Assembly (NCBI GenBank): GCA_001281695.1
Contig: LJIE01000001.1
Location: forward strand, 3,743,521-3,807,520
From: a bacterium 336/3
Lineage (GTDB): Bacteria; Bacteroidota; Bacteroidia; Cytophagales; Thermonemataceae
DNA length: 64,000 nt
Reading direction: 5' to 3'
Under the pieces are notes generated by a model. That model had not been told where the DNA came from. It was given only the letters and a program-made list of their open reading frames with translations, and ran no database searches. The translations under genes and the position numbers were made by a program. Shown here piece after piece: positions 1 to 64,000 of this stretch (the first letter of the stretch is position 1; each line of letters begins with the position of its first letter).

Positions 1-606
1 CATTCCTAAAATAATTCCCCATACCATAAACCATGCAAATTGGTTAATAGATTTTAATCCATGCTGAAATATAAATGGGATAGTTGCTATGATTACTGCA
101 ATCCACTTACTAATTTTATAACTTTCTAATACCTTGATAGCAAACCCTCTATAAACTATTTCTTCCGTTATTCCTGCAATCAATCCCATACAAACAAATA
201 TAATTCTTGATGTAGTTGTTTTAGGAATTAAAGAAGATAACTTGGATAATTTTTCTTTGTCAATTATAGCATTTGATAAAATATATTCTATTCCTCCAAT
301 CAATATCCCTGTTAGTATAAAATAGCCTAAAAGGAAATACATAATTTGTTTTTGAGACCATAAGAAACCTATATCCTGCAATTTCCAGCCTTTTTGATTG
401 ATAATCTGATAAACAATCATGATTTGTATTAAATACCAAATCGTTATGGCTATCCAAAAGGTATTGAAAAAATCTAAACCTAAATCTGTAAAAACAGTAC
501 GATCTAAAAGTAATAAGGAAATAAATGTTGATACAATAGGGAATCCTATTAATACTAGAAGTGTTTTTTGAACAGGAATTTTAGGGAGATTAGAAACGTC
601 TTGCAT
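1..606 (-). CDS. CPBP-family intramembrane metalloprotease, partial
   Basis: The frame is open from an ATG at 606 to the left window edge (202 codons), so the C-terminus is missing. The product is a hydrophobic multi-pass membrane protein. It carries the two diagnostic motifs of the CPBP (Abi/Rce1-like) family: EEIVYR with Glu148, Glu149 and Arg153, and FIFQH ending at His182. In this family these residues bind the catalytic metal. Bacterial members act as membrane proteases or as self-immunity or protein-maturation factors; the substrate cannot be told from this sequence. The next gene upstream is a Crp/Fnr regulator on the same strand, 71 bases away. The family call is firm, the role is unknown. 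Confidence 0.85.
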   Translation of the reverse strand, partial: MQDVSNLPKIPVQKTLLVLIGFPIVSTFISLLLLDRTVFTDLGLDFFNTFWIAITIWYLIQIMIVYQIINQKGWKLQDIGFLWSQKQIMYFLLGYFILTGILIGGIEYILSNAIIDKEKLSKLSSLIPKTTTSRIIFVCMGLIAGITEEIVYRGFAIKVLESYKISKWIAVIIATIPFIFQHGLKSINQFAWFMVWGIILGM

Positions 607-677
607 AAATCAAAATATTAGGTTGATATACAAAACTACAAGCACTTTTTTACTTAAAAGTTATCATTTGGTAATTT

Positions 678-1247
678 TCAGATTTTTTGAGCTCTTATTC
701 TACTCAAACTTTGTGGTGTAATACCCAAGTAAGATGCTAAATACTTCAATGGGATTCGCATGGCATCTTTATTTAAAGAAAGTAAATCTAAATATCTTTC
801 TTTTGCTGTTTTTGTTAGTAAATCTATCTGTTGTTGTTGCTTCTGAAAATATGAATATTCGGTAGTAAGTCTTGTTATTTTTTCACCAAAATTACCTTCT
901 AAGAAAGTCTTTTGAAAATTATTGTACGAAATTCGAAATATTTCAGAATCTTCAAACAAGCGAACTTCTATAGGTGTGGGTTTTTGTGTAGAAAAAGACA
1001 TATAATCCATTAGAGAATCTTTTTCAAACGAAATATCTATACAAATAAAATTATTTTTATTCCATATCAAATTACCTCCACACCCTTTTAAGAGTATATT
1101 TAGAAATTTTTCCGTTGTATAGGCTTGTTTAATTACAGACTCTTTTGGATATTTTTGAACTTCTCCCAATTCAGAAAAATTTTGCCATACTTGCAAATCA
1201 AGTTCTATAAAAGAATCAAATATTTCTTTTAATGTTTTAGCAAGCAT
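678..1247 (-). CDS. Crp/Fnr-family transcriptional regulator
   Basis: A 189-residue protein with the layout of the Crp/Fnr family: an N-terminal cyclic-nucleotide-binding-like beta roll (about residues 20-120), a long connecting helix rich in Gln and Leu, and a C-terminal helix-turn-helix whose recognition part reads YLASYLGITPQSLSRIR. This short C-terminus is typical of the Bacteroidota Crp/Fnr group. There is no Cys cluster for an Fe-S centre, and the Arg/Glu phosphate-binding signature for cAMP is not evident, so the ligand is unknown. Its ATG shares one base with the stop of the preceding small lipoprotein gene, so the two are translationally linked. Confidence 0.85.
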   Translation of the reverse strand: MLAKTLKEIFDSFIELDLQVWQNFSELGEVQKYPKESVIKQAYTTEKFLNILLKGCGGNLIWNKNNFICIDISFEKDSLMDYMSFSTQKPTPIEVRLFEDSEIFRISYNNFQKTFLEGNFGEKITRLTTEYSYFQKQQQQIDLLTKTAKERYLDLLSLNKDAMRIPLKYLASYLGITPQSLSRIRAQKI

Positions 1248-1450
1248 TACCCTTTCACTTTATCTACACGAGTAGATTTCTTTTTGATATGTCCGTTTTT
1301 ATCTCTTCGATTGGTTCTACCTTTGGCATCACGTTGGGCTTCATAGGCAGCAAACTCTTTGGGTGTCATATAGGTAGGACATTGAGGCTTTTTGCAAGAA
1401 TCTAAGTGTAATAAAGTAATTATACTCAGTCCATAAACAAATTTTTTCAT
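1247..1450 (-). CDS. Small lipoprotein
   Basis: A 67-residue product starting with a signal peptide that ends in a lipobox-like LDSC, followed by a short strongly basic segment (KKPQC, then RTNRRDKNGHIKKK). The mature part would be about 48 residues and carry many Lys and Arg. No family is recognised. The stop codon overlaps the start of the Crp/Fnr gene by one base, which suggests coexpression. It could be a periplasmic or surface accessory peptide; function unknown. Confidence 0.6.
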   Translation of the reverse strand: MKKFVYGLSIITLLHLDSCKKPQCPTYMTPKEFAAYEAQRDAKGRTNRRDKNGHIKKKSTRVDKVKG

Positions 1451-1528
1451 AGTATTGAGATTTTAATATAATAACAAATCTCTTGTTTTATTCTCAAAAT
1501 AACAATCTTTTTGCAATTTACTTGAAAC

Positions 1529-1572
1529 AAAATTTGGTAGAAGTCTTTATATTGCGACTTCTACCAAATTTT
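1529..1572 (-). terminator. Intrinsic terminator downstream of arsM
   Basis: A perfect 17-base-pair inverted repeat (arms 1529-1545 and 1556-1572) with a 10-base loop, beginning 12 bases after the arsM stop codon. A T-containing run follows the arm on the minus strand. It also separates arsM from the small lipoprotein gene. Confidence 0.8.
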
Positions 1573-1583
1573 TATACTTTATT

Positions 1584-2492
1584 CTAGTTACAACAAAAGT
1601 TTGTTTGTTTTGAGCTTTTTTGACAACAAGAAGTTGTCGTTCCTTCTTTATTTTCTACACCACAACAAATATCATCAGAAGAGTCGCAACATGTACCTTG
1701 TTCTAATTTGTCAGCATAAATAGTGATGCTATAAATACCTGAGCTACTTGCCTTGAATAATTCTAATTCTTCTTGAGATAAATATACCAACAATAGTTCA
1801 TCTGGTAGCGTAATCAATCTTTCTTTTTTGATTTGGATATTTTTAAAGCCTGCTGACTTAATAATTCCCAAATATGCCGATTTTTCACTAGCCCCTGATA
1901 CACATCCAGCATACATTTCTGCTACTTCCAAAATATTTTCAGGTAATTGACCCACATAGACTATATCTGAAATACTAAAATGTCCACCTTCTTTCAAAAC
2001 TCTATGAATCTCTAAAAAAGCTTTTTCTTTATTAGGAACAAGGTTCATCACACAATTACTTACTACCACATCTGCTATATTATTTGGAACATCTGTCATT
2101 TCTTCAATATCTCCCAATATAAAGCCTACATTTTGATAACCAAGTTTTTTGTTATTTTCGATGGCTCTTACTACCATTTCGGGTGTCATGTCAATACCTA
2201 TTACCTTACCTGTCTCTCCTACAATACTTCGGGCAACAAATACATCATTTCCTGCTCCAGAACCCAAATCTATTACAGTATCACCTATTTTTATATTTGC
2301 TATTTCTGTAGGGAGTCCACACCCCAAAGCAAGGTCTGCTTCTTTTTGATAGCCTTCTATATGTTCATAACTCTCTTGCATAGTTGTAGTTTCGCAACAA
2401 GCAGTGTCACCACAACAGCCTGTTTGAGTTTTTCCTTTAGCTATCTCACCATAAGATTTTTTTACCTGATTTTTAATTTCATCTGCTTTCAT
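1584..2492 (-). CDS. arsM: Arsenite methyltransferase
   Basis: Class I SAM-dependent methyltransferase of the ArsM family, which converts arsenite to methylated arsenicals in the cytoplasm. The SAM-binding motif VIDLGSGAGNDVFVA is followed by the family pattern GDIEEMTDVP and VVVSNCVMNLVPNK, and then YAGCVSGA; the cysteines in the last two correspond to conserved arsenite-binding positions. The protein begins with two Cys-Cys pairs (residues 26-27 and 32-33) and has an unusual tail with four more pairs in the last 37 residues. A TTG codon at 2519 could extend it by nine residues, but the ATG at 2492 starts the conserved KADEIKNQVKKSYG segment and is preferred. It lies downstream of a SigZ-like sigma factor gene. 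Confidence 0.92.
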   Translation of the reverse strand: MKADEIKNQVKKSYGEIAKGKTQTGCCGDTACCETTTMQESYEHIEGYQKEADLALGCGLPTEIANIKIGDTVIDLGSGAGNDVFVARSIVGETGKVIGIDMTPEMVVRAIENNKKLGYQNVGFILGDIEEMTDVPNNIADVVVSNCVMNLVPNKEKAFLEIHRVLKEGGHFSISDIVYVGQLPENILEVAEMYAGCVSGASEKSAYLGIIKSAGFKNIQIKKERLITLPDELLLVYLSQEELELFKASSSGIYSITIYADKLEQGTCCDSSDDICCGVENKEGTTTSCCQKSSKQTNFCCN

Positions 2493-2512
2493 AAAATTTG
2501 TGTTTTTAGTTG

Positions 2513-2528
2513 ATAGCAATATTGCTAT
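2513..2528. promoter_or_regulatory. 16-base palindrome between sigma factor gene and arsM
   Basis: ATAGCAATATTGCTAT is a perfect 16-base palindrome 21 bases upstream of the arsM ATG. Its size and symmetry fit a dimeric repressor site such as an ArsR-type operator. No ArsR gene is in the window, so the binding protein is unknown. Confidence 0.4.
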
Positions 2529-2557
2529 TTAACCGTAACACAGAGGTTTTTCTAAAA

Positions 2558-2566
2558 AGACGCAAA
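2558..2566 (-). promoter_or_regulatory. Candidate ECF-type promoter element before arsM
   Basis: The minus strand reads TTTGCGTCT here, 66 bases before the arsM ATG. The same nine bases occur 50 bases before the SigZ-like gene. CGTC/CGTCT is a common -10 element of ECF sigma factors, so this may be a SigZ-dependent promoter. No shared -35 element is obvious. Confidence 0.4.
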
Positions 2567-2568
2567 AT

Positions 2569-3123
2569 TTAATTACATTTATCATCACAAGGTTTATCAT
2601 TCATTTCAATGATATTTCCATAATTATCTACTTGTAAAATGCAGCATTTTAGCAATAGTTCTTTCAATTTCTCTCTACCACGTTGTACACGAGATTTTGC
2701 TCCTGAGTAAGAGATTTGTAATTTTTCTGCGAGTTCTTTTTGAGAAATATTTTCAAATTCAGAAAGTAACAGAGCCTGTTGGTAATGAGATGGAAGTTTA
2801 TATATAAATTTTCGTACACATTCATTTGCAATAGTGGCATTTAAACTGTGGCTTTCTTCTTCTGTAAGTTCTTCTGCTAGCTCTATTTCACTTGTTGTAT
2901 GGTATCCTTTGCGTTTAAAATAATCGTTCAAAGCATTTCTGACAATACCATAAAGATAGTGTCTTATATTTTTTGCTTGACTTACTTTATCGTTGTATTT
3001 AATGATTTTAATAAACACATCTTGCAGAATATCATTGGAATCTGCATGGTTTCGTGTTTTATTTACAATAAAACCTTTAAGTTCTTTCTGGAATTCAGTC
3101 CAGATATGGGTAATGTCTGTCAT
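2569..3123 (-). CDS. sigZ: RNA polymerase sigma factor, SigZ-like (ECF)
   Basis: A 184-residue ECF sigma factor. Region 2 is visible as DSNDILQDVFIKIIKYND and IRHYLYGIVRNALNDYFKRK, and region 4 as LPSHYQQALLLSEFENISQ followed by KELAEKLQISYSGAKSRVQR. After region 4 comes a C-terminal extension that starts Cys160-Cys161, continues QVDNYGNIIE and ends with Cys179 and Cys183. This tail is characteristic of the SigZ group. No anti-sigma factor gene is adjacent, and the cysteines may serve as a thiol or metal(loid) sensor (inference). The gene precedes arsM on the same strand, so it may activate arsM and itself. Confidence 0.85.
   Translation of the reverse strand: MTDITHIWTEFQKELKGFIVNKTRNHADSNDILQDVFIKIIKYNDKVSQAKNIRHYLYGIVRNALNDYFKRKGYHTTSEIELAEELTEEESHSLNATIANECVRKFIYKLPSHYQQALLLSEFENISQKELAEKLQISYSGAKSRVQRGREKLKELLLKCCILQVDNYGNIIEMNDKPCDDKCN
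3073..3081 (-). promoter_or_regulatory. No independent element; coding part of the SigZ-like gene
   Basis: This stretch lies inside the sigma factor coding region near its 5' end and holds no regulatory signal that I can support. It is listed only to distinguish it from the real shared motif at 3173-3181. Confidence 0.05.
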
Positions 3124-3172
3124 GGTCTGATAAGTTAGTTATCCATTTTGTATGACGGCATTATTTTATTTT

Positions 3173-3181
3173 AGACGCAAA
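3173..3181 (-). promoter_or_regulatory. Candidate ECF-type promoter element before sigZ
   Basis: The minus strand reads TTTGCGTCT about 50 bases upstream of the SigZ-like ATG, identical to the element before arsM at 2558-2566. It is compatible with autoregulation by the sigma factor. The call rests on two copies only. Confidence 0.4.
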
Positions 3182-3186
3182 CCTTT

Positions 3187-3489
3187 TTATAATTTTATTC
3201 CTTGTATCAAAATACTTTCTCGTATCGACTCATCTTTAAGATGTAGAAATTTCTTCCGTTCTTCATCTCCTTTAAAATTTTCAAAGTCTTCAATAGTTTC
3301 AAAGGTTACCAAATGAATTTCATAAGGCTTTTCAACATTCAACTCTATAAAATTATTTGTTTCAGGTCTAATTCTAAAAAGTAGTTTACCATTATACTTG
3401 GCTATTGTAGGGATTGCAACAACTTCAAATTGATTAAAAGCATCCTCTTTCCCTTCTTTGACATAGATTAATTGTGTGAGATATACCAT
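3187..3489 (-). CDS. DUF1330-like ferredoxin-fold protein
   Basis: A 100-residue cytoplasmic protein beginning MVYLTQLIYVKEGKE, the usual start of DUF1330 / dimeric alpha-beta-barrel proteins, with a later segment VTFETIEDFENFKGDEER that matches the second half of the fold. No catalytic residues are known for the family. An in-frame ATG at 3525 would add twelve hydrophobic residues and overlap the upstream gene by 11 bases; the start at 3489 fits the family better. It is the last gene of the minus-strand haem/metal set, but nothing shows a functional connection. Confidence 0.6.
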   Translation of the reverse strand: MVYLTQLIYVKEGKEDAFNQFEVVAIPTIAKYNGKLLFRIRPETNNFIELNVEKPYEIHLVTFETIEDFENFKGDEERKKFLHLKDESIRESILIQGIKL

Positions 3490-3514
3490 ATTATAAAACA
3501 ATAAAAAAACAATT

Positions 3515-4069
3515 CTATTCTTCATATTTATGATTACTTTTTATCCATTCTATTAATTTCATCCTTTCTTCTAATGAAACTAAGCCTGAAGGAGGCATAG
3601 ATGTTGGTACACCTTGTATTGCTCTTGCCTCAATTCTATTCCAATTATTCAGTATGTCACAACTATTTGTAAAATCTAAGCCAGCCTGTGGATTAATTCC
3701 AGAATGACAAGATGAACACCTTATTCTCAAGATATTAGCAACCTCTCTAAATTTAATTCCCATTTGAAGAGTATCAATATTAAACTCTTTAATAGTTTCA
3801 CAACCATCATTCTCTTTAATATAAATTTTATGCTTACCAGTCTTTAAATTAGTAAAATATGTACTTGTTTGAAAGTCATTATCGTCTATTTTATACAAAA
3901 AATCAGGTTTAATAGGTGAGATTATTGTCGCTGAACCTGTAGGTATACATGGATGAGATGATTCTACTTCTACCAAAATTTCAAATTTATGAATACATTC
4001 TTTCTTACCACAAGAGACAAAAAAAAATAATACTATCCCTATAAAAAAACATCTATTATTATTCATCAT
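3515..4069 (-). CDS. Haem-c-binding lipoprotein
   Basis: A 184-residue protein with a signal peptide ending in a lipobox (FFFVSCGKK), so probably membrane-anchored in the periplasm or at the cell surface. Residues 118-122 are CSSCH, a single covalent haem c attachment site, and the following MPPSGLVSLEERMKLIEWI resembles the distal part of small cytochrome c domains, with a Met as possible axial ligand. The N-terminal hundred residues look like a beta-rich domain. The gene overlaps the di-haem peroxidase gene by 11 bases, so this cytochrome is a likely electron-transfer partner of that enzyme. Confidence 0.75.
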   Translation of the reverse strand: MMNNNRCFFIGIVLFFFVSCGKKECIHKFEILVEVESSHPCIPTGSATIISPIKPDFLYKIDDNDFQTSTYFTNLKTGKHKIYIKENDGCETIKEFNIDTLQMGIKFREVANILRIRCSSCHSGINPQAGLDFTNSCDILNNWNRIEARAIQGVPTSMPPSGLVSLEERMKLIEWIKSNHKYEE

Positions 4070-5831
4070 TTAAAGTTTTTAGAAAGTTGACTAAATTTTG
4101 TTTCTCTTTTTCTGTCAGTCGAAGTTGATCAAATGGCAGAGTTTGATATTCTAAACTCATTCCTATTCCATTTCCACCACCTAAATCATAAAATTTTATG
4201 ACATCCTCTAAAGAATTATAAATGCCATTGTGCATATAAGGTGATGTTTTTTCTATATTTCTAATTGTTGGAGTTTTAAAAGAGTGTTTAAGTTGTTCTA
4301 TTTTATTTAAATGATAGCGACCAACATCTGAATCAATAATTGCATTTGTCCACGTAACATTTTTAGGTACCCCTATAACTTCTGACTCTGTATTATTGAA
4401 CCAAGGAGGAATCGTTCCATTATATAAAGGAATAAAATGGCAAGTTGCACATTTTGCTTTACCAGTAAATAAATTGAACCCTTGTACTTCACTAACATTA
4501 AGACTACTTTTTCCTTTAAAATAATTATCTATTTTTGATTTGAAAGGCATTAAACTTCTTATATAAGAGGCTATTGCATTCTTAATTTCATAAAATGTAA
4601 TCTCTTTTTTATTTGGATAAGCTTTTTTAAACATTTGTATAAAACTCCTATTTTCTAAAATCTTATCTTTAATTTCTTTAGGGGTAAGATTGAACTCTTC
4701 TGGGTTTCTTATAACATTTTCTATTTGATTTTCTAAATCTTGGGAACGCATGTCATAAAAAAATGACTTTTGAAAAGAAGAATATAACAAAGTTGGGGAA
4801 TTACGATTAGTACTTCTACTATGAATATTAGTTATTGAAGTATTTTTATTATCTGTAAAAGCTTTTTCTGCTATATGACAAGTTGCACAACTCATATTAT
4901 TATTTTTAGAAAGGCTTTTTTCATTAAACAATACCTTACCCAATGCTATTTTCTCTGGATTAGACCTTGATTCTGTAAAGGGAGAAAATGCATCAGCATT
5001 TAGTTTTTTACCTTGCATTAAATCAGCCAAGCTTCCATAAAAAACTTTATTTTCATTAAAATTAGGCGTATTTTTAATCACTATCTGAAATTCTTGTTCC
5101 AAAAGTATGCTTAGAGGCATAAGATAATTTTTGATAAACTCCAAACGATTAAAAGTATTAAAATCATTATTCTTATTTATATATTGTATAGCCTTTTGAG
5201 ATAAATCCAAAAATTCCACATTCATTTCTTTTTTATTTTTATCACAATATTTTTTATAAAATTCTAAAATACCTTCAATAGAGTATATTGCTTCATACAT
5301 TGAATTCAAAGATATTGGTGAATCAAAACCTGTTATACCTAAAGTTGCTATACGTATAATTTGATGTTGCATCAATTCATAAAAATGATGATTCTGTACA
5401 GGTAAATCTTTAAAGCTCTGCTTTATAAATAACAAATCAGTTTTTAGAATATCTACTTGTTTTTTAAGATTTTCTATATCTAAACTATCATTATAGATAA
5501 TTTCTTCTATAACCTGATATCCAGATGCATCATTAACAATATTATCCTCTGTTTTTATTTCAGGTAACGCTGGTCCATTAATTCTTCTTGAAAATTCTTG
5601 AAAATAGTACTCAATAAAAGGTTCTATTTTTTTATATACTCTTCTATTTTCCTTAAATTTTTTCCGAATTTTTGTTAAGCTTTTTAAGTTTTTCAGTTCA
5701 CTTAAAGACATACTAATTGAATCTATTTTATACCCAATATCAGTATGAACAATTTTTTCAAAAGTTTGATGTCTTTCTGTGCAAGAGCTAAAAAAAATAA
5801 TTATAAAAATGAAAAGTATATTTTTCGTCAT
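4059..5831 (-). CDS. MauG-family di-haem cytochrome c peroxidase, imelysin-like N-terminus
   Basis: A 590-residue lipoprotein (FFSSCTERHQ lipobox). The C-terminal half is a bacterial cytochrome c peroxidase / MauG domain with two haem c sites, C315-A-T-C318-H319 and C461-A-T-C464-H465, and the family segments KIALGKVLFNEKSLSKNN and FKTPTIRNIEKTSPYMHNG. The first 250 residues are helical and include FSRRINGPALPEI and ASGYQVIEEIIYND, which resembles the imelysin/EfeO-like helical domain found fused to such enzymes in Bacteroidota. It should act in the periplasm on peroxide or on a partner protein. The MbnP-like gene across the divergent region suggests a MbnH-type role. Confidence 0.85.
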   Translation of the reverse strand: MTKNILFIFIIIFFSSCTERHQTFEKIVHTDIGYKIDSISMSLSELKNLKSLTKIRKKFKENRRVYKKIEPFIEYYFQEFSRRINGPALPEIKTEDNIVNDASGYQVIEEIIYNDSLDIENLKKQVDILKTDLLFIKQSFKDLPVQNHHFYELMQHQIIRIATLGITGFDSPISLNSMYEAIYSIEGILEFYKKYCDKNKKEMNVEFLDLSQKAIQYINKNNDFNTFNRLEFIKNYLMPLSILLEQEFQIVIKNTPNFNENKVFYGSLADLMQGKKLNADAFSPFTESRSNPEKIALGKVLFNEKSLSKNNNMSCATCHIAEKAFTDNKNTSITNIHSRSTNRNSPTLLYSSFQKSFFYDMRSQDLENQIENVIRNPEEFNLTPKEIKDKILENRSFIQMFKKAYPNKKEITFYEIKNAIASYIRSLMPFKSKIDNYFKGKSSLNVSEVQGFNLFTGKAKCATCHFIPLYNGTIPPWFNNTESEVIGVPKNVTWTNAIIDSDVGRYHLNKIEQLKHSFKTPTIRNIEKTSPYMHNGIYNSLEDVIKFYDLGGGNGIGMSLEYQTLPFDQLRLTEKEKQNLVNFLKTLNDE

Positions 5832-5864
5832 TTTACAAGAAATTTAGTACTTTATTAAAAATAG

Positions 5865-5898
5865 AAAAGACCTCATATTTAATACATAAGGTCTTTTT
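5865..5898 (-). terminator. Intrinsic terminator after the PhoX-like gene
   Basis: An inverted repeat AAAAGACCT / AGGTCTTTT (5865-5873 and 5889-5897) with a 15-base AT-rich loop, just downstream of the PhoX-like stop codon, followed on the minus strand by a T-rich run. It would separate the PhoX-like gene from the peroxidase gene. Confidence 0.7.
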
Positions 5899-5914
5899 TG
5901 CTTTTTTATTCTAA

Positions 5915-7384
5915 TTATCGAGGAACATTTTTAAGAATCAGAGTTTGTCCTCCTGATTTATAAGATTGTACTGAATTTGCCTTGCTTGGATTTAGAAATT
6001 TATCCCCTTCTATCCACGAGTGTGCATGAATATTAATTGTAAAAGTACCTGGTACACCTATTACATCTGAAATATCTTCCATAGCACCATGTTCCCAAAG
6101 ACCATATTTCAATTGGTTAGCTCCAGCAGGATTGTATTTCGTATTTAAGAAATCCGTATCTTTATGTCTCATATCCATAAAAACCTTTTTAGTTCCTGTT
6201 GCAATATTATATTGCCATATTAAAGAGTTGTGTGTGGCTTCTGGCCAAAAAGAATCACCATCTTCTTGAATATAAACATAATTTTCAGTTACACAAAGGT
6301 TATCTGGATTGATTATATCTGACCCCTTAACATTAGCACCAGTAGACGAAACATCTCCATCAGCAACAATTTTTAAAGTTCCTTTAAGTGGATCATTAGC
6401 ATCTAATTTCAATTGATACACTCTTCCCATATAAGTTTTTTCTGAACTACCACTAACACCAGTTGCTACAAAATAAAGTTCTCTATTATTTGCTGCAGAC
6501 CCTTTACGATAATCTAAATCTTCAACACGAGCAAACTGAATAGATTTAAGTGTTGAGTTTAAGTTTTCTATTTCAGTTCCTGTTAAGTTCTTTGCATTAG
6601 GAACTTCTACAAACTCAACGGGATAGCTATTATTCCATGTTATTGCAGTTTCGATTTGATTCAAATCTGTTCTTCTTAAAACATATAATTTACCATTATC
6701 TAAATCACCAACTGTATTAGATACGTACAAATATACTTGTCCATTTGAAGCGTCTTCACCTAAAATGATAACTGTTTTACCTGGGTAAGCATTTTTTGTT
6801 AATGGAACTGAGTTTTCACCACTAAATTTACCTAAAGCAGGTTTAGTTCTTGTATTATCTGAAGGATTAGCAACAGCAATAGGGTCAATTGCATGAGTCA
6901 TTGCATTAACATTCGATTCACCAGTTGTTAAAAAAGTTGGTCCAAATCCATGTATTTCTGGAGTAGCCATAGTTGCAGAACATAATCTGAACATACCACC
7001 ATCAGTATTTACAATATATTCCCCTTTAGTTATATTTAGTTTTTTGTCTAGATACAATCTTGATACAGCCCAAGTGTTTTCATGGTTAGTTACCATAATA
7101 TAACCACTACCATCAGGGTTTTTAATAAAACCTTGCCCATCTGGAGCTCCACCAAAAATCATATCGCCTGAGTTAGGGATTTGGTCTTCACTACTTATTA
7201 AAGTATAAACACCAACTCCAGAAAATTCAGCATCCATTTTTATAAATGATGGTGTAATAGATCTGTCCTTGAACTCAGGCAATTCTTTTGGTTGAGAAGC
7301 CTCATTTTTTTTATTACAAGATATTATAATTGCAGTAGCCAAAAAAGAGGCTATAAAAAGGGATAAACCTGTACTTTTTTTCAT
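5915..7384 (-). CDS. PhoX-like (DUF839) lipoprotein
   Basis: A 489-residue secreted lipoprotein (IIISCNKKN lipobox) with a beta-propeller-like composition. Segments such as VTNHENTWAVSRLYLD, QFARVEDLDYRKGSA and NPDNLCVTENYVYIQEDG correspond in order to the conserved parts of the PhoX/DUF839 family, whose well-studied members are calcium- and iron-dependent alkaline phosphatases. Many Bacteroidota members have not been tested, so phosphatase activity is an inference. It is divergently placed from the MbnP-like gene and followed by the haem peroxidase gene, which suggests a metal-dependent envelope function; a phosphate-specific signal was not seen. Confidence 0.6.
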   Translation of the reverse strand: MKKSTGLSLFIASFLATAIIISCNKKNEASQPKELPEFKDRSITPSFIKMDAEFSGVGVYTLISSEDQIPNSGDMIFGGAPDGQGFIKNPDGSGYIMVTNHENTWAVSRLYLDKKLNITKGEYIVNTDGGMFRLCSATMATPEIHGFGPTFLTTGESNVNAMTHAIDPIAVANPSDNTRTKPALGKFSGENSVPLTKNAYPGKTVIILGEDASNGQVYLYVSNTVGDLDNGKLYVLRRTDLNQIETAITWNNSYPVEFVEVPNAKNLTGTEIENLNSTLKSIQFARVEDLDYRKGSAANNRELYFVATGVSGSSEKTYMGRVYQLKLDANDPLKGTLKIVADGDVSSTGANVKGSDIINPDNLCVTENYVYIQEDGDSFWPEATHNSLIWQYNIATGTKKVFMDMRHKDTDFLNTKYNPAGANQLKYGLWEHGAMEDISDVIGVPGTFTINIHAHSWIEGDKFLNPSKANSVQSYKSGGQTLILKNVPR

Positions 7385-7612
7385 GATAGTTTTGTTGTTT
7401 AATTCGCAACAAAACTATATACAGTATATTTGATAAACATTAAGTGTTTATTAAATATAATTTTATAAGTGTTAATAAATTATAAATATTTTTTAACATT
7501 ACTACTTAGTGTTAGTGTACAAGCCATCGTTTTTACAAACTTTTTTATAGTATTTTATGTTTCTCTTTGTAGTAAAACCTTTCTTTACCTTAAAATACAA
7601 ACTATTTTATCT
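7385..7612. promoter_or_regulatory. Divergent promoter region of the PhoX-like and MbnP-like genes
   Basis: A 228-base AT-rich spacer between divergent genes. On the minus strand TAGTTTTG at 7417-7410 matches the Bacteroidota -7 element TAnnTTTG and lies about 25 bases before the PhoX-like ATG. I could not identify a convincing match for the plus-strand gene, and no large inverted repeat is present. Confidence 0.45.
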
Positions 7613-8389
7613 ATGAAACGTTTATTTTCTGCTTATTTATTTATTGCTGTATTTTTCATTGCGTGTAAACCAAAAGAAAATTCAAAATCTTCGCTTGTTA
7701 TAGATCTCAAACACATTTTTGGTAGCAAAGACCTTTTGATTGGTAGTACTTATACCAATGCAAGTAGCGAAGAGCTAACAATTTCTCGACTTGATTACTT
7801 TATTAGTAATATTAAGCTCCAAAAAGCTGATGGTTCTGAGTACATTGTTCCTCAAAATAATTCTTATTTTTTAGTAAAACTCTCAGAAAAAAATACACAA
7901 CAACTTTCTATTCAAGATGTTCCTCTTGGTGAATATACTGGTGTTTCTTTTATGATTGGTGTGGATAGCCTTCGAAATACTTTAGAACCTTCACAAAGAA
8001 CGGGAGCTTTGGATGTAGGTGGAGTTGCTGAAGGAATGTATTGGAGCTGGAATACTGGTTATATCTTTTTGAAGTTAGAAGGGACTTCTCCTGTTGTGCC
8101 TGCTACTCAAAACAATCAGTTTAAATTTCATATTGGCTTTTATGGTGGATATAATACCCCTACTTTAAACAATTTACGAACTTCTACTATAAATTTTGGT
8201 ACGGATAAGTTAAAAATGCAACAAGGAAAATCTGCATTAGTTCATTTAAAAGTAGATTTAGCAGAGTTTTTTAAAAACCCTACACTTATTAAATTATCTG
8301 AAAATAATAGTGTAGAGTTTTCTGCATTTTCAGCTACTGTTGCCAATAATTATATTGATATGTTTTCTTTAGATTTTGTACACAATTAA
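7613..8389 (+). CDS. MbnP-like copper-binding lipoprotein
   Basis: A 258-residue lipoprotein (FIACKPKEN lipobox) of the MbnP-like family. Diagnostic stretches are ISRLDYFISNIKLQKADG, GEYTGVSFMIGVDSLRN and GMYWSWNTGYIFLKLEG, with Trp144 and Trp146 in the last. In characterised MbnP/MbnH pairs, a di-haem MauG-like enzyme oxidises a tryptophan of the copper protein. A MauG-type enzyme gene lies on the other side of the divergent promoter region, so a similar pair is plausible here. An upstream in-frame start at 7469 exists but the ATG at 7613 begins a proper signal peptide. The small lipoprotein gene follows after 18 bases. Confidence 0.8.
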   Translation: MKRLFSAYLFIAVFFIACKPKENSKSSLVIDLKHIFGSKDLLIGSTYTNASSEELTISRLDYFISNIKLQKADGSEYIVPQNNSYFLVKLSEKNTQQLSIQDVPLGEYTGVSFMIGVDSLRNTLEPSQRTGALDVGGVAEGMYWSWNTGYIFLKLEGTSPVVPATQNNQFKFHIGFYGGYNTPTLNNLRTSTINFGTDKLKMQQGKSALVHLKVDLAEFFKNPTLIKLSENNSVEFSAFSATVANNYIDMFSLDFVHN

Positions 8390-8407
8390 AAACCTATTTT
8401 TATTTTT

Positions 8408-8842
8408 ATGAAATACTCTTTTTTGGCATTATCTATTTTGCTTTTAGCTTGTGAAGTAAAACATGAAAATCACAAAGATCATACAGGAAGCGAACAAAAC
8501 TCACCCAACAAGGCATTGTATGAAGAAGTTATGAAGGTTCATGACGAAGTAATGCCTTTACACCATCAATTGGCAAAATATAGAGATTCTTTGGTTTTAG
8601 AATTAAAAAATCCTGCTTTACAAAAAGATACAGCCAGATTAAATAAACTTACCCTTGTTCACAAAGATTTAGATTATGCTTATAAAGCAATGGATATGTG
8701 GATGAGAAATTTTGATGCTGATTTTGAGAAAAAACCTGATGCTGAACAGAAAGAATATTTAGAAAAAGAAAAGCAAACAATTAATAAGGTGAGTGAAAAA
8801 ATGAAAGCAAGCCTTGAAGCAGCTAAAAACAGAAAGAAATAA
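8408..8842 (+). CDS. Small helical lipoprotein
   Basis: A 144-residue lipoprotein (LLLACEVKH lipobox) with a His-rich segment right after the anchor (HENHKDH) and then a largely helical, charged body (YEEVMKVHDEVMPLHHQLAKY, MDMWMRNFDADF, KQTINKVSEKMKASLEAAK). Proteins like this are often mislabelled as viral A-type inclusion protein in Bacteroidota genomes. It is cotranscribed with the MbnP-like gene. The His and Met residues near the N-terminus could bind copper, which is inference only. Confidence 0.6.
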   Translation: MKYSFLALSILLLACEVKHENHKDHTGSEQNSPNKALYEEVMKVHDEVMPLHHQLAKYRDSLVLELKNPALQKDTARLNKLTLVHKDLDYAYKAMDMWMRNFDADFEKKPDAEQKEYLEKEKQTINKVSEKMKASLEAAKNRKK

Positions 8843-8844
8843 AC

Positions 8845-8874
8845 AAAAAAGAGTAAGCTTAGCTTACTCTTTTT
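8845..8874. terminator. Bidirectional intrinsic terminator
   Basis: A perfect hairpin AAAAAGAGTAAGCT / AGCTTACTCTTTTT between convergent genes, with A and T runs at the two ends so that it can end transcription from both the small lipoprotein gene and the Fe-S protein gene. Confidence 0.85.
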
Positions 8875-8893
8875 CATGTTTTATAAAATTTTC

Positions 8894-9679
8894 TTACATG
8901 GATTTATCTATCAATTCAGCAAGGTCATATACTTTAATTTCCCCTTCTTTTTCTTTATTTTTCACACCATCTGTCATCATCACCATACAAAATGGACAGC
9001 CTACTGCTACTACATTGGGGGTTGTTTCCAAAGCATCTTCGATACGCTCAATATTGACATCTTTTGTACCTTTTTCAGGCTCTTTAAACATCTGGGCTCC
9101 TCCAGCTCCACAACAAAGCCCTTTGGCTTTTGTACGTTTCATTTCTACAAGTGTAGCATCCAGAGCCTCCAAAACAGCTCTTGGAGCTTCATAAATATCG
9201 TTGGCTCTTCCTAAATAGCAAGAGTCGTGGTAAGTAATACGTTTGCCTTTAAATTCGCCTCCCTCTTTCATCTTAATTTTTCCAGAATTGATCAATTCTT
9301 GAAGAAACTGTGAATGGTGGATTACATCATAATTTCCTCCCAATTCAGGATATTCATTTTTAAGTGTATTGAAACAATGAGGACAAGCTGTAACTATTTT
9401 TTTCACACCATAACCATCCATAATTTGGATATTATTCATGGCTTGCATTTGGAACAAAAATTCATTTCCTGCACGTCTTGCAGGATCTCCTGTACAACTT
9501 TCTTCTGTACCTAATACTGCAAAATTAATTCCTACTTTATTTAATATTTTAGCAAAAGCAATGGTTACTTGTTTGTAACGATCATCAAAACTACCTGCAC
9601 AACCCACCCAAAACAATACATCAGGGTTTTTTCCTTGGGCAGCCAGTTCTGCCATTGTTGGTACTTTATATTCCGACAT
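8894..9679 (-). CDS. CCG-domain (Fe-S)-binding oxidoreductase subunit
   Basis: A 261-residue cytoplasmic protein with two cysteine-rich CCG domains, as in heterodisulfide reductase subunit B, GlpC and LldE. Landmarks are WVGCAGSFDDR, CTGDPARRAGN and CPHCFNTLKNEYPELGG in the first half, then YHDSCYLGR, GLCCGAGGAQMF and GCPFCMVMM in the second. Such subunits bind an Fe-S cluster and pass electrons in lactate, glycolate or quinone-linked oxidoreductases. The usual partner (a ferredoxin-domain subunit) is not in the window, so the substrate is not known. Confidence 0.85.
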   Translation of the reverse strand: MSEYKVPTMAELAAQGKNPDVLFWVGCAGSFDDRYKQVTIAFAKILNKVGINFAVLGTEESCTGDPARRAGNEFLFQMQAMNNIQIMDGYGVKKIVTACPHCFNTLKNEYPELGGNYDVIHHSQFLQELINSGKIKMKEGGEFKGKRITYHDSCYLGRANDIYEAPRAVLEALDATLVEMKRTKAKGLCCGAGGAQMFKEPEKGTKDVNIERIEDALETTPNVVAVGCPFCMVMMTDGVKNKEKEGEIKVYDLAELIDKSM

Positions 9680-9757
9680 AGCTGTGAATTTGATTAAAAC
9701 TAAACTTTGATTTGCAAATTAATATATAAACTTTGTTTTAATCTATAAGTTTTGAAA

Positions 9758-10300
9758 TTATTTCTTTTTATAAGGTTTTTGTCCAACCACATTTCCTGCT
9801 GGCTCATAATTACACACCCAAACTTCACTACCATCTTTACAATAAGCTACTGCACAACCTACAGTTTTGGTGTTTTCCCAAATCATTTGGGTATAATGTC
9901 CACATTTACTCCAATCTTCATTACATTCTAAAGTTTCAAAATTGAAGTATTGTTTTTCTGAAGCCCAAGCATCTACAGACTCTTCTGGTTTTCTCTTTTT
10001 ACCCATAGACCAGTACAAGTTTTCTCCATACTTAGTAGTACTGTGGTTCATATTACAACCTTTAGCTTTTAGTGTATTTGCCCATTTTTGAGCCACAGCT
10101 GCTAGTTTGTTTGACCATTTAAAAGAAGGCAAGCCTAGTTCTTTTCGCCAATAATTATGCCTTGCTGTCATACCTTTCATATTGGCTGGTTCTACGTCAT
10201 CTTGCAAGATTTGGGGTTTCATATTGAAACTCAAAAATGCTATAACAATTAGAATGCCTGAAAAAAGATAATTTGCACGAGTGTTGAGGGTAGGTTTCAT
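9758..10300 (-). CDS. Secreted CAP (SCP/PR-1) domain protein
   Basis: A 180-residue protein with an N-terminal hydrophobic signal segment and a CAP domain: HNYWRKELGLPSFKWSNKLAAVA..., YGENLYWSMG, CGHYTQMIWENTKTVGCAV and WVCNYEPAGNVVGQ, in the order of the family signatures. The His of the first motif, the Glu of GENL and the His of GHYTQ are the usual cavity residues. Cysteine pairs suggest disulfides in the periplasm or outside. The biochemical role of bacterial CAP proteins is mostly unknown. Confidence 0.9.
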   Translation of the reverse strand: MKPTLNTRANYLFSGILIVIAFLSFNMKPQILQDDVEPANMKGMTARHNYWRKELGLPSFKWSNKLAAVAQKWANTLKAKGCNMNHSTTKYGENLYWSMGKKRKPEESVDAWASEKQYFNFETLECNEDWSKCGHYTQMIWENTKTVGCAVAYCKDGSEVWVCNYEPAGNVVGQKPYKKK

Positions 10301-10354
10301 AATATTCTAGTTTAGAAAATGAATATAAAAATTTTCTGTGTAAAATCAAATCTA

Positions 10355-11050
10355 TCAGTTTAAATTCAAACCAAATGCCAAACCCAACCAAGACTTTCCT
10401 TCATAAATCCAAATATTTTTATTTTTATCCAATAAATTGTCAAAACCCAATGCCAAGCCCAAATTAAATTTATCAATAGCAATAATTCCTGCAATTCCTT
10501 TGTTCCAAACTACACCATCATATTCTTGAGCTAAAATATTGTTGGTATTGGTTGGACTCATAAATACTCCTCCAAGCCCTGAAAACAAGCCCAAAGAAAA
10601 CCCGTAATGAGAAATCTCTCTTTTATAAAGGTGTAAAGGTGTTTTTTGATATTTGATGATATATTTATCAAATCTGTAGCCCAAATAAACTGCCCCATTC
10701 AGAAATGAATTAATTTGAGCTGGTACATCTATTCTTTTCGAACGATATTTCAAAGGAATGGTAAGTAAGTCAATATCCAAGCCACCTCGATTTAGTATGA
10801 TTTTATTCTGATTTTCAAGAAGTTTCGTCATCTCTGGTAAAAGGGCGATGTATTGACTGGTATCCACCTTTTTTTGTTGAGATGGATAAATATATAAATC
10901 TTCAGATTGTGGATTTATATAAACTTCTTTTTTAATCTTTTCATGATTTTTTTGCCAGTAAAACCCTTCTATCAATTCTGTTTTAGGCGTATTCTTAATT
11001 ACAGAACAGCCACTTAACAATATCATTAAGATTAAACCTCTTACAAACAT
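10355..11050 (-). CDS. Hypothetical lipoprotein
   Basis: A 231-residue lipoprotein (MILLSGCSV lipobox). The second half is rich in aromatic and glycine residues (SHYGFSLGLFSGLGGVFM, GIAGIIAIDKFNLGLALG) and ends GLAFGLNLN, suggesting beta strands associated with the outer membrane. No known family is recognised. It follows the DUF58 gene by 4 bases and so is likely in the same transcript. Confidence 0.6.
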   Translation of the reverse strand: MFVRGLILMILLSGCSVIKNTPKTELIEGFYWQKNHEKIKKEVYINPQSEDLYIYPSQQKKVDTSQYIALLPEMTKLLENQNKIILNRGGLDIDLLTIPLKYRSKRIDVPAQINSFLNGAVYLGYRFDKYIIKYQKTPLHLYKREISHYGFSLGLFSGLGGVFMSPTNTNNILAQEYDGVVWNKGIAGIIAIDKFNLGLALGFDNLLDKNKNIWIYEGKSWLGLAFGLNLN

Positions 11051-11054
11051 AAAA

Positions 11055-11960
11055 TTATCTCATTTTTGTTCTTTTCACCATATAGGCATATAAAATATCT
11101 TCAAATGGTTGAGCAATATCAACTTCTATAAAATCAATTTTATATTGTCCACATTTCATTTTAAGGTCTTTATAAAAGTCATCTATATGTTTTTTATAGG
11201 TTTCTTGTACCTGATTAGGTTGCAAACGAACTTTTTCGCCTGTTTCAAGGTCTATGAATTCATAAGGACGATTATCAAAATTAAACTCTTGCTCTGTTTG
11301 TTTATCCATTACATGAAATAATAAAACCTCATGGCGTTGATGCTTAAGATGTTGCAAAGCTCCAAAAAGTTCTTGAGGATTATTCATATTTTCAAACATA
11401 TCACTGAAAATAATTACCAATGACCTTCTATGAATTTTCTCAGCAATTTCGTGTAAAACTGTAGTAGCAGAGGTTTTTTTGAGATTGCTTTCTGCATCTA
11501 ATAGCTTTTGTAGCAATACAAAAAGCTGATGCAAATGAATACTTGTAGATTTACAAGCTGTATGTTCTAAAATCGTATCTTCAAAAGTAGCGATACTTAC
11601 TGCATCTCTTTGACGTTGAAGCATGTAAGCCAAAGCACCAGCAGCCAACACACTAAAAGTCAGTTTCCCTTTGGTTTCCTTAGGATAATACATAGAAGAA
11701 GAAACATCTATCAATATTTGACAACGCAAATTGGTTTCTTCTTCATAGCGTTTGACGAAAAGCTTATCCGTTTTGGCAAAAACCTTCCAATCTATATGTC
11801 TTGTACTTTCTCCAGAGTTATATAAACGATGTTCTGCGAATTCAACTGAAAAACCATGAAAAGGGGAACGGTGTAAGCCTGTAATAAAACCTTCTACCAT
11901 TTGTTTGGCAAGAAGTTCGATATTACCAAACTCTCTGATTTTGTCCAGTGTTAGTTTCAT
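11055..11960 (-). CDS. DUF58 / VWA-like protein
   Basis: A 301-residue protein of the DUF58 family. The signature region is FAEHRLYNSGESTRHIDWKVFAKTDKLFVK, then YEEETNLRCQILIDVSSSMYY; the latter has a DxSxS metal-ion-dependent adhesion-type motif of a von Willebrand A fold. DUF58 proteins are usually encoded with MoxR AAA ATPases and membrane VWA proteins of the Bacteroidota BatA/BatB type; here no MoxR gene lies in the window and the downstream gene is an unknown lipoprotein. Confidence 0.85.
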   Translation of the reverse strand: MKLTLDKIREFGNIELLAKQMVEGFITGLHRSPFHGFSVEFAEHRLYNSGESTRHIDWKVFAKTDKLFVKRYEEETNLRCQILIDVSSSMYYPKETKGKLTFSVLAAGALAYMLQRQRDAVSIATFEDTILEHTACKSTSIHLHQLFVLLQKLLDAESNLKKTSATTVLHEIAEKIHRRSLVIIFSDMFENMNNPQELFGALQHLKHQRHEVLLFHVMDKQTEQEFNFDNRPYEFIDLETGEKVRLQPNQVQETYKKHIDDFYKDLKMKCGQYKIDFIEVDIAQPFEDILYAYMVKRTKMR

Positions 11961-12006
11961 AGCTTTCTGATTTTGTTAAACCTATAAGGTTTTAATGTTT
12001 ATAGTA

Positions 12007-13725
12007 TTATAACCCTAAATCTTGTTTAATTTGTATAGTTTTCTGCTTGAATTTTTCTCTAACACTCTCTAAATTTTCTTCGTAGTCTCCTTTTAGACTT
12101 ACATAAAACTTAATTTTAGGCTCTGTACCTGAAGGACGAGCTGAAATTTTAGAACCCTCTGCTGTAATAAATTGAAGAACATTTGAAGTTTCATCAAAAA
12201 GTAATTTTTTCTTTTCTCCCGTTTTTAGATTGGTTTCTTCAAGGCTTTGGTAATCTTTAAGAATCACAACTTCTGAGCCCCCTAACTTTTTAGGCGTTTC
12301 ATTTCTGTAATTTTGCATCATTTCCTTAATTTCTTGCATACCTGCAATGCCTTTTTTAGTAATGGAAATTAAGGTATCTTCATAAAAACCAAATTCTTTA
12401 TAAATTTCAAGAAGCATTGGATAAATACCTCCATAATTTTCCTGAGCGTAAGCTGTCATTTCAGCTATCAATGCACAAGCAGAAACACCATCTTTATCAC
12501 GAACAAAATCCCCTATCAGATAACCATAACTTTCTTCACAACCAGCAATATAATGTTTCTTGCCTTCTTGTTCACGCATAATGGTCGCAATGTATTTAAA
12601 GCCTGTATAGGTATTATAGCATTCTACTCCTAATTTTTCAGCGATATGATCAATCAAATCGGTGGTAACAATGGTTTTTACAATGTATTCATTACCTTTT
12701 AAGCCTTTATTTTTCCAAGCTGAAAGTAGATAGAACATTACCAAACTACCTGTTTGGTTTCCGTTGAGTAATATAAAACGTCCTTGATTGTCTTTTACAG
12801 CTATTCCTACTCTATCCGCATCTGGATCGTTGGCAAGCACTAAATCAGCATCTATTTCTTGGGCTTTTTTAAGAGCTAAAGTCAAGGCTTCTGCTTCTTC
12901 AGGATTTGGATAGATAACTGTTGGGAAATTCCCATTGGGTTCGGCTTGTTCTATAACAATGTGTACATTTTCAAAGCCAAAACGTTTGAAAAGCTGAGGG
13001 ACAAGTGTAATGCCTGTACCATGCAAAGATGTATAAACTATTTTAAGATTTTTATGTTTTTGAATAAGCTCTGGGTATAAAGAAAGTGTTTGCACTTTTT
13101 GCAAATAGATTTCATCAAAATCTGCTTTTACAATCTCAATTAAAGTTTTATTTGCTTCAAAACGAATGTCTTGAATTTTTACTTTCTGAACTTCTTCAAT
13201 TACATTTTTATCATGAGGGCTTACAAGTTGTGCCCCATCATTCCAATATGCTTTATAACCATTGTATTCTTTAGGGTTGTGAGAAGCTGTGAGCATCACA
13301 CCACTTTGGCAACCAAAATGCCTGATAGCAAAAGAAAGCTCTGGCGTAGGACGTAGTTTTTCAAAGAAATATACCTTAATTCCATTGGCAGAAAACACGT
13401 TGGCTACAATTTGAGCAAATTCTTGGCTGTTGTTTCGGCTATCATAAGAAACTGCTACTTTTAATATTGTATTGGGGAATGCTTTCTGTAAATAATTTGC
13501 AAGTCCTTGTGTGGCAAGCCCTACGGTATATTGGTTCATTCGGTTTGTACCCACACCCATAATGCCACGCAAACCACCTGTTCCAAATTCTAAATCCTGA
13601 AAAAATGCTTCTCTAAGCTCCTCTGCTTGATTATTATCCAATAAATTTTGAATATATTTTTTTGTTTGTTCGTCTGTTGCTTCTAACCAAGTATTGATAC
13701 GTTCTGAAATTGCTTGTTCCATCAT
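12007..13725 (-). CDS. Phosphoglucomutase/phosphomannomutase family enzyme
   Basis: A 572-residue alpha-D-phosphohexomutase. The N-terminal signature GTGGLRGIMGVGTNRMNQY is followed by the phosphoserine loop TASHNPKEYNG (Ser148), the metal loop DPDADRVG and the sugar-binding GCEESYGYLIGDF; the phosphate-binding loop SARPSGTEPKIKFY lies near the C-terminus. The length and the GTGGLRG motif fit the long PGM2-like subgroup, which interconverts hexose or pentose 1- and 6-(5-)phosphates. The exact substrate cannot be read from the sequence. Two consecutive Met codons (13725 and 13722) could start it. Confidence 0.9.
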   Translation of the reverse strand: MMEQAISERINTWLEATDEQTKKYIQNLLDNNQAEELREAFFQDLEFGTGGLRGIMGVGTNRMNQYTVGLATQGLANYLQKAFPNTILKVAVSYDSRNNSQEFAQIVANVFSANGIKVYFFEKLRPTPELSFAIRHFGCQSGVMLTASHNPKEYNGYKAYWNDGAQLVSPHDKNVIEEVQKVKIQDIRFEANKTLIEIVKADFDEIYLQKVQTLSLYPELIQKHKNLKIVYTSLHGTGITLVPQLFKRFGFENVHIVIEQAEPNGNFPTVIYPNPEEAEALTLALKKAQEIDADLVLANDPDADRVGIAVKDNQGRFILLNGNQTGSLVMFYLLSAWKNKGLKGNEYIVKTIVTTDLIDHIAEKLGVECYNTYTGFKYIATIMREQEGKKHYIAGCEESYGYLIGDFVRDKDGVSACALIAEMTAYAQENYGGIYPMLLEIYKEFGFYEDTLISITKKGIAGMQEIKEMMQNYRNETPKKLGGSEVVILKDYQSLEETNLKTGEKKKLLFDETSNVLQFITAEGSKISARPSGTEPKIKFYVSLKGDYEENLESVREKFKQKTIQIKQDLGL

Positions 13726-13761
13726 TATTGATAAAAATTTAAAGTCTTCTATATTTTTTGA

Positions 13762-14406
13762 TTAAGCTGTTTTTTTCATTTTATGTCTAATTACCTCTAT
13801 CACAGCAGGCATGATAGAAAGGAAAATAATTCCAAAAATAACCAAAGTAAAGTTTTTTCTTACAATTTCGGTTTCTGCAAAGAAATAACCGAGCCACAAA
13901 AAAGACCAAACCCAAACAAAACCACCCACAACATTATAAAGCAAAAATTTACTATAATTCATTGTACCCACACCTGCTACAAAAGGAGCAAAAGTACGTA
14001 CAATAGGCACAAAACGAGCAAAAATGATGGCTTTTCCGCCATGCTTATCATAAAATGCCTGTGTTCTAAGTAAATATTCTTTTTTAATCCATTTACTCTC
14101 TCTTTCAAAAACTGCTTTTCCAAGTTTTTTTCCAACAAAATAATTAACAGTATCACCCAAAACTGCTGCAATAAATAAAATTGTACCCATTAGCCAGATA
14201 TTTAACTCATTGGTTGCCTTAATTAAAGCTCCTGTAGCAAATAGTAAAGAGTCCCCTGGTAAAAAAGGCATCACTACCAAACCTGTTTCTACAAAAATAA
14301 TGGCAAATAAAATTCCATAAATCCACACTCCATAATCCTGAAAAATAACTTGTAAATATTTGTCTATGTGTAAAATAAAATCAATGAGTTTTTTTAGATA
14401 TTCCAT
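13762..14406 (-). CDS. DedA-family membrane protein
   Basis: A 214-residue integral membrane protein of the DedA/VTT family. Visible family features are FVETGLVVMPFLPGDSLLFATGAL, GDTVNYFVGKKLGKAVF, and the FARFVPIVRTFAPFVAGVGTM segment with conserved Arg and Pro. DedA proteins act as lipid scramblases/flippases, including for undecaprenyl phosphate, and support envelope homeostasis. It lies 36 bases upstream of the phosphohexomutase gene on the same strand. Confidence 0.9.
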   Translation of the reverse strand: MEYLKKLIDFILHIDKYLQVIFQDYGVWIYGILFAIIFVETGLVVMPFLPGDSLLFATGALIKATNELNIWLMGTILFIAAVLGDTVNYFVGKKLGKAVFERESKWIKKEYLLRTQAFYDKHGGKAIIFARFVPIVRTFAPFVAGVGTMNYSKFLLYNVVGGFVWVWSFLWLGYFFAETEIVRKNFTLVIFGIIFLSIMPAVIEVIRHKMKKTA

Positions 14407-14475
14407 TTTTTGAGTGATGAGTTATGAATGATAAGTTATAAATAAATATTTAGAGTTTTTCTCTTATTTCTAAAT

Positions 14476-16128
14476 TCAATTGGCTAAAAGCTCTTTAGCA
14501 CTTTGTAAAGCTGACTCAGAAGTTTTGCTACCACTAATCATTTGAGCTATTTCTTCTACTCGCTCTGAAAACGAAAGTTCTTTTATACGACTAAATGTTC
14601 TGTTATGTGTATCTTCTTTGTACACAAAATAATGTTTATCGCCTTGTGCAGCAATTTGTGGTAAATGGGTAATAGTTAATATTTGATGATTTTTAGACAT
14701 TTCTTGTATCATTTTACCCATTTTAAGAGCTATTTCGCCAGAGATACCTGTGTCTATTTCATCAAAAACAAGTGTAGGCATAGCCGTTTTTCCTGCCAAA
14801 ATGTATTTGATAGCAAGCATCAATCTTGAAAATTCGCCACCAGAAGCCACATTCTTAATTTCCTGAGGGGCAATACCTTTGTTGGCACTAAATAAAAAGC
14901 CTACTTTATCAATGCCCGAAATGGTAGGTTCTGTTTGTTGTACCTCAATTTTTAGTATAGCATTGGGCATTCCCAGCTCCACAAATAAAGAAGACAACTC
15001 TTTTTCTATATATTCAACAACTGCTTTACGTTTCTCAGAAAGTTGAACAGCTTGTTTCTTGGCTATTTCAAAAGATTCTTCACTTTGCTGGCGATGTTTG
15101 GCGAGTTCTTCATCAAAATTAAGTACTTTTTGAACTTTTACTTCTAAATCTGCCTGTATTATAAGTAATTCTGCTATTGAACTTGCTCTATGTTTTTTCT
15201 GTAAACGTTCTATTTCGTCTAAACGAACCTGAATTTGTTCAATTCTTTTAGGGTCGTATTCTGTGCTTTCATAAAGGCTTTCAAGTTCTTGTGAAACATC
15301 TTTGAGTTCTTCTAAAATTGTTTCTGTTCTTTCAGAAAGACGTTCATAATCAGGTGCATACTCCGAAAGTTTTTCAAGTATTTTATTGAGATTTCTAAGT
15401 ACTACTAATACTGCAAAATCGCCTTCTTGGAGACTTACAAGCCCTTCAGAGAGTTTTGCTTTGAGTTCTTCAGCGTTTTCTAAAATTCCTAATTCTTGTT
15501 CAAGACTTTCTTGCTCTCCTGCTACCAAATTTGCTTTTTGGAGTTCTTCAAGCAAAAACTTATTATAATCAAACTCTTTTTGAGCGTTTGCCTGTTCAGC
15601 AAGCAGATTTTGATATGCTTTTAAATGCTTCTGATAATTTTTAAAAACCTCTTGATATGCCTCTAAATAGCTCTGATTTTGTGCGTAAGCGTCCAAGATA
15701 TAACGCTGATAATCTTCTGCTGAAAGCAACAAGTTATCATGTTGTGAGTGAATGTCAATGAGGCGTTGTGTAATTTTGCCTAATATCTCCAGTGTAACGG
15801 GAGTATCATTTACAAAAGCTCTTGATTTTCCATTAGCAGAGATCTCTCTACGTATTACTGTATTTTGCTCATAATCAAGCTCTTCTTCCTCAAAAATATG
15901 GGTCATTTGGTAGGCAGATATGTCAAATATTGCCTCTACTACACACTTTTCTTCTTCGTCAAACAATACTTTCTTATCAGCCCGATTGCCAAGTATAAGG
16001 CTAATTGCCCCTAACATGATTGATTTACCTGCACCTGTTTCGCCAGTAACAACATTAAAAGCCTGATGAGGTGACAGATTGAGGCGTTCTATCAGGGCAT
16101 AATTCTGAATGGATAAATTTTTGAGCAT
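14476..16128 (-). CDS. recN: DNA repair protein RecN
   Basis: A 550-residue SMC-like ATPase. The N-terminus has LKNLSIQNYALIERL and the Walker A GETGAGKSIMLGA; the middle 200-400 is coiled coil; the C-terminus has the ABC signature NVASGGEFSRLMLAIKYI and the Walker B TLVFDEIDTGISG, then the ITHLPQIAAQGD switch. RecN binds DNA ends and helps recombinational double-strand break repair. A TTG at 16152 could extend it by eight residues, but the ATG at 16128 directly precedes the conserved start and is preferred. Confidence 0.95.
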   Translation of the reverse strand: MLKNLSIQNYALIERLNLSPHQAFNVVTGETGAGKSIMLGAISLILGNRADKKVLFDEEEKCVVEAIFDISAYQMTHIFEEEELDYEQNTVIRREISANGKSRAFVNDTPVTLEILGKITQRLIDIHSQHDNLLLSAEDYQRYILDAYAQNQSYLEAYQEVFKNYQKHLKAYQNLLAEQANAQKEFDYNKFLLEELQKANLVAGEQESLEQELGILENAEELKAKLSEGLVSLQEGDFAVLVVLRNLNKILEKLSEYAPDYERLSERTETILEELKDVSQELESLYESTEYDPKRIEQIQVRLDEIERLQKKHRASSIAELLIIQADLEVKVQKVLNFDEELAKHRQQSEESFEIAKKQAVQLSEKRKAVVEYIEKELSSLFVELGMPNAILKIEVQQTEPTISGIDKVGFLFSANKGIAPQEIKNVASGGEFSRLMLAIKYILAGKTAMPTLVFDEIDTGISGEIALKMGKMIQEMSKNHQILTITHLPQIAAQGDKHYFVYKEDTHNRTFSRIKELSFSERVEEIAQMISGSKTSESALQSAKELLAN

Positions 16129-16195
16129 AAATAAAGCCAGTAACCTTTGCAAATATAGCTGAAAAAAATGAAAGTAAGAATAGAATATTTTTCGT

Positions 16196-16203
16196 TAAAT
16201 TTG
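16196..16203 (+). promoter_or_regulatory. Candidate -7 promoter element
   Basis: TAAATTTG matches the Bacteroidota -7 consensus TAnnTTTG and lies 60 bases before the phosphoesterase ATG. No clear TTTG was found at the -33 position. Confidence 0.4.
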
Positions 16204-16263
16204 TGTCACAGACTCATTTTAAAGTCTTTTTTTATTTTTTTTATCTAATATAAACCTCTCTTT

Positions 16264-16902
16264 ATGAAAATTTTATGTATCTCTGACACACATGGGCAGC
16301 ATAGAAAATTAAACCTTCCTGAAGCTGATATGATTATCCATGCAGGTGATATGAGTGGTAAAGGTGAGGCTTGGCAAATCAGAGAGTTTTTTGAATGGTT
16401 TTCAAAATTATCTTATCGTTATAAAATTTGTATTGCTGGTAACCACGATTTTATGGCAGAACGAGAACCAGAAGAATTTCTAAAACTTGTTCCTGATAAC
16501 TGTATTTATCTCAATGATTCGGGAATAGAAATAGAGAACATAAAAATATGGGGTTCACCCATTAGTCCCGCGTATCACAATTGGGCTTTTAATAAAGAAC
16601 GAGGTCATGAAATAGCTAAACATTGGGATTTAATTCCTCCTGATACTGATATTTTAATTACACATGGACCTCCTCTGGATGTTTTAGATAAAACCATTTG
16701 GGGCAAAAGAGTTGGTTGTGAAGATTTAAAAAAGAAAATTGAACAAATACGACCAAAAATTCATATTTTTGGGCATATTCATGAAGACTATGGTATACTA
16801 AAAATATTTGATACTACATTTATCAATGCCAGTAGTATCAATATTGACTATATACCTTTGCACAAACCCATTATCTACGAATTAAACGACTCTATTTCCT
16901 AA
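16264..16902 (+). CDS. Calcineurin-like metallophosphoesterase
   Basis: A 212-residue cytoplasmic metallophosphoesterase. The five family motifs occur in order: ISDTHGQH, IIHAGDMSG, IAGNHDFMAE, LITHGPP and IFGHIHEDYG, giving the Asp, His and Asn ligands of a di-metal centre. It resembles the small eukaryote-like MPPED group. The natural substrate is unknown. The aminotransferase gene follows after 9 bases, so both are probably cotranscribed. Confidence 0.9.
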   Translation: MKILCISDTHGQHRKLNLPEADMIIHAGDMSGKGEAWQIREFFEWFSKLSYRYKICIAGNHDFMAEREPEEFLKLVPDNCIYLNDSGIEIENIKIWGSPISPAYHNWAFNKERGHEIAKHWDLIPPDTDILITHGPPLDVLDKTIWGKRVGCEDLKKKIEQIRPKIHIFGHIHEDYGILKIFDTTFINASSINIDYIPLHKPIIYELNDSIS

Positions 16903-16911
16903 TTTATTTTT

Positions 16912-18054
16912 ATGTTTGTTACCTCTAAATTGCCTGAAGTCAAAACTACCATTTTTACAATTATGAGTACTTTGGCAAGAAAGCACCAAGCCATTAATTT
17001 ATCACAAGGTTTTCCAGATTTTTCTCCACACCCAAAGCTCATTGAAGCAGCCACCAAAGCCATGCTTTCAGGGCAAAATCAGTATGCTCCTATGCAAGGC
17101 TTGATGAATTTGAGAGAAATTATTGCACAAAAAGCACAAGAATTATACAATGTATATTACAATCCTGAAAAGGAAATTACCATTACAGCAGGAGCCACTC
17201 AAGCAATTTTTACAGCTATTATGGCTTTTATACGTCCTCAAGATGAGGTGATTATGATTGAACCTGTGTATGACAGTTATGTACCTGCTGTACGTTTGTG
17301 TGGTGGTATGGTGAAGTTTTGCCAAATGAACCCTGATGATTTTAGCATTAATTGGAAAGACATGAGCAAACTGATTTCCAACAAAACAAAGGCTATTATT
17401 ATTAATTCGCCTCATAATCCCACAGGTAGTACTCTCAAAGAGAAAGATTTACAAGAATTACAAAAATTAGTACAAGGCACTGATATTATAATAATTAGTG
17501 ATGAAGTGTATGAGCATATTATTTTTGATGGTGAGCCTCACCAAAGTATTGCTCTGTATCCTGAATTGGCTCAAAGAAGCATCATTGTCTCTTCTTTTGG
17601 TAAAACCTACCATACCACAGGCTGGAAAGTAGGTTATGTATTAGCTCCTGAAAATCTGATGATTGAGTTTCAGAAAGTTCATCAATACAATGTTTTTAGT
17701 GTCAATATTGCTTCACAAGTAGCTTTTGCAGAAATCCTAAAAGACAAGGACTTATATCTTTCTTTGGGACAGTTTTATCAAGAAAAAAGAGACTATTTTA
17801 AGCTTTTGCTGAAAGGTAGTCGATTTGTATTAAAGAACGTTTCAGGGACATATTTTCAGTTGGCTTCTTACCAAAATATTTCAGAAGAAAAAGACACTGA
17901 TTTTGCTGTATATCTTACTGAAAAAGTAGGTGTTGCTCCTATTCCATTATCTCCATTTTATAGCAAACAGCAAGACTTTAAACTGCTTCGTTTTTGTTTT
18001 GCCAAAGAAAATGAAACGCTTGAGAAAGCAGCCGAAAAATTGGTTAAAGTTTAA
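16912..18054 (+). CDS. PLP-dependent class I/II aminotransferase (methionine aminotransferase-like)
   Basis: A 380-residue fold-type I aminotransferase. The substrate loop INLSQGFPDF, the cofactor region GATQAIFTAI, the NSPHNPTG loop, ISDEVYEHIIFDG and the Schiff-base loop SSFGKTYHTTGWKVGY with Lys231 are all present, as is RFCFAKENETL near the C-terminus. The pattern is closest to the YbdL/kynurenine aminotransferase group, often methionine aminotransferases with 2-oxo acid acceptors. Substrate specificity is inferred only from family resemblance. Confidence 0.85.
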   Translation: MFVTSKLPEVKTTIFTIMSTLARKHQAINLSQGFPDFSPHPKLIEAATKAMLSGQNQYAPMQGLMNLREIIAQKAQELYNVYYNPEKEITITAGATQAIFTAIMAFIRPQDEVIMIEPVYDSYVPAVRLCGGMVKFCQMNPDDFSINWKDMSKLISNKTKAIIINSPHNPTGSTLKEKDLQELQKLVQGTDIIIISDEVYEHIIFDGEPHQSIALYPELAQRSIIVSSFGKTYHTTGWKVGYVLAPENLMIEFQKVHQYNVFSVNIASQVAFAEILKDKDLYLSLGQFYQEKRDYFKLLLKGSRFVLKNVSGTYFQLASYQNISEEKDTDFAVYLTEKVGVAPIPLSPFYSKQQDFKLLRFCFAKENETLEKAAEKLVKV

Positions 18055-18065
18055 AAGTTAAGTTC

Positions 18066-18096
18066 TTGTTTTTCTCAATTTTATCTACTAAATTTG
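18066..18096 (+). promoter_or_regulatory. Promoter of rpmI-rplT
   Basis: TTG at 18066-18068, a 20-base spacer and TAAATTTG at 18089-18096 match the Bacteroidota housekeeping consensus. The predicted start of transcription is about 30 bases before the rpmI ATG, so there is no long leader. Confidence 0.65.
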
Positions 18097-18134
18097 CACC
18101 CTCAATTTTTCTGTTTTAATTAAATTCTGTTCAA

Positions 18135-18329
18135 ATGCCAAAAGTAAAAACCAACTCAGGTGCGAAGAAGCGTTTTCGCCTGACAGGAACAGGTAAAGTG
18201 AAGCGTAAACATGCTTTCAAAAACCACATCCTGACCAAAAAAACAACTAAGCAAAAAAGAAACTTGTCTAATTTCGCTATCGTTTCTGATGCGGATATGC
18301 CAAGAGTGAAAGCTTTGCTTAATCTATAA
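18135..18329 (+). CDS. rpmI: 50S ribosomal protein L35
   Basis: A 64-residue basic protein that begins [20 protein letters not shown] and contains [14 protein letters not shown], the standard L35 sequence. It is a component of the large ribosomal subunit. It precedes rplT as in most bacteria, but the usual upstream infC and thrS are not next to it here; an aminotransferase gene is. Confidence 0.97.
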
Positions 18330-18338
18330 TTTATTATC

Positions 18339-18357
18339 TTAGTAGAAAATCTACTAA
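18339..18357 (+). other. Hairpin in the rpmI-rplT spacer
   Basis: TTAGTAGA / TCTACTAA forms a perfect 8-base-pair stem with a 3-base loop between the two ribosomal protein genes; a second small stem, TTGCT-AAA-AGCAA, lies about 40 bases further on. They may modulate L20 expression or RNA processing. There is no T run, so it is not a typical terminator. Confidence 0.35.
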
Positions 18358-18436
18358 TTGGTTTCAAATGTTCAACCCGATTTTTAGGCTATAAGATTGC
18401 TAAAAGCAACGCCAAAAGTCAAAAACACAAAAAATT

Positions 18437-18790
18437 ATGCCACGTTCAGTAAATGTCGTTGCTGCAAGAGCAAGACGCAAAAAAATGATGAAGTTTGCTA
18501 AAGGTTTCTTTGGTAGACGTAAAAACGTATGGACAGTTGCTAAAAATGCTATTGAAAAAGCATGGCACTATGCATACCGTGATAGAAAGCAGAAGAAAAG
18601 AGATTTCAGAGGTCTATGGATTGCTCGTATCAATGCAGGTACGCGTCAATACGGTCTCTCTTATTCCAAATTTATGGGCTTGTACCATAAAGCAGGTTTA
18701 GGCTTGAACAGAAAAGCACTTGCTGATCTTGCAATGAACCACCCTGATGCTTTCAAAGCAATTGTGGACAAAGTAAAACAAGCAGCTTAA
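18437..18790 (+). CDS. rplT: 50S ribosomal protein L20
   Basis: A 117-residue basic protein starting [19 protein letters not shown] and containing [20 protein letters not shown] and [20 protein letters not shown], the L20 signatures. L20 is an early assembly protein of the large subunit and, in many bacteria, a translational autoregulator of the infC-rpmI-rplT operon. The 107-base spacer after rpmI is longer than usual. Confidence 0.97.
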
Positions 18791-18797
18791 AACAAAG

Positions 18798-18827
18798 AAA
18801 ACCTCCAAATATTTTGGAGGTTTTTTT
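18798..18827 (+). terminator. Intrinsic terminator of rpmI-rplT
   Basis: AAAACCTCCAAA / TTTGGAGGTTTT stem with a short loop followed by a run of T, starting 8 bases after the rplT stop. Strong and canonical. Confidence 0.9.
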
Positions 18828-18854
18828 ATGATAAGTCTTTAATAAGCGAAGATA

Positions 18855-19184
18855 TTATTTTTTAGGAGCTACTGCTTTAGTTCCTTCTTTTTTAGTTGTA
18901 TCAGCCTTTTTAGTAGTATCTGTAGCTACAGATCCATCTTGTAGATTAGAACCTGTTGAGCCTCCATATAATTTTTCTCTAATAGCTTTTGCTCTTTCAT
19001 TAGCCTCTTTATTTGCAGGATATTGTTGGCGAAGTTGGCGAGCTGAGTCACCTTTTACACCATACACATATATACTTCCCTCTCTTTTATCTTTGAGCTT
19101 TTTTTGGTCAGAGTTATTATATTGATCTAAATTACAAGCATTAAAGGCTACTAAGCAAGCCACAGCAAGCAAAAACTTCTTCAT
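18855..19184 (-). CDS. Small lipoprotein
   Basis: A 109-residue lipoprotein (VAFNACNLDQ lipobox). The mature part carries REGSIYVYGVKGDSARQLRQ and ends in a low-complexity Thr/Lys-rich tail (TDTTKKADTTKKEGTKAV). The ATG at 19184 starts a normal signal peptide; an upstream alternative start adds 23 unlikely residues. No family recognised. The gene converges with rplT. Confidence 0.65.
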   Translation of the reverse strand: MKKFLLAVACLVAFNACNLDQYNNSDQKKLKDKREGSIYVYGVKGDSARQLRQQYPANKEANERAKAIREKLYGGSTGSNLQDGSVATDTTKKADTTKKEGTKAVAPKK

Positions 19185-19263
19185 AATGCAATACAGTTTA
19201 TATTTCGCCTGTAAAGCTATATATTTTTCATTGGATTGCAAATAACAAAACAACTTTTTTATT

Positions 19264-20106
19264 TTATTTCAGATAATAATACTTTGTTCTACTTGAAATT
19301 TGAGGCATTCCATCTCGATTAGATACGACTTTTACCTCTATAATTTGATTTTGAGAGTTGTAATCATAATACTTTGTGTGGTCTACGTATTTCTCAAAGC
19401 TTTTCCCATAAGGCATAAAACTTGTATGCTCACTTTTAACTTTTAAACCCTTTTCATTATAAAAAAAACGTGACTGAATGGTATTGAGGCTATCTTTTTG
19501 AGGAATACGAACCATATAAAATAATCTCCCTAAAGAATCATATCTATATCTTTGCTCAATATATAATGAATCCGTTTTTTCAGGATTTTTGAAATGATAT
19601 TCACCTTGTATTTGTTGATTATTTTTAAATCTGAATTGATGAGATATAAAGTCCATACTCTCCTGATTATGAGAAGTATGCTTCCTACTCAAAGTCAATT
19701 TGCCTTCTGAACGAATGAACTGTGTTTTAAGCAGAGAATCATTAAAATATTGTTTGATGATTTCTTCATTGCCTTTTTGTGTGTAGAGGTATTTTGTTAG
19801 TTCACTACAATCAACATTATTACAAGCAAATACTTGCTTTACATTGCCTGCATTATCATACTCATAGAAAATCTGGTCGTTTTCTATAATAAGTTGTTTT
19901 TGAGCGTTGTATTTTTTAATAATTGTATCAACATATGGATTGGGATTATCTCCAATCCATATCTCACTAACTATTTTCTCTTGGTAACTAACTTTTTCAA
20001 GAAATGTATCTTTTTCTATTTGAGCGTTTTGACAGGCCGTAAAAGTCAAAAGACAAAGTATATTATTTACTATCCAAGTAGTCAAATAAGGCTTTTTTAC
20101 TTTCAT
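19264..20106 (-). CDS. Hypothetical lipoprotein, RHS-like YD-rich repeats
   Basis: A 280-residue lipoprotein (LTFTACQNAQ lipobox). The body is rich in short strands with the pattern YDNAGNVKQVFACN, YRYDSLGRLFYMVRI, FYNEKGLKVKSEHTSF and YYDYNSQNQIIEVKVV, like the YD/RHS-type repeats of many Bacteroidota surface proteins. The start at 20106 overlaps the upstream DUF4476 gene by 44 bases; a longer start lacks a signal peptide. Function unknown. Confidence 0.65.
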   Translation of the reverse strand: MKVKKPYLTTWIVNNILCLLTFTACQNAQIEKDTFLEKVSYQEKIVSEIWIGDNPNPYVDTIIKKYNAQKQLIIENDQIFYEYDNAGNVKQVFACNNVDCSELTKYLYTQKGNEEIIKQYFNDSLLKTQFIRSEGKLTLSRKHTSHNQESMDFISHQFRFKNNQQIQGEYHFKNPEKTDSLYIEQRYRYDSLGRLFYMVRIPQKDSLNTIQSRFFYNEKGLKVKSEHTSFMPYGKSFEKYVDHTKYYDYNSQNQIIEVKVVSNRDGMPQISSRTKYYYLK

Positions 20107-20887
20107 TGGTTTTAAGCATTTTTGAAACCTTGGTATAATACTGATAGCGGTCATAGGTGTATTCATAACCAAATTTAGCCAAATCTAATTTTTCTTTATC
20201 AAATGATATAACTCCAACCAAAATGGCTACTTGTTCAGAGGAAAAATAACCTGTATTTTTCATACTAAATTTAGCAATACGTAATTTTTCCTCATCAGAA
20301 ATTTCATTTTCCATTTGATGTTTAATTTCTACAAACTCTGCATCTAAAACCTTTAAAGAAGAATTCTGAGAAGGCATCGGTTTATTGGTTGTATCCATAG
20401 TTGTTTCCGTTTGGGAAGGCTTTTTTTCCTCTGTTTCAACTGGATTTGTTGGGTTGGGGTTGGTTGGATTAGGATTTCTTTGTTGTGGAAATGGATCTGT
20501 TAGGATAGGTATATCTCTAAAGACTCTGCCTGTACGTACAGAATTGAGTACATCTCCCAAACTTCCAACACTTTGAATAGAAAGTTTATAATACCCTTTT
20601 CGAGATTTTCTAACAACCACAGAAAGATTTCTCACTCCAAAAACAGGTATTTTCTTTTCTAAAATAACAGGAGTAGCTTGTGGATGTAATACAATTTTTA
20701 CCCAATATACACCTGTCCATAAATTATCAGCTCTGACAAATGTTTCTGGGTTCTGATTCACCTGATTGCCATTCATATAGAGCAAAAAAGTTTCTCCCTC
20801 CAATGTAGAAAAAGAAATAGATGAGTATTGAGCTTTACTTTGAAAATAAAGAAATAGAAATACAAAAGAAAGTAGATATTTTTTCAT
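20063..20887 (-). CDS. DUF4476 domain protein
   Basis: A 274-residue exported protein with a signal peptide ending SKAQY. Residues 25-130 are a beta-rich domain (TLEGETFLLYMNGNQVNQNPE), then comes a Pro/Asn-rich linker (PQQRNPNPTNPNPTNPVE), and the C-terminal 90 residues are a helical DUF4476 domain (LRIAKFSMKNTGYFSSEQVA, FDKEKLDLAKFGYEYTYD). The domain is common in Bacteroidota envelope proteins and has no assigned function. Its 3' end overlaps the next gene. Confidence 0.8.
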   Translation of the reverse strand: MKKYLLSFVFLFLYFQSKAQYSSISFSTLEGETFLLYMNGNQVNQNPETFVRADNLWTGVYWVKIVLHPQATPVILEKKIPVFGVRNLSVVVRKSRKGYYKLSIQSVGSLGDVLNSVRTGRVFRDIPILTDPFPQQRNPNPTNPNPTNPVETEEKKPSQTETTMDTTNKPMPSQNSSLKVLDAEFVEIKHQMENEISDEEKLRIAKFSMKNTGYFSSEQVAILVGVISFDKEKLDLAKFGYEYTYDRYQYYTKVSKMLKTNESKKALFDYLDSK

Positions 20888-20937
20888 AGAATAAACAGGT
20901 TTTCTTTTGTATTAGACAAATATAGTACCAAGAAAGT

Positions 20938-21468
20938 TTAATCTGGCTTGGTTTTATAAGGATTGAAAACAATGGGAATAGTTTTTCGCATTGCTACATT
21001 TTGATTAACATTATTGGTAGCAGGTGTCCACCCTGTTTCGGATGCTACATTAATAGCATTGATGACAAGCCCCTCTATGAGCGTTTTAAATTCGGCTTCT
21101 GCATCTTCAGGAAATCCTTCTGTAATTTTTATATCTCTAACTTTTCCGTCTTTATCTACAATAAACTGAACTATTAATTTACTTTTGAACTTTTTTTGTC
21201 TTGCTTCAGCAGGATATGTAATATTTTGACGAACTTTTTTTACAAATGCCGAATCACCACCTTCATATTTTGCTTTGGTGTTTAATGTAAATTTTTGTGT
21301 TGGTTTTACTTCTCCTATTTGCGTAGAATCCACTGTATTGGTATCTACAGGAGTTACTTTTAGAGAATCTATAGGTTTTTCTACATTGGTAGAATCTTGT
21401 CCAAATGCTGTGATAGTATAAAACACTATAAACAAAACTGTTCCAAAGAATTTCTTCATAAACTTCAT
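20938..21468 (-). CDS. Periplasmic TonB C-terminal-domain protein 1
   Basis: A 176-residue exported protein (signal peptide ending TAFGQ) with an acidic/Thr-rich linker and a TonB C-terminal domain: NITYPAEARQKKFKSKLIVQ, FIVDKDGKVRDIKITEG, then GWTPATNN. It has no membrane anchor of the kind that energy-coupling TonB needs, so it is a soluble TonB-C-like protein rather than a classic TonB. It is one of four adjacent proteins of this type. Start could be at 21468 or 21459, both ATG. Confidence 0.8.
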   Translation of the reverse strand: MKFMKKFFGTVLFIVFYTITAFGQDSTNVEKPIDSLKVTPVDTNTVDSTQIGEVKPTQKFTLNTKAKYEGGDSAFVKKVRQNITYPAEARQKKFKSKLIVQFIVDKDGKVRDIKITEGFPEDAEAEFKTLIEGLVINAINVASETGWTPATNNVNQNVAMRKTIPIVFNPYKTKPD

Positions 21469-21500
21469 TTTAAAAAACGAATATACAACTTTTCTACCTT

Positions 21501-21887
21501 TTACTCAAATTTGATAGGAATGGTTTTACGAACTTTCACAATTTGTCCATTACTATTGAGTGCAGGTTTCCAAGTATATTTACTGTTTACTATCATAATT
21601 GCCTTGATAGTAGCCTCATCATAGCCATCTCCAGCTTTTTTAAGGGCTTTTACTTGTTCTACTTTACCTTGTTCATTTACCAAAAAAGAAACAACTGCTA
21701 CTGTTTTCTTTTTCTGAGCAGGATATTGAATATTTTGATAAATCAGTTTCTTGAAGTTTTCAATTCCTTCAGGGAATTCAGCATTTTGAGCTACCTCAAA
21801 TTCTTGATAAATATTGTTGGTGTGTTGGGCAAAAGTATTTGCTCCTACACATAAACAGCAAAGTAAAATAAACACTTTCATAGGCAT
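21501..21887 (-). CDS. Periplasmic TonB C-terminal-domain protein 2
   Basis: A 128-residue exported protein (signal peptide ending ANTFAQ) made almost only of a TonB C-terminal domain: LIYQNIQYPAQKKKTVAVVS, FLVNEQGKVEQVKALKK, GDGYDEATIKAI and YTWKPALNSNGQIVKVRKT. Very close in pattern to protein 3 next to it, which indicates tandem duplication. The probable ATG is at 21881 or 21887. Role: unknown envelope function, possibly binding to TonB-dependent receptor boxes or peptidoglycan. Confidence 0.8.
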   Translation of the reverse strand: MPMKVFILLCCLCVGANTFAQHTNNIYQEFEVAQNAEFPEGIENFKKLIYQNIQYPAQKKKTVAVVSFLVNEQGKVEQVKALKKAGDGYDEATIKAIMIVNSKYTWKPALNSNGQIVKVRKTIPIKFE

Positions 21888-21888
21888 T

Positions 21889-22329
21889 TTATTTAGATTC
21901 TAGTGGATTTGTTTTGGGTTTCTCAGGATCATCTAATTTAAAATTAACAGGAATTGACTTACGAACTTTTACAGGTTTACCATCTTTATTAAGAGCTGGT
22001 TTCCAAGTATAATTTGCATTGAGAACCATCATAGCATCCATGGCTGCTTCATCACAGCCTTCTCCTATACGTTTAAGTACTTTAAAATCCTCCATTTTAC
22101 CTTTTTTATTCACAGTAAATTGAATTATACTTATTCCCTGAATGGCTTTTCTCTTTGCTTCTTTAGGATATTTGATGTTTTGAGCAACTAACAGCCTAAA
22201 GTTATTCACTCCTCCTGGAAATTCACAGTTTTGAGCTGTTTCAAATTCCTGAAAAACCTTGTCTTTATCTTGTCCATATACATTTACAGCAAAAAACATG
22301 CTGATTATAAGGAGTAATCTCATTTTCAT
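21889..22329 (-). CDS. Periplasmic TonB C-terminal-domain protein 3
   Basis: A 146-residue exported protein (signal peptide ending VNVYGQ). The TonB-C-like domain shows VAQNIKYPKEAKRKAIQG, FTVNKKGKMEDFKVLKRIG, GCDEAAMDAMMVLNANYTWK and PALNKDGKPVKVRKSIPV. The spacing to proteins 2 and 4 is only a few bases, so the genes form one operon. Closest paralogue is protein 2. Confidence 0.8.
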   Translation of the reverse strand: MKMRLLLIISMFFAVNVYGQDKDKVFQEFETAQNCEFPGGVNNFRLLVAQNIKYPKEAKRKAIQGISIIQFTVNKKGKMEDFKVLKRIGEGCDEAAMDAMMVLNANYTWKPALNKDGKPVKVRKSIPVNFKLDDPEKPKTNPLESK

Positions 22330-22332
22330 GAT

Positions 22333-22776
22333 TTATATGATTTTAAATTTTCGTTTGTTAAAAATAATTTGTATTCTTTTTTCTTGATTAATAATTTTTC
22401 CTCTATCATCTTTAGCTACTGACCAATTCTGATGAATTTGTTCCAAAGCTCTCAATACCATTTTATCATATTCTTGCCCTACGCTTTTTTCTATTTTAGG
22501 ATTGATGATTTTACCTACCTTAGAAACTGTAAATATTAAATATGTTTCTCCTTTAAATTTTCTAACTCCTTTAGGGTATTTTAAATTGTTTTTAAAATCT
22601 TTATAGAATTGATTTATCCCCCCTTCATAAAAAGTATCTTGTTTACAACAGCAAGAGAGTAACACTTCTAAATCCTGCTTATCTTCAACAATAATCAATT
22701 CTGGTTTCTCAACAATTTGTCCCCAAACAAAACTCCAATTCGATAAAAATATTATAAGAAGAATTATATTTTTCAT
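22333..22776 (-). CDS. Periplasmic TonB C-terminal-domain protein 4
   Basis: A 147-residue exported protein (hydrophobic N-terminus ending WSFVWGQ). It has a Cys-rich insertion (SCCCKQ) before the domain and then FKNNLKYPKGVRKFKGETYL, FTVSKVGKIINPKIEKSVG, EYDKMVLRALEQIHQNW. It is the first of the four paralogues in the operon and the most divergent. The three adjacent cysteines are unusual for the family. Confidence 0.75.
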   Translation of the reverse strand: MKNIILLIIFLSNWSFVWGQIVEKPELIIVEDKQDLEVLLSCCCKQDTFYEGGINQFYKDFKNNLKYPKGVRKFKGETYLIFTVSKVGKIINPKIEKSVGQEYDKMVLRALEQIHQNWSVAKDDRGKIINQEKRIQIIFNKRKFKII

Positions 22777-22802
22777 AGCTTAACTCATTATGTATCTCTC
22801 CA

Positions 22803-23474
22803 TTACACACTATTAGCAATAGCATCTAAAATAGTTTGGTAATCTACTTCATTCAATCCCTCACCAGCTTTTGAAGGGTATTGGATAGTATTCTCCCAAT
22901 GGTTTGCAATATCCGTCCATGCATAGGCATCAGGTGTGTACATAATGAGGCGTTTAGACGCTCTGCTCATGGTTTGTCCATCCCATAAATCTGATAAATC
23001 ATCAAAATTTTTAGGAATAGAAGTAGGATAATTTTGAGGTTTACTATCCGCCTTAAACTCCAAAGGGTGAGTGCTTGCATCTGTCCAAAGTAAAACAATT
23101 TGTCTGCGTTTATCACCTTCCTTACTCCAATCTGACTGAATAGCTAAAGCCAAAGCTTCTAAGCCATTTTCGGGTTCATCTCCACCTCCATCAGCTTGAA
23201 TGGCATCAATAAACTTTTTAAATTCATCTTTCTGGTCAGGGAGTGTTAAAAATTCAGAGGTTTCCATAGATTTATCCCCATCCACATAATAATCTCTAAA
23301 AGCAATTATTTTTACTCTTAGTTTATCAATTTGCTTCGATTTTTGTCGCATAAGGGTCGCTAAATCGTCATAAAAACGAAGAGCATTTTCTTTTACTTTA
23401 CCAATAATTGGCGACATAGAGCCTGTCGCATCAATACACATTACAATATCTACGTGATAGCTAAGTCCTTGCAT
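22803..23474 (-). CDS. VWA-domain protein
   Basis: A 223-residue protein without a signal peptide. The N-terminus has the adhesion-site sequence VDIVMCIDATGSMSPIIGKV (Asp-x-Thr-Gly-Ser), followed by IIAFRDYYVDGD, ADGGGDEPENGLEALALAI and QIVLLWTDASTHPLEF, a complete von Willebrand A fold. Proteins like it occur with kinase or phosphatase partners of the TerY type, but no such partner is adjacent. It may share a transcript with the TonB-C set that follows it. Confidence 0.85.
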   Translation of the reverse strand: MQGLSYHVDIVMCIDATGSMSPIIGKVKENALRFYDDLATLMRQKSKQIDKLRVKIIAFRDYYVDGDKSMETSEFLTLPDQKDEFKKFIDAIQADGGGDEPENGLEALALAIQSDWSKEGDKRRQIVLLWTDASTHPLEFKADSKPQNYPTSIPKNFDDLSDLWDGQTMSRASKRLIMYTPDAYAWTDIANHWENTIQYPSKAGEGLNEVDYQTILDAIANSV

Positions 23475-23536
23475 TCTTTGGGTTTATATTTTTTTTTCTT
23501 TGTAAAAATAATATTTTTTTTTGAATCTTAAAAATA

Positions 23537-23562
23537 AAAGAGAGGCTCGTAAGCCTCTCTTT
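23537..23562 (-). terminator. Intrinsic terminator of the M1 peptidase gene
   Basis: AAAGAGAGGCT / AGCCTCTCTTT, an 11-base-pair perfect stem with a 4-base loop, immediately after the M1 peptidase stop, followed on the minus strand by a T-rich run. Confidence 0.85.
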
Positions 23563-23566
23563 GTTA

Positions 23567-25663
23567 TTAATCATCATCATCTTTTTTCTTCTTTTTCTTT
23601 TTGCCTTTGCTTTCTTCTTCAGCCTTTTTCTTAGCAGCCTCTTCTTCAGCTTTCTTCTTGGCAGCAGCTTCTTCTTCGGCCTTCTTCTTAGCCTCCTCAT
23701 CAGCTTTTTTCTTAGCATCTGCATCTGAAGACCATACATCATTGGTTGCATCTACATCTGGAAGCATTTTTTTAGGGTCTAATTCTACTTTCTTAACTTT
23801 AGAAGTAGTATTTACTCTAATTGTTTTGTTATTACCTTTTTGCCAAACTTCAACTGGTAAATTTATCATTGTTTTTTTACCATTTTCTTCTGTAACCTCC
23901 ATCATGATAGGCATTACATCTCCATTATTTTTAATTACAACCAAAGCTGCTCCATCTTTTGCATAGCTTACATTGGTAACAGCTTGGTCAATTGTACCTG
24001 TTCCATAAAACCATGCTTTCCAGAACCAAGCAAGTTCGTCACCAGCAGCATTGTTCATGAAATTAAAGAAATCGGTAGGTTGTGGGTGTTTAAAAGCCCA
24101 AGTTTTAATATAGCTTTTGAAAGCAAAATCGAAACGCTCAGGGCCTAAAATATACTCACGCAATAACCACATACCAGCACCTGGTTTATAGTAAGCTGTT
24201 ACGCCCAAATTTCTATCTTGAGCTATGTCAGGATATGTAGAAATAGGCTCTCTTGTAGCTCCTTTTACCACAAAACCTTGTAGTTGAGGATTACGCATAT
24301 TACTAATTGCAAAACCATTAGCATCATAATATTCACCATTATTAAATGCCATAGTACTATAATGATTGATGAAAGTATTGAATCCTTCATCCATCCAAGG
24401 ATACAAGCGTTCGTTGTTACCTACAATCATAGGGAACCAGTTATGTCCAAACTCGTGGTCTGTTACACCCCATAAGTCTTCACCTTTGGAACGATAGCTA
24501 CAGAAGTTTACACCAGGGTATTCCATACCACCAATATTACCCGAAATATTATTAGCTGTTGCATAAGGGAATTCAAACCACATTTTAGAATAATGCTCAA
24601 TAGAAGCTTTGCTATATTCTGTTGAACGTTCCCATCCACCACCTTTGGCATTTTTATCAACACTTTCTTTGGTATAACCTGAAATAGCCAAGATTTTCTT
24701 ACCACTTGGCAAATTGATACGAGCAGCATCTACAATAAAACCAGTAGAAGCACCAAAAGCAGCATCACGAGTATTTTCTATTTTAAAGTGCCAAGTAAGT
24801 TTAGGTTTAGCTGTAGGACGAGCAGTTGCTGTACCTACTTCATTTTCAGAAATAATATCAACAGTCTTATCACTATTTTTAGCTTGTTCCCAACGTTTTA
24901 CTTGTTCGGCTGTATAACACTCAGCAGGATTTTGCAAAGCACCAGAACCCAAAACCACCATATTGGAAGGGGTTGTAACTTTGAAATCAATGTTTCCATA
25001 TTCCAAATAAAACTCACCAGAACCCAAATAAGGCTCTACGTTCCAACCTTTGATATCATCATAGACACACATACGGGGATACCATTGAGCCAAGTTATAA
25101 ATCCAGCCTTTTTCCATTTTGATACGTCCCATACGGTCAGAACCATATTCAGGAATATCGAAAGAATAAGAACCCTCAATTTCTACTTTTCCACCTTTTG
25201 CTTTTACAGGAACATCTAAGCGTACTTGCATACGAGTATCTGTAATCATGAATTGAGCAGGTTTTCCACCTACTTTTACGTTTTCTAATGTATAACCTGA
25301 AGTTGGGTTTGCACGGTTACGACTACCTTCTACAGATTGTACATAAGTACCACGAGAATCTTCTTTGAACTTGTTTTGTTCCAATTGTAACCAAACAAAT
25401 GGAAGATTATCAGGAGAGTTATTTGTGTAGGTTATTTTAAAAGTACCCTTTACACTATGCTTTTCGGGGTCAAGCTCAACATTTAATACATAGTCGGCTT
25501 TATTTTGCCAGTAAGCCTCGCCAGGCATACCACTCGCAGAACGTGTAGGGGTAGCTCTGAAATCAAATACAGGTTCAAATTTGGCTTGATTATTTTGTAA
25601 TTGAGCTGATGCCTGAAAAGCAAATGCCCCTACAAATGTAGCCATAAGAATACTTTTTTTCAT
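23567..25663 (-). CDS. M1-family metallopeptidase with Lys/Glu-rich tail
   Basis: A 698-residue exported enzyme (signal peptide ending QASAQ). The zinc site is H403-E404-F-G-H407 with Glu426 in WMDEGFNTF; upstream ISGNIGGMEYPGV is the exopeptidase-type motif. This places it in the M1 gluzincin family of aminopeptidases. The last 55 residues are an exceptional low-complexity tail built of AKKKAEEE units and ending in poly-Lys and four Asp. No type IX sorting domain is present. It probably degrades peptides in the periplasm or outside. Confidence 0.9.
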   Translation of the reverse strand: MKKSILMATFVGAFAFQASAQLQNNQAKFEPVFDFRATPTRSASGMPGEAYWQNKADYVLNVELDPEKHSVKGTFKITYTNNSPDNLPFVWLQLEQNKFKEDSRGTYVQSVEGSRNRANPTSGYTLENVKVGGKPAQFMITDTRMQVRLDVPVKAKGGKVEIEGSYSFDIPEYGSDRMGRIKMEKGWIYNLAQWYPRMCVYDDIKGWNVEPYLGSGEFYLEYGNIDFKVTTPSNMVVLGSGALQNPAECYTAEQVKRWEQAKNSDKTVDIISENEVGTATARPTAKPKLTWHFKIENTRDAAFGASTGFIVDAARINLPSGKKILAISGYTKESVDKNAKGGGWERSTEYSKASIEHYSKMWFEFPYATANNISGNIGGMEYPGVNFCSYRSKGEDLWGVTDHEFGHNWFPMIVGNNERLYPWMDEGFNTFINHYSTMAFNNGEYYDANGFAISNMRNPQLQGFVVKGATREPISTYPDIAQDRNLGVTAYYKPGAGMWLLREYILGPERFDFAFKSYIKTWAFKHPQPTDFFNFMNNAAGDELAWFWKAWFYGTGTIDQAVTNVSYAKDGAALVVIKNNGDVMPIMMEVTEENGKKTMINLPVEVWQKGNNKTIRVNTTSKVKKVELDPKKMLPDVDATNDVWSSDADAKKKADEEAKKKAEEEAAAKKKAEEEAAKKKAEEESKGKKKKKKKDDDD

Positions 25664-25735
25664 TGTTAGATTTTGTTTATTAAATTTTGCTTTAAACGAG
25701 TTTTTTATTTTATATATTGTTTAAATAGACAAAAA

Positions 25736-27019
25736 TTATTTGCCATACTTCTTTTTATATCTCTGATAAAGTTCTGTTTGTTTGCTAGTTAGCTCTATTT
25801 GCTTTCCTTTGATGAATGCCATTTCCACTTGGTTTCCTCTCATATCTAAAATATCACCACTACTAATAATAAGTGTTGCATCTTTTCCTTTTTCTAAAGA
25901 ACCTACTGTTGCATCAATACCTAATATTTTAGCTGTGTTAGATGTAATCATTTTCAGAGCTTCCTCTTTATCCAAACCGTAGGTAGCAGCAGTACCCGCT
26001 GTAAATGCAAGATTTCTAGAACCCATCGATTCCATATCTCCTTCATAGTTTAAACCAACCAATACACCTGCTTTTTGCAGAACTGCTGGTAGTTTATAAG
26101 CAATATCTATATCATCATCTGCTCTATTGGGTAGGCTGTGTACTCTATTTAAAAGTACAGGAATATTGTTGTTTTTTAGAAAATCTGCTACTCTAAATGA
26201 TTCCGAACCACCTACTATTACAATTTTCTTTACACCTTTTTTTTGTGCAAACTGTACGCTTTCTATAATATCTTTGGCTTCATCAGCATGGATATAGAGA
26301 TTTTTTGAACCCTCAAAAACACCCTTCATAGCTTCATAACGAAGATTTACTGAAGAAGGATTTGTGGTTTGACTGTATGCGATAGCTTCTGTAAAAAATT
26401 GTTCAAGTTCTGCAATACGCTTAGGGCGTTCATTATTTTTCTCCATCATTTGTTCTCTCCAGTTGAAGCTATACAAAGGAATCCAGTTCATATGAATACC
26501 ATCATCAGCTTTATGAACTGCATCTTCCCAATTCCAACCATCCAACTCCATGATTGAAGATGAACCAGAAATAATTCCTCCTCTTGGTGTTGATTGCACT
26601 AAAAGTACACCATTATAACGAATAGTAGGAAGCATTTCCGCATCTGTGTTAAATGCTATCAGAGAGCGTACATGGGGGTTATAGGTTCCTACCTCATAAT
26701 AGTCTCGTGTAGCTCTTACAGCATCTACTTCTGTCAAGCCGACTGTTGTAGATGGCAAAATAAGCCCTGGGTACACATGTTTACCTGTAGCATCAATAGT
26801 TTGGGCATCTTTTAAATCTGATGCAATATTTTTATCTACAAGTGTTATTTTACCTTGCTCAAACACTATTGTCCCTTTTTCCACAACAGTGCCATTACCA
26901 ACATGGATAGTTGCGTTTCTGATAACAACTGGACGTGTTTGTTTGGGGGCTGGTGTAGGATTTTGGGCAGAAGCAAAATAAGCTCCAAACATTAAAAACA
27001 ATATAGATACTTTTTTCAT
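25736..27019 (-). CDS. Amidohydrolase-family protein lacking the HxH motif
   Basis: A 427-residue exported protein (signal peptide ending FASAQN) of the imidazolonepropionase-like amidohydrolase family. The usual motif after the first beta strand (PGLID-x-H-x-H) is here PGLILPSTTVGL, so the first two metal-binding His residues are missing. The rest keeps LYIHADEAKDIIESV, the barrel pattern, and the C-terminal DATLIISSGDILDMRGN. It may be a non-catalytic or differently metalled relative. Start at 27019 chosen because the ATG begins the signal peptide. Confidence 0.75.
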   Translation of the reverse strand: MKKVSILFLMFGAYFASAQNPTPAPKQTRPVVIRNATIHVGNGTVVEKGTIVFEQGKITLVDKNIASDLKDAQTIDATGKHVYPGLILPSTTVGLTEVDAVRATRDYYEVGTYNPHVRSLIAFNTDAEMLPTIRYNGVLLVQSTPRGGIISGSSSIMELDGWNWEDAVHKADDGIHMNWIPLYSFNWREQMMEKNNERPKRIAELEQFFTEAIAYSQTTNPSSVNLRYEAMKGVFEGSKNLYIHADEAKDIIESVQFAQKKGVKKIVIVGGSESFRVADFLKNNNIPVLLNRVHSLPNRADDDIDIAYKLPAVLQKAGVLVGLNYEGDMESMGSRNLAFTAGTAATYGLDKEEALKMITSNTAKILGIDATVGSLEKGKDATLIISSGDILDMRGNQVEMAFIKGKQIELTSKQTELYQRYKKKYGK

Positions 27020-27245
27020 GAAAACTAGTATTTTAATAGCCACCAAATTAGTGCAATATCATTATAAAACCAATATTTTTTTTATTTTCATTTCTTAATC
27101 GTAAAATATTTCATTCTTTAAAGACAACCTTTTATGCATCGAGGTTACAACATTTTGATTTTTTTTATTTTTTTCTGTTCTATTTGGCTATATTCGAGAC
27201 TTAGATTGTTTTGAGCTGATAGGTTTGTTATTTTGGTAGAATTTC
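27020..27245. promoter_or_regulatory. Divergent intergenic region
   Basis: A 226-base AT-rich spacer between the amidohydrolase (minus) and the S41 peptidase (plus). TAGGTTTG at 27220-27227 matches the -7 consensus and would start transcription about 12 bases before the plus-strand ATG. No other structure stands out. Confidence 0.4.
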
Positions 27246-28814
27246 ATGGATATGCAAGATATTGAAAATAAATACAATAAGTTAATTATCAGAATTCCTG
27301 TTTTTTTAGGATTGGCTTTGGCTTTAGGAATTGGTATTGGTTTCATGATTTCAATACCTAGAAAAAATACAGTATCCGAACAATCCAGTAAAATCACTGA
27401 AGTATTGAGCCTTATTCAGAACAATTATGTGGACAGTTTGGGACTTGACTCTACAGCTAATTTTGCAATTCAGAAAATGTTGCAAAACTTAGACCCTCAT
27501 AGCTCCTATTTCCCTTCTGATGATGCTCCTCTTGCCAAAAGCCAGCTCGAAACGGATTTTGAAGGTGTAGGCATTGAGTATGAATGGGTAAAAGATACAC
27601 TTTTTGTACTATATCCAGCTAAAAATGGACCTGCTGACAAAGCTGGTGTACTTGCTGGTGATAAAGTAATAGCCATCAACAATGAAAATCTAGCTGCTAA
27701 TACCACACAAAATACTCTTTTCAAAAAACTCAGAGGCAAAAAAGGTACCAGTGTTGAACTCACTATTTTAAGAGGAAAAAACATTCAGAAAATTTCTGTT
27801 ATCAGAGATAAAATTCGTAGTTATTCAGTATATGCTTATGCTATTAACTCCGAAATAGGCTTTATCAAAGTATCTAAATTTGCAGAAAAAACTGATTTAG
27901 AATTTACTGAAGCTCTCAAAAAGCTTGTAGAAAAAGATAAAGTCAAAAAAATCATTATTGACTTGAGAGATAATGGTGGAGGTTTTATGGATAGAGCTAC
28001 TAAAATAGCTGATGAGTTTTTGGAAGCAGGTAATATGATTGTTTATACAAAAGGCAAACATAAACGCTATGACCAAGAATATTTGGCAACCAAAGGTGGT
28101 ATATTTGAAAAAGGTGATGTAGTTCTACTTATTGATGAAGGCTCAGCATCCGCTTCTGAGATTTTAGCTGGAGCCTTACAAGATAATGACAGGGCTATTC
28201 TTATAGGCAGACGTTCTTACGGAAAAGGCTTAGTACAAGTCCCTTTTGAACTTTCAGATGGAGCAGAAATGCGTTTAACTGTATCGAAATACTATAGCCC
28301 TAGTGGAAGATGCATCCAAAGAGATTATAAAAATGGAAAGCCTTATGATAAAAATCTTGTTGAACGTTATAAAAATGGAGAGTTACTTCACGAAGACAGC
28401 ATCCATTACGATAGTAAACAGGTTTTTAAAACTAAAAAAGGCAAAAAAGTGTATGGTGGTGGTGGTATCAGTCCTGACTATTTTATTCCCTTAGATACAA
28501 CTGATTTAAGTACAAGTATTCTAAATCTCATGCGAGAAAACAAGCTTAGAGAGCATGCTTCATTATTTGCTAAAAATAATAAAAAGATTTTGATAGAAAT
28601 GGGTTTAGATAAATTTGATAAAGGTTGGCAAATAGAAATCAATACTTTTAGAAATATTGTAGGAAATATTTCTATGAATACAACTCAAAGTGATTACTTA
28701 AAACTATATTATAAATCGTATTTAGCAAAAGTTTTGTGGGGAAATGAAGCTCAAATCCAAATCAGAAATACACAAGATAAAGCTGTTTTAAAGGCACTAG
28801 AAGTTTTAAAATGA
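27246..28814 (+). CDS. S41-family C-terminal processing peptidase
   Basis: A 522-residue protease with one N-terminal transmembrane or signal segment (FLGLALALGIGIGFMI). A PDZ domain follows (GPADKAGVLAGDKVIAINNE), then the S41 core with IIDLRDNGGGFMDRATKIAD, the nucleophile motif DEGSASASEILAGALQD and the Lys-containing GRRSYGKGLVQ. The residue order matches CtpA/Tsp-type tail-specific proteases, which trim periplasmic proteins. Two in-frame Met codons (27246 and 27252) are possible starts. The next gene follows after 7 bases. Confidence 0.93.
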   Translation: MDMQDIENKYNKLIIRIPVFLGLALALGIGIGFMISIPRKNTVSEQSSKITEVLSLIQNNYVDSLGLDSTANFAIQKMLQNLDPHSSYFPSDDAPLAKSQLETDFEGVGIEYEWVKDTLFVLYPAKNGPADKAGVLAGDKVIAINNENLAANTTQNTLFKKLRGKKGTSVELTILRGKNIQKISVIRDKIRSYSVYAYAINSEIGFIKVSKFAEKTDLEFTEALKKLVEKDKVKKIIIDLRDNGGGFMDRATKIADEFLEAGNMIVYTKGKHKRYDQEYLATKGGIFEKGDVVLLIDEGSASASEILAGALQDNDRAILIGRRSYGKGLVQVPFELSDGAEMRLTVSKYYSPSGRCIQRDYKNGKPYDKNLVERYKNGELLHEDSIHYDSKQVFKTKKGKKVYGGGGISPDYFIPLDTTDLSTSILNLMRENKLREHASLFAKNNKKILIEMGLDKFDKGWQIEINTFRNIVGNISMNTTQSDYLKLYYKSYLAKVLWGNEAQIQIRNTQDKAVLKALEVLK

Positions 28815-28821
28815 TTTTTAT

Positions 28822-29568
28822 ATGAAATTTAAAGATAAAATTGTACTTGTAACGGGTTCAGCTCGTGGCATTGGAAAGGCTATTTTAACAAAATTTGTGG
28901 AAGAAGGAGCTATTGGAATTATTTGGGATGTTCAGACAGAGTTGGCTCAAAAAACAGCACAAGAACTCACAGAAAAAGGTGGGAAAGTGTTTGTTGTGGA
29001 AAATGTGGACGTTCGTAATTTGGAATCTGTGGAAAAAGCCACCAAACAAGTGCTTGAAAAATATAACAGAATAGATATTTTGGTTAATAATGCAGGTATT
29101 TTAAGAGATGCCAGCCTCAAAAAAATGACTGCTGAGAATTGGCAGGCTGTTTTGGATGTGAACCTCACAGGTGTTTTCAATTGTGCTAAAGTGGTAAGTC
29201 AGGTTATGACAGAACAACAATATGGGAAAATTGTGAATATTTCTTCAATTGTAGGCATTACAGGTAATTTTGGACAAAGCAATTATGTAGCTGCCAAAGC
29301 TGCAATTGTTGGACTTACCAAGACATGGGCAAAAGAGCTTGGCAGATATAATATTAATGTAAATGCCGTAGCCCCAGGGGCTATTGATACAGAAATGTTT
29401 GCATCTGTTCCTGAAGACCACAGAAAAGCCTTTATTCAAAAAATACCCATGGGTAGAATTGGTACACCTGAAGATATTGCCAATTTGTGTGCATTCTTAG
29501 CCTCTGAAGAAAGTAGTTTTATCACAGGGCAAACAATTATTGCTGATGGTGGTGGGACGCTGGGTTAA
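28822..29568 (+). CDS. fabG: 3-oxoacyl-ACP reductase-like short-chain dehydrogenase
   Basis: A 248-residue short-chain dehydrogenase. It shows the nucleotide loop TGSARGIGKAI, the NNAG motif in ILVNNAGILRDASL, the catalytic Ser in NISSIVG and the Tyr155-x-x-x-Lys159 pair in YVAAKAAIVGL. The pattern is that of FabG, the NADPH-dependent reductase of fatty-acid synthesis, though other SDR enzymes share it. The stop codon overlaps the following reading frame by about 23 bases. Confidence 0.85.
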   Translation: MKFKDKIVLVTGSARGIGKAILTKFVEEGAIGIIWDVQTELAQKTAQELTEKGGKVFVVENVDVRNLESVEKATKQVLEKYNRIDILVNNAGILRDASLKKMTAENWQAVLDVNLTGVFNCAKVVSQVMTEQQYGKIVNISSIVGITGNFGQSNYVAAKAAIVGLTKTWAKELGRYNINVNAVAPGAIDTEMFASVPEDHRKAFIQKIPMGRIGTPEDIANLCAFLASEESSFITGQTIIADGGGTLG

Positions 29569-30292
29569 GATATTATTCTTTTTAAATCTTATAACTATTC
29601 GGGTTTGGGGACAAAATTTTGTTCTTAATCCTGAATTCAAATATATCTCTAACGAAAATGATTTAAAAGACACAAAAATAGAGGTTACTGATTGGTTTAC
29701 AGGAGATTTAGAAAGCATTTATCCAAATTATTGGGGATTGGGGAAAGAGTATCAAAAAGGCTTTGCCAAAGGAGTTTTATTCAACTCAAAATTTTATTCT
29801 CGAACTTATTTACAAACACAATTTTTATACTCTCTTGAAAAAGATGTATTCTATGATATTGAAATAAAAATTTTAGTTTCTACAAATACCAATGTTGATG
29901 AAATTGCTAAAAGTAAAATATGGGGAATTGCTTTTTCTAATGAGTCCATCAAAAAAAATATCATAAAAGATATTCAGCCTGCTTTCGAAATAACTTATTT
30001 TAACAAATATAATAATCTTGCAAAAAGGAGATTAAGGCAAACATGGGCAAAAGAATATGGAGGAATTTATGACAGTTCAAAAGATTTATGGGAAAACAAA
30101 GTTTTAACTATTCAATTCAGTTATCAAGCCAAAGGCTATGAAAAATGGCTGATTATTGGAAATTTTCAGGATGACAATATATATTTGGAAAATCTTGCAA
30201 AAAAAATCAAAAAATATCCCAAAGAATCATTTAATATCAATATGTCTGTTTATGAGGTCAATATCTACCCTAAACGTACTACTCGTTTCTAA
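29546..30292 (+). CDS. Hypothetical exported protein
   Basis: A 248-residue protein with a signal peptide ending RVWGQN, followed by NFVLNPEFKYISNEND, which resembles the start of many Bacteroidota carbohydrate-binding-like or surface proteins (LNPEF). Later parts hold FNKYNNLAKRRLRQTWAK and EKWLIIGNFQDDN. The latter is reminiscent of the jelly-roll domain often fused to OmpA domains, but no OmpA domain is present. The ATG at 29546 overlaps the end of the fabG-like gene by 23 bases. Confidence 0.6.
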   Translation: MVVGRWVKILFFLNLITIRVWGQNFVLNPEFKYISNENDLKDTKIEVTDWFTGDLESIYPNYWGLGKEYQKGFAKGVLFNSKFYSRTYLQTQFLYSLEKDVFYDIEIKILVSTNTNVDEIAKSKIWGIAFSNESIKKNIIKDIQPAFEITYFNKYNNLAKRRLRQTWAKEYGGIYDSSKDLWENKVLTIQFSYQAKGYEKWLIIGNFQDDNIYLENLAKKIKKYPKESFNINMSVYEVNIYPKRTTRF

Positions 30293-30302
30293 TTAAAAAA
30301 CA

Positions 30303-31076
30303 GTGATAAAGAGTTATTTAGAATATTTTTGGAAAGCCAAAGACGAACATGGTCTGCACTCTCCTTTCGTGTTTGAATTATATACCCAGATTATCAAGAA
30401 ATCTGAAGAAGAATACTATGCTTATGCAGAAATAGAACAATTGAGAGAAAACCTACTCAATAGCACAGAAACTATTGTAGTTCAAGATTTTGGAGCAGGC
30501 TCAAAGGTAAATAAAACACCTGAGAGGGCTGTCAAAGATATTGCAAAAAATGCTACTAAAAATGCTCAAATAGGGCAACTGCTTTTCAGGCTTGTCAATC
30601 GCTTTCAACCCAAAACTATTATAGATTTAGGTACTTGTTTGGGTATTACGACTGCATATTTGGCAAGCCCAGTTCCTAAAAGTACCATTTATACTTTTGA
30701 AGGTTCTGAAAGCCTTATACAATTAGCTCAAACACATTTTAAAATGCTTGGTTTATCAAATATCAAAACAGTTTTGGGCAATATTGATGATACTTTACCT
30801 GCAACACTTGATACTTTTGACAAAATTGATTTTGCTTTTATAGATGCAAACCATCGTTATGAGCCTACTATTAGGTATTTTGAACAAATTTTAGATAAAA
30901 GCCATGAAGATACAGTCATTATTTTAGATGATATTTACTGGTCTGATGAAATGAAAAGGGCTTGGCAAAACGTTGTTTCTCATCCACAAGTCATGATTAG
31001 CATTGATTTATTTTGGATTGGAATAGTGTTTTTGAGAAAAAAACAACCCAAACAACATTTTACCCTTAAATTTTGA
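30303..31076 (+). CDS. Class I SAM-dependent methyltransferase
   Basis: A 257-residue cytoplasmic methyltransferase. The SAM motif is IIDLGTCLGITTAYLA, followed by IYTFEGSESLIQLAQ, VLGNIDDTLPATLD and IDFAFIDANHRYEPTIR, the order seen in O-methyltransferase-type proteins. No substrate can be assigned. The likely start is GTG at 30303, because the first in-frame ATG would remove the conserved N-terminus (EYFWKAKDEHGLHSPFVF). Confidence 0.8.
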   Translation: MIKSYLEYFWKAKDEHGLHSPFVFELYTQIIKKSEEEYYAYAEIEQLRENLLNSTETIVVQDFGAGSKVNKTPERAVKDIAKNATKNAQIGQLLFRLVNRFQPKTIIDLGTCLGITTAYLASPVPKSTIYTFEGSESLIQLAQTHFKMLGLSNIKTVLGNIDDTLPATLDTFDKIDFAFIDANHRYEPTIRYFEQILDKSHEDTVIILDDIYWSDEMKRAWQNVVSHPQVMISIDLFWIGIVFLRKKQPKQHFTLKF

Positions 31077-31079
31077 AGT

Positions 31080-31802
31080 ATGTTTTATAAAATTACATTC
31101 TTGTTATGTTTTTGGGCAACAATATGTTTTGGACAGAAACGTATTCATAATTTTGAAGCAAATATCGGTTTGGATTATAGGACAGCTACTTCAGATAATT
31201 TGATACGAGATTTACAAATCAAAGATACGATAGCTTTTAACACAGATATTCGTGACAATATGGCTATGGGTATTTCGGCTCGTTTGCAAGGTTCTGTACT
31301 TGCCAATTTTTTCAATTTCAGGGCTGATAAACGCTTTTATTGGGGAGATACTTTTAGTGCAGAGTTTCAGACTGGCTTGCTAAATAATAAATTAAAAAAC
31401 CAAAATCAGTTTTGGATTGGATATGTGTTTTATGCAGGACTTACTGCTCAATATCTTTTGCATCCCAACCATGAAATTGGAGTACAAATTGTACCTTTCA
31501 AATTTGGGATAGACAATGTTTCGCCACAACTTTCTGCATCTAATATTTCTTTCAAATATGCTTCCAAGAAAATGTTTGTAGAGTTAGGAACAGAAGCAAG
31601 GAGTTTATCTTTTGCTGGCTGGCTAACAGCTCAAAATGGCTCACCAAGGCAGTATTTTGGACAAATACAATTTGGAGAAAAGAGCAAAATAGGTCTCAAA
31701 GTAGAATATGCCCAAAACGATATTAAGCAACTTACACCCAAAGACAGTCGTTTTTACAATATATTTAGGAGTTTTAGAGTGTTTTATGGTATAAAATTAT
31801 AG
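31080..31802 (+). CDS. Outer-membrane beta-barrel protein, unknown function
   Basis: A 240-residue exported protein (signal peptide ending TICFGQ). Alternating hydrophobic and aromatic strands such as FYWGDTFSAEFQTGL, FWIGYVFYAGLTAQYLL and FSFAGWLTAQ fit a small outer-membrane barrel ending in FYGIKL. No family is recognised. It lies 3 bases after the methyltransferase and 2 bases before the PagL-like gene, so all three are cotranscribed. Confidence 0.6.
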   Translation: MFYKITFLLCFWATICFGQKRIHNFEANIGLDYRTATSDNLIRDLQIKDTIAFNTDIRDNMAMGISARLQGSVLANFFNFRADKRFYWGDTFSAEFQTGLLNNKLKNQNQFWIGYVFYAGLTAQYLLHPNHEIGVQIVPFKFGIDNVSPQLSASNISFKYASKKMFVELGTEARSLSFAGWLTAQNGSPRQYFGQIQFGEKSKIGLKVEYAQNDIKQLTPKDSRFYNIFRSFRVFYGIKL

Positions 31803-31804
31803 CT

Positions 31805-32386
31805 ATGCGAGGTATTCTGACATCAATATTCTTATTGTTTGTATGGTCTGTATCAGCCCAAAAAATCAGCTCTAAAACCATTGAAAAAGGCTTTTTGATG
31901 AGCTATGGATATAGTAGTGCTGAAAACAAACTACAAGAAGGCAATTACCAAGTAATGATGCTCCAAGGCAGATTTAGCATGGATTTTTTCCATAGACGAG
32001 ATACTATTCAGAAAAATAAGTTTTTTTATAAATTTCTAATTGGCAACGAACCTCAATTCAATTTGGTTTGGGTAGGCTCTCAGCAGGCTTGGGAGTTTGG
32101 TATCAATAATACTTTACAACCTACTTTTAAGCTTACAGAAAGGCTTTATCCTTATTTTATAGGAAGTACAGGGCTTCACTTTTTTTCGGCTACACTTGCC
32201 AAACAACGCAGAGGATTTATTTTTTCCAATAGTGTGGGAGTTGGAACGTATTACAGAATTAGCCAGCGTTTTGCCCTGAACGGACAGTTCAGAATACGAC
32301 ATATGTCAAATCTCAATACACGCATGCCCAATGATGGCATCAATACCCAGCATTTTCATTTTGGGATGAGCTGGTTTGTGCCTTAA
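31805..32386 (+). CDS. PagL-like lipid A deacylase / acyloxyacyl hydrolase
   Basis: A 193-residue outer-membrane beta-barrel candidate with a signal peptide ending SVSAQ. Near the C-terminus it has RIRHMSNLNTRMPNDGINTQ, which matches the H-x-S-N...PN-x-G catalytic signature of PagL-type 3-O-deacylases, where His and Ser are active. The residue at the expected third position is Asn rather than an obvious acid, so activity is uncertain. It would remodel lipid A in the outer leaflet. The terminal aromatic residue (WFVP) is typical of barrels. Confidence 0.65.
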   Translation: MRGILTSIFLLFVWSVSAQKISSKTIEKGFLMSYGYSSAENKLQEGNYQVMMLQGRFSMDFFHRRDTIQKNKFFYKFLIGNEPQFNLVWVGSQQAWEFGINNTLQPTFKLTERLYPYFIGSTGLHFFSATLAKQRRGFIFSNSVGVGTYYRISQRFALNGQFRIRHMSNLNTRMPNDGINTQHFHFGMSWFVP

Positions 32387-32403
32387 TCAGAATTTAGTTT
32401 TTT

Positions 32404-32437
32404 AAACCCCAAAGATTTCATGATACCTTTGGGGTTT
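32404..32437. terminator. Bidirectional intrinsic terminator
   Basis: AAACCCCAAAG / CTTTGGGGTTT, an 11-base-pair stem with a 12-base loop, between convergent genes (PagL-like and siroheme synthase). Suitable T runs occur in both directions. Confidence 0.85.
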
Positions 32438-32444
32438 GTAATGT

Positions 32445-33140
32445 CTAAAAATACTCTATAATTTGTTTAATGGGCATGATTGAAGCTAGAAAGTAGCCTA
32501 TCATAAAACCTAAAAATAAAATCACTACGGTTACATTTTTGAACTTTTTGTTTGGTTTTGTTTTTTGCAGATTTTGAGTAACCTTATTGAGTTTGTTTAG
32601 TTTATCATTGAAATCTCCTTTCAGTGTATTTCGGTATTCATTTAAAGCTGATATACTCTCATTCAAATTTTCTGGCAATGCTTCTTCCAAATACTCTCTC
32701 ATTCGGCGTGCAAGTACAGGGGATTTTCCATTGGTTGAAATTGCAATTTTCAGGTTTCCTTTCTTGACAATAGAACCTAAATAAAAGTCGCATAATTCGG
32801 GTTGGTCAGCAGCATTGACAAGAATATTTCTCAGATTTGCCAAATATTTGATTTCAGCATTTACAGTTCTATCATTGGTAGCTGTAATCACAAAATCAAC
32901 ATTGTCCAAATCAGATTCTTCAAATCCTCTAATTTCAGTTTTTATTTGAGGGTGTTGCTCCAAAAAGTTTTTTAGCTTAGGATAAATCTCTAAAGCTACA
33001 ATCGTTAAATCTACATTTGGATTTTGCCTAATGAGTGTTTCAGCCTTTTCTAAACCCACATTACCGCCCCCTACAATTAGGAATTTAGCTTTGTCCGTTT
33101 TCAAGAAAACTGGAAATAAAGTGTTTGTTGCTTGTTCCAT
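32445..33140 (-). CDS. Siroheme synthase (precorrin-2 dehydrogenase/ferrochelatase), membrane-anchored
   Basis: A 231-residue Met8/CysG-N-type enzyme that oxidises precorrin-2 and inserts iron to make siroheme for sulfite reductase. The NAD motif FLIVGGGNVGLEKAETL, the stretch DFVITATNDRTVNAEI, the Asp-containing VNAADQPELCDFYLG and KISTNGKSPVLAR-like ISTNGKSPVLARRMREYLE are all present. Unusually it ends in a hydrophobic helix (VTVVILFLGFMIGYFLASI) that would anchor the C-terminus to the membrane. It shares its boundary base with cysI at 33140 and is the last gene of the sulfur operon. Confidence 0.88.
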   Translation of the reverse strand: MEQATNTLFPVFLKTDKAKFLIVGGGNVGLEKAETLIRQNPNVDLTIVALEIYPKLKNFLEQHPQIKTEIRGFEESDLDNVDFVITATNDRTVNAEIKYLANLRNILVNAADQPELCDFYLGSIVKKGNLKIAISTNGKSPVLARRMREYLEEALPENLNESISALNEYRNTLKGDFNDKLNKLNKVTQNLQKTKPNKKFKNVTVVILFLGFMIGYFLASIMPIKQIIEYF

Positions 33141-34783
33141 TACTGAAAAAATTTACGATGTGTAAAATCTCCAAAAGTTTCATTTTGAGCCTTTTCTGTA
33201 TTATAAAGCTCAAAAAGCATATCTAATTCATTCAAAATCTCTTCTTCAGAAAGCTTTTCTTTGAAAAGCTTATTCAAACGAACTCCAAACCTATCTCCGC
33301 CCAGCATCAAATTGTATTGCTGTGGGGCTGTGCCAATTAAACCAATTTCCGAAACATACGGACGACCACAACCGTTAGGGCATCCTGTCATCCGAATGGT
33401 GATGTCTTCAGTGGTTAAATGATGTTTTAGTAAAAGAGGCTCAATTTTAGAAACCAATATTGGCAAATAACGTTGAGCTTCTGCCAAAGCCAGTGGGCAG
33501 GTGGGCAAAGCCACACAAGCCATAGAGCTTTTTCGCATTCCACTGGTTTGTATATCAATCTGATGCGTTTCAATTAATTGTTCAATCAGATATTTATTCT
33601 TTTCCTCTATTTCACCCAAAATCAGATTCTGATTTCCTGTGAAAATCACATTTGAGACATTCAAGTCTGCAACTTCCCACAAAAATGCTTTTTGATGAGG
33701 GTTGATAACGCCATGTTCTACAAAAAGAGTATAAAACCATTTTCCTTCATGGTTTTGTTGCCAACCATATCGGTCATTTCTTTCTATAAACTCAAATTCT
33801 TGGGCTGGTTCTAAAGAAAAACCTATTCTTTTCTCTAATTCATTTTTAAACTCTTCTACTCCCATTTTATCTACAGTATATTTCAAACGGGAGAGTTTTC
33901 TGTCACTTCTATTTCCAAAATCTCTTTGAATGGTTAGTACCTCATAAACAGCTTTTAAGGTTTTTTCTTCTGTATCTGTAAAACCTATGACTGTTCCCAA
34001 ACGTGGATAAGTCTGCAAGTTTCCATGTGTAGCAGATAAACTACCTCCTACGGCAATATTAAAGCCTTTCAGTTCATTATCTTTGATAATGGCTATGAGT
34101 CCAATATCATTAGCAAATACATCCACATCGTTGCTGGGAGGAATTGCAATGGCTATTTTGAATTTTCTAGGCAAATAACGGTCTTCGTATAGTGGGTCAG
34201 CCTCTACTGAACGTTCATAAATTTTTTCATCATCAATAAAAATTTCGTAATAGGCTTGCGTTTTGGGGAGTAAAAGATTCGATATTTTATCTGCATAAGC
34301 ATGAATTTGCTGATGGATAGGCGATATTTGAGGGTGTGCTGTAACAATCACATTACGGTTCACATCTCCACAGGCAGCTATCGAATCTAATTTTGCCAAA
34401 TTAAAGGTTTGAATTGTAGGGCGTATCTGATGTTTGAGAAGCCCATGTAACTGTACTGTTTGTCTTGTGGTTATTTTGATAGTGCCTGTTCCATATTGCT
34501 CAGATACTTCGTGTATGGTTTTCCACTGGTCTGATGTAATTACACCACCTGGGATTCTCAGGCGTATCATGAAGGAATAGAGTTTGTCCAGTTTTTTCAA
34601 AGCTCTTTCCTCTCTACGGTCTCTGTCGTCTTGTACATACATACCATGAAATTTCACAAGAACGGTATCATCCGAACGCAAATTTCCTGTATAGGTATCC
34701 AATTCAATACTCTCTTTTAGTGTGCCTCTCAGACCATTACTATTGGTTTTAATGGTTTCTACAGGCGATAATTTTTCACTCAT
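33140..34783 (-). CDS. cysI: NADPH-dependent sulfite reductase haemoprotein
   Basis: A 547-residue sulfite reductase beta subunit that reduces sulfite to sulfide with a siroheme and a 4Fe-4S cluster. The cluster cysteines are in ACVALPTCPLALAEAQ and MTGCPNGCGRPYVSEIG, and the siroheme-anion Arg/Lys segments include TTRQTVQLHGLLK and NRNVIVTAHP. The ATG at 34783 begins the conserved SEKLSPVETIK; a longer start at 34834 is less likely and would overlap cysJ. It partners with CysJ, encoded 19 bases upstream. Confidence 0.95.
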   Translation of the reverse strand: MSEKLSPVETIKTNSNGLRGTLKESIELDTYTGNLRSDDTVLVKFHGMYVQDDRDRREERALKKLDKLYSFMIRLRIPGGVITSDQWKTIHEVSEQYGTGTIKITTRQTVQLHGLLKHQIRPTIQTFNLAKLDSIAACGDVNRNVIVTAHPQISPIHQQIHAYADKISNLLLPKTQAYYEIFIDDEKIYERSVEADPLYEDRYLPRKFKIAIAIPPSNDVDVFANDIGLIAIIKDNELKGFNIAVGGSLSATHGNLQTYPRLGTVIGFTDTEEKTLKAVYEVLTIQRDFGNRSDRKLSRLKYTVDKMGVEEFKNELEKRIGFSLEPAQEFEFIERNDRYGWQQNHEGKWFYTLFVEHGVINPHQKAFLWEVADLNVSNVIFTGNQNLILGEIEEKNKYLIEQLIETHQIDIQTSGMRKSSMACVALPTCPLALAEAQRYLPILVSKIEPLLLKHHLTTEDITIRMTGCPNGCGRPYVSEIGLIGTAPQQYNLMLGGDRFGVRLNKLFKEKLSEEEILNELDMLFELYNTEKAQNETFGDFTHRKFFQ

Positions 34784-34802
34784 AGCTGTAATTTTTAATG
34801 TT

Positions 34803-36488
34803 TTAGTAAACGTCTTTTTGATATTTTCCTGCAAGTTCCAGACCTTCCAAAACTTCTTTAGCTTGCTCCAAACTGATTTTTCTTTCTTGAGCTATTACAT
34901 CCAAAATGGTATTTTCCACATCTTCACTCATAGGGTATTTCTGACCACAGATATATAAATTTGCTCCATTTTCTAGCCAAGCATTAAATTCTTTAGCCTT
35001 TTGTCTGATACGGTCTTGAACATAAATTTTTTGTGCTTGATCTCTTGAAAAAGCCACATCCAAATTGGTAAGTAATCCACTACCAAACCACTCCTGAATT
35101 TCCGTTTGGTAATAAAAATCTGATACAAAATGTTGTTCGCCAAAGAAAAGCCAGTTTTTGCCCTCTGCTCCCCTATGATTCCGTTCGGCTAAAAAACTTC
35201 TGAATGGAGCTATACCTGTTCCTGGTCCTATCATAATGATGTCTGTTTCATCGGAAGGCAATCTGAAATTAGAATTTTTATGAATGTAAAACTCTATAGA
35301 TGAGTTATTTGGATAATCCGCTAAAAACTGAGATGCCAAGCCTGTTTTTAGCGTGTTGTTTACAGAAAACTTATTTAAACCTACAGTTAAGTGAATTTGC
35401 CCTTCATGGGCATCTTTTGAAGAAGCAATAGAATACAAACGGGGTGCAATGGGGTGTAGAATATCAATTAAATCCTCTATTTTGATAGTTTTAGAAATAT
35501 TATATTGCTCAAAAATATCCAGCAGGTCTATTTTTTCAGTTTTTATCTCTACACCTAAAACCTTTTCTAGTTTTTCAATAATATTTCTTCCTAAACCTCT
35601 GATATTCTGCTTATAGAGCCATGATTCTACTGTTTTGGTCTCTCCTTTTACAAGAATTTCTGTGTGAAGACTCACTTGAAAATACTCTACCAGACGTTCT
35701 ATATCCTCTTTTTTGTTATGGGGTATCACGCCCAAAGCATCACCAGATTCATAAAAAACTTCTTCGTGGGGAGTTATTTCAATATGATAGGTTTCTTTAT
35801 TTGAACCTCTATCATTTAAAACAATTTTGTGTACTATTTCGCCTGTATAGTTTTTCTTCTTTACAGATTTACTAACAATTTGTGTTGTTGATAAAAGATT
35901 TTTAGTCGTATTTCTGAAATTTTCCTGCAAATCCTGTTCCCAAGCCTTTACTGCTTCCTGATAATCTACATCAGCTTTTACCAAAGGCAATAACCTTGTT
36001 GCATTTTTTTCTTCAAAAACCTGATCCAGAAGTATTCCTGCATTACAAAATAATGGATATGCAGAGTCTCCCAAGCCCAAAACAGAATACTTTAAATGGG
36101 ATAGATTTTGGGCTGAGTTTTTAAGTTCATTATAAAATTTTTGAGCATTCTGTGGAAACTCTCCATCACCTTGTGTACTTACTACAAATAAAACATCTGT
36201 TTCTTTGCTTAGTTTTTCAAAATCGTACTGAAAAACATCTGCAATTTTAGCCTGTATTTTATTTTTTTTGAAAGAAGCAAGCAATTGAGTAGCTACTTTT
36301 TTGGCATTACCTGTCTCTGTTCCATAAAGAATTAAAGGCTTTCTGGTAACTTCTTGTATATTTTCTTGGGCTTGTACTTGGTGATTTCTTGCCAAACCTG
36401 CCAAATAGCCATTCAACCAAATGAGTTCTTCTTTGGGAGCATCTTGAATGAGTTGCTCTAACAATAAAAGTTTATTTTCAGACAGCAT
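34803..36488 (-). CDS. cysJ: NADPH-sulfite reductase flavoprotein
   Basis: A 561-residue flavoprotein. The N-terminal flavodoxin domain has LYGTETGNAKKVATQLL and STQGDGEFPQNA; the FAD domain has PRLYSIASS; the NADP domain has MIGPGTGIAPFRSFLAER and ends AGKYQKDVY, the typical CysJ C-terminus. It passes electrons from NADPH to CysI. The ATG at 36488 begins MLSENKLLLLEQL; its upstream overlap with the cobA gene is 11 bases, indicating translational coupling. Confidence 0.95.
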   Translation of the reverse strand: MLSENKLLLLEQLIQDAPKEELIWLNGYLAGLARNHQVQAQENIQEVTRKPLILYGTETGNAKKVATQLLASFKKNKIQAKIADVFQYDFEKLSKETDVLFVVSTQGDGEFPQNAQKFYNELKNSAQNLSHLKYSVLGLGDSAYPLFCNAGILLDQVFEEKNATRLLPLVKADVDYQEAVKAWEQDLQENFRNTTKNLLSTTQIVSKSVKKKNYTGEIVHKIVLNDRGSNKETYHIEITPHEEVFYESGDALGVIPHNKKEDIERLVEYFQVSLHTEILVKGETKTVESWLYKQNIRGLGRNIIEKLEKVLGVEIKTEKIDLLDIFEQYNISKTIKIEDLIDILHPIAPRLYSIASSKDAHEGQIHLTVGLNKFSVNNTLKTGLASQFLADYPNNSSIEFYIHKNSNFRLPSDETDIIMIGPGTGIAPFRSFLAERNHRGAEGKNWLFFGEQHFVSDFYYQTEIQEWFGSGLLTNLDVAFSRDQAQKIYVQDRIRQKAKEFNAWLENGANLYICGQKYPMSEDVENTILDVIAQERKISLEQAKEVLEGLELAGKYQKDVY

Positions 36489-37293
36489 ATTGTAAAAGCG
36501 TTTTGTGATTATCAAAGTAAGATTCTATTTCCAGTTGCTCTTCAATCCATTTATATTGATGGTGGAGGTTCACTACTTTTCCTACAATAATAAGTGTCGG
36601 AACATGCTCAAATTCAGGAAGATTAGAAACATCTATATCTGCAAATGAAAACACTTGTGTTTTCTGATAAGGAGTTGTCGCCTGCTGAATTACTGCCAAA
36701 CTTTTAGACTCCTCAATACCTCTGAATACAAGATTTTTAGCCAGTGTATCTGTCTGCTGACCACTCATGTAAAATACAAGTGTATCGTCAGTAGTAGCCC
36801 AATCATTCCATTGATGGTTGGTAATACTTTTTAAATCGTATAATGTAAGAAAACGAACCCCTCTCGAATGCCCTCGAGCTGTCAGGGGGATACCTGTATA
36901 GGCAGCAGCCCCCAAAGCAGCCGAAACACCTGGGATAATCTCATAAGAAATATGATAATTTTTAAGTGTTTCCAATTCGTCTAAAATATTAGAAAACAAA
37001 CTCGCATCCCCTCCTTTGAGTCTTAAAACTAATTTCCCCATTTGGGCAAGTTCCACCATCAAAGCATTGATTTCTTTTTGAGAGGTGTAAATACCTCTAG
37101 AACATTGTTTGCCTACATAAATCACTTCTGCTTCCTCATCTGCATATTTTTCTATGAGTTCAGGGGAAACCAATCTATCTGTTAAAATTACATCTGCCTT
37201 CTGTAAAACTTTGAGAGCCTTTAATGTAATTAGTTCGGGGTCGCCAGAGCCAGCTCCTGCCAAAACCACATGACCATATATTCTTTTCATCAT
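36478..37293 (-). CDS. cobA: Uroporphyrinogen-III C-methyltransferase
   Basis: A 271-residue SUMT. Family motifs are VVLAGAGSGDPELITLKAL, DVILTDRLVSPEL, LRLKGGDASLFS, the VSAALGAAAYTGIPLT segment with TARGHSRG, and YMSGQQ. It methylates uroporphyrinogen III twice to precorrin-2, which feeds the siroheme synthase at the end of the operon. The gene overlaps cysJ by 11 bases and follows cysK by 16 bases. Confidence 0.93.
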   Translation of the reverse strand: MMKRIYGHVVLAGAGSGDPELITLKALKVLQKADVILTDRLVSPELIEKYADEEAEVIYVGKQCSRGIYTSQKEINALMVELAQMGKLVLRLKGGDASLFSNILDELETLKNYHISYEIIPGVSAALGAAAYTGIPLTARGHSRGVRFLTLYDLKSITNHQWNDWATTDDTLVFYMSGQQTDTLAKNLVFRGIEESKSLAVIQQATTPYQKTQVFSFADIDVSNLPEFEHVPTLIIVGKVVNLHHQYKWIEEQLEIESYFDNHKTLLQYAV

Positions 37294-37309
37294 ATCACAC
37301 TTTTAGGGT

Positions 37310-38221
37310 TTAAAATAATCCATCTACTGACAAATACCTTTCACCAGTATCATAATTGAATGTAAGAATCTGAGCATTATCAGGAATACCCTCTATTTTT
37401 TTTGCAACAGCAGCCAATGATGCTCCTGTTGAAATACCTACCAAAATGCCCTCTTGACTGGCAATGGCTTTGGTATATTTGAAAGCATCTTCTTTACTTA
37501 CCTGAACAACCTCATCTATCCATTCACTATGATAATTTTTTGGAATAAAACCTGCTCCAATTCCTTGTATAGGATGTGGACTTGGCGAACCTCCACTTAA
37601 AACAGGAGATAATTCGGGTTCAACGGCAAAAACTTTAAGATTTGGAAATTTACTTTTGAGAATAGCTGCCACACCCGAAATATGCCCACCTGTACCAACA
37701 CCTGTTATCAGATAATCCAGCCCGTTTGGAAAATCTTCTAAAATTTCCTGAGCAGTTGTTGTTTTATGAATTTCCACATTGGCAGGATTTTCAAATTGTT
37801 GTGGAGACCACGAATTAGGGATTTCTTGTAACATTTGTGCTACTCTTTCAATAGCACCTTTCATTCCTTTTTCACGAGGTGTAAGCTCAAAGGTAGCTCC
37901 ATAGATTTCCATCAGTTTTCTGCGTTCTATACTCATGGATTCGGGCATTACCAAAATCACTTTATAGCCTTTTACAGCAGCTACCAAAGAAAGTCCGATA
38001 CCTGTATTGCCAGATGTAGGTTCAATAATTACATGATTGGGCGTTAAGATTCCTCTTTTTTCGGCATCTTCAATCATAGCAAGAGCAATACGATCTTTGA
38101 TGCTATTACCTGGGTTATTGCGTTCGAGCTTAATCCAGACATTTTTATTCTCGCCATATACTTTATTGATTTTCACAACAGGTGTTTTTCCAATGGTTTC
38201 AAGAATGGTTTGTACTTTCAT
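37310..38221 (-). CDS. cysK: Cysteine synthase A
   Basis: A 303-residue O-acetylserine sulfhydrylase. The PLP Lys is Lys42 in [15 protein letters not shown]; the phosphate loop [17 protein letters not shown] and the [16 protein letters not shown] loop are intact, and the substrate loop [11 protein letters not shown] follows. It makes cysteine from O-acetylserine and sulfide, the last step of the pathway encoded by this operon. It is next to serine acetyltransferase, its usual complex partner. Confidence 0.95.
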
Positions 38222-38252
38222 GTTTTTTAGCTTTTAGGTTGAAAATTTTATA

Positions 38253-39089
38253 TTAAATAGAAAAATTAAGTGCTTCAGGAAATACTTCTTTGGTTTTTAC
38301 AATGATCTCACTTTTATGATAAACAAGGGAATAAGAAGGAATAGAGGCTGTTATCCAAACATTACCTCCTATGATGCTATCATGCCCGATAACTGTTCCT
38401 CCGCCTAATATGGTAGCATTGGCATAGATAATTACGTTGTCTTGGATGGTAGGGTGTCGTTTCTGATTCTGTTTTTCTTTACTTACACTCAAAGCTCCTA
38501 GTGTTACACCCTGATAAATTTTTACGTTATTGCCAATTGTAGCCGTTTCGCCTATTACAATGCCTGTTCCATGATCTATGAAAAACTTTTTTCCAATTTC
38601 AGCAGCAGGATGAATATCTATGCCTGTTTTGCTGTGAGCATATTCTGAAAGTAAACGAGCTAGAATAAAGGCATTATTTTGCCAAATAAGATGTGTAATA
38701 CGATAAACTGCTATTGCAAAAAAACCAGGGTAAGCCAGAACCACCTCTCCTTTCAATTTAGCAGCAGGGTCAAACTCTAAAATAACCTGTAAATCTTCTA
38801 ATAACTGATTGTAAATATTTAGAATTTCCTCAAAAAATGATTTTACTATCAAATCGATGTTTTCTCTATCCGATAATTCTATTTTTAAAAAGCTTTGTAG
38901 TTCTATTTCTAGTTCTTTTGCTTTACTTTCAAAATATCCAAAGTTTTGATAATCGTTTTGAGTTATAAAAAGCCAGCTAAATAAGTTTTCTATCCAGTTT
39001 TCTACCTGTTTCTTATGAAAAGCTGGTGTGGATAGCCCTAATTTTGCCTGATGTAATAATTGTAATGTGGATGTCAGTGAGGTTGTCAT
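38253..39089 (-). CDS. cysE: Serine O-acetyltransferase
   Basis: A 278-residue serine acetyltransferase. The helical N-terminal half contains DPAAKLKGEVVLAYPGFFAI and AVYRITHLIW; the C-terminal half is a left-handed beta helix with IDIHPAAEIGKKFFIDHGTG, VIGETATIGNNVKIYQGVTL and DNVIIYANATILGGGTVIG. The DH and H residues in these segments are the catalytic pair. It makes O-acetylserine for CysK, whose gene follows after 31 bases. Confidence 0.93.
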   Translation of the reverse strand: MTTSLTSTLQLLHQAKLGLSTPAFHKKQVENWIENLFSWLFITQNDYQNFGYFESKAKELEIELQSFLKIELSDRENIDLIVKSFFEEILNIYNQLLEDLQVILEFDPAAKLKGEVVLAYPGFFAIAVYRITHLIWQNNAFILARLLSEYAHSKTGIDIHPAAEIGKKFFIDHGTGIVIGETATIGNNVKIYQGVTLGALSVSKEKQNQKRHPTIQDNVIIYANATILGGGTVIGHDSIIGGNVWITASIPSYSLVYHKSEIIVKTKEVFPEALNFSI

Positions 39090-39158
39090 AAGTGAGTGGT
39101 TGATGGGAGTTTTTTCTGAAGTTATTTATATGTGATTTATTTTATATAACCATCTTAA

Positions 39159-39794
39159 TTATTTAATGAAAATATATCCCCCCTTTGTTGCTCCCCATAC
39201 TTGTTTCCCTGATGCATCAAAACCCTGATCCCAAGAACGAAGCTCACCTTCTTTGAGTGTTATTTGAGTGGTAGTATATTTAGCACCACGTAAATCAGAA
39301 GGGCATTTACTTCCATCTGTTCCTCCTTTGTAAATACCACCTTCATGGATTAGAGTCACTGTGCAACCTTCCTTCAATTCTATTTTGTCAAAAGTTAATT
39401 GATTCATTTTATTTTGATCATCTTGCAAACCAGCTAAAGAAAGAGCATCTTTAATAGTGTATATATCACTTGTGAAGGTATTTTTAGATGTTTGCTGTAA
39501 ATGATACACTCGTTGACGATAAGGCTGATTTAATTTGGATGCTGTTGCCTGTTCGACATATAGCCATTTCCCATCTGTTCTCTCTTTCCAAATGGGTACC
39601 ATCACCAGACTGATATGAAAATAGTTGGTATCAGATTTAGCCTGTAACTCACTTGAAAATTTACCTGTCATCAGTGATACAAGTTTATCTAACTCCTGAT
39701 GATTTGCTCTATGATTTTTTCCTTTTTGAAGTCCTCTGCATCCTATTATTGATATTAGGATAAGTAAAATGAAAACTGATTTTGCTATGTTCAT
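39159..39794 (-). CDS. CpeT/CpcT-family lipoprotein
   Basis: A 211-residue lipoprotein (IIGCRG lipobox) whose body matches the CpeT/CpcT (phycocyanobilin chromophore lyase) family: SLMTGKFSSELQAKSD, KWLYVEQATASKLNQPYRQR, IYTIKDALSLAGLQDD and EGGIYKGGTDGSKCPSDLRG. The organism shows no sign of phycobiliproteins, so the name describes only the fold; it may bind another hydrophobic or tetrapyrrole ligand. It sits between the barrel protein and cysE in the sulfur operon. Confidence 0.75.
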   Translation of the reverse strand: MNIAKSVFILLILISIIGCRGLQKGKNHRANHQELDKLVSLMTGKFSSELQAKSDTNYFHISLVMVPIWKERTDGKWLYVEQATASKLNQPYRQRVYHLQQTSKNTFTSDIYTIKDALSLAGLQDDQNKMNQLTFDKIELKEGCTVTLIHEGGIYKGGTDGSKCPSDLRGAKYTTTQITLKEGELRSWDQGFDASGKQVWGATKGGYIFIK

Positions 39795-39857
39795 AAATAT
39801 TAAAAAATATGGATGTTTATATTATCAAAAGAGAAGTTTTTATCTTCTGATACTTTT

Positions 39858-40232
39858 TTACTTTTTATGAAACTTGTACCCCATTCCTACTGACCATATC
39901 CATTCATTTGTAGAGTCTCTGTGGTAAAAAGGTGCTATTAGAACAATATCTTTATAGTCTATTCTTGGAGAAACCCCTAGTCTTGCACCTGTTTTACCAT
40001 TTAGAATGTAAAAGGAAGGAAAAGCTCCTACACCTATTTTAAAGTTTTTATGTAGTCTGAGCATCAAACTGGGTCCTCCAACATTGAATGCATAAAAGTT
40101 ATTGCCTACAGAAACACCTATCATCCCCTCTAAACCTATGTCAAATTTTTGGTGATGCTCCTCTGTGTTTTGAGCCCACGAAGTACTCCCATACAGGATT
40201 AGTACAATGATTAAATATTTTAGTTTTTTCAT
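39858..40232 (-). CDS. Small outer-membrane-like protein
   Basis: A 124-residue exported protein (signal peptide ending SWAQN). It is Gly- and aromatic-rich (GLEGMIGVSVGNNFYAFNVG, PRIDYKDIVLIAPFYH) and ends in GMGYKFHKK, typical of a short barrel or barrel-associated protein. No family name is known to me. It follows the TonB-dependent receptor gene by 12 bases; this adjacency suggests a receptor accessory protein. Confidence 0.6.
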   Translation of the reverse strand: MKKLKYLIIVLILYGSTSWAQNTEEHHQKFDIGLEGMIGVSVGNNFYAFNVGGPSLMLRLHKNFKIGVGAFPSFYILNGKTGARLGVSPRIDYKDIVLIAPFYHRDSTNEWIWSVGMGYKFHKK

Positions 40233-40244
40233 TGTCAATAAAGC

Positions 40245-42794
40245 TTAGAATGAATTTCTAATGGTAATACCATAGGTTCTTGGGTCTCCCAATACTCCAG
40301 CATAATGTCCTGCATTTCCTGCTGCTGGCAATAGTTGTTCAAAGTAGTTTTGATTCAAAATATTTCTGCCCCATAGAAAAATAGATAATCCATTGGATAC
40401 TCTGAATCCTATTCTGCTATTAAGAATACCATAATCACTAACATTAAGGTATTTGGAAGGAGAAGGGCTGGAAGAAAAACCTGAACGATAAGAACCCTCC
40501 AAAGCCCAGAAAAACTTACCATTTTTACCTAATAATTTTCCTGATTGTGTAATTTCACCCCCAAAAGAAGTTGCCCATTTAGAAATTCCTGGTAAAAGTC
40601 CTCCTGAAATATCTTTAAATGCTGTTTGTCCACCTGTTTCTTCTAAAGGCACTGGAGCATTTTTGAATGATACATACGTTCCGTTAGTGTAAGCCAAAGA
40701 ACCATATACAGAAATAAAGCGATTCACTTTCAGATTCCCATCTACTTCTATTCCAAAAACCCTTACTTTTTCAGCATTGGCAAGATAACCTCTGTTTACC
40801 CCAATTTCAGCAGTTTGTACTTGTGTCTGATAATCTTTGATTTCTGTATTATAGATGGTTACATTCAGTGTAGATTGTGAAGTAGGATTTGTTTTAATTC
40901 CCAATTCGTAATGATTGACATATTCAGGTTTGATACGAGCCAGTTCTGTTAGTACCTCTCCATTGGCTGTGGGCAATCCCCCTAAATTGATTCCAATAGG
41001 TTTGTAACCCACAGAATAAGTAGCAAATGTGTTGATATCTTGATGAGGTCTCCAAGCTAGTGTAATTTGACCTGAAAAATTATTATTATCTACTTTGGCA
41101 TTGAAAGTCTGATTGGTATAAACAGCATTCTTGAGAGCTATCAAAGCAGGGTCTGTTGTTTCTAAACCTCCATATGTCTGACGGTCAAAATTGACTGTTT
41201 TTTGGTCATAATTATAACGTAAACCAGCCAGTAAATGAAGTTTTTTAGTGATAGCCCAATCAGCCTGTCCAAAAACTGCTCCACTAAAGGATTTGAGACT
41301 GGAACGAGTACGAATGCCATACCCCTCCAACAAGCCAGGGGTTTTCCAGAGGTTACTGGTAGAACTTTGTGAAAATCTCCATTGAGCAGAACCTGACTCT
41401 TCTGTATGATAAGGTGATGCCCACAAACCCTGTGAAATAGCATAAACACCCACTACACCCGTAACTTTTGAAAATAGTTCACCTGCATAACGAATCTCCT
41501 GAGACCACTGTTCATGTTTGGAAGGAGCTTGTGAAAGTGTTAAAACAGGTAATGCTGTAAAATCTCTGTCATTAGAAGGATTCCAGTTCCAATATCTCCA
41601 TGCAGTTGTGGATGTGAGTGTTCCCTTACCTATTTTGGCATCTATGTTCAAGGAAACTCCACCTAAATCATTATTTGATCTCCAAGTAGTATTATGGTCA
41701 ACCAAACGATCAAAAGGATTGGTACTGGGAAGTTGATATTCTAAATCTGCAATAATCTGATTAAATTGTCTGTAAGCAGGTCTTAAAGTAGGTGCTACTC
41801 CTGCTATTACCTGAGCATATCCTTCTGGACGTTGGCTTGAGGCATCTGCTGATAGTGTAATTTCAACGTTATGGGTGGGCAGATATAATAACTGACCTCT
41901 CAAACCTACATTATTTAAGTTATTAATATATTTTTGAGTTGTAACATTGTAAATCAGTCCATCTCTTTGTGTACCTGAAAAACCTAACCTTCCTGCCAGT
42001 TTTTTACTCAAAGCACCTGTTACAGAAGATTTTGCCTGAATATAATTGTAATTACCATAACTTACTTCAAAATTTACATTGGGTTTAAAACTGGGTGCTT
42101 TCGTTTTAATATTAAATGTACCTGCTGTAGTATTCTTGCCAAATAAAGTTCCTTGCGGACCTCTCAAAACTTCAATTTGTTCAATATCAATAAAATCGAG
42201 AGCTGTGGCAGCAGGACGAGCATAATACACCCCATCCACATAAAATCCAACACCAGGGTCTATGCCATCATTGGTAAGCCCAAAAGTAGAACCTAAACCT
42301 CTGATATTGAGTGTTGTATTTCTTGGATTAGAAGAGTATAATTGAACAGTGGGTATGAGTTCTTTTACTCGATTCACATTGAAAGCTCCAGCGTCTTCTA
42401 CTTGTGTACCACTGACTACTGAAATAGGGATGGGTATTTCTTGTAAAATCTCTTTACGTCTTCTAGATGTAACAACTACCTCATCTATGACGTTGTCTTC
42501 TTTCAAAATTAAGTTAAAATCCTGTCCCTCAAATTTTTCTATGGATATTTCTTGAGACTCATAACCTACAAAACTTACCTCTAGTACAAATGAGTTTAAA
42601 GGAACTTCTATTTGAAAAAAACCTGTAGAATCTGTAACGGCATAAGCCTTGTTTATTTTAATACTGACAGAAGCCCCTGCAATGGCAATGCCTTTTTCAT
42701 CTTTAATGACACCTTTCAGGTAATTTTGACCTACTGTATGATGCCCCCATACAAAGAGTCCTAGAAATAATACGAGTTTAAAAATCTTGTTCAT
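40245..42794 (-). CDS. TonB-dependent receptor in the sulfur operon
   Basis: An 849-residue outer-membrane receptor. After the signal peptide come a carboxypeptidase-like regulatory domain (GVIKDEKGIAIAGASVSI...), the plug with the TonB box-like EVVVTSRRRKEILQEIP and NIRGLGSTFGLTNDGIDPGV, VLRGPQGTLFGKNTTAGTF, and a 22-strand barrel ending GDPRTYGITIRNSF. It probably imports an organic sulfur compound or a sulfur-related metabolite (inference from the cysteine and siroheme genes cotranscribed after it). It is preceded by two cysteine-rich leader-peptide and terminator modules. Confidence 0.9.
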   Translation of the reverse strand: MNKIFKLVLFLGLFVWGHHTVGQNYLKGVIKDEKGIAIAGASVSIKINKAYAVTDSTGFFQIEVPLNSFVLEVSFVGYESQEISIEKFEGQDFNLILKEDNVIDEVVVTSRRRKEILQEIPIPISVVSGTQVEDAGAFNVNRVKELIPTVQLYSSNPRNTTLNIRGLGSTFGLTNDGIDPGVGFYVDGVYYARPAATALDFIDIEQIEVLRGPQGTLFGKNTTAGTFNIKTKAPSFKPNVNFEVSYGNYNYIQAKSSVTGALSKKLAGRLGFSGTQRDGLIYNVTTQKYINNLNNVGLRGQLLYLPTHNVEITLSADASSQRPEGYAQVIAGVAPTLRPAYRQFNQIIADLEYQLPSTNPFDRLVDHNTTWRSNNDLGGVSLNIDAKIGKGTLTSTTAWRYWNWNPSNDRDFTALPVLTLSQAPSKHEQWSQEIRYAGELFSKVTGVVGVYAISQGLWASPYHTEESGSAQWRFSQSSTSNLWKTPGLLEGYGIRTRSSLKSFSGAVFGQADWAITKKLHLLAGLRYNYDQKTVNFDRQTYGGLETTDPALIALKNAVYTNQTFNAKVDNNNFSGQITLAWRPHQDINTFATYSVGYKPIGINLGGLPTANGEVLTELARIKPEYVNHYELGIKTNPTSQSTLNVTIYNTEIKDYQTQVQTAEIGVNRGYLANAEKVRVFGIEVDGNLKVNRFISVYGSLAYTNGTYVSFKNAPVPLEETGGQTAFKDISGGLLPGISKWATSFGGEITQSGKLLGKNGKFFWALEGSYRSGFSSSPSPSKYLNVSDYGILNSRIGFRVSNGLSIFLWGRNILNQNYFEQLLPAAGNAGHYAGVLGDPRTYGITIRNSF

Positions 42795-42833
42795 GTAAGT
42801 AAAAGTTTAAAAATGGATTGAAGGATTCATCAA

Positions 42834-42866
42834 TAAAAAAAGCCCCTTGGGTTGCAAGAGGCTTTT
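42834..42866 (-). terminator. Terminator/attenuator of leader module B
   Basis: On the minus strand, stem AAAAGCCTCTTG / CAAGGGGCTTTT (one G-T pair, 5-base loop) is followed by seven T. It lies 40 bases before the TonB-dependent receptor ATG. The 5' arm segment CCTCTTGC (42861-42854) is complementary to GCAAGGGG (42918-42911) inside leader peptide B, so an alternative antiterminator pairing is possible. Confidence 0.85.
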
Positions 42867-42889
42867 GATGTTTGATATATGGTTGAATT

Positions 42890-42982
42890 TTATTCCATAG
42901 CAACATAGCACCCCTTGCGTGGTGAAAAACAACACAACATACAGGCTACAGACTTGCTATTGAATAATGAAGATGAATACAT
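42890..42982 (-). CDS. Cysteine-rich leader peptide B
   Basis: A 30-residue reading frame (ATG at 42982, TAA ending at 42890) with cysteines at positions 14, 17, 18 and 25: the core reads SVACMLCCFSPRKGC. It is followed 24 bases later by terminator B. Its Arg-Lys-Gly codons (CGC AAG GGG) overlap the antiterminator sequence. It is too short to be a conventional enzyme; the arrangement resembles the leader peptides of amino-acid-biosynthesis attenuators, or alternatively metal-responsive leader peptides. Confidence 0.55.
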   Translation of the reverse strand: MYSSSLFNSKSVACMLCCFSPRKGCYVAME

Positions 42983-43009
42983 GATTTTTAAATACAGTTT
43001 TTTATAAAA

Positions 43010-43042
43010 TAAAAAATCTCCTAATAATGATTATTAGGAGAT
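43010..43042 (-). terminator. Terminator/attenuator of leader module A
   Basis: On the minus strand, ATCTCCTAATAAT / ATTATTAGGAGAT is a perfect 13-base inverted repeat with a one-base centre, followed by a T6 run. It starts 30 bases after the stop of leader peptide A and 28 bases before the start of leader peptide B. Confidence 0.8.
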
Positions 43043-43071
43043 CTTGCTATGTAAAGAATATGATAAATGCT

Positions 43072-43146
43072 CTATACAATGGCTATTGCCTCCTCAGAAA
43101 CTGAGCAACAACACGCACAAGAAATATAGTTAGCAGAAAATTTCAT
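43072..43146 (-). CDS. Cysteine-rich leader peptide A
   Basis: A 24-residue reading frame (ATG at 43146, TAG ending at 43072) with cysteine codons 10, 12, 13 and 14, that is ISCACCCSVSEE, and no others. It starts about 20 bases after the predicted transcription start and is followed by terminator A. The GAGGAGG at 43095-43089, just past the Cys run, could pair with the CTCCT of the terminator 5' arm. This fits a Cys-responsive leader peptide. Confidence 0.55.
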   Translation of the reverse strand: MKFSANYISCACCCSVSEEAIAIV

Positions 43147-43171
43147 TTTTTTTATTTATCTTTTGATGAAG

Positions 43172-43179
43172 CAAACGTA
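43172..43179 (-). promoter_or_regulatory. -7 promoter element of the sulfur operon leader
   Basis: The minus strand reads TACGTTTG, an exact match to the Bacteroidota -7 consensus TAnnTTTG, 26 bases before the leader peptide A ATG. The -33 position holds a TTTT instead of TTTG. It would start transcription about 20 bases before the peptide, followed by an A-rich leader. Confidence 0.6.
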
Positions 43180-43273
43180 AAAAACATTTTTGAATATATA
43201 AAAGTATTTTAAGTATTTTTTTGGATTTTTATACAAATATCTGTTTTACAGACAATATTATTCATTCTAATTA

Positions 43274-43627
43274 TTAAATAATAGCATCCTCAAAGTGTTC
43301 AAGGGTATCACCAAGAATGGCAACCACGTCAAAACGAATATTACCTTGCCAAGCTGTTTCGTAGGTGTATTGTTCAGCAGTTTGGAGGAGTAGTTTCTTT
43401 TTAGAAGCAGAAATAGTTTGTTCTGGATAGCCAAATTCGTTGGAGGCTCTGAAGCGGACTTCTACAAACACTATCCAATTCTCTTTTTGAACAATCAGGT
43501 CTATTTCACCTTTTTTATATCTATAATTTTGAGCAAGCAATGTATAGCCCTTGTTTTCTAAGAAAGCAAGGGCTTTTTGTTCCTGTTCTAAGCCTTTGGC
43601 TAATGTATTTTTCTTTTGTTTTCCCAA
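43274..43627 (-). CDS. YraN-family (UPF0102) endonuclease-like protein
   Basis: A 117-residue protein of the YraN / UPF0102 family, a small restriction-endonuclease-like fold of the Holliday-junction-resolvase type. KGLEQEQKALAFLENKGY, YRYKKGEIDLIVQ with the Glu-x-Asp, and VFVEVRFRASNEFGYPEQTI carry the family pattern. The start is a TTG at 43627, two bases after the WG-repeat stop, because no in-frame ATG precedes the conserved start. Role probably in DNA repair or recombination. Confidence 0.85.
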   Translation of the reverse strand: MGKQKKNTLAKGLEQEQKALAFLENKGYTLLAQNYRYKKGEIDLIVQKENWIVFVEVRFRASNEFGYPEQTISASKKKLLLQTAEQYTYETAWQGNIRFDVVAILGDTLEHFEDAII

Positions 43628-43629
43628 GT

Positions 43630-45144
43630 TTAATGTTGACGTTTTTTCTTTTTCTCTTTGAAAGGAATTTTCAACTCTTTATCTTTCTTATTTTCAGCTT
43701 TCTTTTCAGTAGGTGTCAAAGTCTTTTCTTCTATATTCCACAAAAAAGCCTTCTCTCCTTTCTCTAAATAAGCTTTTTTTGAACCATCATTTCTTAAGAC
43801 ATCATATTCTAAGGGTAGAATAACCTTTCCATCAGGGTCTATCAAGCCTTCTTTGCCTTTTAATTTTGCAAAAAATAATTGTGGTTTAAAATAGTATAAT
43901 TCTTCGTATTGAATAGGCGTAATAGTTTTGCCAGTTTCATCTATCAAACCTTTTTTGACGTTTTTATCTATACCTTTTGAAACCAAAAATCTCTCGTTGG
44001 CATACGTGAGTTCATCATATTCCTGAGTGTTTATCTTGGAAGCTGTTTTATTTTCAATTTTCCAAGCTATTACTTTGTTATTATTGTATGTTTTGAAGTA
44101 GACTTTATTTTCTTTTTGCTCTAATATCTGGATACGAGCATATAAAAGAGGTAAAATGATATTACCTTCCATATCTAAAATTCCACTTTTACCCATTTTT
44201 TTCACTACAAGCAGGCTACTTTTTCCCCAAATCGTAATTTCTGTGTATTGTGGTGGTAGTATTTGCTTACCCGAAAAATCATAAACTCCTGAAAGAGAAT
44301 CTTTCTTTCCAATAAAATAATTATTATCAGTTCTGATACTTGTAAACTCCACAGGCAAAATCCATTTGGCAGTTGTATCCATTCTGCCTTCCAACCCTTC
44401 TTTACGAACAGTAATAAAAGCCGTTTTTTCTCTTCTATTTTTATCCATTCGGATAGCATTATATTCTAATGGTAGCAAAATATTAAAGTTTCTGTCTATA
44501 ATTCCATCTTTTTTATCTTTGATAACATGAATTAAAGGATTAGAGGGGATATTCAAAACCTGATGTTTATCGTAACTCTCAGAAGTTTTTTTAGTTTCAT
44601 TATTATAGAACGAAACACTATTTGCACCCACCAACGCAAAAACATTCTTTCCTATGAGTCCTATTCTTTTGTATTGCATAGGTATTGTTTCTTCGTAGGT
44701 ATCACCATTTTTGGCAAGCATTCCAAATTTATCCTCTTTAGAAATCATGACCCATTTTTCACCAATATCTGCATAATCAGCAAATTCAGGAGATACAATT
44801 TTACCTTCTGTATTAATAAACCATTTTGCTTTTTCTATTCTGGCTATTTTAAAAGAACCATTTTTCCTTTTTGATTCAAAAATAGTATCATATTGTGGTG
44901 CAAGCACAAATTTGCCTTTGGTGTCTATAATTCCCCATTTACCTTTTTGTTTTACCAATGCTCTTTCTGAGCCAACCACTTCATCAAAAGGCTTTGTATA
45001 GTCGTACTTTGCTTTGATAGCAAATTTTTCTGTACCCTCTTTTACATATCCCCATTTACCTTTTTTTTCTTTGGGAACAAGCTTTTTTTGTCCAAATCCT
45101 GCAAAGCATAGTAAAAGCCCCAATACCAATAAACTTGTTTTCAT
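43630..45144 (-). CDS. WG-repeat protein 1
   Basis: A roughly 504-residue exported protein (signal peptide ending CFAGFGQ) built of WG/beta-hairpin repeats: KGKWGYVKEGTEKFAIKAKY, KGKWGIIDTKGKFVLAPQY, KDGIIDRNFNILLPLEY and others, then a Lys-rich tail (KKAENKKDKELKIPFKEKKK). WG repeats form beta-sheet scaffolds in Bacteroidota surface proteins and have no known catalytic activity. Two ATG codons at 45153 and 45144 could start it; the latter begins the signal peptide. Confidence 0.8.
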   Translation of the reverse strand: MKTSLLVLGLLLCFAGFGQKKLVPKEKKGKWGYVKEGTEKFAIKAKYDYTKPFDEVVGSERALVKQKGKWGIIDTKGKFVLAPQYDTIFESKRKNGSFKIARIEKAKWFINTEGKIVSPEFADYADIGEKWVMISKEDKFGMLAKNGDTYEETIPMQYKRIGLIGKNVFALVGANSVSFYNNETKKTSESYDKHQVLNIPSNPLIHVIKDKKDGIIDRNFNILLPLEYNAIRMDKNRREKTAFITVRKEGLEGRMDTTAKWILPVEFTSIRTDNNYFIGKKDSLSGVYDFSGKQILPPQYTEITIWGKSSLLVVKKMGKSGILDMEGNIILPLLYARIQILEQKENKVYFKTYNNNKVIAWKIENKTASKINTQEYDELTYANERFLVSKGIDKNVKKGLIDETGKTITPIQYEELYYFKPQLFFAKLKGKEGLIDPDGKVILPLEYDVLRNDGSKKAYLEKGEKAFLWNIEEKTLTPTEKKAENKKDKELKIPFKEKKKKRQH

Positions 45145-45172
45145 TTGCATCATTGATAAGTTTTTAGTTTAC

Positions 45173-45180
45173 CAAATATA
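45173..45180 (-). promoter_or_regulatory. Candidate -7 element before WG-repeat protein 1
   Basis: The minus strand reads TATATTTG, a match to TAnnTTTG, about 28 bases before the WG-repeat ATG. The -33 box is not clear because the lysS terminator lies directly upstream. Confidence 0.45.
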
Positions 45181-45190
45181 CCACAAAAAG

Positions 45191-45222
45191 AAAAAAGGCA
45201 GATAGTTTATCTGCCTTTTTTT
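45191..45222 (-). terminator. Intrinsic terminator of lysS
   Basis: AAAAAAGGCAGATA / TATCTGCCTTTTTT, a 14-base-pair stem with a 3- to 4-base loop and T run on the minus strand, immediately after the lysS stop. Confidence 0.9.
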
Positions 45223-45225
45223 GAT

Positions 45226-46962
45226 TTATGCTGTAAGCCAACTTTCTACTTCTTCTTTGGTAGGGTTTTTCACCCCATCCAATTTCATTTTCTTTCTCAT
45301 TCCACACACATCATTGAAGAGTTTGTTGAGTTCTTGTTTTTTCAGTTCTTCAATAGTTAAGATATTCATTTTTTGCAAAATTGGTACAAGTTCCTCACGT
45401 ACTCCTACTGCTACATAATCTTCTGTTTTTGCATATTGGATTTTCTTTTCTGGCTTCATCTGAGGGAAGAAAAGTACATCCTGAATAGAGTTTTGGTTGG
45501 TCATAATCATCGAAAGTCTGTCAATTCCAATACCAATGCCTGCTGTTGGAGGCATTCCATATTCCAAAGCTCTCAAGAAGTCTTCATCCATTGCCATTGC
45601 CTCCTCATCTCCACGTTCAGCCAAACGCAATTGTTCTTCAAAACGCTCTCTCTGGTCAATAGGGTCATTTAGCTCAGAATAAGCATTACAAATTTCTTTT
45701 CCATTACAAATTACCTCAAAACGCTCTACCAAACCAGCTTTGCTACGGTGTTTTTTGGTAAGAGGCGACATTTCTACAGGATAATCCAAAATAAATGTAG
45801 GCTGGATAAGATTAGGCTCTACTTTTTCACCAAAAATTTCATCAATCAATTTTGCTTTACCCATGGTACTATCCACCTCAATACCCATTTTACGAGCCTC
45901 TTCGGCAAGACCAGCCTCATCGTGAGCCTCAATATCTACACCTGTAAAACTCTGAATAGCCTCTTTCATTGTAAAACGTTTCCAAGGACGTTGAAAATCA
46001 ATGATGTTATCTCCTACTTGTACTTTGGTAGTACCATGCAAATCCATCGCTACTTTTTCCACCATTTCTTCTAGTGTATCAGCCATCCAGATATAGTCTT
46101 TGTAAGCTACATAGATTTCGACTTGTGTAAATTCTGGATTGTGGAAACGGCTCATTCCTTCGTTACGGAAATCTTTTGCAAATTCAAAAACGCCATCAAA
46201 ACCACCTACAATTAGTCTTTTCAAATACAATTCATTAGCAATACGCAAATATAAAGGCATATCAAGCGTATTGTGATGTGTTACGAATGGACGAGCAGCA
46301 GCTCCTCCATGAATTGCCTGTAAAATAGGTGTTTCTACTTCTAAATAACCTTTGTTGATAAGGAAATCACGAATAGAATTTACCAATTTAGAACGTTTGA
46401 TAAATACTTCTTTTACCTGTGGGTTTACAATCAAATCCACATAACGCTGACGATAACGTTGTTCGGGGTCTGTGAAAGCATCATAAGTTTTTACATTGCC
46501 CTCCTCATCTTTTACTTCTTTTACAACTGGTAATGGATGTAACGATTTATTCAAAATCTTGAAAGAGGTCACATGAATACTCGTTTCTCCTGTCTGAGTG
46601 GTAAAAACATAGCCTGTGATACCAATAATATCACCAATATCTAATAATTTCTTAAATACATTATTATAATATGATTTATCCTCTGTTGGACAGATTTCAT
46701 CCCTTTGCAAATAAATTTGCATTCTACCTGTTGCGTCTTGTATTTCAGCGAACGATGCAGAACCCATAATACGAAAACTCATCAATCTACCTGCTAGCGA
46801 AATATTCTTATAAGCCGTCTTGTCCTTCTCATAATTTGCTAAAATATCTGCAATAGAAACATTTACTTCAAATGTTTCGGCAGGATATGGGTCTATCCCC
46901 AACTTCATCAAATCCAGTCTTTTGTTGCGGCGTAAAATCTCTTGTTCGCTAAGGTGTTGCAT
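45226..46962 (-). CDS. lysS: Lysyl-tRNA synthetase, class II
   Basis: A 578-residue class IIb synthetase. The N-terminal OB-fold has VSIADILANYEKDKTAYKNI and LAGRLMSFRIMGSASFAEI; motif 2 is FAKDFRNEGMSRFHNPEFTQ and motif 3 is GMPPTAGIGIGIDRLSMIM. It charges tRNA-Lys in the cytoplasm. The tail after motif 3 is about 70 residues longer than in E. coli LysS, ending in a helical segment (ELNKLFNDVCGMRKKMKLDG). Housekeeping gene. Confidence 0.96.
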   Translation of the reverse strand: MQHLSEQEILRRNKRLDLMKLGIDPYPAETFEVNVSIADILANYEKDKTAYKNISLAGRLMSFRIMGSASFAEIQDATGRMQIYLQRDEICPTEDKSYYNNVFKKLLDIGDIIGITGYVFTTQTGETSIHVTSFKILNKSLHPLPVVKEVKDEEGNVKTYDAFTDPEQRYRQRYVDLIVNPQVKEVFIKRSKLVNSIRDFLINKGYLEVETPILQAIHGGAAARPFVTHHNTLDMPLYLRIANELYLKRLIVGGFDGVFEFAKDFRNEGMSRFHNPEFTQVEIYVAYKDYIWMADTLEEMVEKVAMDLHGTTKVQVGDNIIDFQRPWKRFTMKEAIQSFTGVDIEAHDEAGLAEEARKMGIEVDSTMGKAKLIDEIFGEKVEPNLIQPTFILDYPVEMSPLTKKHRSKAGLVERFEVICNGKEICNAYSELNDPIDQRERFEEQLRLAERGDEEAMAMDEDFLRALEYGMPPTAGIGIGIDRLSMIMTNQNSIQDVLFFPQMKPEKKIQYAKTEDYVAVGVREELVPILQKMNILTIEELKKQELNKLFNDVCGMRKKMKLDGVKNPTKEEVESWLTA

Positions 46963-47072
46963 TGAATTTTTAATTTAAAATGGTTAATAGCTAATTTTTT
47001 CTTGAGAAATAGGGTTTCTTAAGAAATGAAAGATACCTTTTGAGTTTGCAAAATTCAGTAAAAAAGAGCATA

Positions 47073-47090
47073 ATGCAAAACGTTTTGCAT
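47073..47090. promoter_or_regulatory. LacI/PurR-type palindromic operator candidate
   Basis: ATGCAAAACGTTTTGCAT is a perfect 18-base palindrome with a central CG, the form of LacI/GalR-family operators such as the PurR box. No LacI-family gene is in the window, and no sugar-utilisation gene follows. Confidence 0.5.
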
Positions 47091-47097
47091 GAAAAAG

Positions 47098-47128
47098 CAT
47101 AATCCGAGCCTAAAAGACTCGGATTATG
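47098..47128 (-). terminator. Hairpin, possible terminator
   Basis: CATAATCCGAG / CTCGGATTATG, a perfect 11-base-pair stem with a 9-base loop. On the minus strand it is followed by CTTTTTC, so it could act as a terminator, but no minus-strand gene lies upstream in the window. Confidence 0.35.
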
Positions 47129-47156
47129 GAACCTAACTAATCAAAAACTTACAATT

Positions 47157-47183
47157 ATGAAAACTAAAGTATTAACACAATAA
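47157..47183 (+). pseudogene. Truncated eight-codon reading frame, possible gene remnant
   Basis: ATGAAAACTAAAGTATTAACA encodes the beginning of an exported-protein-like start (MKTKVLTQ) that stops after eight codons. The preceding leader looks like the 5' end of a Bacteroidota membrane-protein gene. It may be the scar of a deleted TonB-dependent receptor or secreted protein gene, or just chance; weak call. Confidence 0.25.
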
Positions 47184-47259
47184 AAGGAAAAATGTTTCCA
47201 TAAATAATAAATGTTATAACAAATATTTTACAAACAACTAAAAATCAAAATTATATACA

Positions 47260-48027
47260 ATGTGTCTTATTATTTTCGGATTAGAAGTACACCCTCAATA
47301 TAAATTAGTCTTGATTGCCAATCGGGATGAGTTCTATGCTCGTCCAACACAAGCTGCTCATTTCTGGGAAGAAAATCCTCATTTACTTGCTGGCAAAGAT
47401 TTGCTAGGTGGAGGTACATGGTTAGGTATCAACAAAAAAGGAAAGTTTTCAGCTCTGACCAATTACCGAGACCCTTTCAATATCCGAACAAATACACCCA
47501 GCCGTGGAGAACTCAATACCAATTATTTATTAGGCGATGCTGACCCACTCAAATATATGTTCAGAGTACAATTTAAAGCCTCACAATACAATGGTTTCAA
47601 TTTGCTAACAGGCGATAAAGACGATTTATTTTATTATTCAAATTATTCAAAGAGTATTCAGAAAATCAATCAGGGTATTTTTGGTTTGAGTAACCATTTA
47701 CTTGATGCTGATTGGCACAAAATACAGTTAGGAAAAAACAAATTAGAAAATTATCTACAAAACAATTCTAAGTTGGAAATTACTGATTTACTTGCCATTA
47801 TGGAAGATGAAAGCAAGCCAGAAGATGATAAAGTTCAACAAACTGGACTTTCTTTGGAACAAGAAAAAATGCTTTCTTCTATGTTTATTCGAAGCCCAAA
47901 ATATGGTACTTGTTGCTCTACAGTACTACTTTGGGATAAAAAAGACCATATTACATTTGTAGAAAAAACTTTTGTCGAAGGGGCTCCTCATATCATCAAT
48001 GAATACAACTTTCATATAGAACACTAA
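47260..48027 (+). CDS. NRDE/TANGO2-family protein
   Basis: A 255-residue protein of the TANGO2 (NRDE) family. It starts with MCLIIFGLEVHPQYKLVLIA followed by NRDEFYARPTQAAHFW, in which the NRDE sequence names the family; LAGKDLLGGGTWLGINKKGK and SALTNYRDPFNI follow. In animals TANGO2 is linked to haem and lipid metabolism; the bacterial role is unknown. The N-terminal Cys is conserved. The upstream spacer is unusually structured. Confidence 0.9.
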   Translation: MCLIIFGLEVHPQYKLVLIANRDEFYARPTQAAHFWEENPHLLAGKDLLGGGTWLGINKKGKFSALTNYRDPFNIRTNTPSRGELNTNYLLGDADPLKYMFRVQFKASQYNGFNLLTGDKDDLFYYSNYSKSIQKINQGIFGLSNHLLDADWHKIQLGKNKLENYLQNNSKLEITDLLAIMEDESKPEDDKVQQTGLSLEQEKMLSSMFIRSPKYGTCCSTVLLWDKKDHITFVEKTFVEGAPHIINEYNFHIEH

Positions 48028-48046
48028 GATAGTTTTCATAGCTTTT

Positions 48047-48078
48047 TTTGTGCTTTTACTAAATAAACATTAAATTTG
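48047..48078 (+). promoter_or_regulatory. Promoter of tyrS
   Basis: TTTG at 48047-48050, a 20-base spacer and TAAATTTG at 48071-48078 match the Bacteroidota consensus in both boxes. The predicted start lies about 35 bases before the tyrS ATG. Confidence 0.7.
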
Positions 48079-48118
48079 CGTTCTTTTTTTAGAACACACA
48101 TTTGTACAAAACAAAGCT

Positions 48119-49402
48119 ATGAGCAATTTTATAGAAGAACTTCGCTGGCGTGGAATGCTCCACGATATGATGCCTGAAACAGAAAAACAGTTAGAATCCC
48201 CTACAACAGGTTATATTGGTTTTGATCCTACGGCTTCTTCATTGCACATTGGCAATTTAGCAACTATCATGATATTGGTGCATTTCCAAAAAGCTGGGCA
48301 TAAGCCTTTTGCATTGGTGGGTGGTGCTACTGGCATGATTGGCGACCCTTCTGGAAAAAGTGAAGAAAGAAAATTCTTAGATGAACAGACTCTTAGAAAT
48401 AACCAAGATGCCATTCGTCATCAACTCTCTAAATTTTTGAGTTTTGAAGGCGAAAATGCTGCTGAAATCGTAAATAATTACGATTGGTTCAAAGAAATGG
48501 GCTTTTTAGAATTTTTGCGTAATGTTGGCAAATACCTGACTGTAAATTACATGATGTCAAAAGATTCTGTAAAAAACAGATTGGGTGATGGTGGGGGGAT
48601 TTCATTTACCGAATTTAGCTATCAATTACTACAAGGCTACGATTTTTACTGGTTATACAAAAATAAAGACGTTAAAATTCAAATGGGAGGCTCTGACCAA
48701 TGGGGTAACATTACCACAGGTACAGAACTTATCAGAAGAATTGATAGTGGAGAAGCTTTTGCCCTTACTACACCATTGCTTACCAAAGCAGATGGTGCTA
48801 AGTTTGGTAAATCAGAATCGGGTAATGTATGGTTAGATGCCTCTATGACAAGTCCTTACAAATTCTATCAGTTTTTTATCAATCAAGCTGATGCAGATAT
48901 GCATCGTCTGATTCGTGTATTTTCGTTAAAGACTCAAGAAGAAATTGAAGTTTTAGAAGGAGAACATAAATTAGCTGCTGAAAAACGTATTTTACAAAAA
49001 GCTTTAGCAGAGGAATTAACTGAACGTATTCATTCCAAAAAGGATTTGGAAAATGCAATCAAAGCAACCAATATTTTGTTTGGAAAAGATGCTGTAGAAG
49101 ATTTAAAAAGCATAGATGAAAATACGTTATTAGAAGTTTTTGATGGTGTAGCCCAAGTATCTATTTCAAAAGATGAGCTTTCTAATGCTCAAAATGTAGT
49201 GAATCTTCTTTCTGAAACTACTCAAAATCAGATTTTTAAATCTAAAGGAGAAGCCAGAAAAGCTATTCAAAATAATGCTGTGAGCATCAATAAAATTAAA
49301 GTAACTAACCCTGAGCAAAACCTTGATTTTGAGCTTCTTCAAAATAAATACTTGTTAGCTCAAAATGGCAAAAAGAGTTACTATTTAATCAAAATACAAT
49401 AA
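48119..49402 (+). CDS. tyrS: Tyrosyl-tRNA synthetase
   Basis: A 427-residue class I synthetase. The HIGH-type motif is SSLHIGNLATIM in GFDPTASSLHIGN; the KMSKS-type motif is KFGKSESGNVWLD. The middle has GGSDQWGNITTGTELI, and the C-terminal S4-like RNA-binding domain ends KYLLAQNGKKSYYLIK. It charges tRNA-Tyr. No T-box or other leader is seen in the short 5' region. Confidence 0.96.
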   Translation: MSNFIEELRWRGMLHDMMPETEKQLESPTTGYIGFDPTASSLHIGNLATIMILVHFQKAGHKPFALVGGATGMIGDPSGKSEERKFLDEQTLRNNQDAIRHQLSKFLSFEGENAAEIVNNYDWFKEMGFLEFLRNVGKYLTVNYMMSKDSVKNRLGDGGGISFTEFSYQLLQGYDFYWLYKNKDVKIQMGGSDQWGNITTGTELIRRIDSGEAFALTTPLLTKADGAKFGKSESGNVWLDASMTSPYKFYQFFINQADADMHRLIRVFSLKTQEEIEVLEGEHKLAAEKRILQKALAEELTERIHSKKDLENAIKATNILFGKDAVEDLKSIDENTLLEVFDGVAQVSISKDELSNAQNVVNLLSETTQNQIFKSKGEARKAIQNNAVSINKIKVTNPEQNLDFELLQNKYLLAQNGKKSYYLIKIQ

Positions 49403-49410
49403 TTTAATTT

Positions 49411-49450
49411 GAGACATTGGTCTTTTGTCTGATGTCTCATTTCTTTTATC
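49411..49450 (+). terminator. Terminator after tyrS
   Basis: GAGACAT / ATGTCTC, a 7-base-pair stem around a 14-base loop, followed by a T-rich stretch (TTTCTTTT). It lies 8 bases after the tyrS stop; weaker than the others. Confidence 0.5.
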
Positions 49451-49465
49451 TAAAAATATAAATTT

Positions 49466-50236
49466 ATGTTTTCAACCACCGAAATCACGTCTCACGAAAT
49501 AGCTTCTGATAATCCGATTCATCAGAGACTGTTTTTTGCTTACCATCAGGCTTCTCAGATGATAAAGGGAGATATTTTAGAAATTGGTTGTGGTGTGGGA
49601 CGTGGTTTGGCTGTTATTTTGGAGAAATCGGGGACGTACACAGCCGTAGATAAAAACGGAAAACTCATTGAAAAACTCCAGATAGAGTATCCAAATCATC
49701 GTTTTATTACACATCACATCCCTCCTTTAGAGAGTTTGGAAGATAACACCTTCGATTATGTCATTACGTTTCAAGTAATTGAGCATATTGAAAATGACGA
49801 TTTGTTTGTAAAGGAAATACATAGAGTTTTGAAACCACACGGCAAAGCCTTTATTTCTACCCCCAATATCAAACAATCGCTTACCAGAAACCCTTGGCAC
49901 ATACGTGAATATACGGCAGATGGTCTAGAAAAATTGATGAAAAAGTATTTCTCAAAATTAGAAACGTATGGTGTAGATGGTAACGAAAAAGTAATGCAAT
50001 ACCACGCAGAAAACAGAAAATCGGTGGCAAAGTTTAAGAAATTAGATATTTTTAATTTAGAAAAGCATTTACCTCGTTGGGCGTTACAAATCCCTTACGA
50101 TTTTCTGAATAGATTTAACAGAAAAAAATTGATGCAAAATGAAAATAGCCTATCAAGTCAAATCTCTCACACTGACTATTTTCTAAGTAATACTCCTGAT
50201 AAAGCACTTGATTTATTTTATATAGCTGAGAAATAA
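49466..50236 (+). CDS. Class I SAM-dependent methyltransferase
   Basis: A 256-residue methyltransferase: ILEIGCGVGRGLAVILEKSG is the SAM motif, followed by the acidic end of strand 2 (YTAVDKNGKLIEKL) and the FDYVITFQVIEHIENDDLFV segment typical of the Methyltransf_11/UbiE-like group. RVLKPHGKAFISTPN completes the fold. Substrate unknown; it is followed by an FkbM-like methyltransferase, so both may modify glycans or lipids. Confidence 0.85.
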   Translation: MFSTTEITSHEIASDNPIHQRLFFAYHQASQMIKGDILEIGCGVGRGLAVILEKSGTYTAVDKNGKLIEKLQIEYPNHRFITHHIPPLESLEDNTFDYVITFQVIEHIENDDLFVKEIHRVLKPHGKAFISTPNIKQSLTRNPWHIREYTADGLEKLMKKYFSKLETYGVDGNEKVMQYHAENRKSVAKFKKLDIFNLEKHLPRWALQIPYDFLNRFNRKKLMQNENSLSSQISHTDYFLSNTPDKALDLFYIAEK

Positions 50237-50250
50237 AACTAATATTATAG

Positions 50251-51081
50251 ATGAATTTCTCAGAACTTCGATATAAACTACTCTACGAAAAAACAATTAC
50301 AAGAGCGTTTTTCACTATTTGGGGAATTACTCTACAAGAATTTCGCATTAGTTTTTCTCAGTTTTTTACATTTAAATCTCCTATTTTATCATTTTTTAGG
50401 ATACTCAAATACTGGTTTTTATCTTTTAATCGTCTTACTTTTGGTCGTTCCGCTAGAATTAGTTATGCTTTTACTGGTGAAGACAGGCTTATAGAGTCCA
50501 TTTTAAAGCCTAAAATCACAAAAACAGGTTTTTATGTGGAAGTTGGGTGTAATCATCCAACTTTTATATCTAATTCGTTCTTATTTTATAGAAGGGGTTG
50601 GAAAGGTATTTGTGTAGATGCCAATGAAAATCTAATTCATAAATACAAATATTTACGTCCTAGGGACAAAGCTATCTGCTCTTTTGTTTCAAATATTTCT
50701 AAGCCTATAGAGTTTATAGAATTAACTAACAATGTTCTTTCATCTATAGATAAGAATTATATAGAAAAGTGTTTGAAAGAAGGTCAAAAAATAGTTTCAA
50801 AGAAAAATATTCAACCTAGAAGTCTAACTGAAATTTTAGATGAACAATCTTGCCCTTTAATTTTTGATTTTTTATCAGTAGATGTAGAAGAGCATGATTA
50901 TGAAGCGTTATCTTCTTTGGATTTTGATAAATATACACCTCTTTTAATTGTTGTTGAAGCTGAAGATTTTAATCCTAATCAACCAGAAAAACATCAAATT
51001 TATCAACTACTAACAAATAAAGGCTATCAACTAAATGGCTACATTCTAACCAATTTATATTTTACTAAGTTACTTCCTTAA
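50251..51081 (+). CDS. FkbM-family methyltransferase
   Basis: A 276-residue protein. The FkbM pattern is visible in GFYVEVGCNHPTFISNSFLF, GWKGICVDANENLIHKYK, the SLTEILDEQ segment and DFLSVDVEEHDYEALSSLDF. FkbM-type enzymes methylate hydroxyls of sugars or polyketides. It follows the class I methyltransferase by 14 bases and converges with the next gene, overlapping its 3' end by 4 bases. Confidence 0.85.
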   Translation: MNFSELRYKLLYEKTITRAFFTIWGITLQEFRISFSQFFTFKSPILSFFRILKYWFLSFNRLTFGRSARISYAFTGEDRLIESILKPKITKTGFYVEVGCNHPTFISNSFLFYRRGWKGICVDANENLIHKYKYLRPRDKAICSFVSNISKPIEFIELTNNVLSSIDKNYIEKCLKEGQKIVSKKNIQPRSLTEILDEQSCPLIFDFLSVDVEEHDYEALSSLDFDKYTPLLIVVEAEDFNPNQPEKHQIYQLLTNKGYQLNGYILTNLYFTKLLP

Positions 51082-51728
51082 TAATACTGATAAAATAATT
51101 TATATCTGTGGGTATCCCATGCTGTCCAAGTTTCTAATAGAGGCTTGGATTCCTTGTTTACAACCCTTTCTGTTTTCTCTAATTCCTTTCCTGATACATC
51201 TTTGGTTATTTGGGTAGTTTTGTTGCCTTGATACTCAAAATAAATTGTTTCTGAATGAAAATATTGAGGCTTAGTATAAGTAATCGGATTTCCATTTTTA
51301 TCATACCCCTCCCAATATGCTTTAAAGTGTTTCACAGAAACAGGGCGTTTTAAATTATCATATTTAAAAATGTATTTATTCCATGCACTTCTCCCTCCTA
51401 CTTCACATATAGTAGAATCGAAGGTTTCATAAGTTTTTTTACCTTTTGATGCCTTCAAAATATATTCATCAATAAAATCACTTTGAACGGGTATTTTATA
51501 ATAAAAAGTCCCTTTTTTTTGTGGAGGCTCATTCTTATAAAACCATAATTCACAAACTTGGGTGCTGTCCTTGAAAGTTACATCATACTGATAAATAACT
51601 ACATATCTTTCTATTTTATTGTCATGAACTGTTGGTGACATAAATCCTAAAATAGTATTATAAAGAATTTGCCAAAAAGTAAAAACCTGAAGCTCTGACA
51701 TAAATAAAAATATTTTAAACAGATTCAC
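51078..51728 (-). CDS. Hypothetical protein
   Basis: A 216-residue protein with a hydrophobic N-terminus (MNLFKIFLFMSELQVFTFWQ). The body is rich in short strands with many aromatic and charged residues (YKNEPPQKKGTFYYKIPVQS, YFEYQGNKTTQITKDVSGK). No family recognised. A hairpin (51736-51755) sits in its divergent spacer with the CHAT gene. Confidence 0.5.
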   Translation of the reverse strand: MNLFKIFLFMSELQVFTFWQILYNTILGFMSPTVHDNKIERYVVIYQYDVTFKDSTQVCELWFYKNEPPQKKGTFYYKIPVQSDFIDEYILKASKGKKTYETFDSTICEVGGRSAWNKYIFKYDNLKRPVSVKHFKAYWEGYDKNGNPITYTKPQYFHSETIYFEYQGNKTTQITKDVSGKELEKTERVVNKESKPLLETWTAWDTHRYKLFYQYY

Positions 51729-51735
51729 TACAAAA

Positions 51736-51755
51736 AATACGCCGAAAAGCGTATT
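51736..51755 (+). other. Hairpin in the divergent spacer
   Basis: AATACGC / GCGTATT with a 6-base loop (CGAAAA), between the hypothetical gene (minus) and the CHAT gene (plus). Purpose unknown; could be part of a structured leader of the CHAT gene. Confidence 0.3.
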
Positions 51756-51800
51756 GAAGAAATCTCTTTTTTTTAGTTTCTTACAGAAAAAACCAAAACC

Positions 51801-54800
51801 ATGAAATTATTATATTTTTTAAGAACTGGATTATTGACTTTGGTCTTTAGTTTATACACCCTATCTCTTTTTGCTCAGGAAACAGAAGAGAAACTTTTTT
51901 TATTTCGTATAAACGAAGTAAATGGATGTTCTAATGGTGTTTGCCAAGGATCTATTCAAGGTGGGCAAGATATTGGTATTACAAAACTTCTTTCAGGGAT
52001 AGTTATAGCCAAATCAACCAAAGAAAACCCAAGTCATGAGGGTATCATTAGTGAAAAAGCAACCATTTCACAAGAAGGCGATTCACAGACTTATATACAA
52101 ATCCCTGTAAAAACAGGGCAAACAGTACTTGTGGGAGATGTTTTTGCTTGTAAACTTTCTGTCCCTAAAAATACAAAAAGAAATGTTTTTTTTAGTTTAG
52201 CTCAAAATGGTATTTTCTTCCAGTCAGTATATGACAAGAATTATGTTACTTATTATGATGCTATTTATGCACTTACACCTGCTAAAGAGAAGATTGTCAT
52301 AGATAGTATGGTGGCTGATATAAAGTTTGTAGGAAATTTCTATCAAAAAGATAAAGCAGGTTTTCCAACTATCAAAGAAGGAAAGCATATAGGTAAAAAT
52401 GTATTAGATGCCATGTTGCTTGCAACCCCTGCTGATGTATATGGCTTTTTCAAATTTGTTGAAGTTAGCAGTAAGCCTTACTTAGCAACCAATTGGAAAA
52501 TTTCTGAAACTTATGCTACATGGTTGATGAATGGAAGTAATATTCCACTGAGCGAAGATGAAATCAAAAAACAATTACTTGGTGCTACTTCTGAAGAGCA
52601 AATCAAGAGTATTGTGACAAAAAACAACAATATTTCTAAAGAGTTTTTAGAAAATTTAGATACAGAAGCAGATAATTTAAATAGTAACAGAAAATTTGCA
52701 GAAGCCCATAAATTGGCTGATATTCTGATTGTTGTTTCTAAACTCAAACAATATAACTCTGTGCTTGCAGAGGCATATTGGACAAAAGCAGGTATCGCCA
52801 GCAATGAATATAAATGGGAAGATGTGGCTTCTTATTATGAAAAAGCCTCTCAAACATATCTTTTAGATGAAAACCCTTTGATGGCATCTCTTTCTTTAAA
52901 CAATCTGGGAGATGCTTACAATGAGCTAGGCAGGTATGAACAAGCTGAAAAAATACTTTTAAGAGCTTACAAGATTCAACAAGAATATTTGCCTAAAATC
53001 AAAGAAAAGGTTTCTTTGGTGGCTACTTTACAGCCTTATGTAGGACTTACTGTACGCAATTTAGGGGATAGTTATTTTTCTATGGGCAAGTACAAAGATG
53101 CCATAAATGCTTATCAAGTAGCTATAAGTTATTTTGATAAAGTTGCAGCATCCGACCAAAAAAATTTAGGTAGAAAAGCCAATACTCTTTCTCGAATTGC
53201 TAAAACTTACAATAAACTTGGTGAAACAGACAAACGAAAACAAACACTCCAAGATGCCATTAAAATTGGAGAACAACTTGAAAACAAAACTTTTTTAGCA
53301 GAAGTATATAAAACCTCTGCCAGCATGTATTACGATAACAAAGAATATGCTGATGCGAAAAATCATTACCAAAAAGCTTATGAAGCTTATCAAAAACTGG
53401 GTAACAGAAGTGAACAAATTTATGCTTTAGCCAATGTTGCAAACCTGACTGTTCTTTTAGAAAATGATTTTGCAAAGGCAGAAACACTTTTTAATCAGGC
53501 TCTTAAACTTGCCCAAGAAGACAAAGATGATAACGCTATTGCTTACTGTTATCGTAGAATTGGAGATTTACAACTCAACAAAGGAAATACCCAAAAAGCT
53601 CAAGAGTATTTTGAGAATGCCCTTAAAATATCTCAAAAAATGCAAGATAAAGGCTTAGAAACCAGTAGCTTGCTTTCTTTAGGACATATCAATGCTACAA
53701 GAGGAAACTTCCCTAAGTCCAGAGAACTTTATGAAATGGCTCTCAAAACATCTCAAGAAACCAATGACAAAGGCAGTGAAATTTCAGCTCTTTCTGGCTT
53801 GGGTTGGCTCAATTTAGTTAGTGGTAATTATCCCAAAGCCCAAGAAATGTATGATAAAGGCTTAGAATTAAGTAAGAAAACAGACAATATTTGGGGAATT
53901 GCAAGTTTGTATGGTGATATGGCAAATTTGGCTATCAGTATAGGAGACTACAAAAAAGCTGAATGGCTCACAAAGCAGAGCGATAGTATTTATAAAAAAC
54001 TTGATTCTAAAGAATCGTTGATAAACAATCAAATGATTAGCGGTCGTTTGGCTTATTTTCAAGGAAATTATGAAAAGTCTCTGAAAGATTTTCAGGAGGC
54101 TTCCGAAGCTATGAAAAAAATCATGCTTTATAACGAGAATCTATGCATTGCATTAGGCAATCAGGCAGATGTACTCTATCAGTTCAAACGCTACCAAGAA
54201 GCAGAGAAAAAAGCTCAAGAAGCTTATGAAATGGCTGTAAAAATAAAATCGGAACGCCCTAAAGCCTCTGCATTACGTTTGTATGGTATTGCTCTCTTGG
54301 GACAGAAAAAATACCCTGAATCTGAGAAAAAACTTCTCGAAGCTTATAATTTATCTAAAACCTTAAACCTAACAGACCAACTGATTGCCAATAAAAATTA
54401 TTTGAGCGAATTGTATTTCCAAACCAAACAAATAACTAAAGCAGAGCAATCTGGTAATGAAGTAATTACTTTATCTCAAAAAATTGGTTATGATTTATAC
54501 ATTTGGGAAACCTACTACCGATTCGGGTTAATGTATAGAGAGAAGAAAGACCTTGAAAAGAGTAAAGAGTATCTCAAAAAGTCTGTTGAAGTACTTGAAA
54601 AAATGCGTAATAGTGTAACGGGAGGAGAAGAAGCTAAAAAATTATTCTCTAACAACGAAGGCAAGCTAAAAGTATATGGTACACTCATTGATGTACTTTT
54701 TGAGAAAAACGATATTGAAGAAGCTCTTTCTTTCATGCAACAGTACAACCTTGCTGAAATGCAAAATAAATTCAAGAATTTAGAAATCCAGTATCAAGAC

Positions 54801-56120
54801 AAGAAAAAACAAGCCAACACAGAGCGTAGTAAAGAAATTAAGACAGATTTATTAGCAAAAAAACAAGAACTACAAGAACAGTTTCAAAAAGCAGAAAAAG
54901 AGCAAGACAAACAGAAAATTGAGAGTTTGAAAAAAGTAATTTCTGTAAAAGAAGAAGAATATTTGAATTTTGTCTATGGAGAGTCCGCTCTCAATAGCTA
55001 CCAAAAACAATTAGCCAATTTGCGTAAAAAGAAAAAAGATATTCCTGCAAATATGGCTGTGATTTCGTATTTCATGGGTACTCAGGACTTGTATATCATT
55101 GTAGCTACTCAAAATAATATTTCGGGTAAGAAGGTAAAAGTAAAAAAATCTGATTTGGATGATATTGTAACAGCTATCAGAAATAGTATTATCGTAAAAA
55201 AACAAGGTGTCAGAGGAAACCCCTTGGATTTGAGTCAAGAAGAAGCTCGCAGACAAGAGCCTTCCAAAGACACTCTGCAAAAAGTATTTTTCAATCAGGT
55301 GGCAGAAAAAGCTTATATGCTTTTGATAAATCCTGTTCATAACGAGATCAAAGACAAGCAAGTTTTGGCAATTATACCCAGTGGGCAGTTGTATGTACTT
55401 CCTTTCCAGATGATTGGCAAAACCCTGAAAGATGGAACTTTCAGCCCTCTTATTGAGCAATATGGGATTTTCTATACCAACTTAGGAGATATTTTTGATA
55501 ATCTTGAACAAGAAAACACCTCCAAAGATTTGAAAATTGTAGCTTTTGGCAATCCTGATAATTCTTTGCCCAATGCCGAAAAAGAAGTAAAAAGCATCAA
55601 GGTTTTATATCCACAAACACAAGTTTTCTTAAAAAATGATGCCACAGAAGATAAAATAAAAACTTTGGATAATAATTTTAGTATCTTACACTTTGCAACA
55701 CATGGCGTTTTAGATTATGACGACCCTCGTAATTCGTATCTCATTATGGCAAAACAAGGTAGTGCAGACGGAAAATTTGAAATCAAAGAACTTTTTGGAA
55801 GTCCTCTGATGGAACATCTAAATTTGGTTGTACTTTCAGCTTGTAAAACAGCCGTTATTGACTCAAAAGCAGAACACCACAACGACCCTGTCAGTCCTGC
55901 CAGTGCATTTATCAATCAGGGTGTAAAATCTGTAGTAGCTACTATGTGGAATGTGGATGATGATGCTACTTCTATTTTAATGGAAAATTTTTATAAAAAC
56001 CTAAAAACCATGCCTCTTACAGATGCTTTACGTAAAGCACAAGTAGATTTAAGTAAAAACCCTAAATTTAGCTCTCCTTATTATTGGGCTCCATTTGTAC
56101 TCATTGGTAACTGGAAATAA
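51801..56120 (+). CDS. Secreted TPR-CHAT protein (caspase-like)
   Basis: A 1439-residue exported protein (signal peptide ending SLFAQ). An N-terminal domain of about 250 residues precedes at least ten tetratricopeptide repeats (about residues 300-980, e.g. GRYEQAEKILLRAYKIQQEY and NTQKAQEYFENALKISQKMQ), then a coiled coil rich in Lys and Glu, and a CHAT domain. The CHAT catalytic dyad is His1301 in ILHFATHGVLDYD and Cys1348 in LVVLSACKTAV. CHAT proteins are caspase-like peptidases or scaffolds. It is followed by a WG-repeat gene. Confidence 0.85.
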   Translation: MKLLYFLRTGLLTLVFSLYTLSLFAQETEEKLFLFRINEVNGCSNGVCQGSIQGGQDIGITKLLSGIVIAKSTKENPSHEGIISEKATISQEGDSQTYIQIPVKTGQTVLVGDVFACKLSVPKNTKRNVFFSLAQNGIFFQSVYDKNYVTYYDAIYALTPAKEKIVIDSMVADIKFVGNFYQKDKAGFPTIKEGKHIGKNVLDAMLLATPADVYGFFKFVEVSSKPYLATNWKISETYATWLMNGSNIPLSEDEIKKQLLGATSEEQIKSIVTKNNNISKEFLENLDTEADNLNSNRKFAEAHKLADILIVVSKLKQYNSVLAEAYWTKAGIASNEYKWEDVASYYEKASQTYLLDENPLMASLSLNNLGDAYNELGRYEQAEKILLRAYKIQQEYLPKIKEKVSLVATLQPYVGLTVRNLGDSYFSMGKYKDAINAYQVAISYFDKVAASDQKNLGRKANTLSRIAKTYNKLGETDKRKQTLQDAIKIGEQLENKTFLAEVYKTSASMYYDNKEYADAKNHYQKAYEAYQKLGNRSEQIYALANVANLTVLLENDFAKAETLFNQALKLAQEDKDDNAIAYCYRRIGDLQLNKGNTQKAQEYFENALKISQKMQDKGLETSSLLSLGHINATRGNFPKSRELYEMALKTSQETNDKGSEISALSGLGWLNLVSGNYPKAQEMYDKGLELSKKTDNIWGIASLYGDMANLAISIGDYKKAEWLTKQSDSIYKKLDSKESLINNQMISGRLAYFQGNYEKSLKDFQEASEAMKKIMLYNENLCIALGNQADVLYQFKRYQEAEKKAQEAYEMAVKIKSERPKASALRLYGIALLGQKKYPESEKKLLEAYNLSKTLNLTDQLIANKNYLSELYFQTKQITKAEQSGNEVITLSQKIGYDLYIWETYYRFGLMYREKKDLEKSKEYLKKSVEVLEKMRNSVTGGEEAKKLFSNNEGKLKVYGTLIDVLFEKNDIEEALSFMQQYNLAEMQNKFKNLEIQYQDKKKQANTERSKEIKTDLLAKKQELQEQFQKAEKEQDKQKIESLKKVISVKEEEYLNFVYGESALNSYQKQLANLRKKKKDIPANMAVISYFMGTQDLYIIVATQNNISGKKVKVKKSDLDDIVTAIRNSIIVKKQGVRGNPLDLSQEEARRQEPSKDTLQKVFFNQVAEKAYMLLINPVHNEIKDKQVLAIIPSGQLYVLPFQMIGKTLKDGTFSPLIEQYGIFYTNLGDIFDNLEQENTSKDLKIVAFGNPDNSLPNAEKEVKSIKVLYPQTQVFLKNDATEDKIKTLDNNFSILHFATHGVLDYDDPRNSYLIMAKQGSADGKFEIKELFGSPLMEHLNLVVLSACKTAVIDSKAEHHNDPVSPASAFINQGVKSVVATMWNVDDDATSILMENFYKNLKTMPLTDALRKAQVDLSKNPKFSSPYYWAPFVLIGNWK

Positions 56121-56145
56121 GAAAAATCTAACTACAAATTATTTT

Positions 56146-58731
56146 ATGAAAAAAATGGTATTTCTACAGTGTTTGTTGATAGTTTTCATCAACATTGTTT
56201 TTGCTCAAAATCGTCTTATTCGTTTTCAAGAAAAAGGAAAATGGGGCTTATATGATGAAAATAGTAGCAAAGCTGTTTTAGGAGCCAAATATGATAGAAT
56301 ACTACCTATCAAAAGTGGTTTTATTGCCTATGATTATGGTGAAAATGAAGGCAGAAATTTTTGGATAGACTCTAAGGGAAAGGAATATCTTAATCTTTGG
56401 GTAAAAGGAACAGATTTTTATGATGGTTTACTACTCTGTGAAAATACAGAAAGGAACAATGAAACAACCTACATCAATGAAAAAGGAGATGCTGTAATTA
56501 CTGGTTATTACGACCAAGCTACAGACTTTTCAGAAGGTGTTGCATTAGTTTCTACTGGTGGCAACACAATGGGAGGCTATGACGATAGTAAAGCCAATGT
56601 CTTTTTTATTGATACAAAAGGAAATACTGTTTTTTCAAATGTTATACAGAAATCGAAAATTAAAATCTCTTTCGATCAAAAGTCAAAGTTTGTAAACGGT
56701 AGAGTTTTTCTAAATGCTAATAGTCAGGATAGCTATTACATTTTAGATAAAAAAGGAAAAATTTTAAATATTCAGAATATTATCAAAAAACATGATAAAT
56801 CTCTTAAAAACGAACAAAAAGGTCTTTTTTACATCAATCCAATCGATTTTGATTTGTATGATGGAGGCTTATTAGTTGCTAAAACTTTCAATCAATCAGA
56901 AGAACTTAAATTGTTGATGTTTGATGAAAAGTATAATGTCTTATTTCCAAAAGAACATATTGTTTCAGCAAGTAACCTACTCAATGGAAAAAGATTGCTT
57001 GTGATGCTTGGTCAATCAAGAAAATTCTCCGAATATTCAGACCCTATTCAATATTATAAATACGTATTGATCAATGAAAAGAATAAGGTAATCAAAGAAA
57101 TAATCAATTTGAGTGGTACAAGCTTTGTTTTATATCAATTCCCTGATAATAAAGTGCTTGCTTATTCTAATGAGGACAATCAAGTTTATTTATTAGACGA
57201 AAAATTAAATATCATCTTTAATCAAAAATCAGAATTTGATCAACAAAAAGTTGTTATCACACTTTCCAATACCAAAGAAACGTATGTAATGCCTTTGATA
57301 GAAAGAAAAACATCTTGGGATAGAGAACCTTATGGTGGTGGAGAAATAGATGCTTTCAAATTGCCTAATGATGTAGAAAAAATATTGAGTTGCAATGCAT
57401 TTACTCAAACATTAGATTCTGAAGGTTATGCAAAAGATTCTGTTTTGAAAAGAGATGTAGATTGTGGTAATATAACTACTTGTACAGACTGTATCATATT
57501 ATTTAAGAAAAATGGAAAAATAGGAGCTTTTGACCACACAGGAAAAATTATCATTCCTGCTGAATATGATGATTTTTTTGATAATTTTAAAGAGAACAAC
57601 AGAGCTATTGCTAAGAAAAATGGAAAATGGGGAGAAATTTCAAGAAATAATACCATTGTAGCACCTTTTAAAATTGAAGATTTTAACCTTACAGAATATG
57701 TGCCATTTACCAAAATTGATGGAAAATGGGGAGTTGATGGGCTTTTGCCTCATGAGTATGATGAATGTCCACAAACTGTTGAGGCGAAAGTTTCTGAAAA
57801 TACTTTTTTAGGTACCTATATTACAAAGAAAAATGGTAAATATGGTTTGATAGATGTCATCAAGTCTGATAGAACTGTTCTTTCTAATATTTTACCTTAT
57901 GAATACGATAAAATAGATTATAATATTCGTCATCAGGAAGGTCTTGCAGAGAAAAATGGTAAAAAATATTATTTCAATGCAAAAGGCATTAATGTTCCAT
58001 TTGAGTACAACTCTTATAAAAAAACCTATTTCAAAGGAGAGTATGATACACATCTGATTGTTATAAAAAATAACAATCAAGGCATTTTACGATTATCAGA
58101 TAACAAATTAGTAATCCCTTGCGAGTATGAACAAGTGGAGATTGCCTACTATAAAAGTGATTATGCTTATGTCAAGAAAAATGGAAAATATGGTATCATA
58201 AGTCTCGAAAATAAAATACTTGTACCTTGTGAGTTTGATTATGTAAAGAATGAGTACTCGGAAAAAGGAGCATTTTTTATTGTAGAAAAAAATAAAAAAC
58301 AAGGATTGATGTCTGCCAACAAGTATCTCATTCCCTTAAATTATGATGAGTTAGGTAGATTTTATAACGATCCAGCTATTCCTGTTGGTGTAAAAAAAGG
58401 TAATAAATGGGGGTTTGTAGATAAACAATTCAAGCAGATTCTCCCTTTTGAGTACGAAGAGGATGCTGAAGGAATAGTTTCTGGTTTTGAGATGAATACC
58501 ATTCTTTCTCCCAAAAAAGATTTTTCTACAGCTATTCTCAGAAAAAATGGAAAATATGGCATTGTAGATAGTAAAGGAAAAATTTTGATTCCTTTTGAGT
58601 ATGATAGTATAGATAGATTATGGTTTTCGGATGCTGATAGCACCAAACCGATTTTCAGTTTGCTTAAAAATGCCAATAGTAAAAGTGTTGAGGTTTATTG
58701 GGATGGCAAAAAACTCATTACAAAATCCTAA
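56146..58731 (+). CDS. WG-repeat protein 2
   Basis: An 861-residue exported protein (signal peptide ending IVFAQN) with many WG-type repeats, such as EKGKWGLYDENSSKAVLGAK, RKNGKYGIVDSKGKILIPF, GNKWGFVDKQFKQILPFEY and KKNGKYGIISLENKILVP. The spacing of about 20-40 residues per repeat is regular. It probably forms an extended surface or periplasmic scaffold. The ATG at 56146 lies 26 bases after the CHAT stop; an upstream start overlaps it. A small secreted protein follows. Confidence 0.8.
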   Translation: MKKMVFLQCLLIVFINIVFAQNRLIRFQEKGKWGLYDENSSKAVLGAKYDRILPIKSGFIAYDYGENEGRNFWIDSKGKEYLNLWVKGTDFYDGLLLCENTERNNETTYINEKGDAVITGYYDQATDFSEGVALVSTGGNTMGGYDDSKANVFFIDTKGNTVFSNVIQKSKIKISFDQKSKFVNGRVFLNANSQDSYYILDKKGKILNIQNIIKKHDKSLKNEQKGLFYINPIDFDLYDGGLLVAKTFNQSEELKLLMFDEKYNVLFPKEHIVSASNLLNGKRLLVMLGQSRKFSEYSDPIQYYKYVLINEKNKVIKEIINLSGTSFVLYQFPDNKVLAYSNEDNQVYLLDEKLNIIFNQKSEFDQQKVVITLSNTKETYVMPLIERKTSWDREPYGGGEIDAFKLPNDVEKILSCNAFTQTLDSEGYAKDSVLKRDVDCGNITTCTDCIILFKKNGKIGAFDHTGKIIIPAEYDDFFDNFKENNRAIAKKNGKWGEISRNNTIVAPFKIEDFNLTEYVPFTKIDGKWGVDGLLPHEYDECPQTVEAKVSENTFLGTYITKKNGKYGLIDVIKSDRTVLSNILPYEYDKIDYNIRHQEGLAEKNGKKYYFNAKGINVPFEYNSYKKTYFKGEYDTHLIVIKNNNQGILRLSDNKLVIPCEYEQVEIAYYKSDYAYVKKNGKYGIISLENKILVPCEFDYVKNEYSEKGAFFIVEKNKKQGLMSANKYLIPLNYDELGRFYNDPAIPVGVKKGNKWGFVDKQFKQILPFEYEEDAEGIVSGFEMNTILSPKKDFSTAILRKNGKYGIVDSKGKILIPFEYDSIDRLWFSDADSTKPIFSLLKNANSKSVEVYWDGKKLITKS

Positions 58732-58750
58732 CTAGATCAAATTAACCATT

Positions 58751-59185
58751 ATGAAAACTTTATTTATCATTATTCTATCAGTATTTGGCTTAAATGCTAT
58801 TGCTCAAAACAAGGCAAGTGGATTTTACAGAGGTATCATTACTCAAAATGCAGGTGGTTTGGCTACAGAGTATGTGATGGAACTAAATATTACTTTCAAA
58901 TCGCAAGGTGAAATCATTGGAACATCTTTTTTTAAACTTCTAGATAGTGAAGATGTTTTTGTGAAATACTCTTTTATAGGTACTTTAGAAGGTGATAAAG
59001 TTACCATCTATGAAAAATCTATTGATGAAGAACAAAATAGAGAAGGTTATTATTTCTGCCTCAAAAAAATGAATATGGAACTCATCAGGAGAGGCTATGA
59101 ATATTTCATGGAAGGTTCGTGGTCTTCCTCCAATTGTCCTGATGCTCAAGGCTTCATTAAAATAAAAAAAGAAGAAATATTTTAA
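58751..59185 (+). CDS. Hypothetical secreted protein
   Basis: A 144-residue exported protein (signal peptide ending NAIAQN) with a predicted beta-rich domain (SGFYRGIITQNAGGLATEYV, MELNITFKSQGEIIGTSFFK). It contains two cysteines, in YYFCLKKMN and SSSNCPD. No family recognised. It follows the WG-repeat gene by 19 bases and so belongs to the CHAT/WG transcript. Confidence 0.6.
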   Translation: MKTLFIIILSVFGLNAIAQNKASGFYRGIITQNAGGLATEYVMELNITFKSQGEIIGTSFFKLLDSEDVFVKYSFIGTLEGDKVTIYEKSIDEEQNREGYYFCLKKMNMELIRRGYEYFMEGSWSSSNCPDAQGFIKIKKEEIF

Positions 59186-59206
59186 TTCATTAAGATTAAG
59201 ACATAC

Positions 59207-59677
59207 TCATACAGATAGTTGCTTTCTCATAATAGCTATATTCTTTTCGTTTATAATCATATTCTCAAGAGTGTGCCATCCCAAACGTTTATATAAACTT
59301 TCTGCTGTATGAGTGAATAAATATAACTCACTTATATTTCTTTTTAAGGCTTCTCTCTCAATAAAATCACATAATATAGCTCCATATCCTTTACCTCTTT
59401 CAGAAGGAATCGTATAAACCAAAGCCAACCAATATGGATATATTTTAAAATTTGGCTCTTTATCTAATAAGGAAACATGACTATAAATACCTCCTGTGGC
59501 AATAGGCTCATCATTCCGTTTCATTAAAACTTGAAAATATTGAGCATGATTTGTGAGTTCATTTAACTGATTGATTGTTTTTTCTCGTTTAATATTCCAC
59601 TCATAAAAATACCAGTCTGATATTAATGATATCTCTTGGTTACCATGTTTTATTACTTCAAAATAAATTTTCTCCAT
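59207..59677 (-). CDS. GNAT-family N-acetyltransferase
   Basis: A 156-residue acetyltransferase. The acetyl-CoA motif is in PSERGKGYGAILCDFIE, preceded by GGIYSHVS and followed by LYLFTHTAESLYKRLGWHTL, the usual GNAT order. The substrate is not predictable. The neighbouring PaiB-like gene is on the same strand, 18 bases upstream, as in a pai-like pair (PaiA is a GNAT). Confidence 0.85.
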   Translation of the reverse strand: MEKIYFEVIKHGNQEISLISDWYFYEWNIKREKTINQLNELTNHAQYFQVLMKRNDEPIATGGIYSHVSLLDKEPNFKIYPYWLALVYTIPSERGKGYGAILCDFIEREALKRNISELYLFTHTAESLYKRLGWHTLENMIINEKNIAIMRKQLSV

Positions 59678-59695
59678 AAGTTTTCATCAATCATT

Positions 59696-60304
59696 TTATT
59701 TATTCTTTTTCATAAGCTCTGAAATTTCTTGTTCGTGAGTGTATTTACTTTTAGATAATGCTTCTATGATATTTTGTTGTTCTTTTTCTGTTTTATTTTG
59801 GCTTAATTTTTTCTTGCCTTGAATATCTGTAATCTTTATCTCAAAAGCTACAATGCCTTTCAACATATTACTTTTATATTCTTCTGGAAGGCTATCCCAC
59901 TGTTTTTGATAGACTGGTTCGAAGTTTTGAATAGTTTTTTCTAAAATCTCCAAAGTTTTTTCTTTAGTTTCTCTTATTTGTACATTTCCATATACATGAA
60001 CAGCCATATAGTTCCAAGTTGGAACGTTTAGCTCTTTTTCGTAATGTGTAGGTGATATATAAGCATGAGGTTCACTAAAAATGATTAAAACATTGCTCTG
60101 TTCTATATTTTTCCATTGTGGATTTGCTCTTGCAAAATGAGATGCTAAGATTAATTCATGATTGTTTTCAGAAACTAAAAATGGCAAATGTGTAGCAATA
60201 GGGATATTTTCAACTATCGAAATAATAGTTCCAAAACTATATTTCTTGATAAACTCTATTTTTTCTTCTTGTTCTGTAATCTGATAAAGTTTGGGTATAT
60301 ACAT
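59696..60304 (-). CDS. PaiB-like FMN-binding protein
   Basis: A 202-residue protein of the FMN-binding negative regulator (PaiB) family: THLPFLVSENNHELILASHF, HFARANPQWKNIEQ, SPTHYEKELNVPTWNYMAVH and VYGNVQIRE match the family. PaiB with the GNAT PaiA affects protease and sporulation genes in Bacillus; here the pair is with a GNAT gene. FMN binding is inferred from the split-barrel pattern. Confidence 0.85.
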   Translation of the reverse strand: MYIPKLYQITEQEEKIEFIKKYSFGTIISIVENIPIATHLPFLVSENNHELILASHFARANPQWKNIEQSNVLIIFSEPHAYISPTHYEKELNVPTWNYMAVHVYGNVQIRETKEKTLEILEKTIQNFEPVYQKQWDSLPEEYKSNMLKGIVAFEIKITDIQGKKKLSQNKTEKEQQNIIEALSKSKYTHEQEISELMKKNK

Positions 60305-60387
60305 AAATACTAGGTTTAGATAGTTTTATATAATAACCTTCTATAAGTCATTTATATTTTAGCTTTCTTTCTTTTTTTATAAAAAAT

Positions 60388-60418
60388 AAAAGCCTATCTG
60401 AAAATTCAAATAGGCTTT
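60388..60418. terminator. Bidirectional terminator
   Basis: AAAAGCCTAT / ATAGGCTTTT, a 10-base-pair stem with an 11- to 12-base loop, between the T9SS-protein stop (60441) and the start side of the PaiB-like gene. On the minus strand it follows the T9SS gene. Confidence 0.8.
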
Positions 60419-60440
60419 TGAGTAAGAGAGCTTCTATATT

Positions 60441-63400
60441 TTATTGTTTTATTAACTTTGTTGTATAAACCTGATTGTTATTATCCTGTAAATAAACAAT
60501 ATACATTCCTTTAGGCAATGCCTTAAATATTGTATTAAAATGTGTTTCCGTTTGCTCCAAAGAGCCTTTAAAACTACCCATAGTACTACCCGTTTGGCTA
60601 TAAACTGATACATGAAGAGTCTGAATATTGCTTCTATTTCCTAACGCTAATTTCAATATATCGTTTTCAGTAGCAGGATTAGGGTACACCATTAGTTGAG
60701 TATTCAATCTATCTGACTGTAAACTAACCGTTTGACTATGTTTAAAAGTATTATCTATATTTAAAATGCGTAAACGATAATAAGCTATTTGTGTAAAACG
60801 ATTATCTATCAAGTTATAATTATTAATATTCTTGCCTTTAGCTTTAACAAACCCTATTTTAGTAAATGTTTTACCATCCATAGATTTCTCTACTTCAAAG
60901 CCTTGCATCTGTATTTCAGAAGCTGTTTGCCACTGTAATTCAGCATTACCCTGATTATTTACAAAGCCTTTAAAATTTAATAACTCAACTGGTAAAGGGT
61001 TTTGTGGTACAATACTAGCCAGTGTGAAAGGGCTAAAATTAGTAACCGTTGAACTTGTAATCGTAGTGGCTGTGGTATTTGTATTTCCTTCATTTTGCCA
61101 CATAGCACCATCCCAACGAGCTACACGCAAATTACTTTCTTGCCCTGCTGTAACCCCACAACTACGTACATTATCATAACTCAAAGTTACTTCCACATTT
61201 GAGCTACCATTTGTTCTATTTAAAATCCAGTGTTCACAATTGCCCACGTGGTCTAAAGAAACATCTTTCAATGAAATATTGTAAGGAGTAGGATAAACTC
61301 TATCATAAGTAGCTGTAAAATGATCTGTGGTATTAGCTGGTGCAGAAATACCTATAGAAGCATAGTATGTTTCATCACCTACAGGGAAAATAAAGACATC
61401 ATTACCCACTTTACGAACCCAACCATTGACAAAGCTGGTATTGCTTGCTCCTGTGGCTGTGGCATTGTCCAAAAACTCTATTCTTGCAGTATTAGCATTA
61501 TTAGCTATAACAATACCATTCGTAAATGTGGCTGTACCTGCTACCAAAGCGTTAGTGTTACTTAAAGAAATACCTGCTCCATTATTAAAAATTATATTAT
61601 GAAATGTATCAGTACCTCCTTCTGTAGCTATAATTTGAGCAGAACCACCCACAAAATGAATAGCACTATTGCCTTCTTCAAAAGATAATGCTGTTCCTAA
61701 GTTATTTGCCCAATTGCCTTGCAGATTAATGATTCCATCTTGAGCAGATGTACCAGCATCCATATCTAAGTTTCCTCCTGCTGTATTAGAGATAGTTAGA
61801 TTACCATAAATATCTAATCTATCAGCCGTAGAACCACTATTAGTACCTCCATTTCCAAATTCTAAAGTTTCTCCATTAATGGTCAGTGTTCTTACTTCTG
61901 CAAGCCTTACTCCACCCACTTGATATTTATCAGAGGTATAACTTCCTACACAACCTGTTGAATAACCATCTACATCTATTCTTGGAGCATTGGTGACATT
62001 GAGAATCGTTACATCTGTATTTCTATTTGGAACAGCCAAGCCTTCCCAATTACCACAAGTAAACCAATCGTTGGGGTTTGTAGCATCATCTCCAACCCAC
62101 GTACCTTCTGGATTACTTGCATTGATTGTAAAAGTAGTGGTTGCACGACCAGCAGGCACAGTAGTACCTGTAAGTGTCCAATTTGATAAATTTGCAATAG
62201 ATTGTAATAAAGCTCTTTTTGTTCCTGTATGAGTTGCCCCTGTATTATAGTTCGCTGCATCTCTAAGAGTAGTACTTGAAAAACTAAAACATTCTATATC
62301 AGGATGTATTCGAGATTGTCTTGTAGAGCCCCCAGTAGTTGCTCCTGAGCATGCTGTATTGAAATTAACCCATCCTACACCATTTGTTAATCCATATAAT
62401 ACTGTTCCGTTGAGTTGTACATTGGCTGTTCCCAAACCTGTGAAATTTCCTTGTACCAACCACATTTGGTCAGGGTCACCACTAGAGATATTAGCTCCTA
62501 CTCCTCCAGGGTTAGCAATAGTAAAGTCACTTGTTCTATCTACACCATTCACCAAAACTTCTGTAACAGTTAATCCATTTGTTACAAATTTAATAATACT
62601 TCCTGCTGTGATGTTAGAGCCGGTAGAAAGTGTAAATTGTAAAATGCCAGGGTTAGTGTCAGGGTCATTACCAGCCCCTCCCCAACGCATAGTTCTTGTA
62701 CAAGCAGCAGCCCCTGCCTCAAAACGAGAGTTTACATACATAAAAGTTGTACCTGTAATTACTTCTACCATACTCATCACATACACTCCATCTTCTGAAC
62801 CTGCTCCAAATTCTTGGGCATCAAAACCTACAAAAACTAAGTCCCCTGGTCTAAATGTTGTTTGGTTTAAAATATCAAATAAACCACTAATTACCCCTGT
62901 TAGCCCTGTTGCTGTTGCATTTAAAGTGAACCCTGTTCCTACAACTGTATGAATGATATTTGTAAAAGTAGCCAAACCACTTGTAGCTGTAGCTGTTTTT
63001 GGAGAAGCATCCAATGTTCCTGTTGAAGTAATAGATATTGTACTTGCAAAATCTAAATCTCTATTGCCATGAACATCTGTTGTTTGTACAGTAGGAGAAG
63101 CCATAGTTCCATTTACAGAGGTATTGGAAGGTTGAGTAACAAAACGAAGTTCTGTGGCTACTATGTTAATTACATTTTGTCCATTGGTAGAATTGAATGT
63201 AGAAAAGCTTGACATTCCTGAACCTGATGCATTGGTGGTAACATTTGAGCTTCTCAAAGAAAACACAAAATCCTCATTATCATTGATGCCTCCAGCATTT
63301 AATGCAGTAGCAAGTGTCAATCTGATACTAATGGTTCTTGAAGTGTTATCAGCTACATTGATGTTTAATCCTGTAAATTGAATATTATTTGCATTGACCG

Positions 63401-64000
63401 TAACAGTACCACCAAGATTGGTTGCTCCATCAAATACAGCAATAGAATTGATAGCATTTTGCCAGTTTCCAACAGCATTGCCAGACGCTACTTCTTGTGT
63501 AAGTGTAAAACCTGTAATAATTGTAGGCTGGGTATCTGTGTCATTTAACGTTGCTCCACCATCTCTGATAGTCAATTGCCAAACTTGTACACCATCTGTA
63601 CTTGTAGTTATTGTTCCATTGTTCAATGAAGAAATGGTTGTCGCCTCTGAACTTGCAACAGCCACAACATCACTATTTAAAGAGTTAGTACCATTACCTT
63701 GGATAGCGAAATTATACACTGCCTCATCTGTATCATCACTTGTAATTTCGATATTAGCAGAACGAGTAGCCAAAGCATTTGGCGTAAATGTTACAACAAA
63801 TGTTGTACTCCCACCACTTGCAACTGTGGCTGCTGGGGCTGTTGTAACAGAGAAATCAGCAGCATGAGTACCTGTAATATTTATGGGAAGTGTTAAATTG
63901 AGTGTACTTGAACCTGTATTTTGTATGGTAAAAGTTCTTGTAAAAGAAGCTCCCACTGTTACATTCCCAAAATCTGTATGGTCTGTAGTAGAAGGTGTTG
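60441..64000 (-). CDS. Giant T9SS-secreted repeat protein, partial at the N-terminus
   Basis: The frame is open to the right window edge, at least 1186 residues, so the true start lies outside. The part seen begins with choice-of-anchor-D-like repeats ([25 protein letters not shown]), then several beta-sandwich segments, and a region with [20 protein letters not shown]. Near the end lie DKVSLQ-type [20 protein letters not shown] and a type A sorting domain ([20 protein letters not shown] ... [20 protein letters not shown]). This predicts secretion and cell-surface attachment by the type IX system. Its role could be adhesion or a surface layer; the terminator at 60388 follows it. Confidence 0.85.

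Follow-up and report, generated by a model that had tools for sequence, protein, structure and literature searches.

The window, as we call the whole stretch of 64,000 nucleotides analysed here, comes from a source genome of 4.7 Mb in 13 contigs and contains a string of nine genes, all on the minus strand, that begins directly downstream of a short leader region. The initial annotation had taken this string for one that makes cysteine, siroheme and sulfite reductase. The nine same-strand genes are indeed there, and the functional assignment holds for the last six of them. Ahead of these six come, in order, a TonB-dependent receptor, so that no cysteine enzyme heads the operon; a protein of 126 aa that matches no family; and a member of the CpeT family (PF06206). 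Through its cysE-like, cysK, cysJ, cysI and siroheme genes the operon encodes synthesis of cysteine, the amino acid whose codons cluster in the leaders. The CpeT/CpcT family is known from phycobilin attachment, and its member here (39159-39794) sits within a sulfur operon. Upstream of the leader region, the nearest gene on the minus strand belongs to the YraN family and ends at 43274. The features of the locus are as follows.

43172..43179, minus strand: TAnnTTTG -7 element TACGTTTG, likely promoter (sequence read directly)
43072..43146, minus strand: leader peptide 1 (ORF1), 24 codons, MKFSANYISCACCCSVSEEAIAIV (sequence and ORF list)
43105..43119, minus strand: Cys codons 10, 12, 13 and 14 of leader 1, C-A-C-C-C (sequence)
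43093..43105, minus strand: candidate protector hairpin 1, CTCAG-TTT-CTGAG (present in the ribosome-free nascent RNA fold)
43089..43094, minus strand: antiterminator segment 1, AGGAGG; predicted partner, the CTCCT stretch (43041-43036) of terminator 1
43013..43045, minus strand: intrinsic terminator 1, then T run (terminator scan; fold -15.9 kcal/mol)
42890..42982, minus strand: leader peptide 2 (ORF2), 30 codons, MYSSSLFNSKSVACMLCCFSPRKGCYVAME (sequence and ORF list)
42929..42943, minus strand: Cys codons 14, 17 and 18 of leader 2, C-M-L-C-C (sequence)
42910-42908, minus strand: fourth Cys codon (25) of leader 2 (sequence)
42909..42924, minus strand: candidate protector hairpin 2, CACC...GGGGTG; shares bases with antiterminator segment 2 (partial fold)
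42911..42918, minus strand: antiterminator segment 2, GCAAGGGG; predicted partner, CCTCTTGC (42861-42854) of terminator 2
42838..42866, minus strand: intrinsic terminator 2, AAAAGCCTCTTG-CAACC-CAAGGGGCTTTT, then T run (scan; fold -16.6 kcal/mol)
40245..42794, minus strand: TonB-dependent receptor, 849 aa, first gene after the leader (PF00593, PF07715)
32445..40238, minus strand: 126-aa protein, CpeT family, cysE-like, cysK, cobA, cysJ, cysI, siroheme synthase N-terminal type

The whole arrangement, running from the -7 element through frame, terminator, frame and second terminator, spans 43179-42834 on the minus strand. Its elements are found as first described, namely the promoter element, the 24-codon frame with its CACCC run, the perfect inverted repeat of 13 bases per arm that follows it (ATCTCCTAATAAT/ATTATTAGGAGAT, then a T run), the 30-codon frame with C-x-x-C-C and one more Cys, and the second strong terminator. 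The ATG of leader 1 lies 25 bases past the -7 element; the mycobacterial poly-Cys attenuator has a leaderless frame, whose ATG opens the transcript. We call this element a likely promoter on the basis of TAnnTTTG, which we take to be the Bacteroidota promoter consensus; by eye, an exact TTTG at -33 is absent from the window and present in most of the related tandem loci described below. Leader 1 has no internal Met codon; leader 2 has two, of which one is close to the end of the frame. A terminator scan of 42700-43300 on both strands returned exactly these two terminators, with an average of 0.2 in 50 shuffles, and no Rfam 15 covariance model, including that of the SAM riboswitch (RF00162), matched the window at its gathering score.

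The same arrangement occurs in another genus. In G577, a genome of the same class and another order, two Cys leaders, each with its terminator, lie upstream of cysH, and long DNA matches to this tandem were found in at least 7 of the 249 genomes of its genus (g185), that is in G577 and six more, a lower bound given that two candidates were scored per genome; the remaining g185 matches listed are short and mostly cover the two terminator regions. All seven loci (L285-L291) have two leaders (e.g., MKNQVLNMMMCMCCSETEGLYATR and MNTIIIITTLLTSAACMMMCCCMRNFARGRLLYCLK) and two terminators at a kept spacing, and by eye TAnnTTTGC stands at the same upstream position in each. Nearly all Cys codons are kept, with G1000 departing most, as Phe replaces one Cys of its leader 1 and its leader 2 has no first Cys. 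Conservation of frames, Cys codons and hairpins in related loci, the check proposed in the initial annotation, is thus observed in these seven genomes, along with conservation of the spacing and apart from the partial departure of G1000 in its Cys codons. Common to the window and the seven are TGCTCAG...TGAGG and AAGCCTCTTG...CAAGRGGCTTTTTTT, and CGCAAGRGG is found in 7 of the 8.

Covariance models of unit 1 (R1) and unit 2 (R2) were built from the seven loci with the window left out, using short calibrations that make their E-values rough. Within the 64 kb, the best match of R1 is unit 1 of the window (E 9.4e-7) and that of R2 is unit 2 (E 5.6e-7). Each model finds the other unit second (R1 at 42834-42982, E 3.5e-4; R2 at 43009-43146, 0.025). 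These second matches suggest that unit 1 and unit 2 are related to each other, and they may come from a duplication. The gene upstream, compared at the window and three of the seven related loci, varies: it is of the YraN family in the window, of one type in L285 and L286, and on the opposite strand in L289. A single conserved gene that ends in these hairpins therefore does not account for them.

Within leader 1 all gap runs of the alignment have a length of 3, and within leader 2 they have lengths of 3, 3, 3, 3 and 9, plus one of 1 near the leader end; beyond the frames their lengths are mixed. The fraction of comparisons in which codon positions 1, 2 and 3 differ is 0.11, 0.24 and 0.20 for leader 1 and 0.21, 0.18 and 0.28 for leader 2. 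As third positions are not the most variable in leader 1, its substitution pattern gives no sign of coding. In L285-L291, Met codons flank the Cys codons of both leaders (MMMCMCC, ACMMMMCC).

Folding was computed for nascent RNA ending in the terminator loop, and the edge of the ribosome footprint was placed, by assumption, 14 nt from the first base of the A-site codon. When no ribosome is present on this RNA, the segment that follows the Cys codons is held in a stem of its own; the CTCAG and TGAGG of the hairpin 1 region are invariant in the alignment of 8 sequences, and in the ribosome-free minimum-energy fold a longer stem covers the segment of hairpin 2. A ribosome placed at codons 14, 17 and 18 of leader 2 leads to predicted pairing of GCAAGGGG with CCTCTTGC (-19.7, -19.7 and -15.2 kcal/mol), and one placed at codons 12, 13 and 14 of leader 1 to pairing of AGGAGG with the terminator arm (-11.5, -11.5 and -10.0). 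In these nascent folds no AGGAGG-arm pairing appears with the ribosome at codon 10 of leader 1, and no structure forms with the ribosome at codon 25 of leader 2. In folds of the full-length RNA the terminators win in all states computed, and the switch would therefore need co-transcriptional timing.

The strength of the alternative pairing was compared with 500 shuffles per unit, with arms picked by hand and 15 of the 16 units scored (unit 2 of L291 was left out). In 13 of these 15 the pairing was equalled by at most 4 of the 500 shuffles, with counts of 0, 2, 1, 0, 0 and 0 for unit 1 and 0, 4, 0, 0, 0 and 0 for unit 2 of L285-L290, and of 1 for unit 2 of the window. The other two are unit 1 of L291, with a modest 13/500, and unit 1 of the window, for which 128/500 shuffles were equally good. 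In the window the modelled alternative pairing is thus strong for unit 2 and no better than in shuffles for unit 1, so that the overlapping terminator/antiterminator switch first proposed for both units is borne out by the switching of the nascent folds and by unit 2, but not by the duplex test of unit 1. Across the 15 scored units, again with hand-picked arms, 64-69 nt separate the terminator arm from the last Cys codon of the cluster.

Across the seven related loci, no pair of terminator 1 is broken, and a single genome accounts for two pairs in which both bases have changed, a pattern reached by 9/500 shuffles. The terminator of unit 2 is paired in 100% of cells and its antiterminator in 98.4% (8 sequences), and the antiterminator of unit 1, across the seven loci, in 87.5% of cells; no pair in any of these three has changed on both sides. 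The pairing evidence is one of conservation with little covariation. For unit 2, folding and conservation together yield an antiterminator that is predicted to exclude the terminator and to be freed by a stalled ribosome.

Among 8 genomes of the family, cysI was found at 1e-100 in the window's own alone. In the seven others, matches to the leader DNA reached about 60 bases at most; the best one (G005) proved to be a terminator that separates two convergent genes and has no Cys leader. Across 390 genomes of the order, R2 matched in 34 at 0.01, most of the matches listed covering the terminator end alone. Its best match was the unit of the window (4.1e-5), with a terminator-only match close behind at 1.5e-4. 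Of 8 loci read among the R2 matches outside the own genome, 7 have no Cys-run leader, and the eighth (L339) has a short CCxC frame that runs toward a gene on the other strand and was therefore taken as chance. A search of the own genome for runs of TGY codons gave 678 matches (318 + 360), too many for use without annotation.

Two side observations concern other loci of these relatives. At L332 (G004, same family), on the minus strand at about 1495-1690, a Leu/Ser-rich short frame, MKTVKTYSLLSLSSLLAHSKRLCMM, and a terminator-like hairpin directly precede a cluster of tRNA-Leu, tRNA-Leu, tRNA-Ser and tRNA-Ser genes, which may form an operon whose attenuation depends on how fully the tRNAs that it encodes are charged. 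At L013, L015 and L112 the TonB receptor is preceded by a gene that presumably encodes an Rrf2-like regulator, to judge by its sequence, with TA-rich palindromes near the start; some relatives may use protein control in place of leaders.

Cys-run leaders turn up repeatedly in Bacteroidota. We counted ATG frames of 6-45 codons with at least three Cys codons and a CCC, CCxC or CxCC run, no more than 600 bases upstream of the gene. TonB receptor homologues were found at 1e-150 in 109 of the 390 order genomes (own included); L008 and L164 (partial gene) were left out of the TonB sets, as were 2 of 77 cysH loci with fewer than 150 bases upstream from the cysH set. Upstream of the TonB receptors of the order, 8/108 regions carry such a frame in the forward direction versus 1/108 in reverse (20 shuffles: mean 0.15, most 2). 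For a named receptor set that overlaps the order set (80 loci, one dropped) the count is 12/79 versus 2 in reverse (shuffles: mean 0.95). In the class, the count is 15/75 versus 0/75 (shuffles: mean 0.6, most 3) for cysH regions rather than operon heads, since cysH can lie behind another gene, as in at least three of the four other g185 genomes in the class sample, at whose cysH loci no Cys leader was seen by eye directly upstream. The rule is crude: the L195 leader, which runs over the called start, escapes it, and weak cases (L258, L066 and L072 among them) are admitted. Examples come from Thermoflexibacter ruber (L171), Flavobacterium amniphilum (L177) and Flavisolibacter (L153, L175), and from Chitinophagales or other Bacteroidota MAGs (L137, L143).

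This asymmetry between forward and reverse bears on whether the frames of the window could be chance short frames before ordinary terminators that end an upstream transcript. The YraN-family gene on the same strand and the weak pairing of unit 1 would fit such an account; it is opposed by the forward excess, by the conservation of the tandem beside different upstream genes and by the matches of R1 and R2 to the window units, and we consider it very improbable.

Cys-rich nascent peptides of the CruR/CutF type bind metal such as copper, and with a TonB receptor as first gene the leader peptides of the window might be thought to bind metal and thereby control the receptor. Over the whole named loci 23 frames pass the rule, 13 of them upstream of a TonB receptor, 4 before PAPS-reductase-family/cysH genes (L149, L177, L195) or a sulfite/nitrite reductase (L171), and 6 before genes without a known sulfur role, for example those of the AhpC/TSA family or RimK-like. 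Cys-run leaders precede cysH, sulfite/nitrite reductase and an O-acetylhomoserine sulfhydrylase-type gene as well as TonB receptors, which makes control by metal binding hard to credit.

Most single leaders elsewhere have no clear intrinsic terminator. Among 35 leader-bearing rows, which are loci of 34 genomes (L037 and L171 belong to one), a terminator of at least 10 pairs follows the leader in 4, namely the window, L208, L137 and L143; at L137 and L143 this terminator is strong, and the TEA-coding bases past the Cys run resemble its 3' arm by eye. Such numbers could suggest that poly-Cys leaders act by translational or Rho-dependent control, as in mycobacteria, with intrinsic terminators secondary, and the Cys leaders described in Actinobacteria have no conserved terminators in the text available (PMC1262725). 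Since both terminators are kept in the window and its tandem relatives, with segments that mimic a terminator arm upstream of them, we regard this as improbable for the locus studied here.

Poly-Cys frames also occur together with SAM riboswitches. The own genome has six RF00162 riboswitches, and in three of them a frame ending in CCCC or CCCCC has its ATG 9-10 nt after the riboswitch.

C1:1050549-1050649 (L352): SAM riboswitch and poly-Cys frame before an NhaC-type antiporter (score below the curated cut-off)
872097-872200 (L354): SAM riboswitch and poly-Cys frame before an O-acetylhomoserine sulfhydrylase-type gene
1309653-1309756 (L355): SAM riboswitch and poly-Cys frame before cysH

These three are apparent two-signal leaders, judging from their layout, and such pairs would join two RNA mechanisms within one leader. 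A non-random set of 34 riboswitches was counted without a shuffle or reverse control; six belong to the own genome, and the other 28 are among the best-scoring in 291 order genomes. Of these 34, 10 have a Cys-run frame no more than 250 nt away, which in 9 starts 4-15 nt past the aptamer; L360, with no motif near the expected place, was left out of the count. Pairs in other genomes of the order are seen at L361, L371, L372, L374, L377, L380 and L381, the last with a longer gap between riboswitch and frame. An RF00162 riboswitch also lies upstream in 6 of the 15 leader-bearing cysH regions (L206, L211, L258, L269, L276, L279).

Stalling at Met and Cys codons together could report the supply of both sulfur amino acids, and this is consistent with the MMMCMCC and ACMMMMCC stretches of the related leaders, with some single leaders that have Met just before the Cys run, and with the three poly-Cys leaders of the own genome that follow SAM riboswitches. 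The leaders of the window are nearly free of internal Met, however, and Cys-only runs are common elsewhere, so that joint sensing of Met and Cys seems to us unlikely, if less so than the other alternatives weighed here. The initial annotation had named Cys as the codon read: the conservation of the Cys codons agrees with this, with the correction that the conserved codons include Met and that Met-tRNA, given the Met codons around the Cys codons, may also be read.

The reading we prefer, at a probability of roughly 0.8, is that two ribosome-mediated, Cys-tRNA-dependent transcription attenuators stand in series before the sulfur operon. We infer that RNA polymerase starts near 43170 and that a ribosome translates leader 1. 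With ample Cys-tRNA, this ribosome would get to the stop codon, the segment past the Cys codons would be folded into its own hairpin or covered by the ribosome, terminator 1 would form and transcription would end. With scarce Cys-tRNA, the ribosome would stall at the Cys codons, the freed AGGAGG would pair with the 5' arm of terminator 1, if unit 1 works as the nascent folds suggest, and polymerase would pass. Leader 2 and terminator 2 would then repeat the test ahead of the TonB-receptor/cysE/cysK/cobA/cysJ/cysI operon, and action in series would sharpen the response, with Met-tRNA as a possible second signal. The interpretation first given is supported overall, charged tRNA-Cys being the presumed signal, and the sequence indicates that the cell most likely gauges its supply of cysteine two times before the operon is made.

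More broadly, we lean towards the view that poly-Cys attenuation is a main and so far undescribed form of sulfur control in Bacteroidota, which would come as single leaders, as a relay about 10 nt past a SAM riboswitch, and as a mobile cassette of two serial Cys leaders, which would have passed from lineage to lineage and come to stand before different sulfur operons. If true, this would mark Cys-responsive leaders in the phylum and a cassette common to distant genomes, ahead of different genes, and the locus described here would lend itself readily to a genetic test of why one amino acid should be measured twice.

Leader-peptide attenuation in Bacteroidota was little met in the literature searched, as far as the texts available go. 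Among these texts, with subscription papers and supplements outside the scope, neither tandem Cys leaders nor Cys leaders of Bacteroidota were found described, in line with the initial annotation, which knew of no such tandem in this phylum. A 2014 study by Lyubetsky in Comput Biol Chem reportedly treats Cys-codon leaders and could hold related predictions.

Within the phylum, leader-peptide attenuation has been inferred for amino-acid operons of Flavobacterium psychrophilum (PMC9723704), and short frames have been reported in long 5' UTRs of Bacteroides thetaiotaomicron (PMC7366714); no cysteine case is named in the available text of either. Poly-Cys leaders are known from cys operons of Mycobacterium and Propionibacterium and from cbs of Bifidobacterium (Seliverstov 2005, PMC1262725), and from Canestrari 2020, as cited in PMC13236596 and PMC9094748. 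The actinobacterial leaders resemble those of the window in having a Cys-codon run within a short frame ahead of sulfur-assimilation genes, but they are single and, in the text available, come without a report of a conserved terminator (PMC1262725), whereas the window, in a member of the Bacteroidota, has two units with terminators and predicted antiterminators; where the mycobacterial attenuator has no conserved intrinsic terminator, the window has two, both kept in its relatives. The uORFC-8-2 motif before cysS of Rhodobacterales, as described in the accessible text (PMC8632094), shares adjacent Cys codons in a short frame, an intrinsic terminator and a proposed ribosome-mediated attenuation; it is, however, a single unit of alphaproteobacteria that controls cysteinyl-tRNA synthetase, while the first gene in the window encodes a TonB receptor. 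Two short frames and attenuators in series are found in mgtCBR of Salmonella, where, according to the part of the source available, two signals are read, ATP and proline (PMC3641672), unlike in the window, where both frames are Cys-coded. With the trp/his-type attenuators, finally, the window shares an intrinsic terminator between leader and first gene, an operon that makes the amino acid whose codons its leaders carry and, in unit 2, a predicted antiterminator. The proposed mechanism is a known one; its arrangement and its lineage are new among the texts searched.
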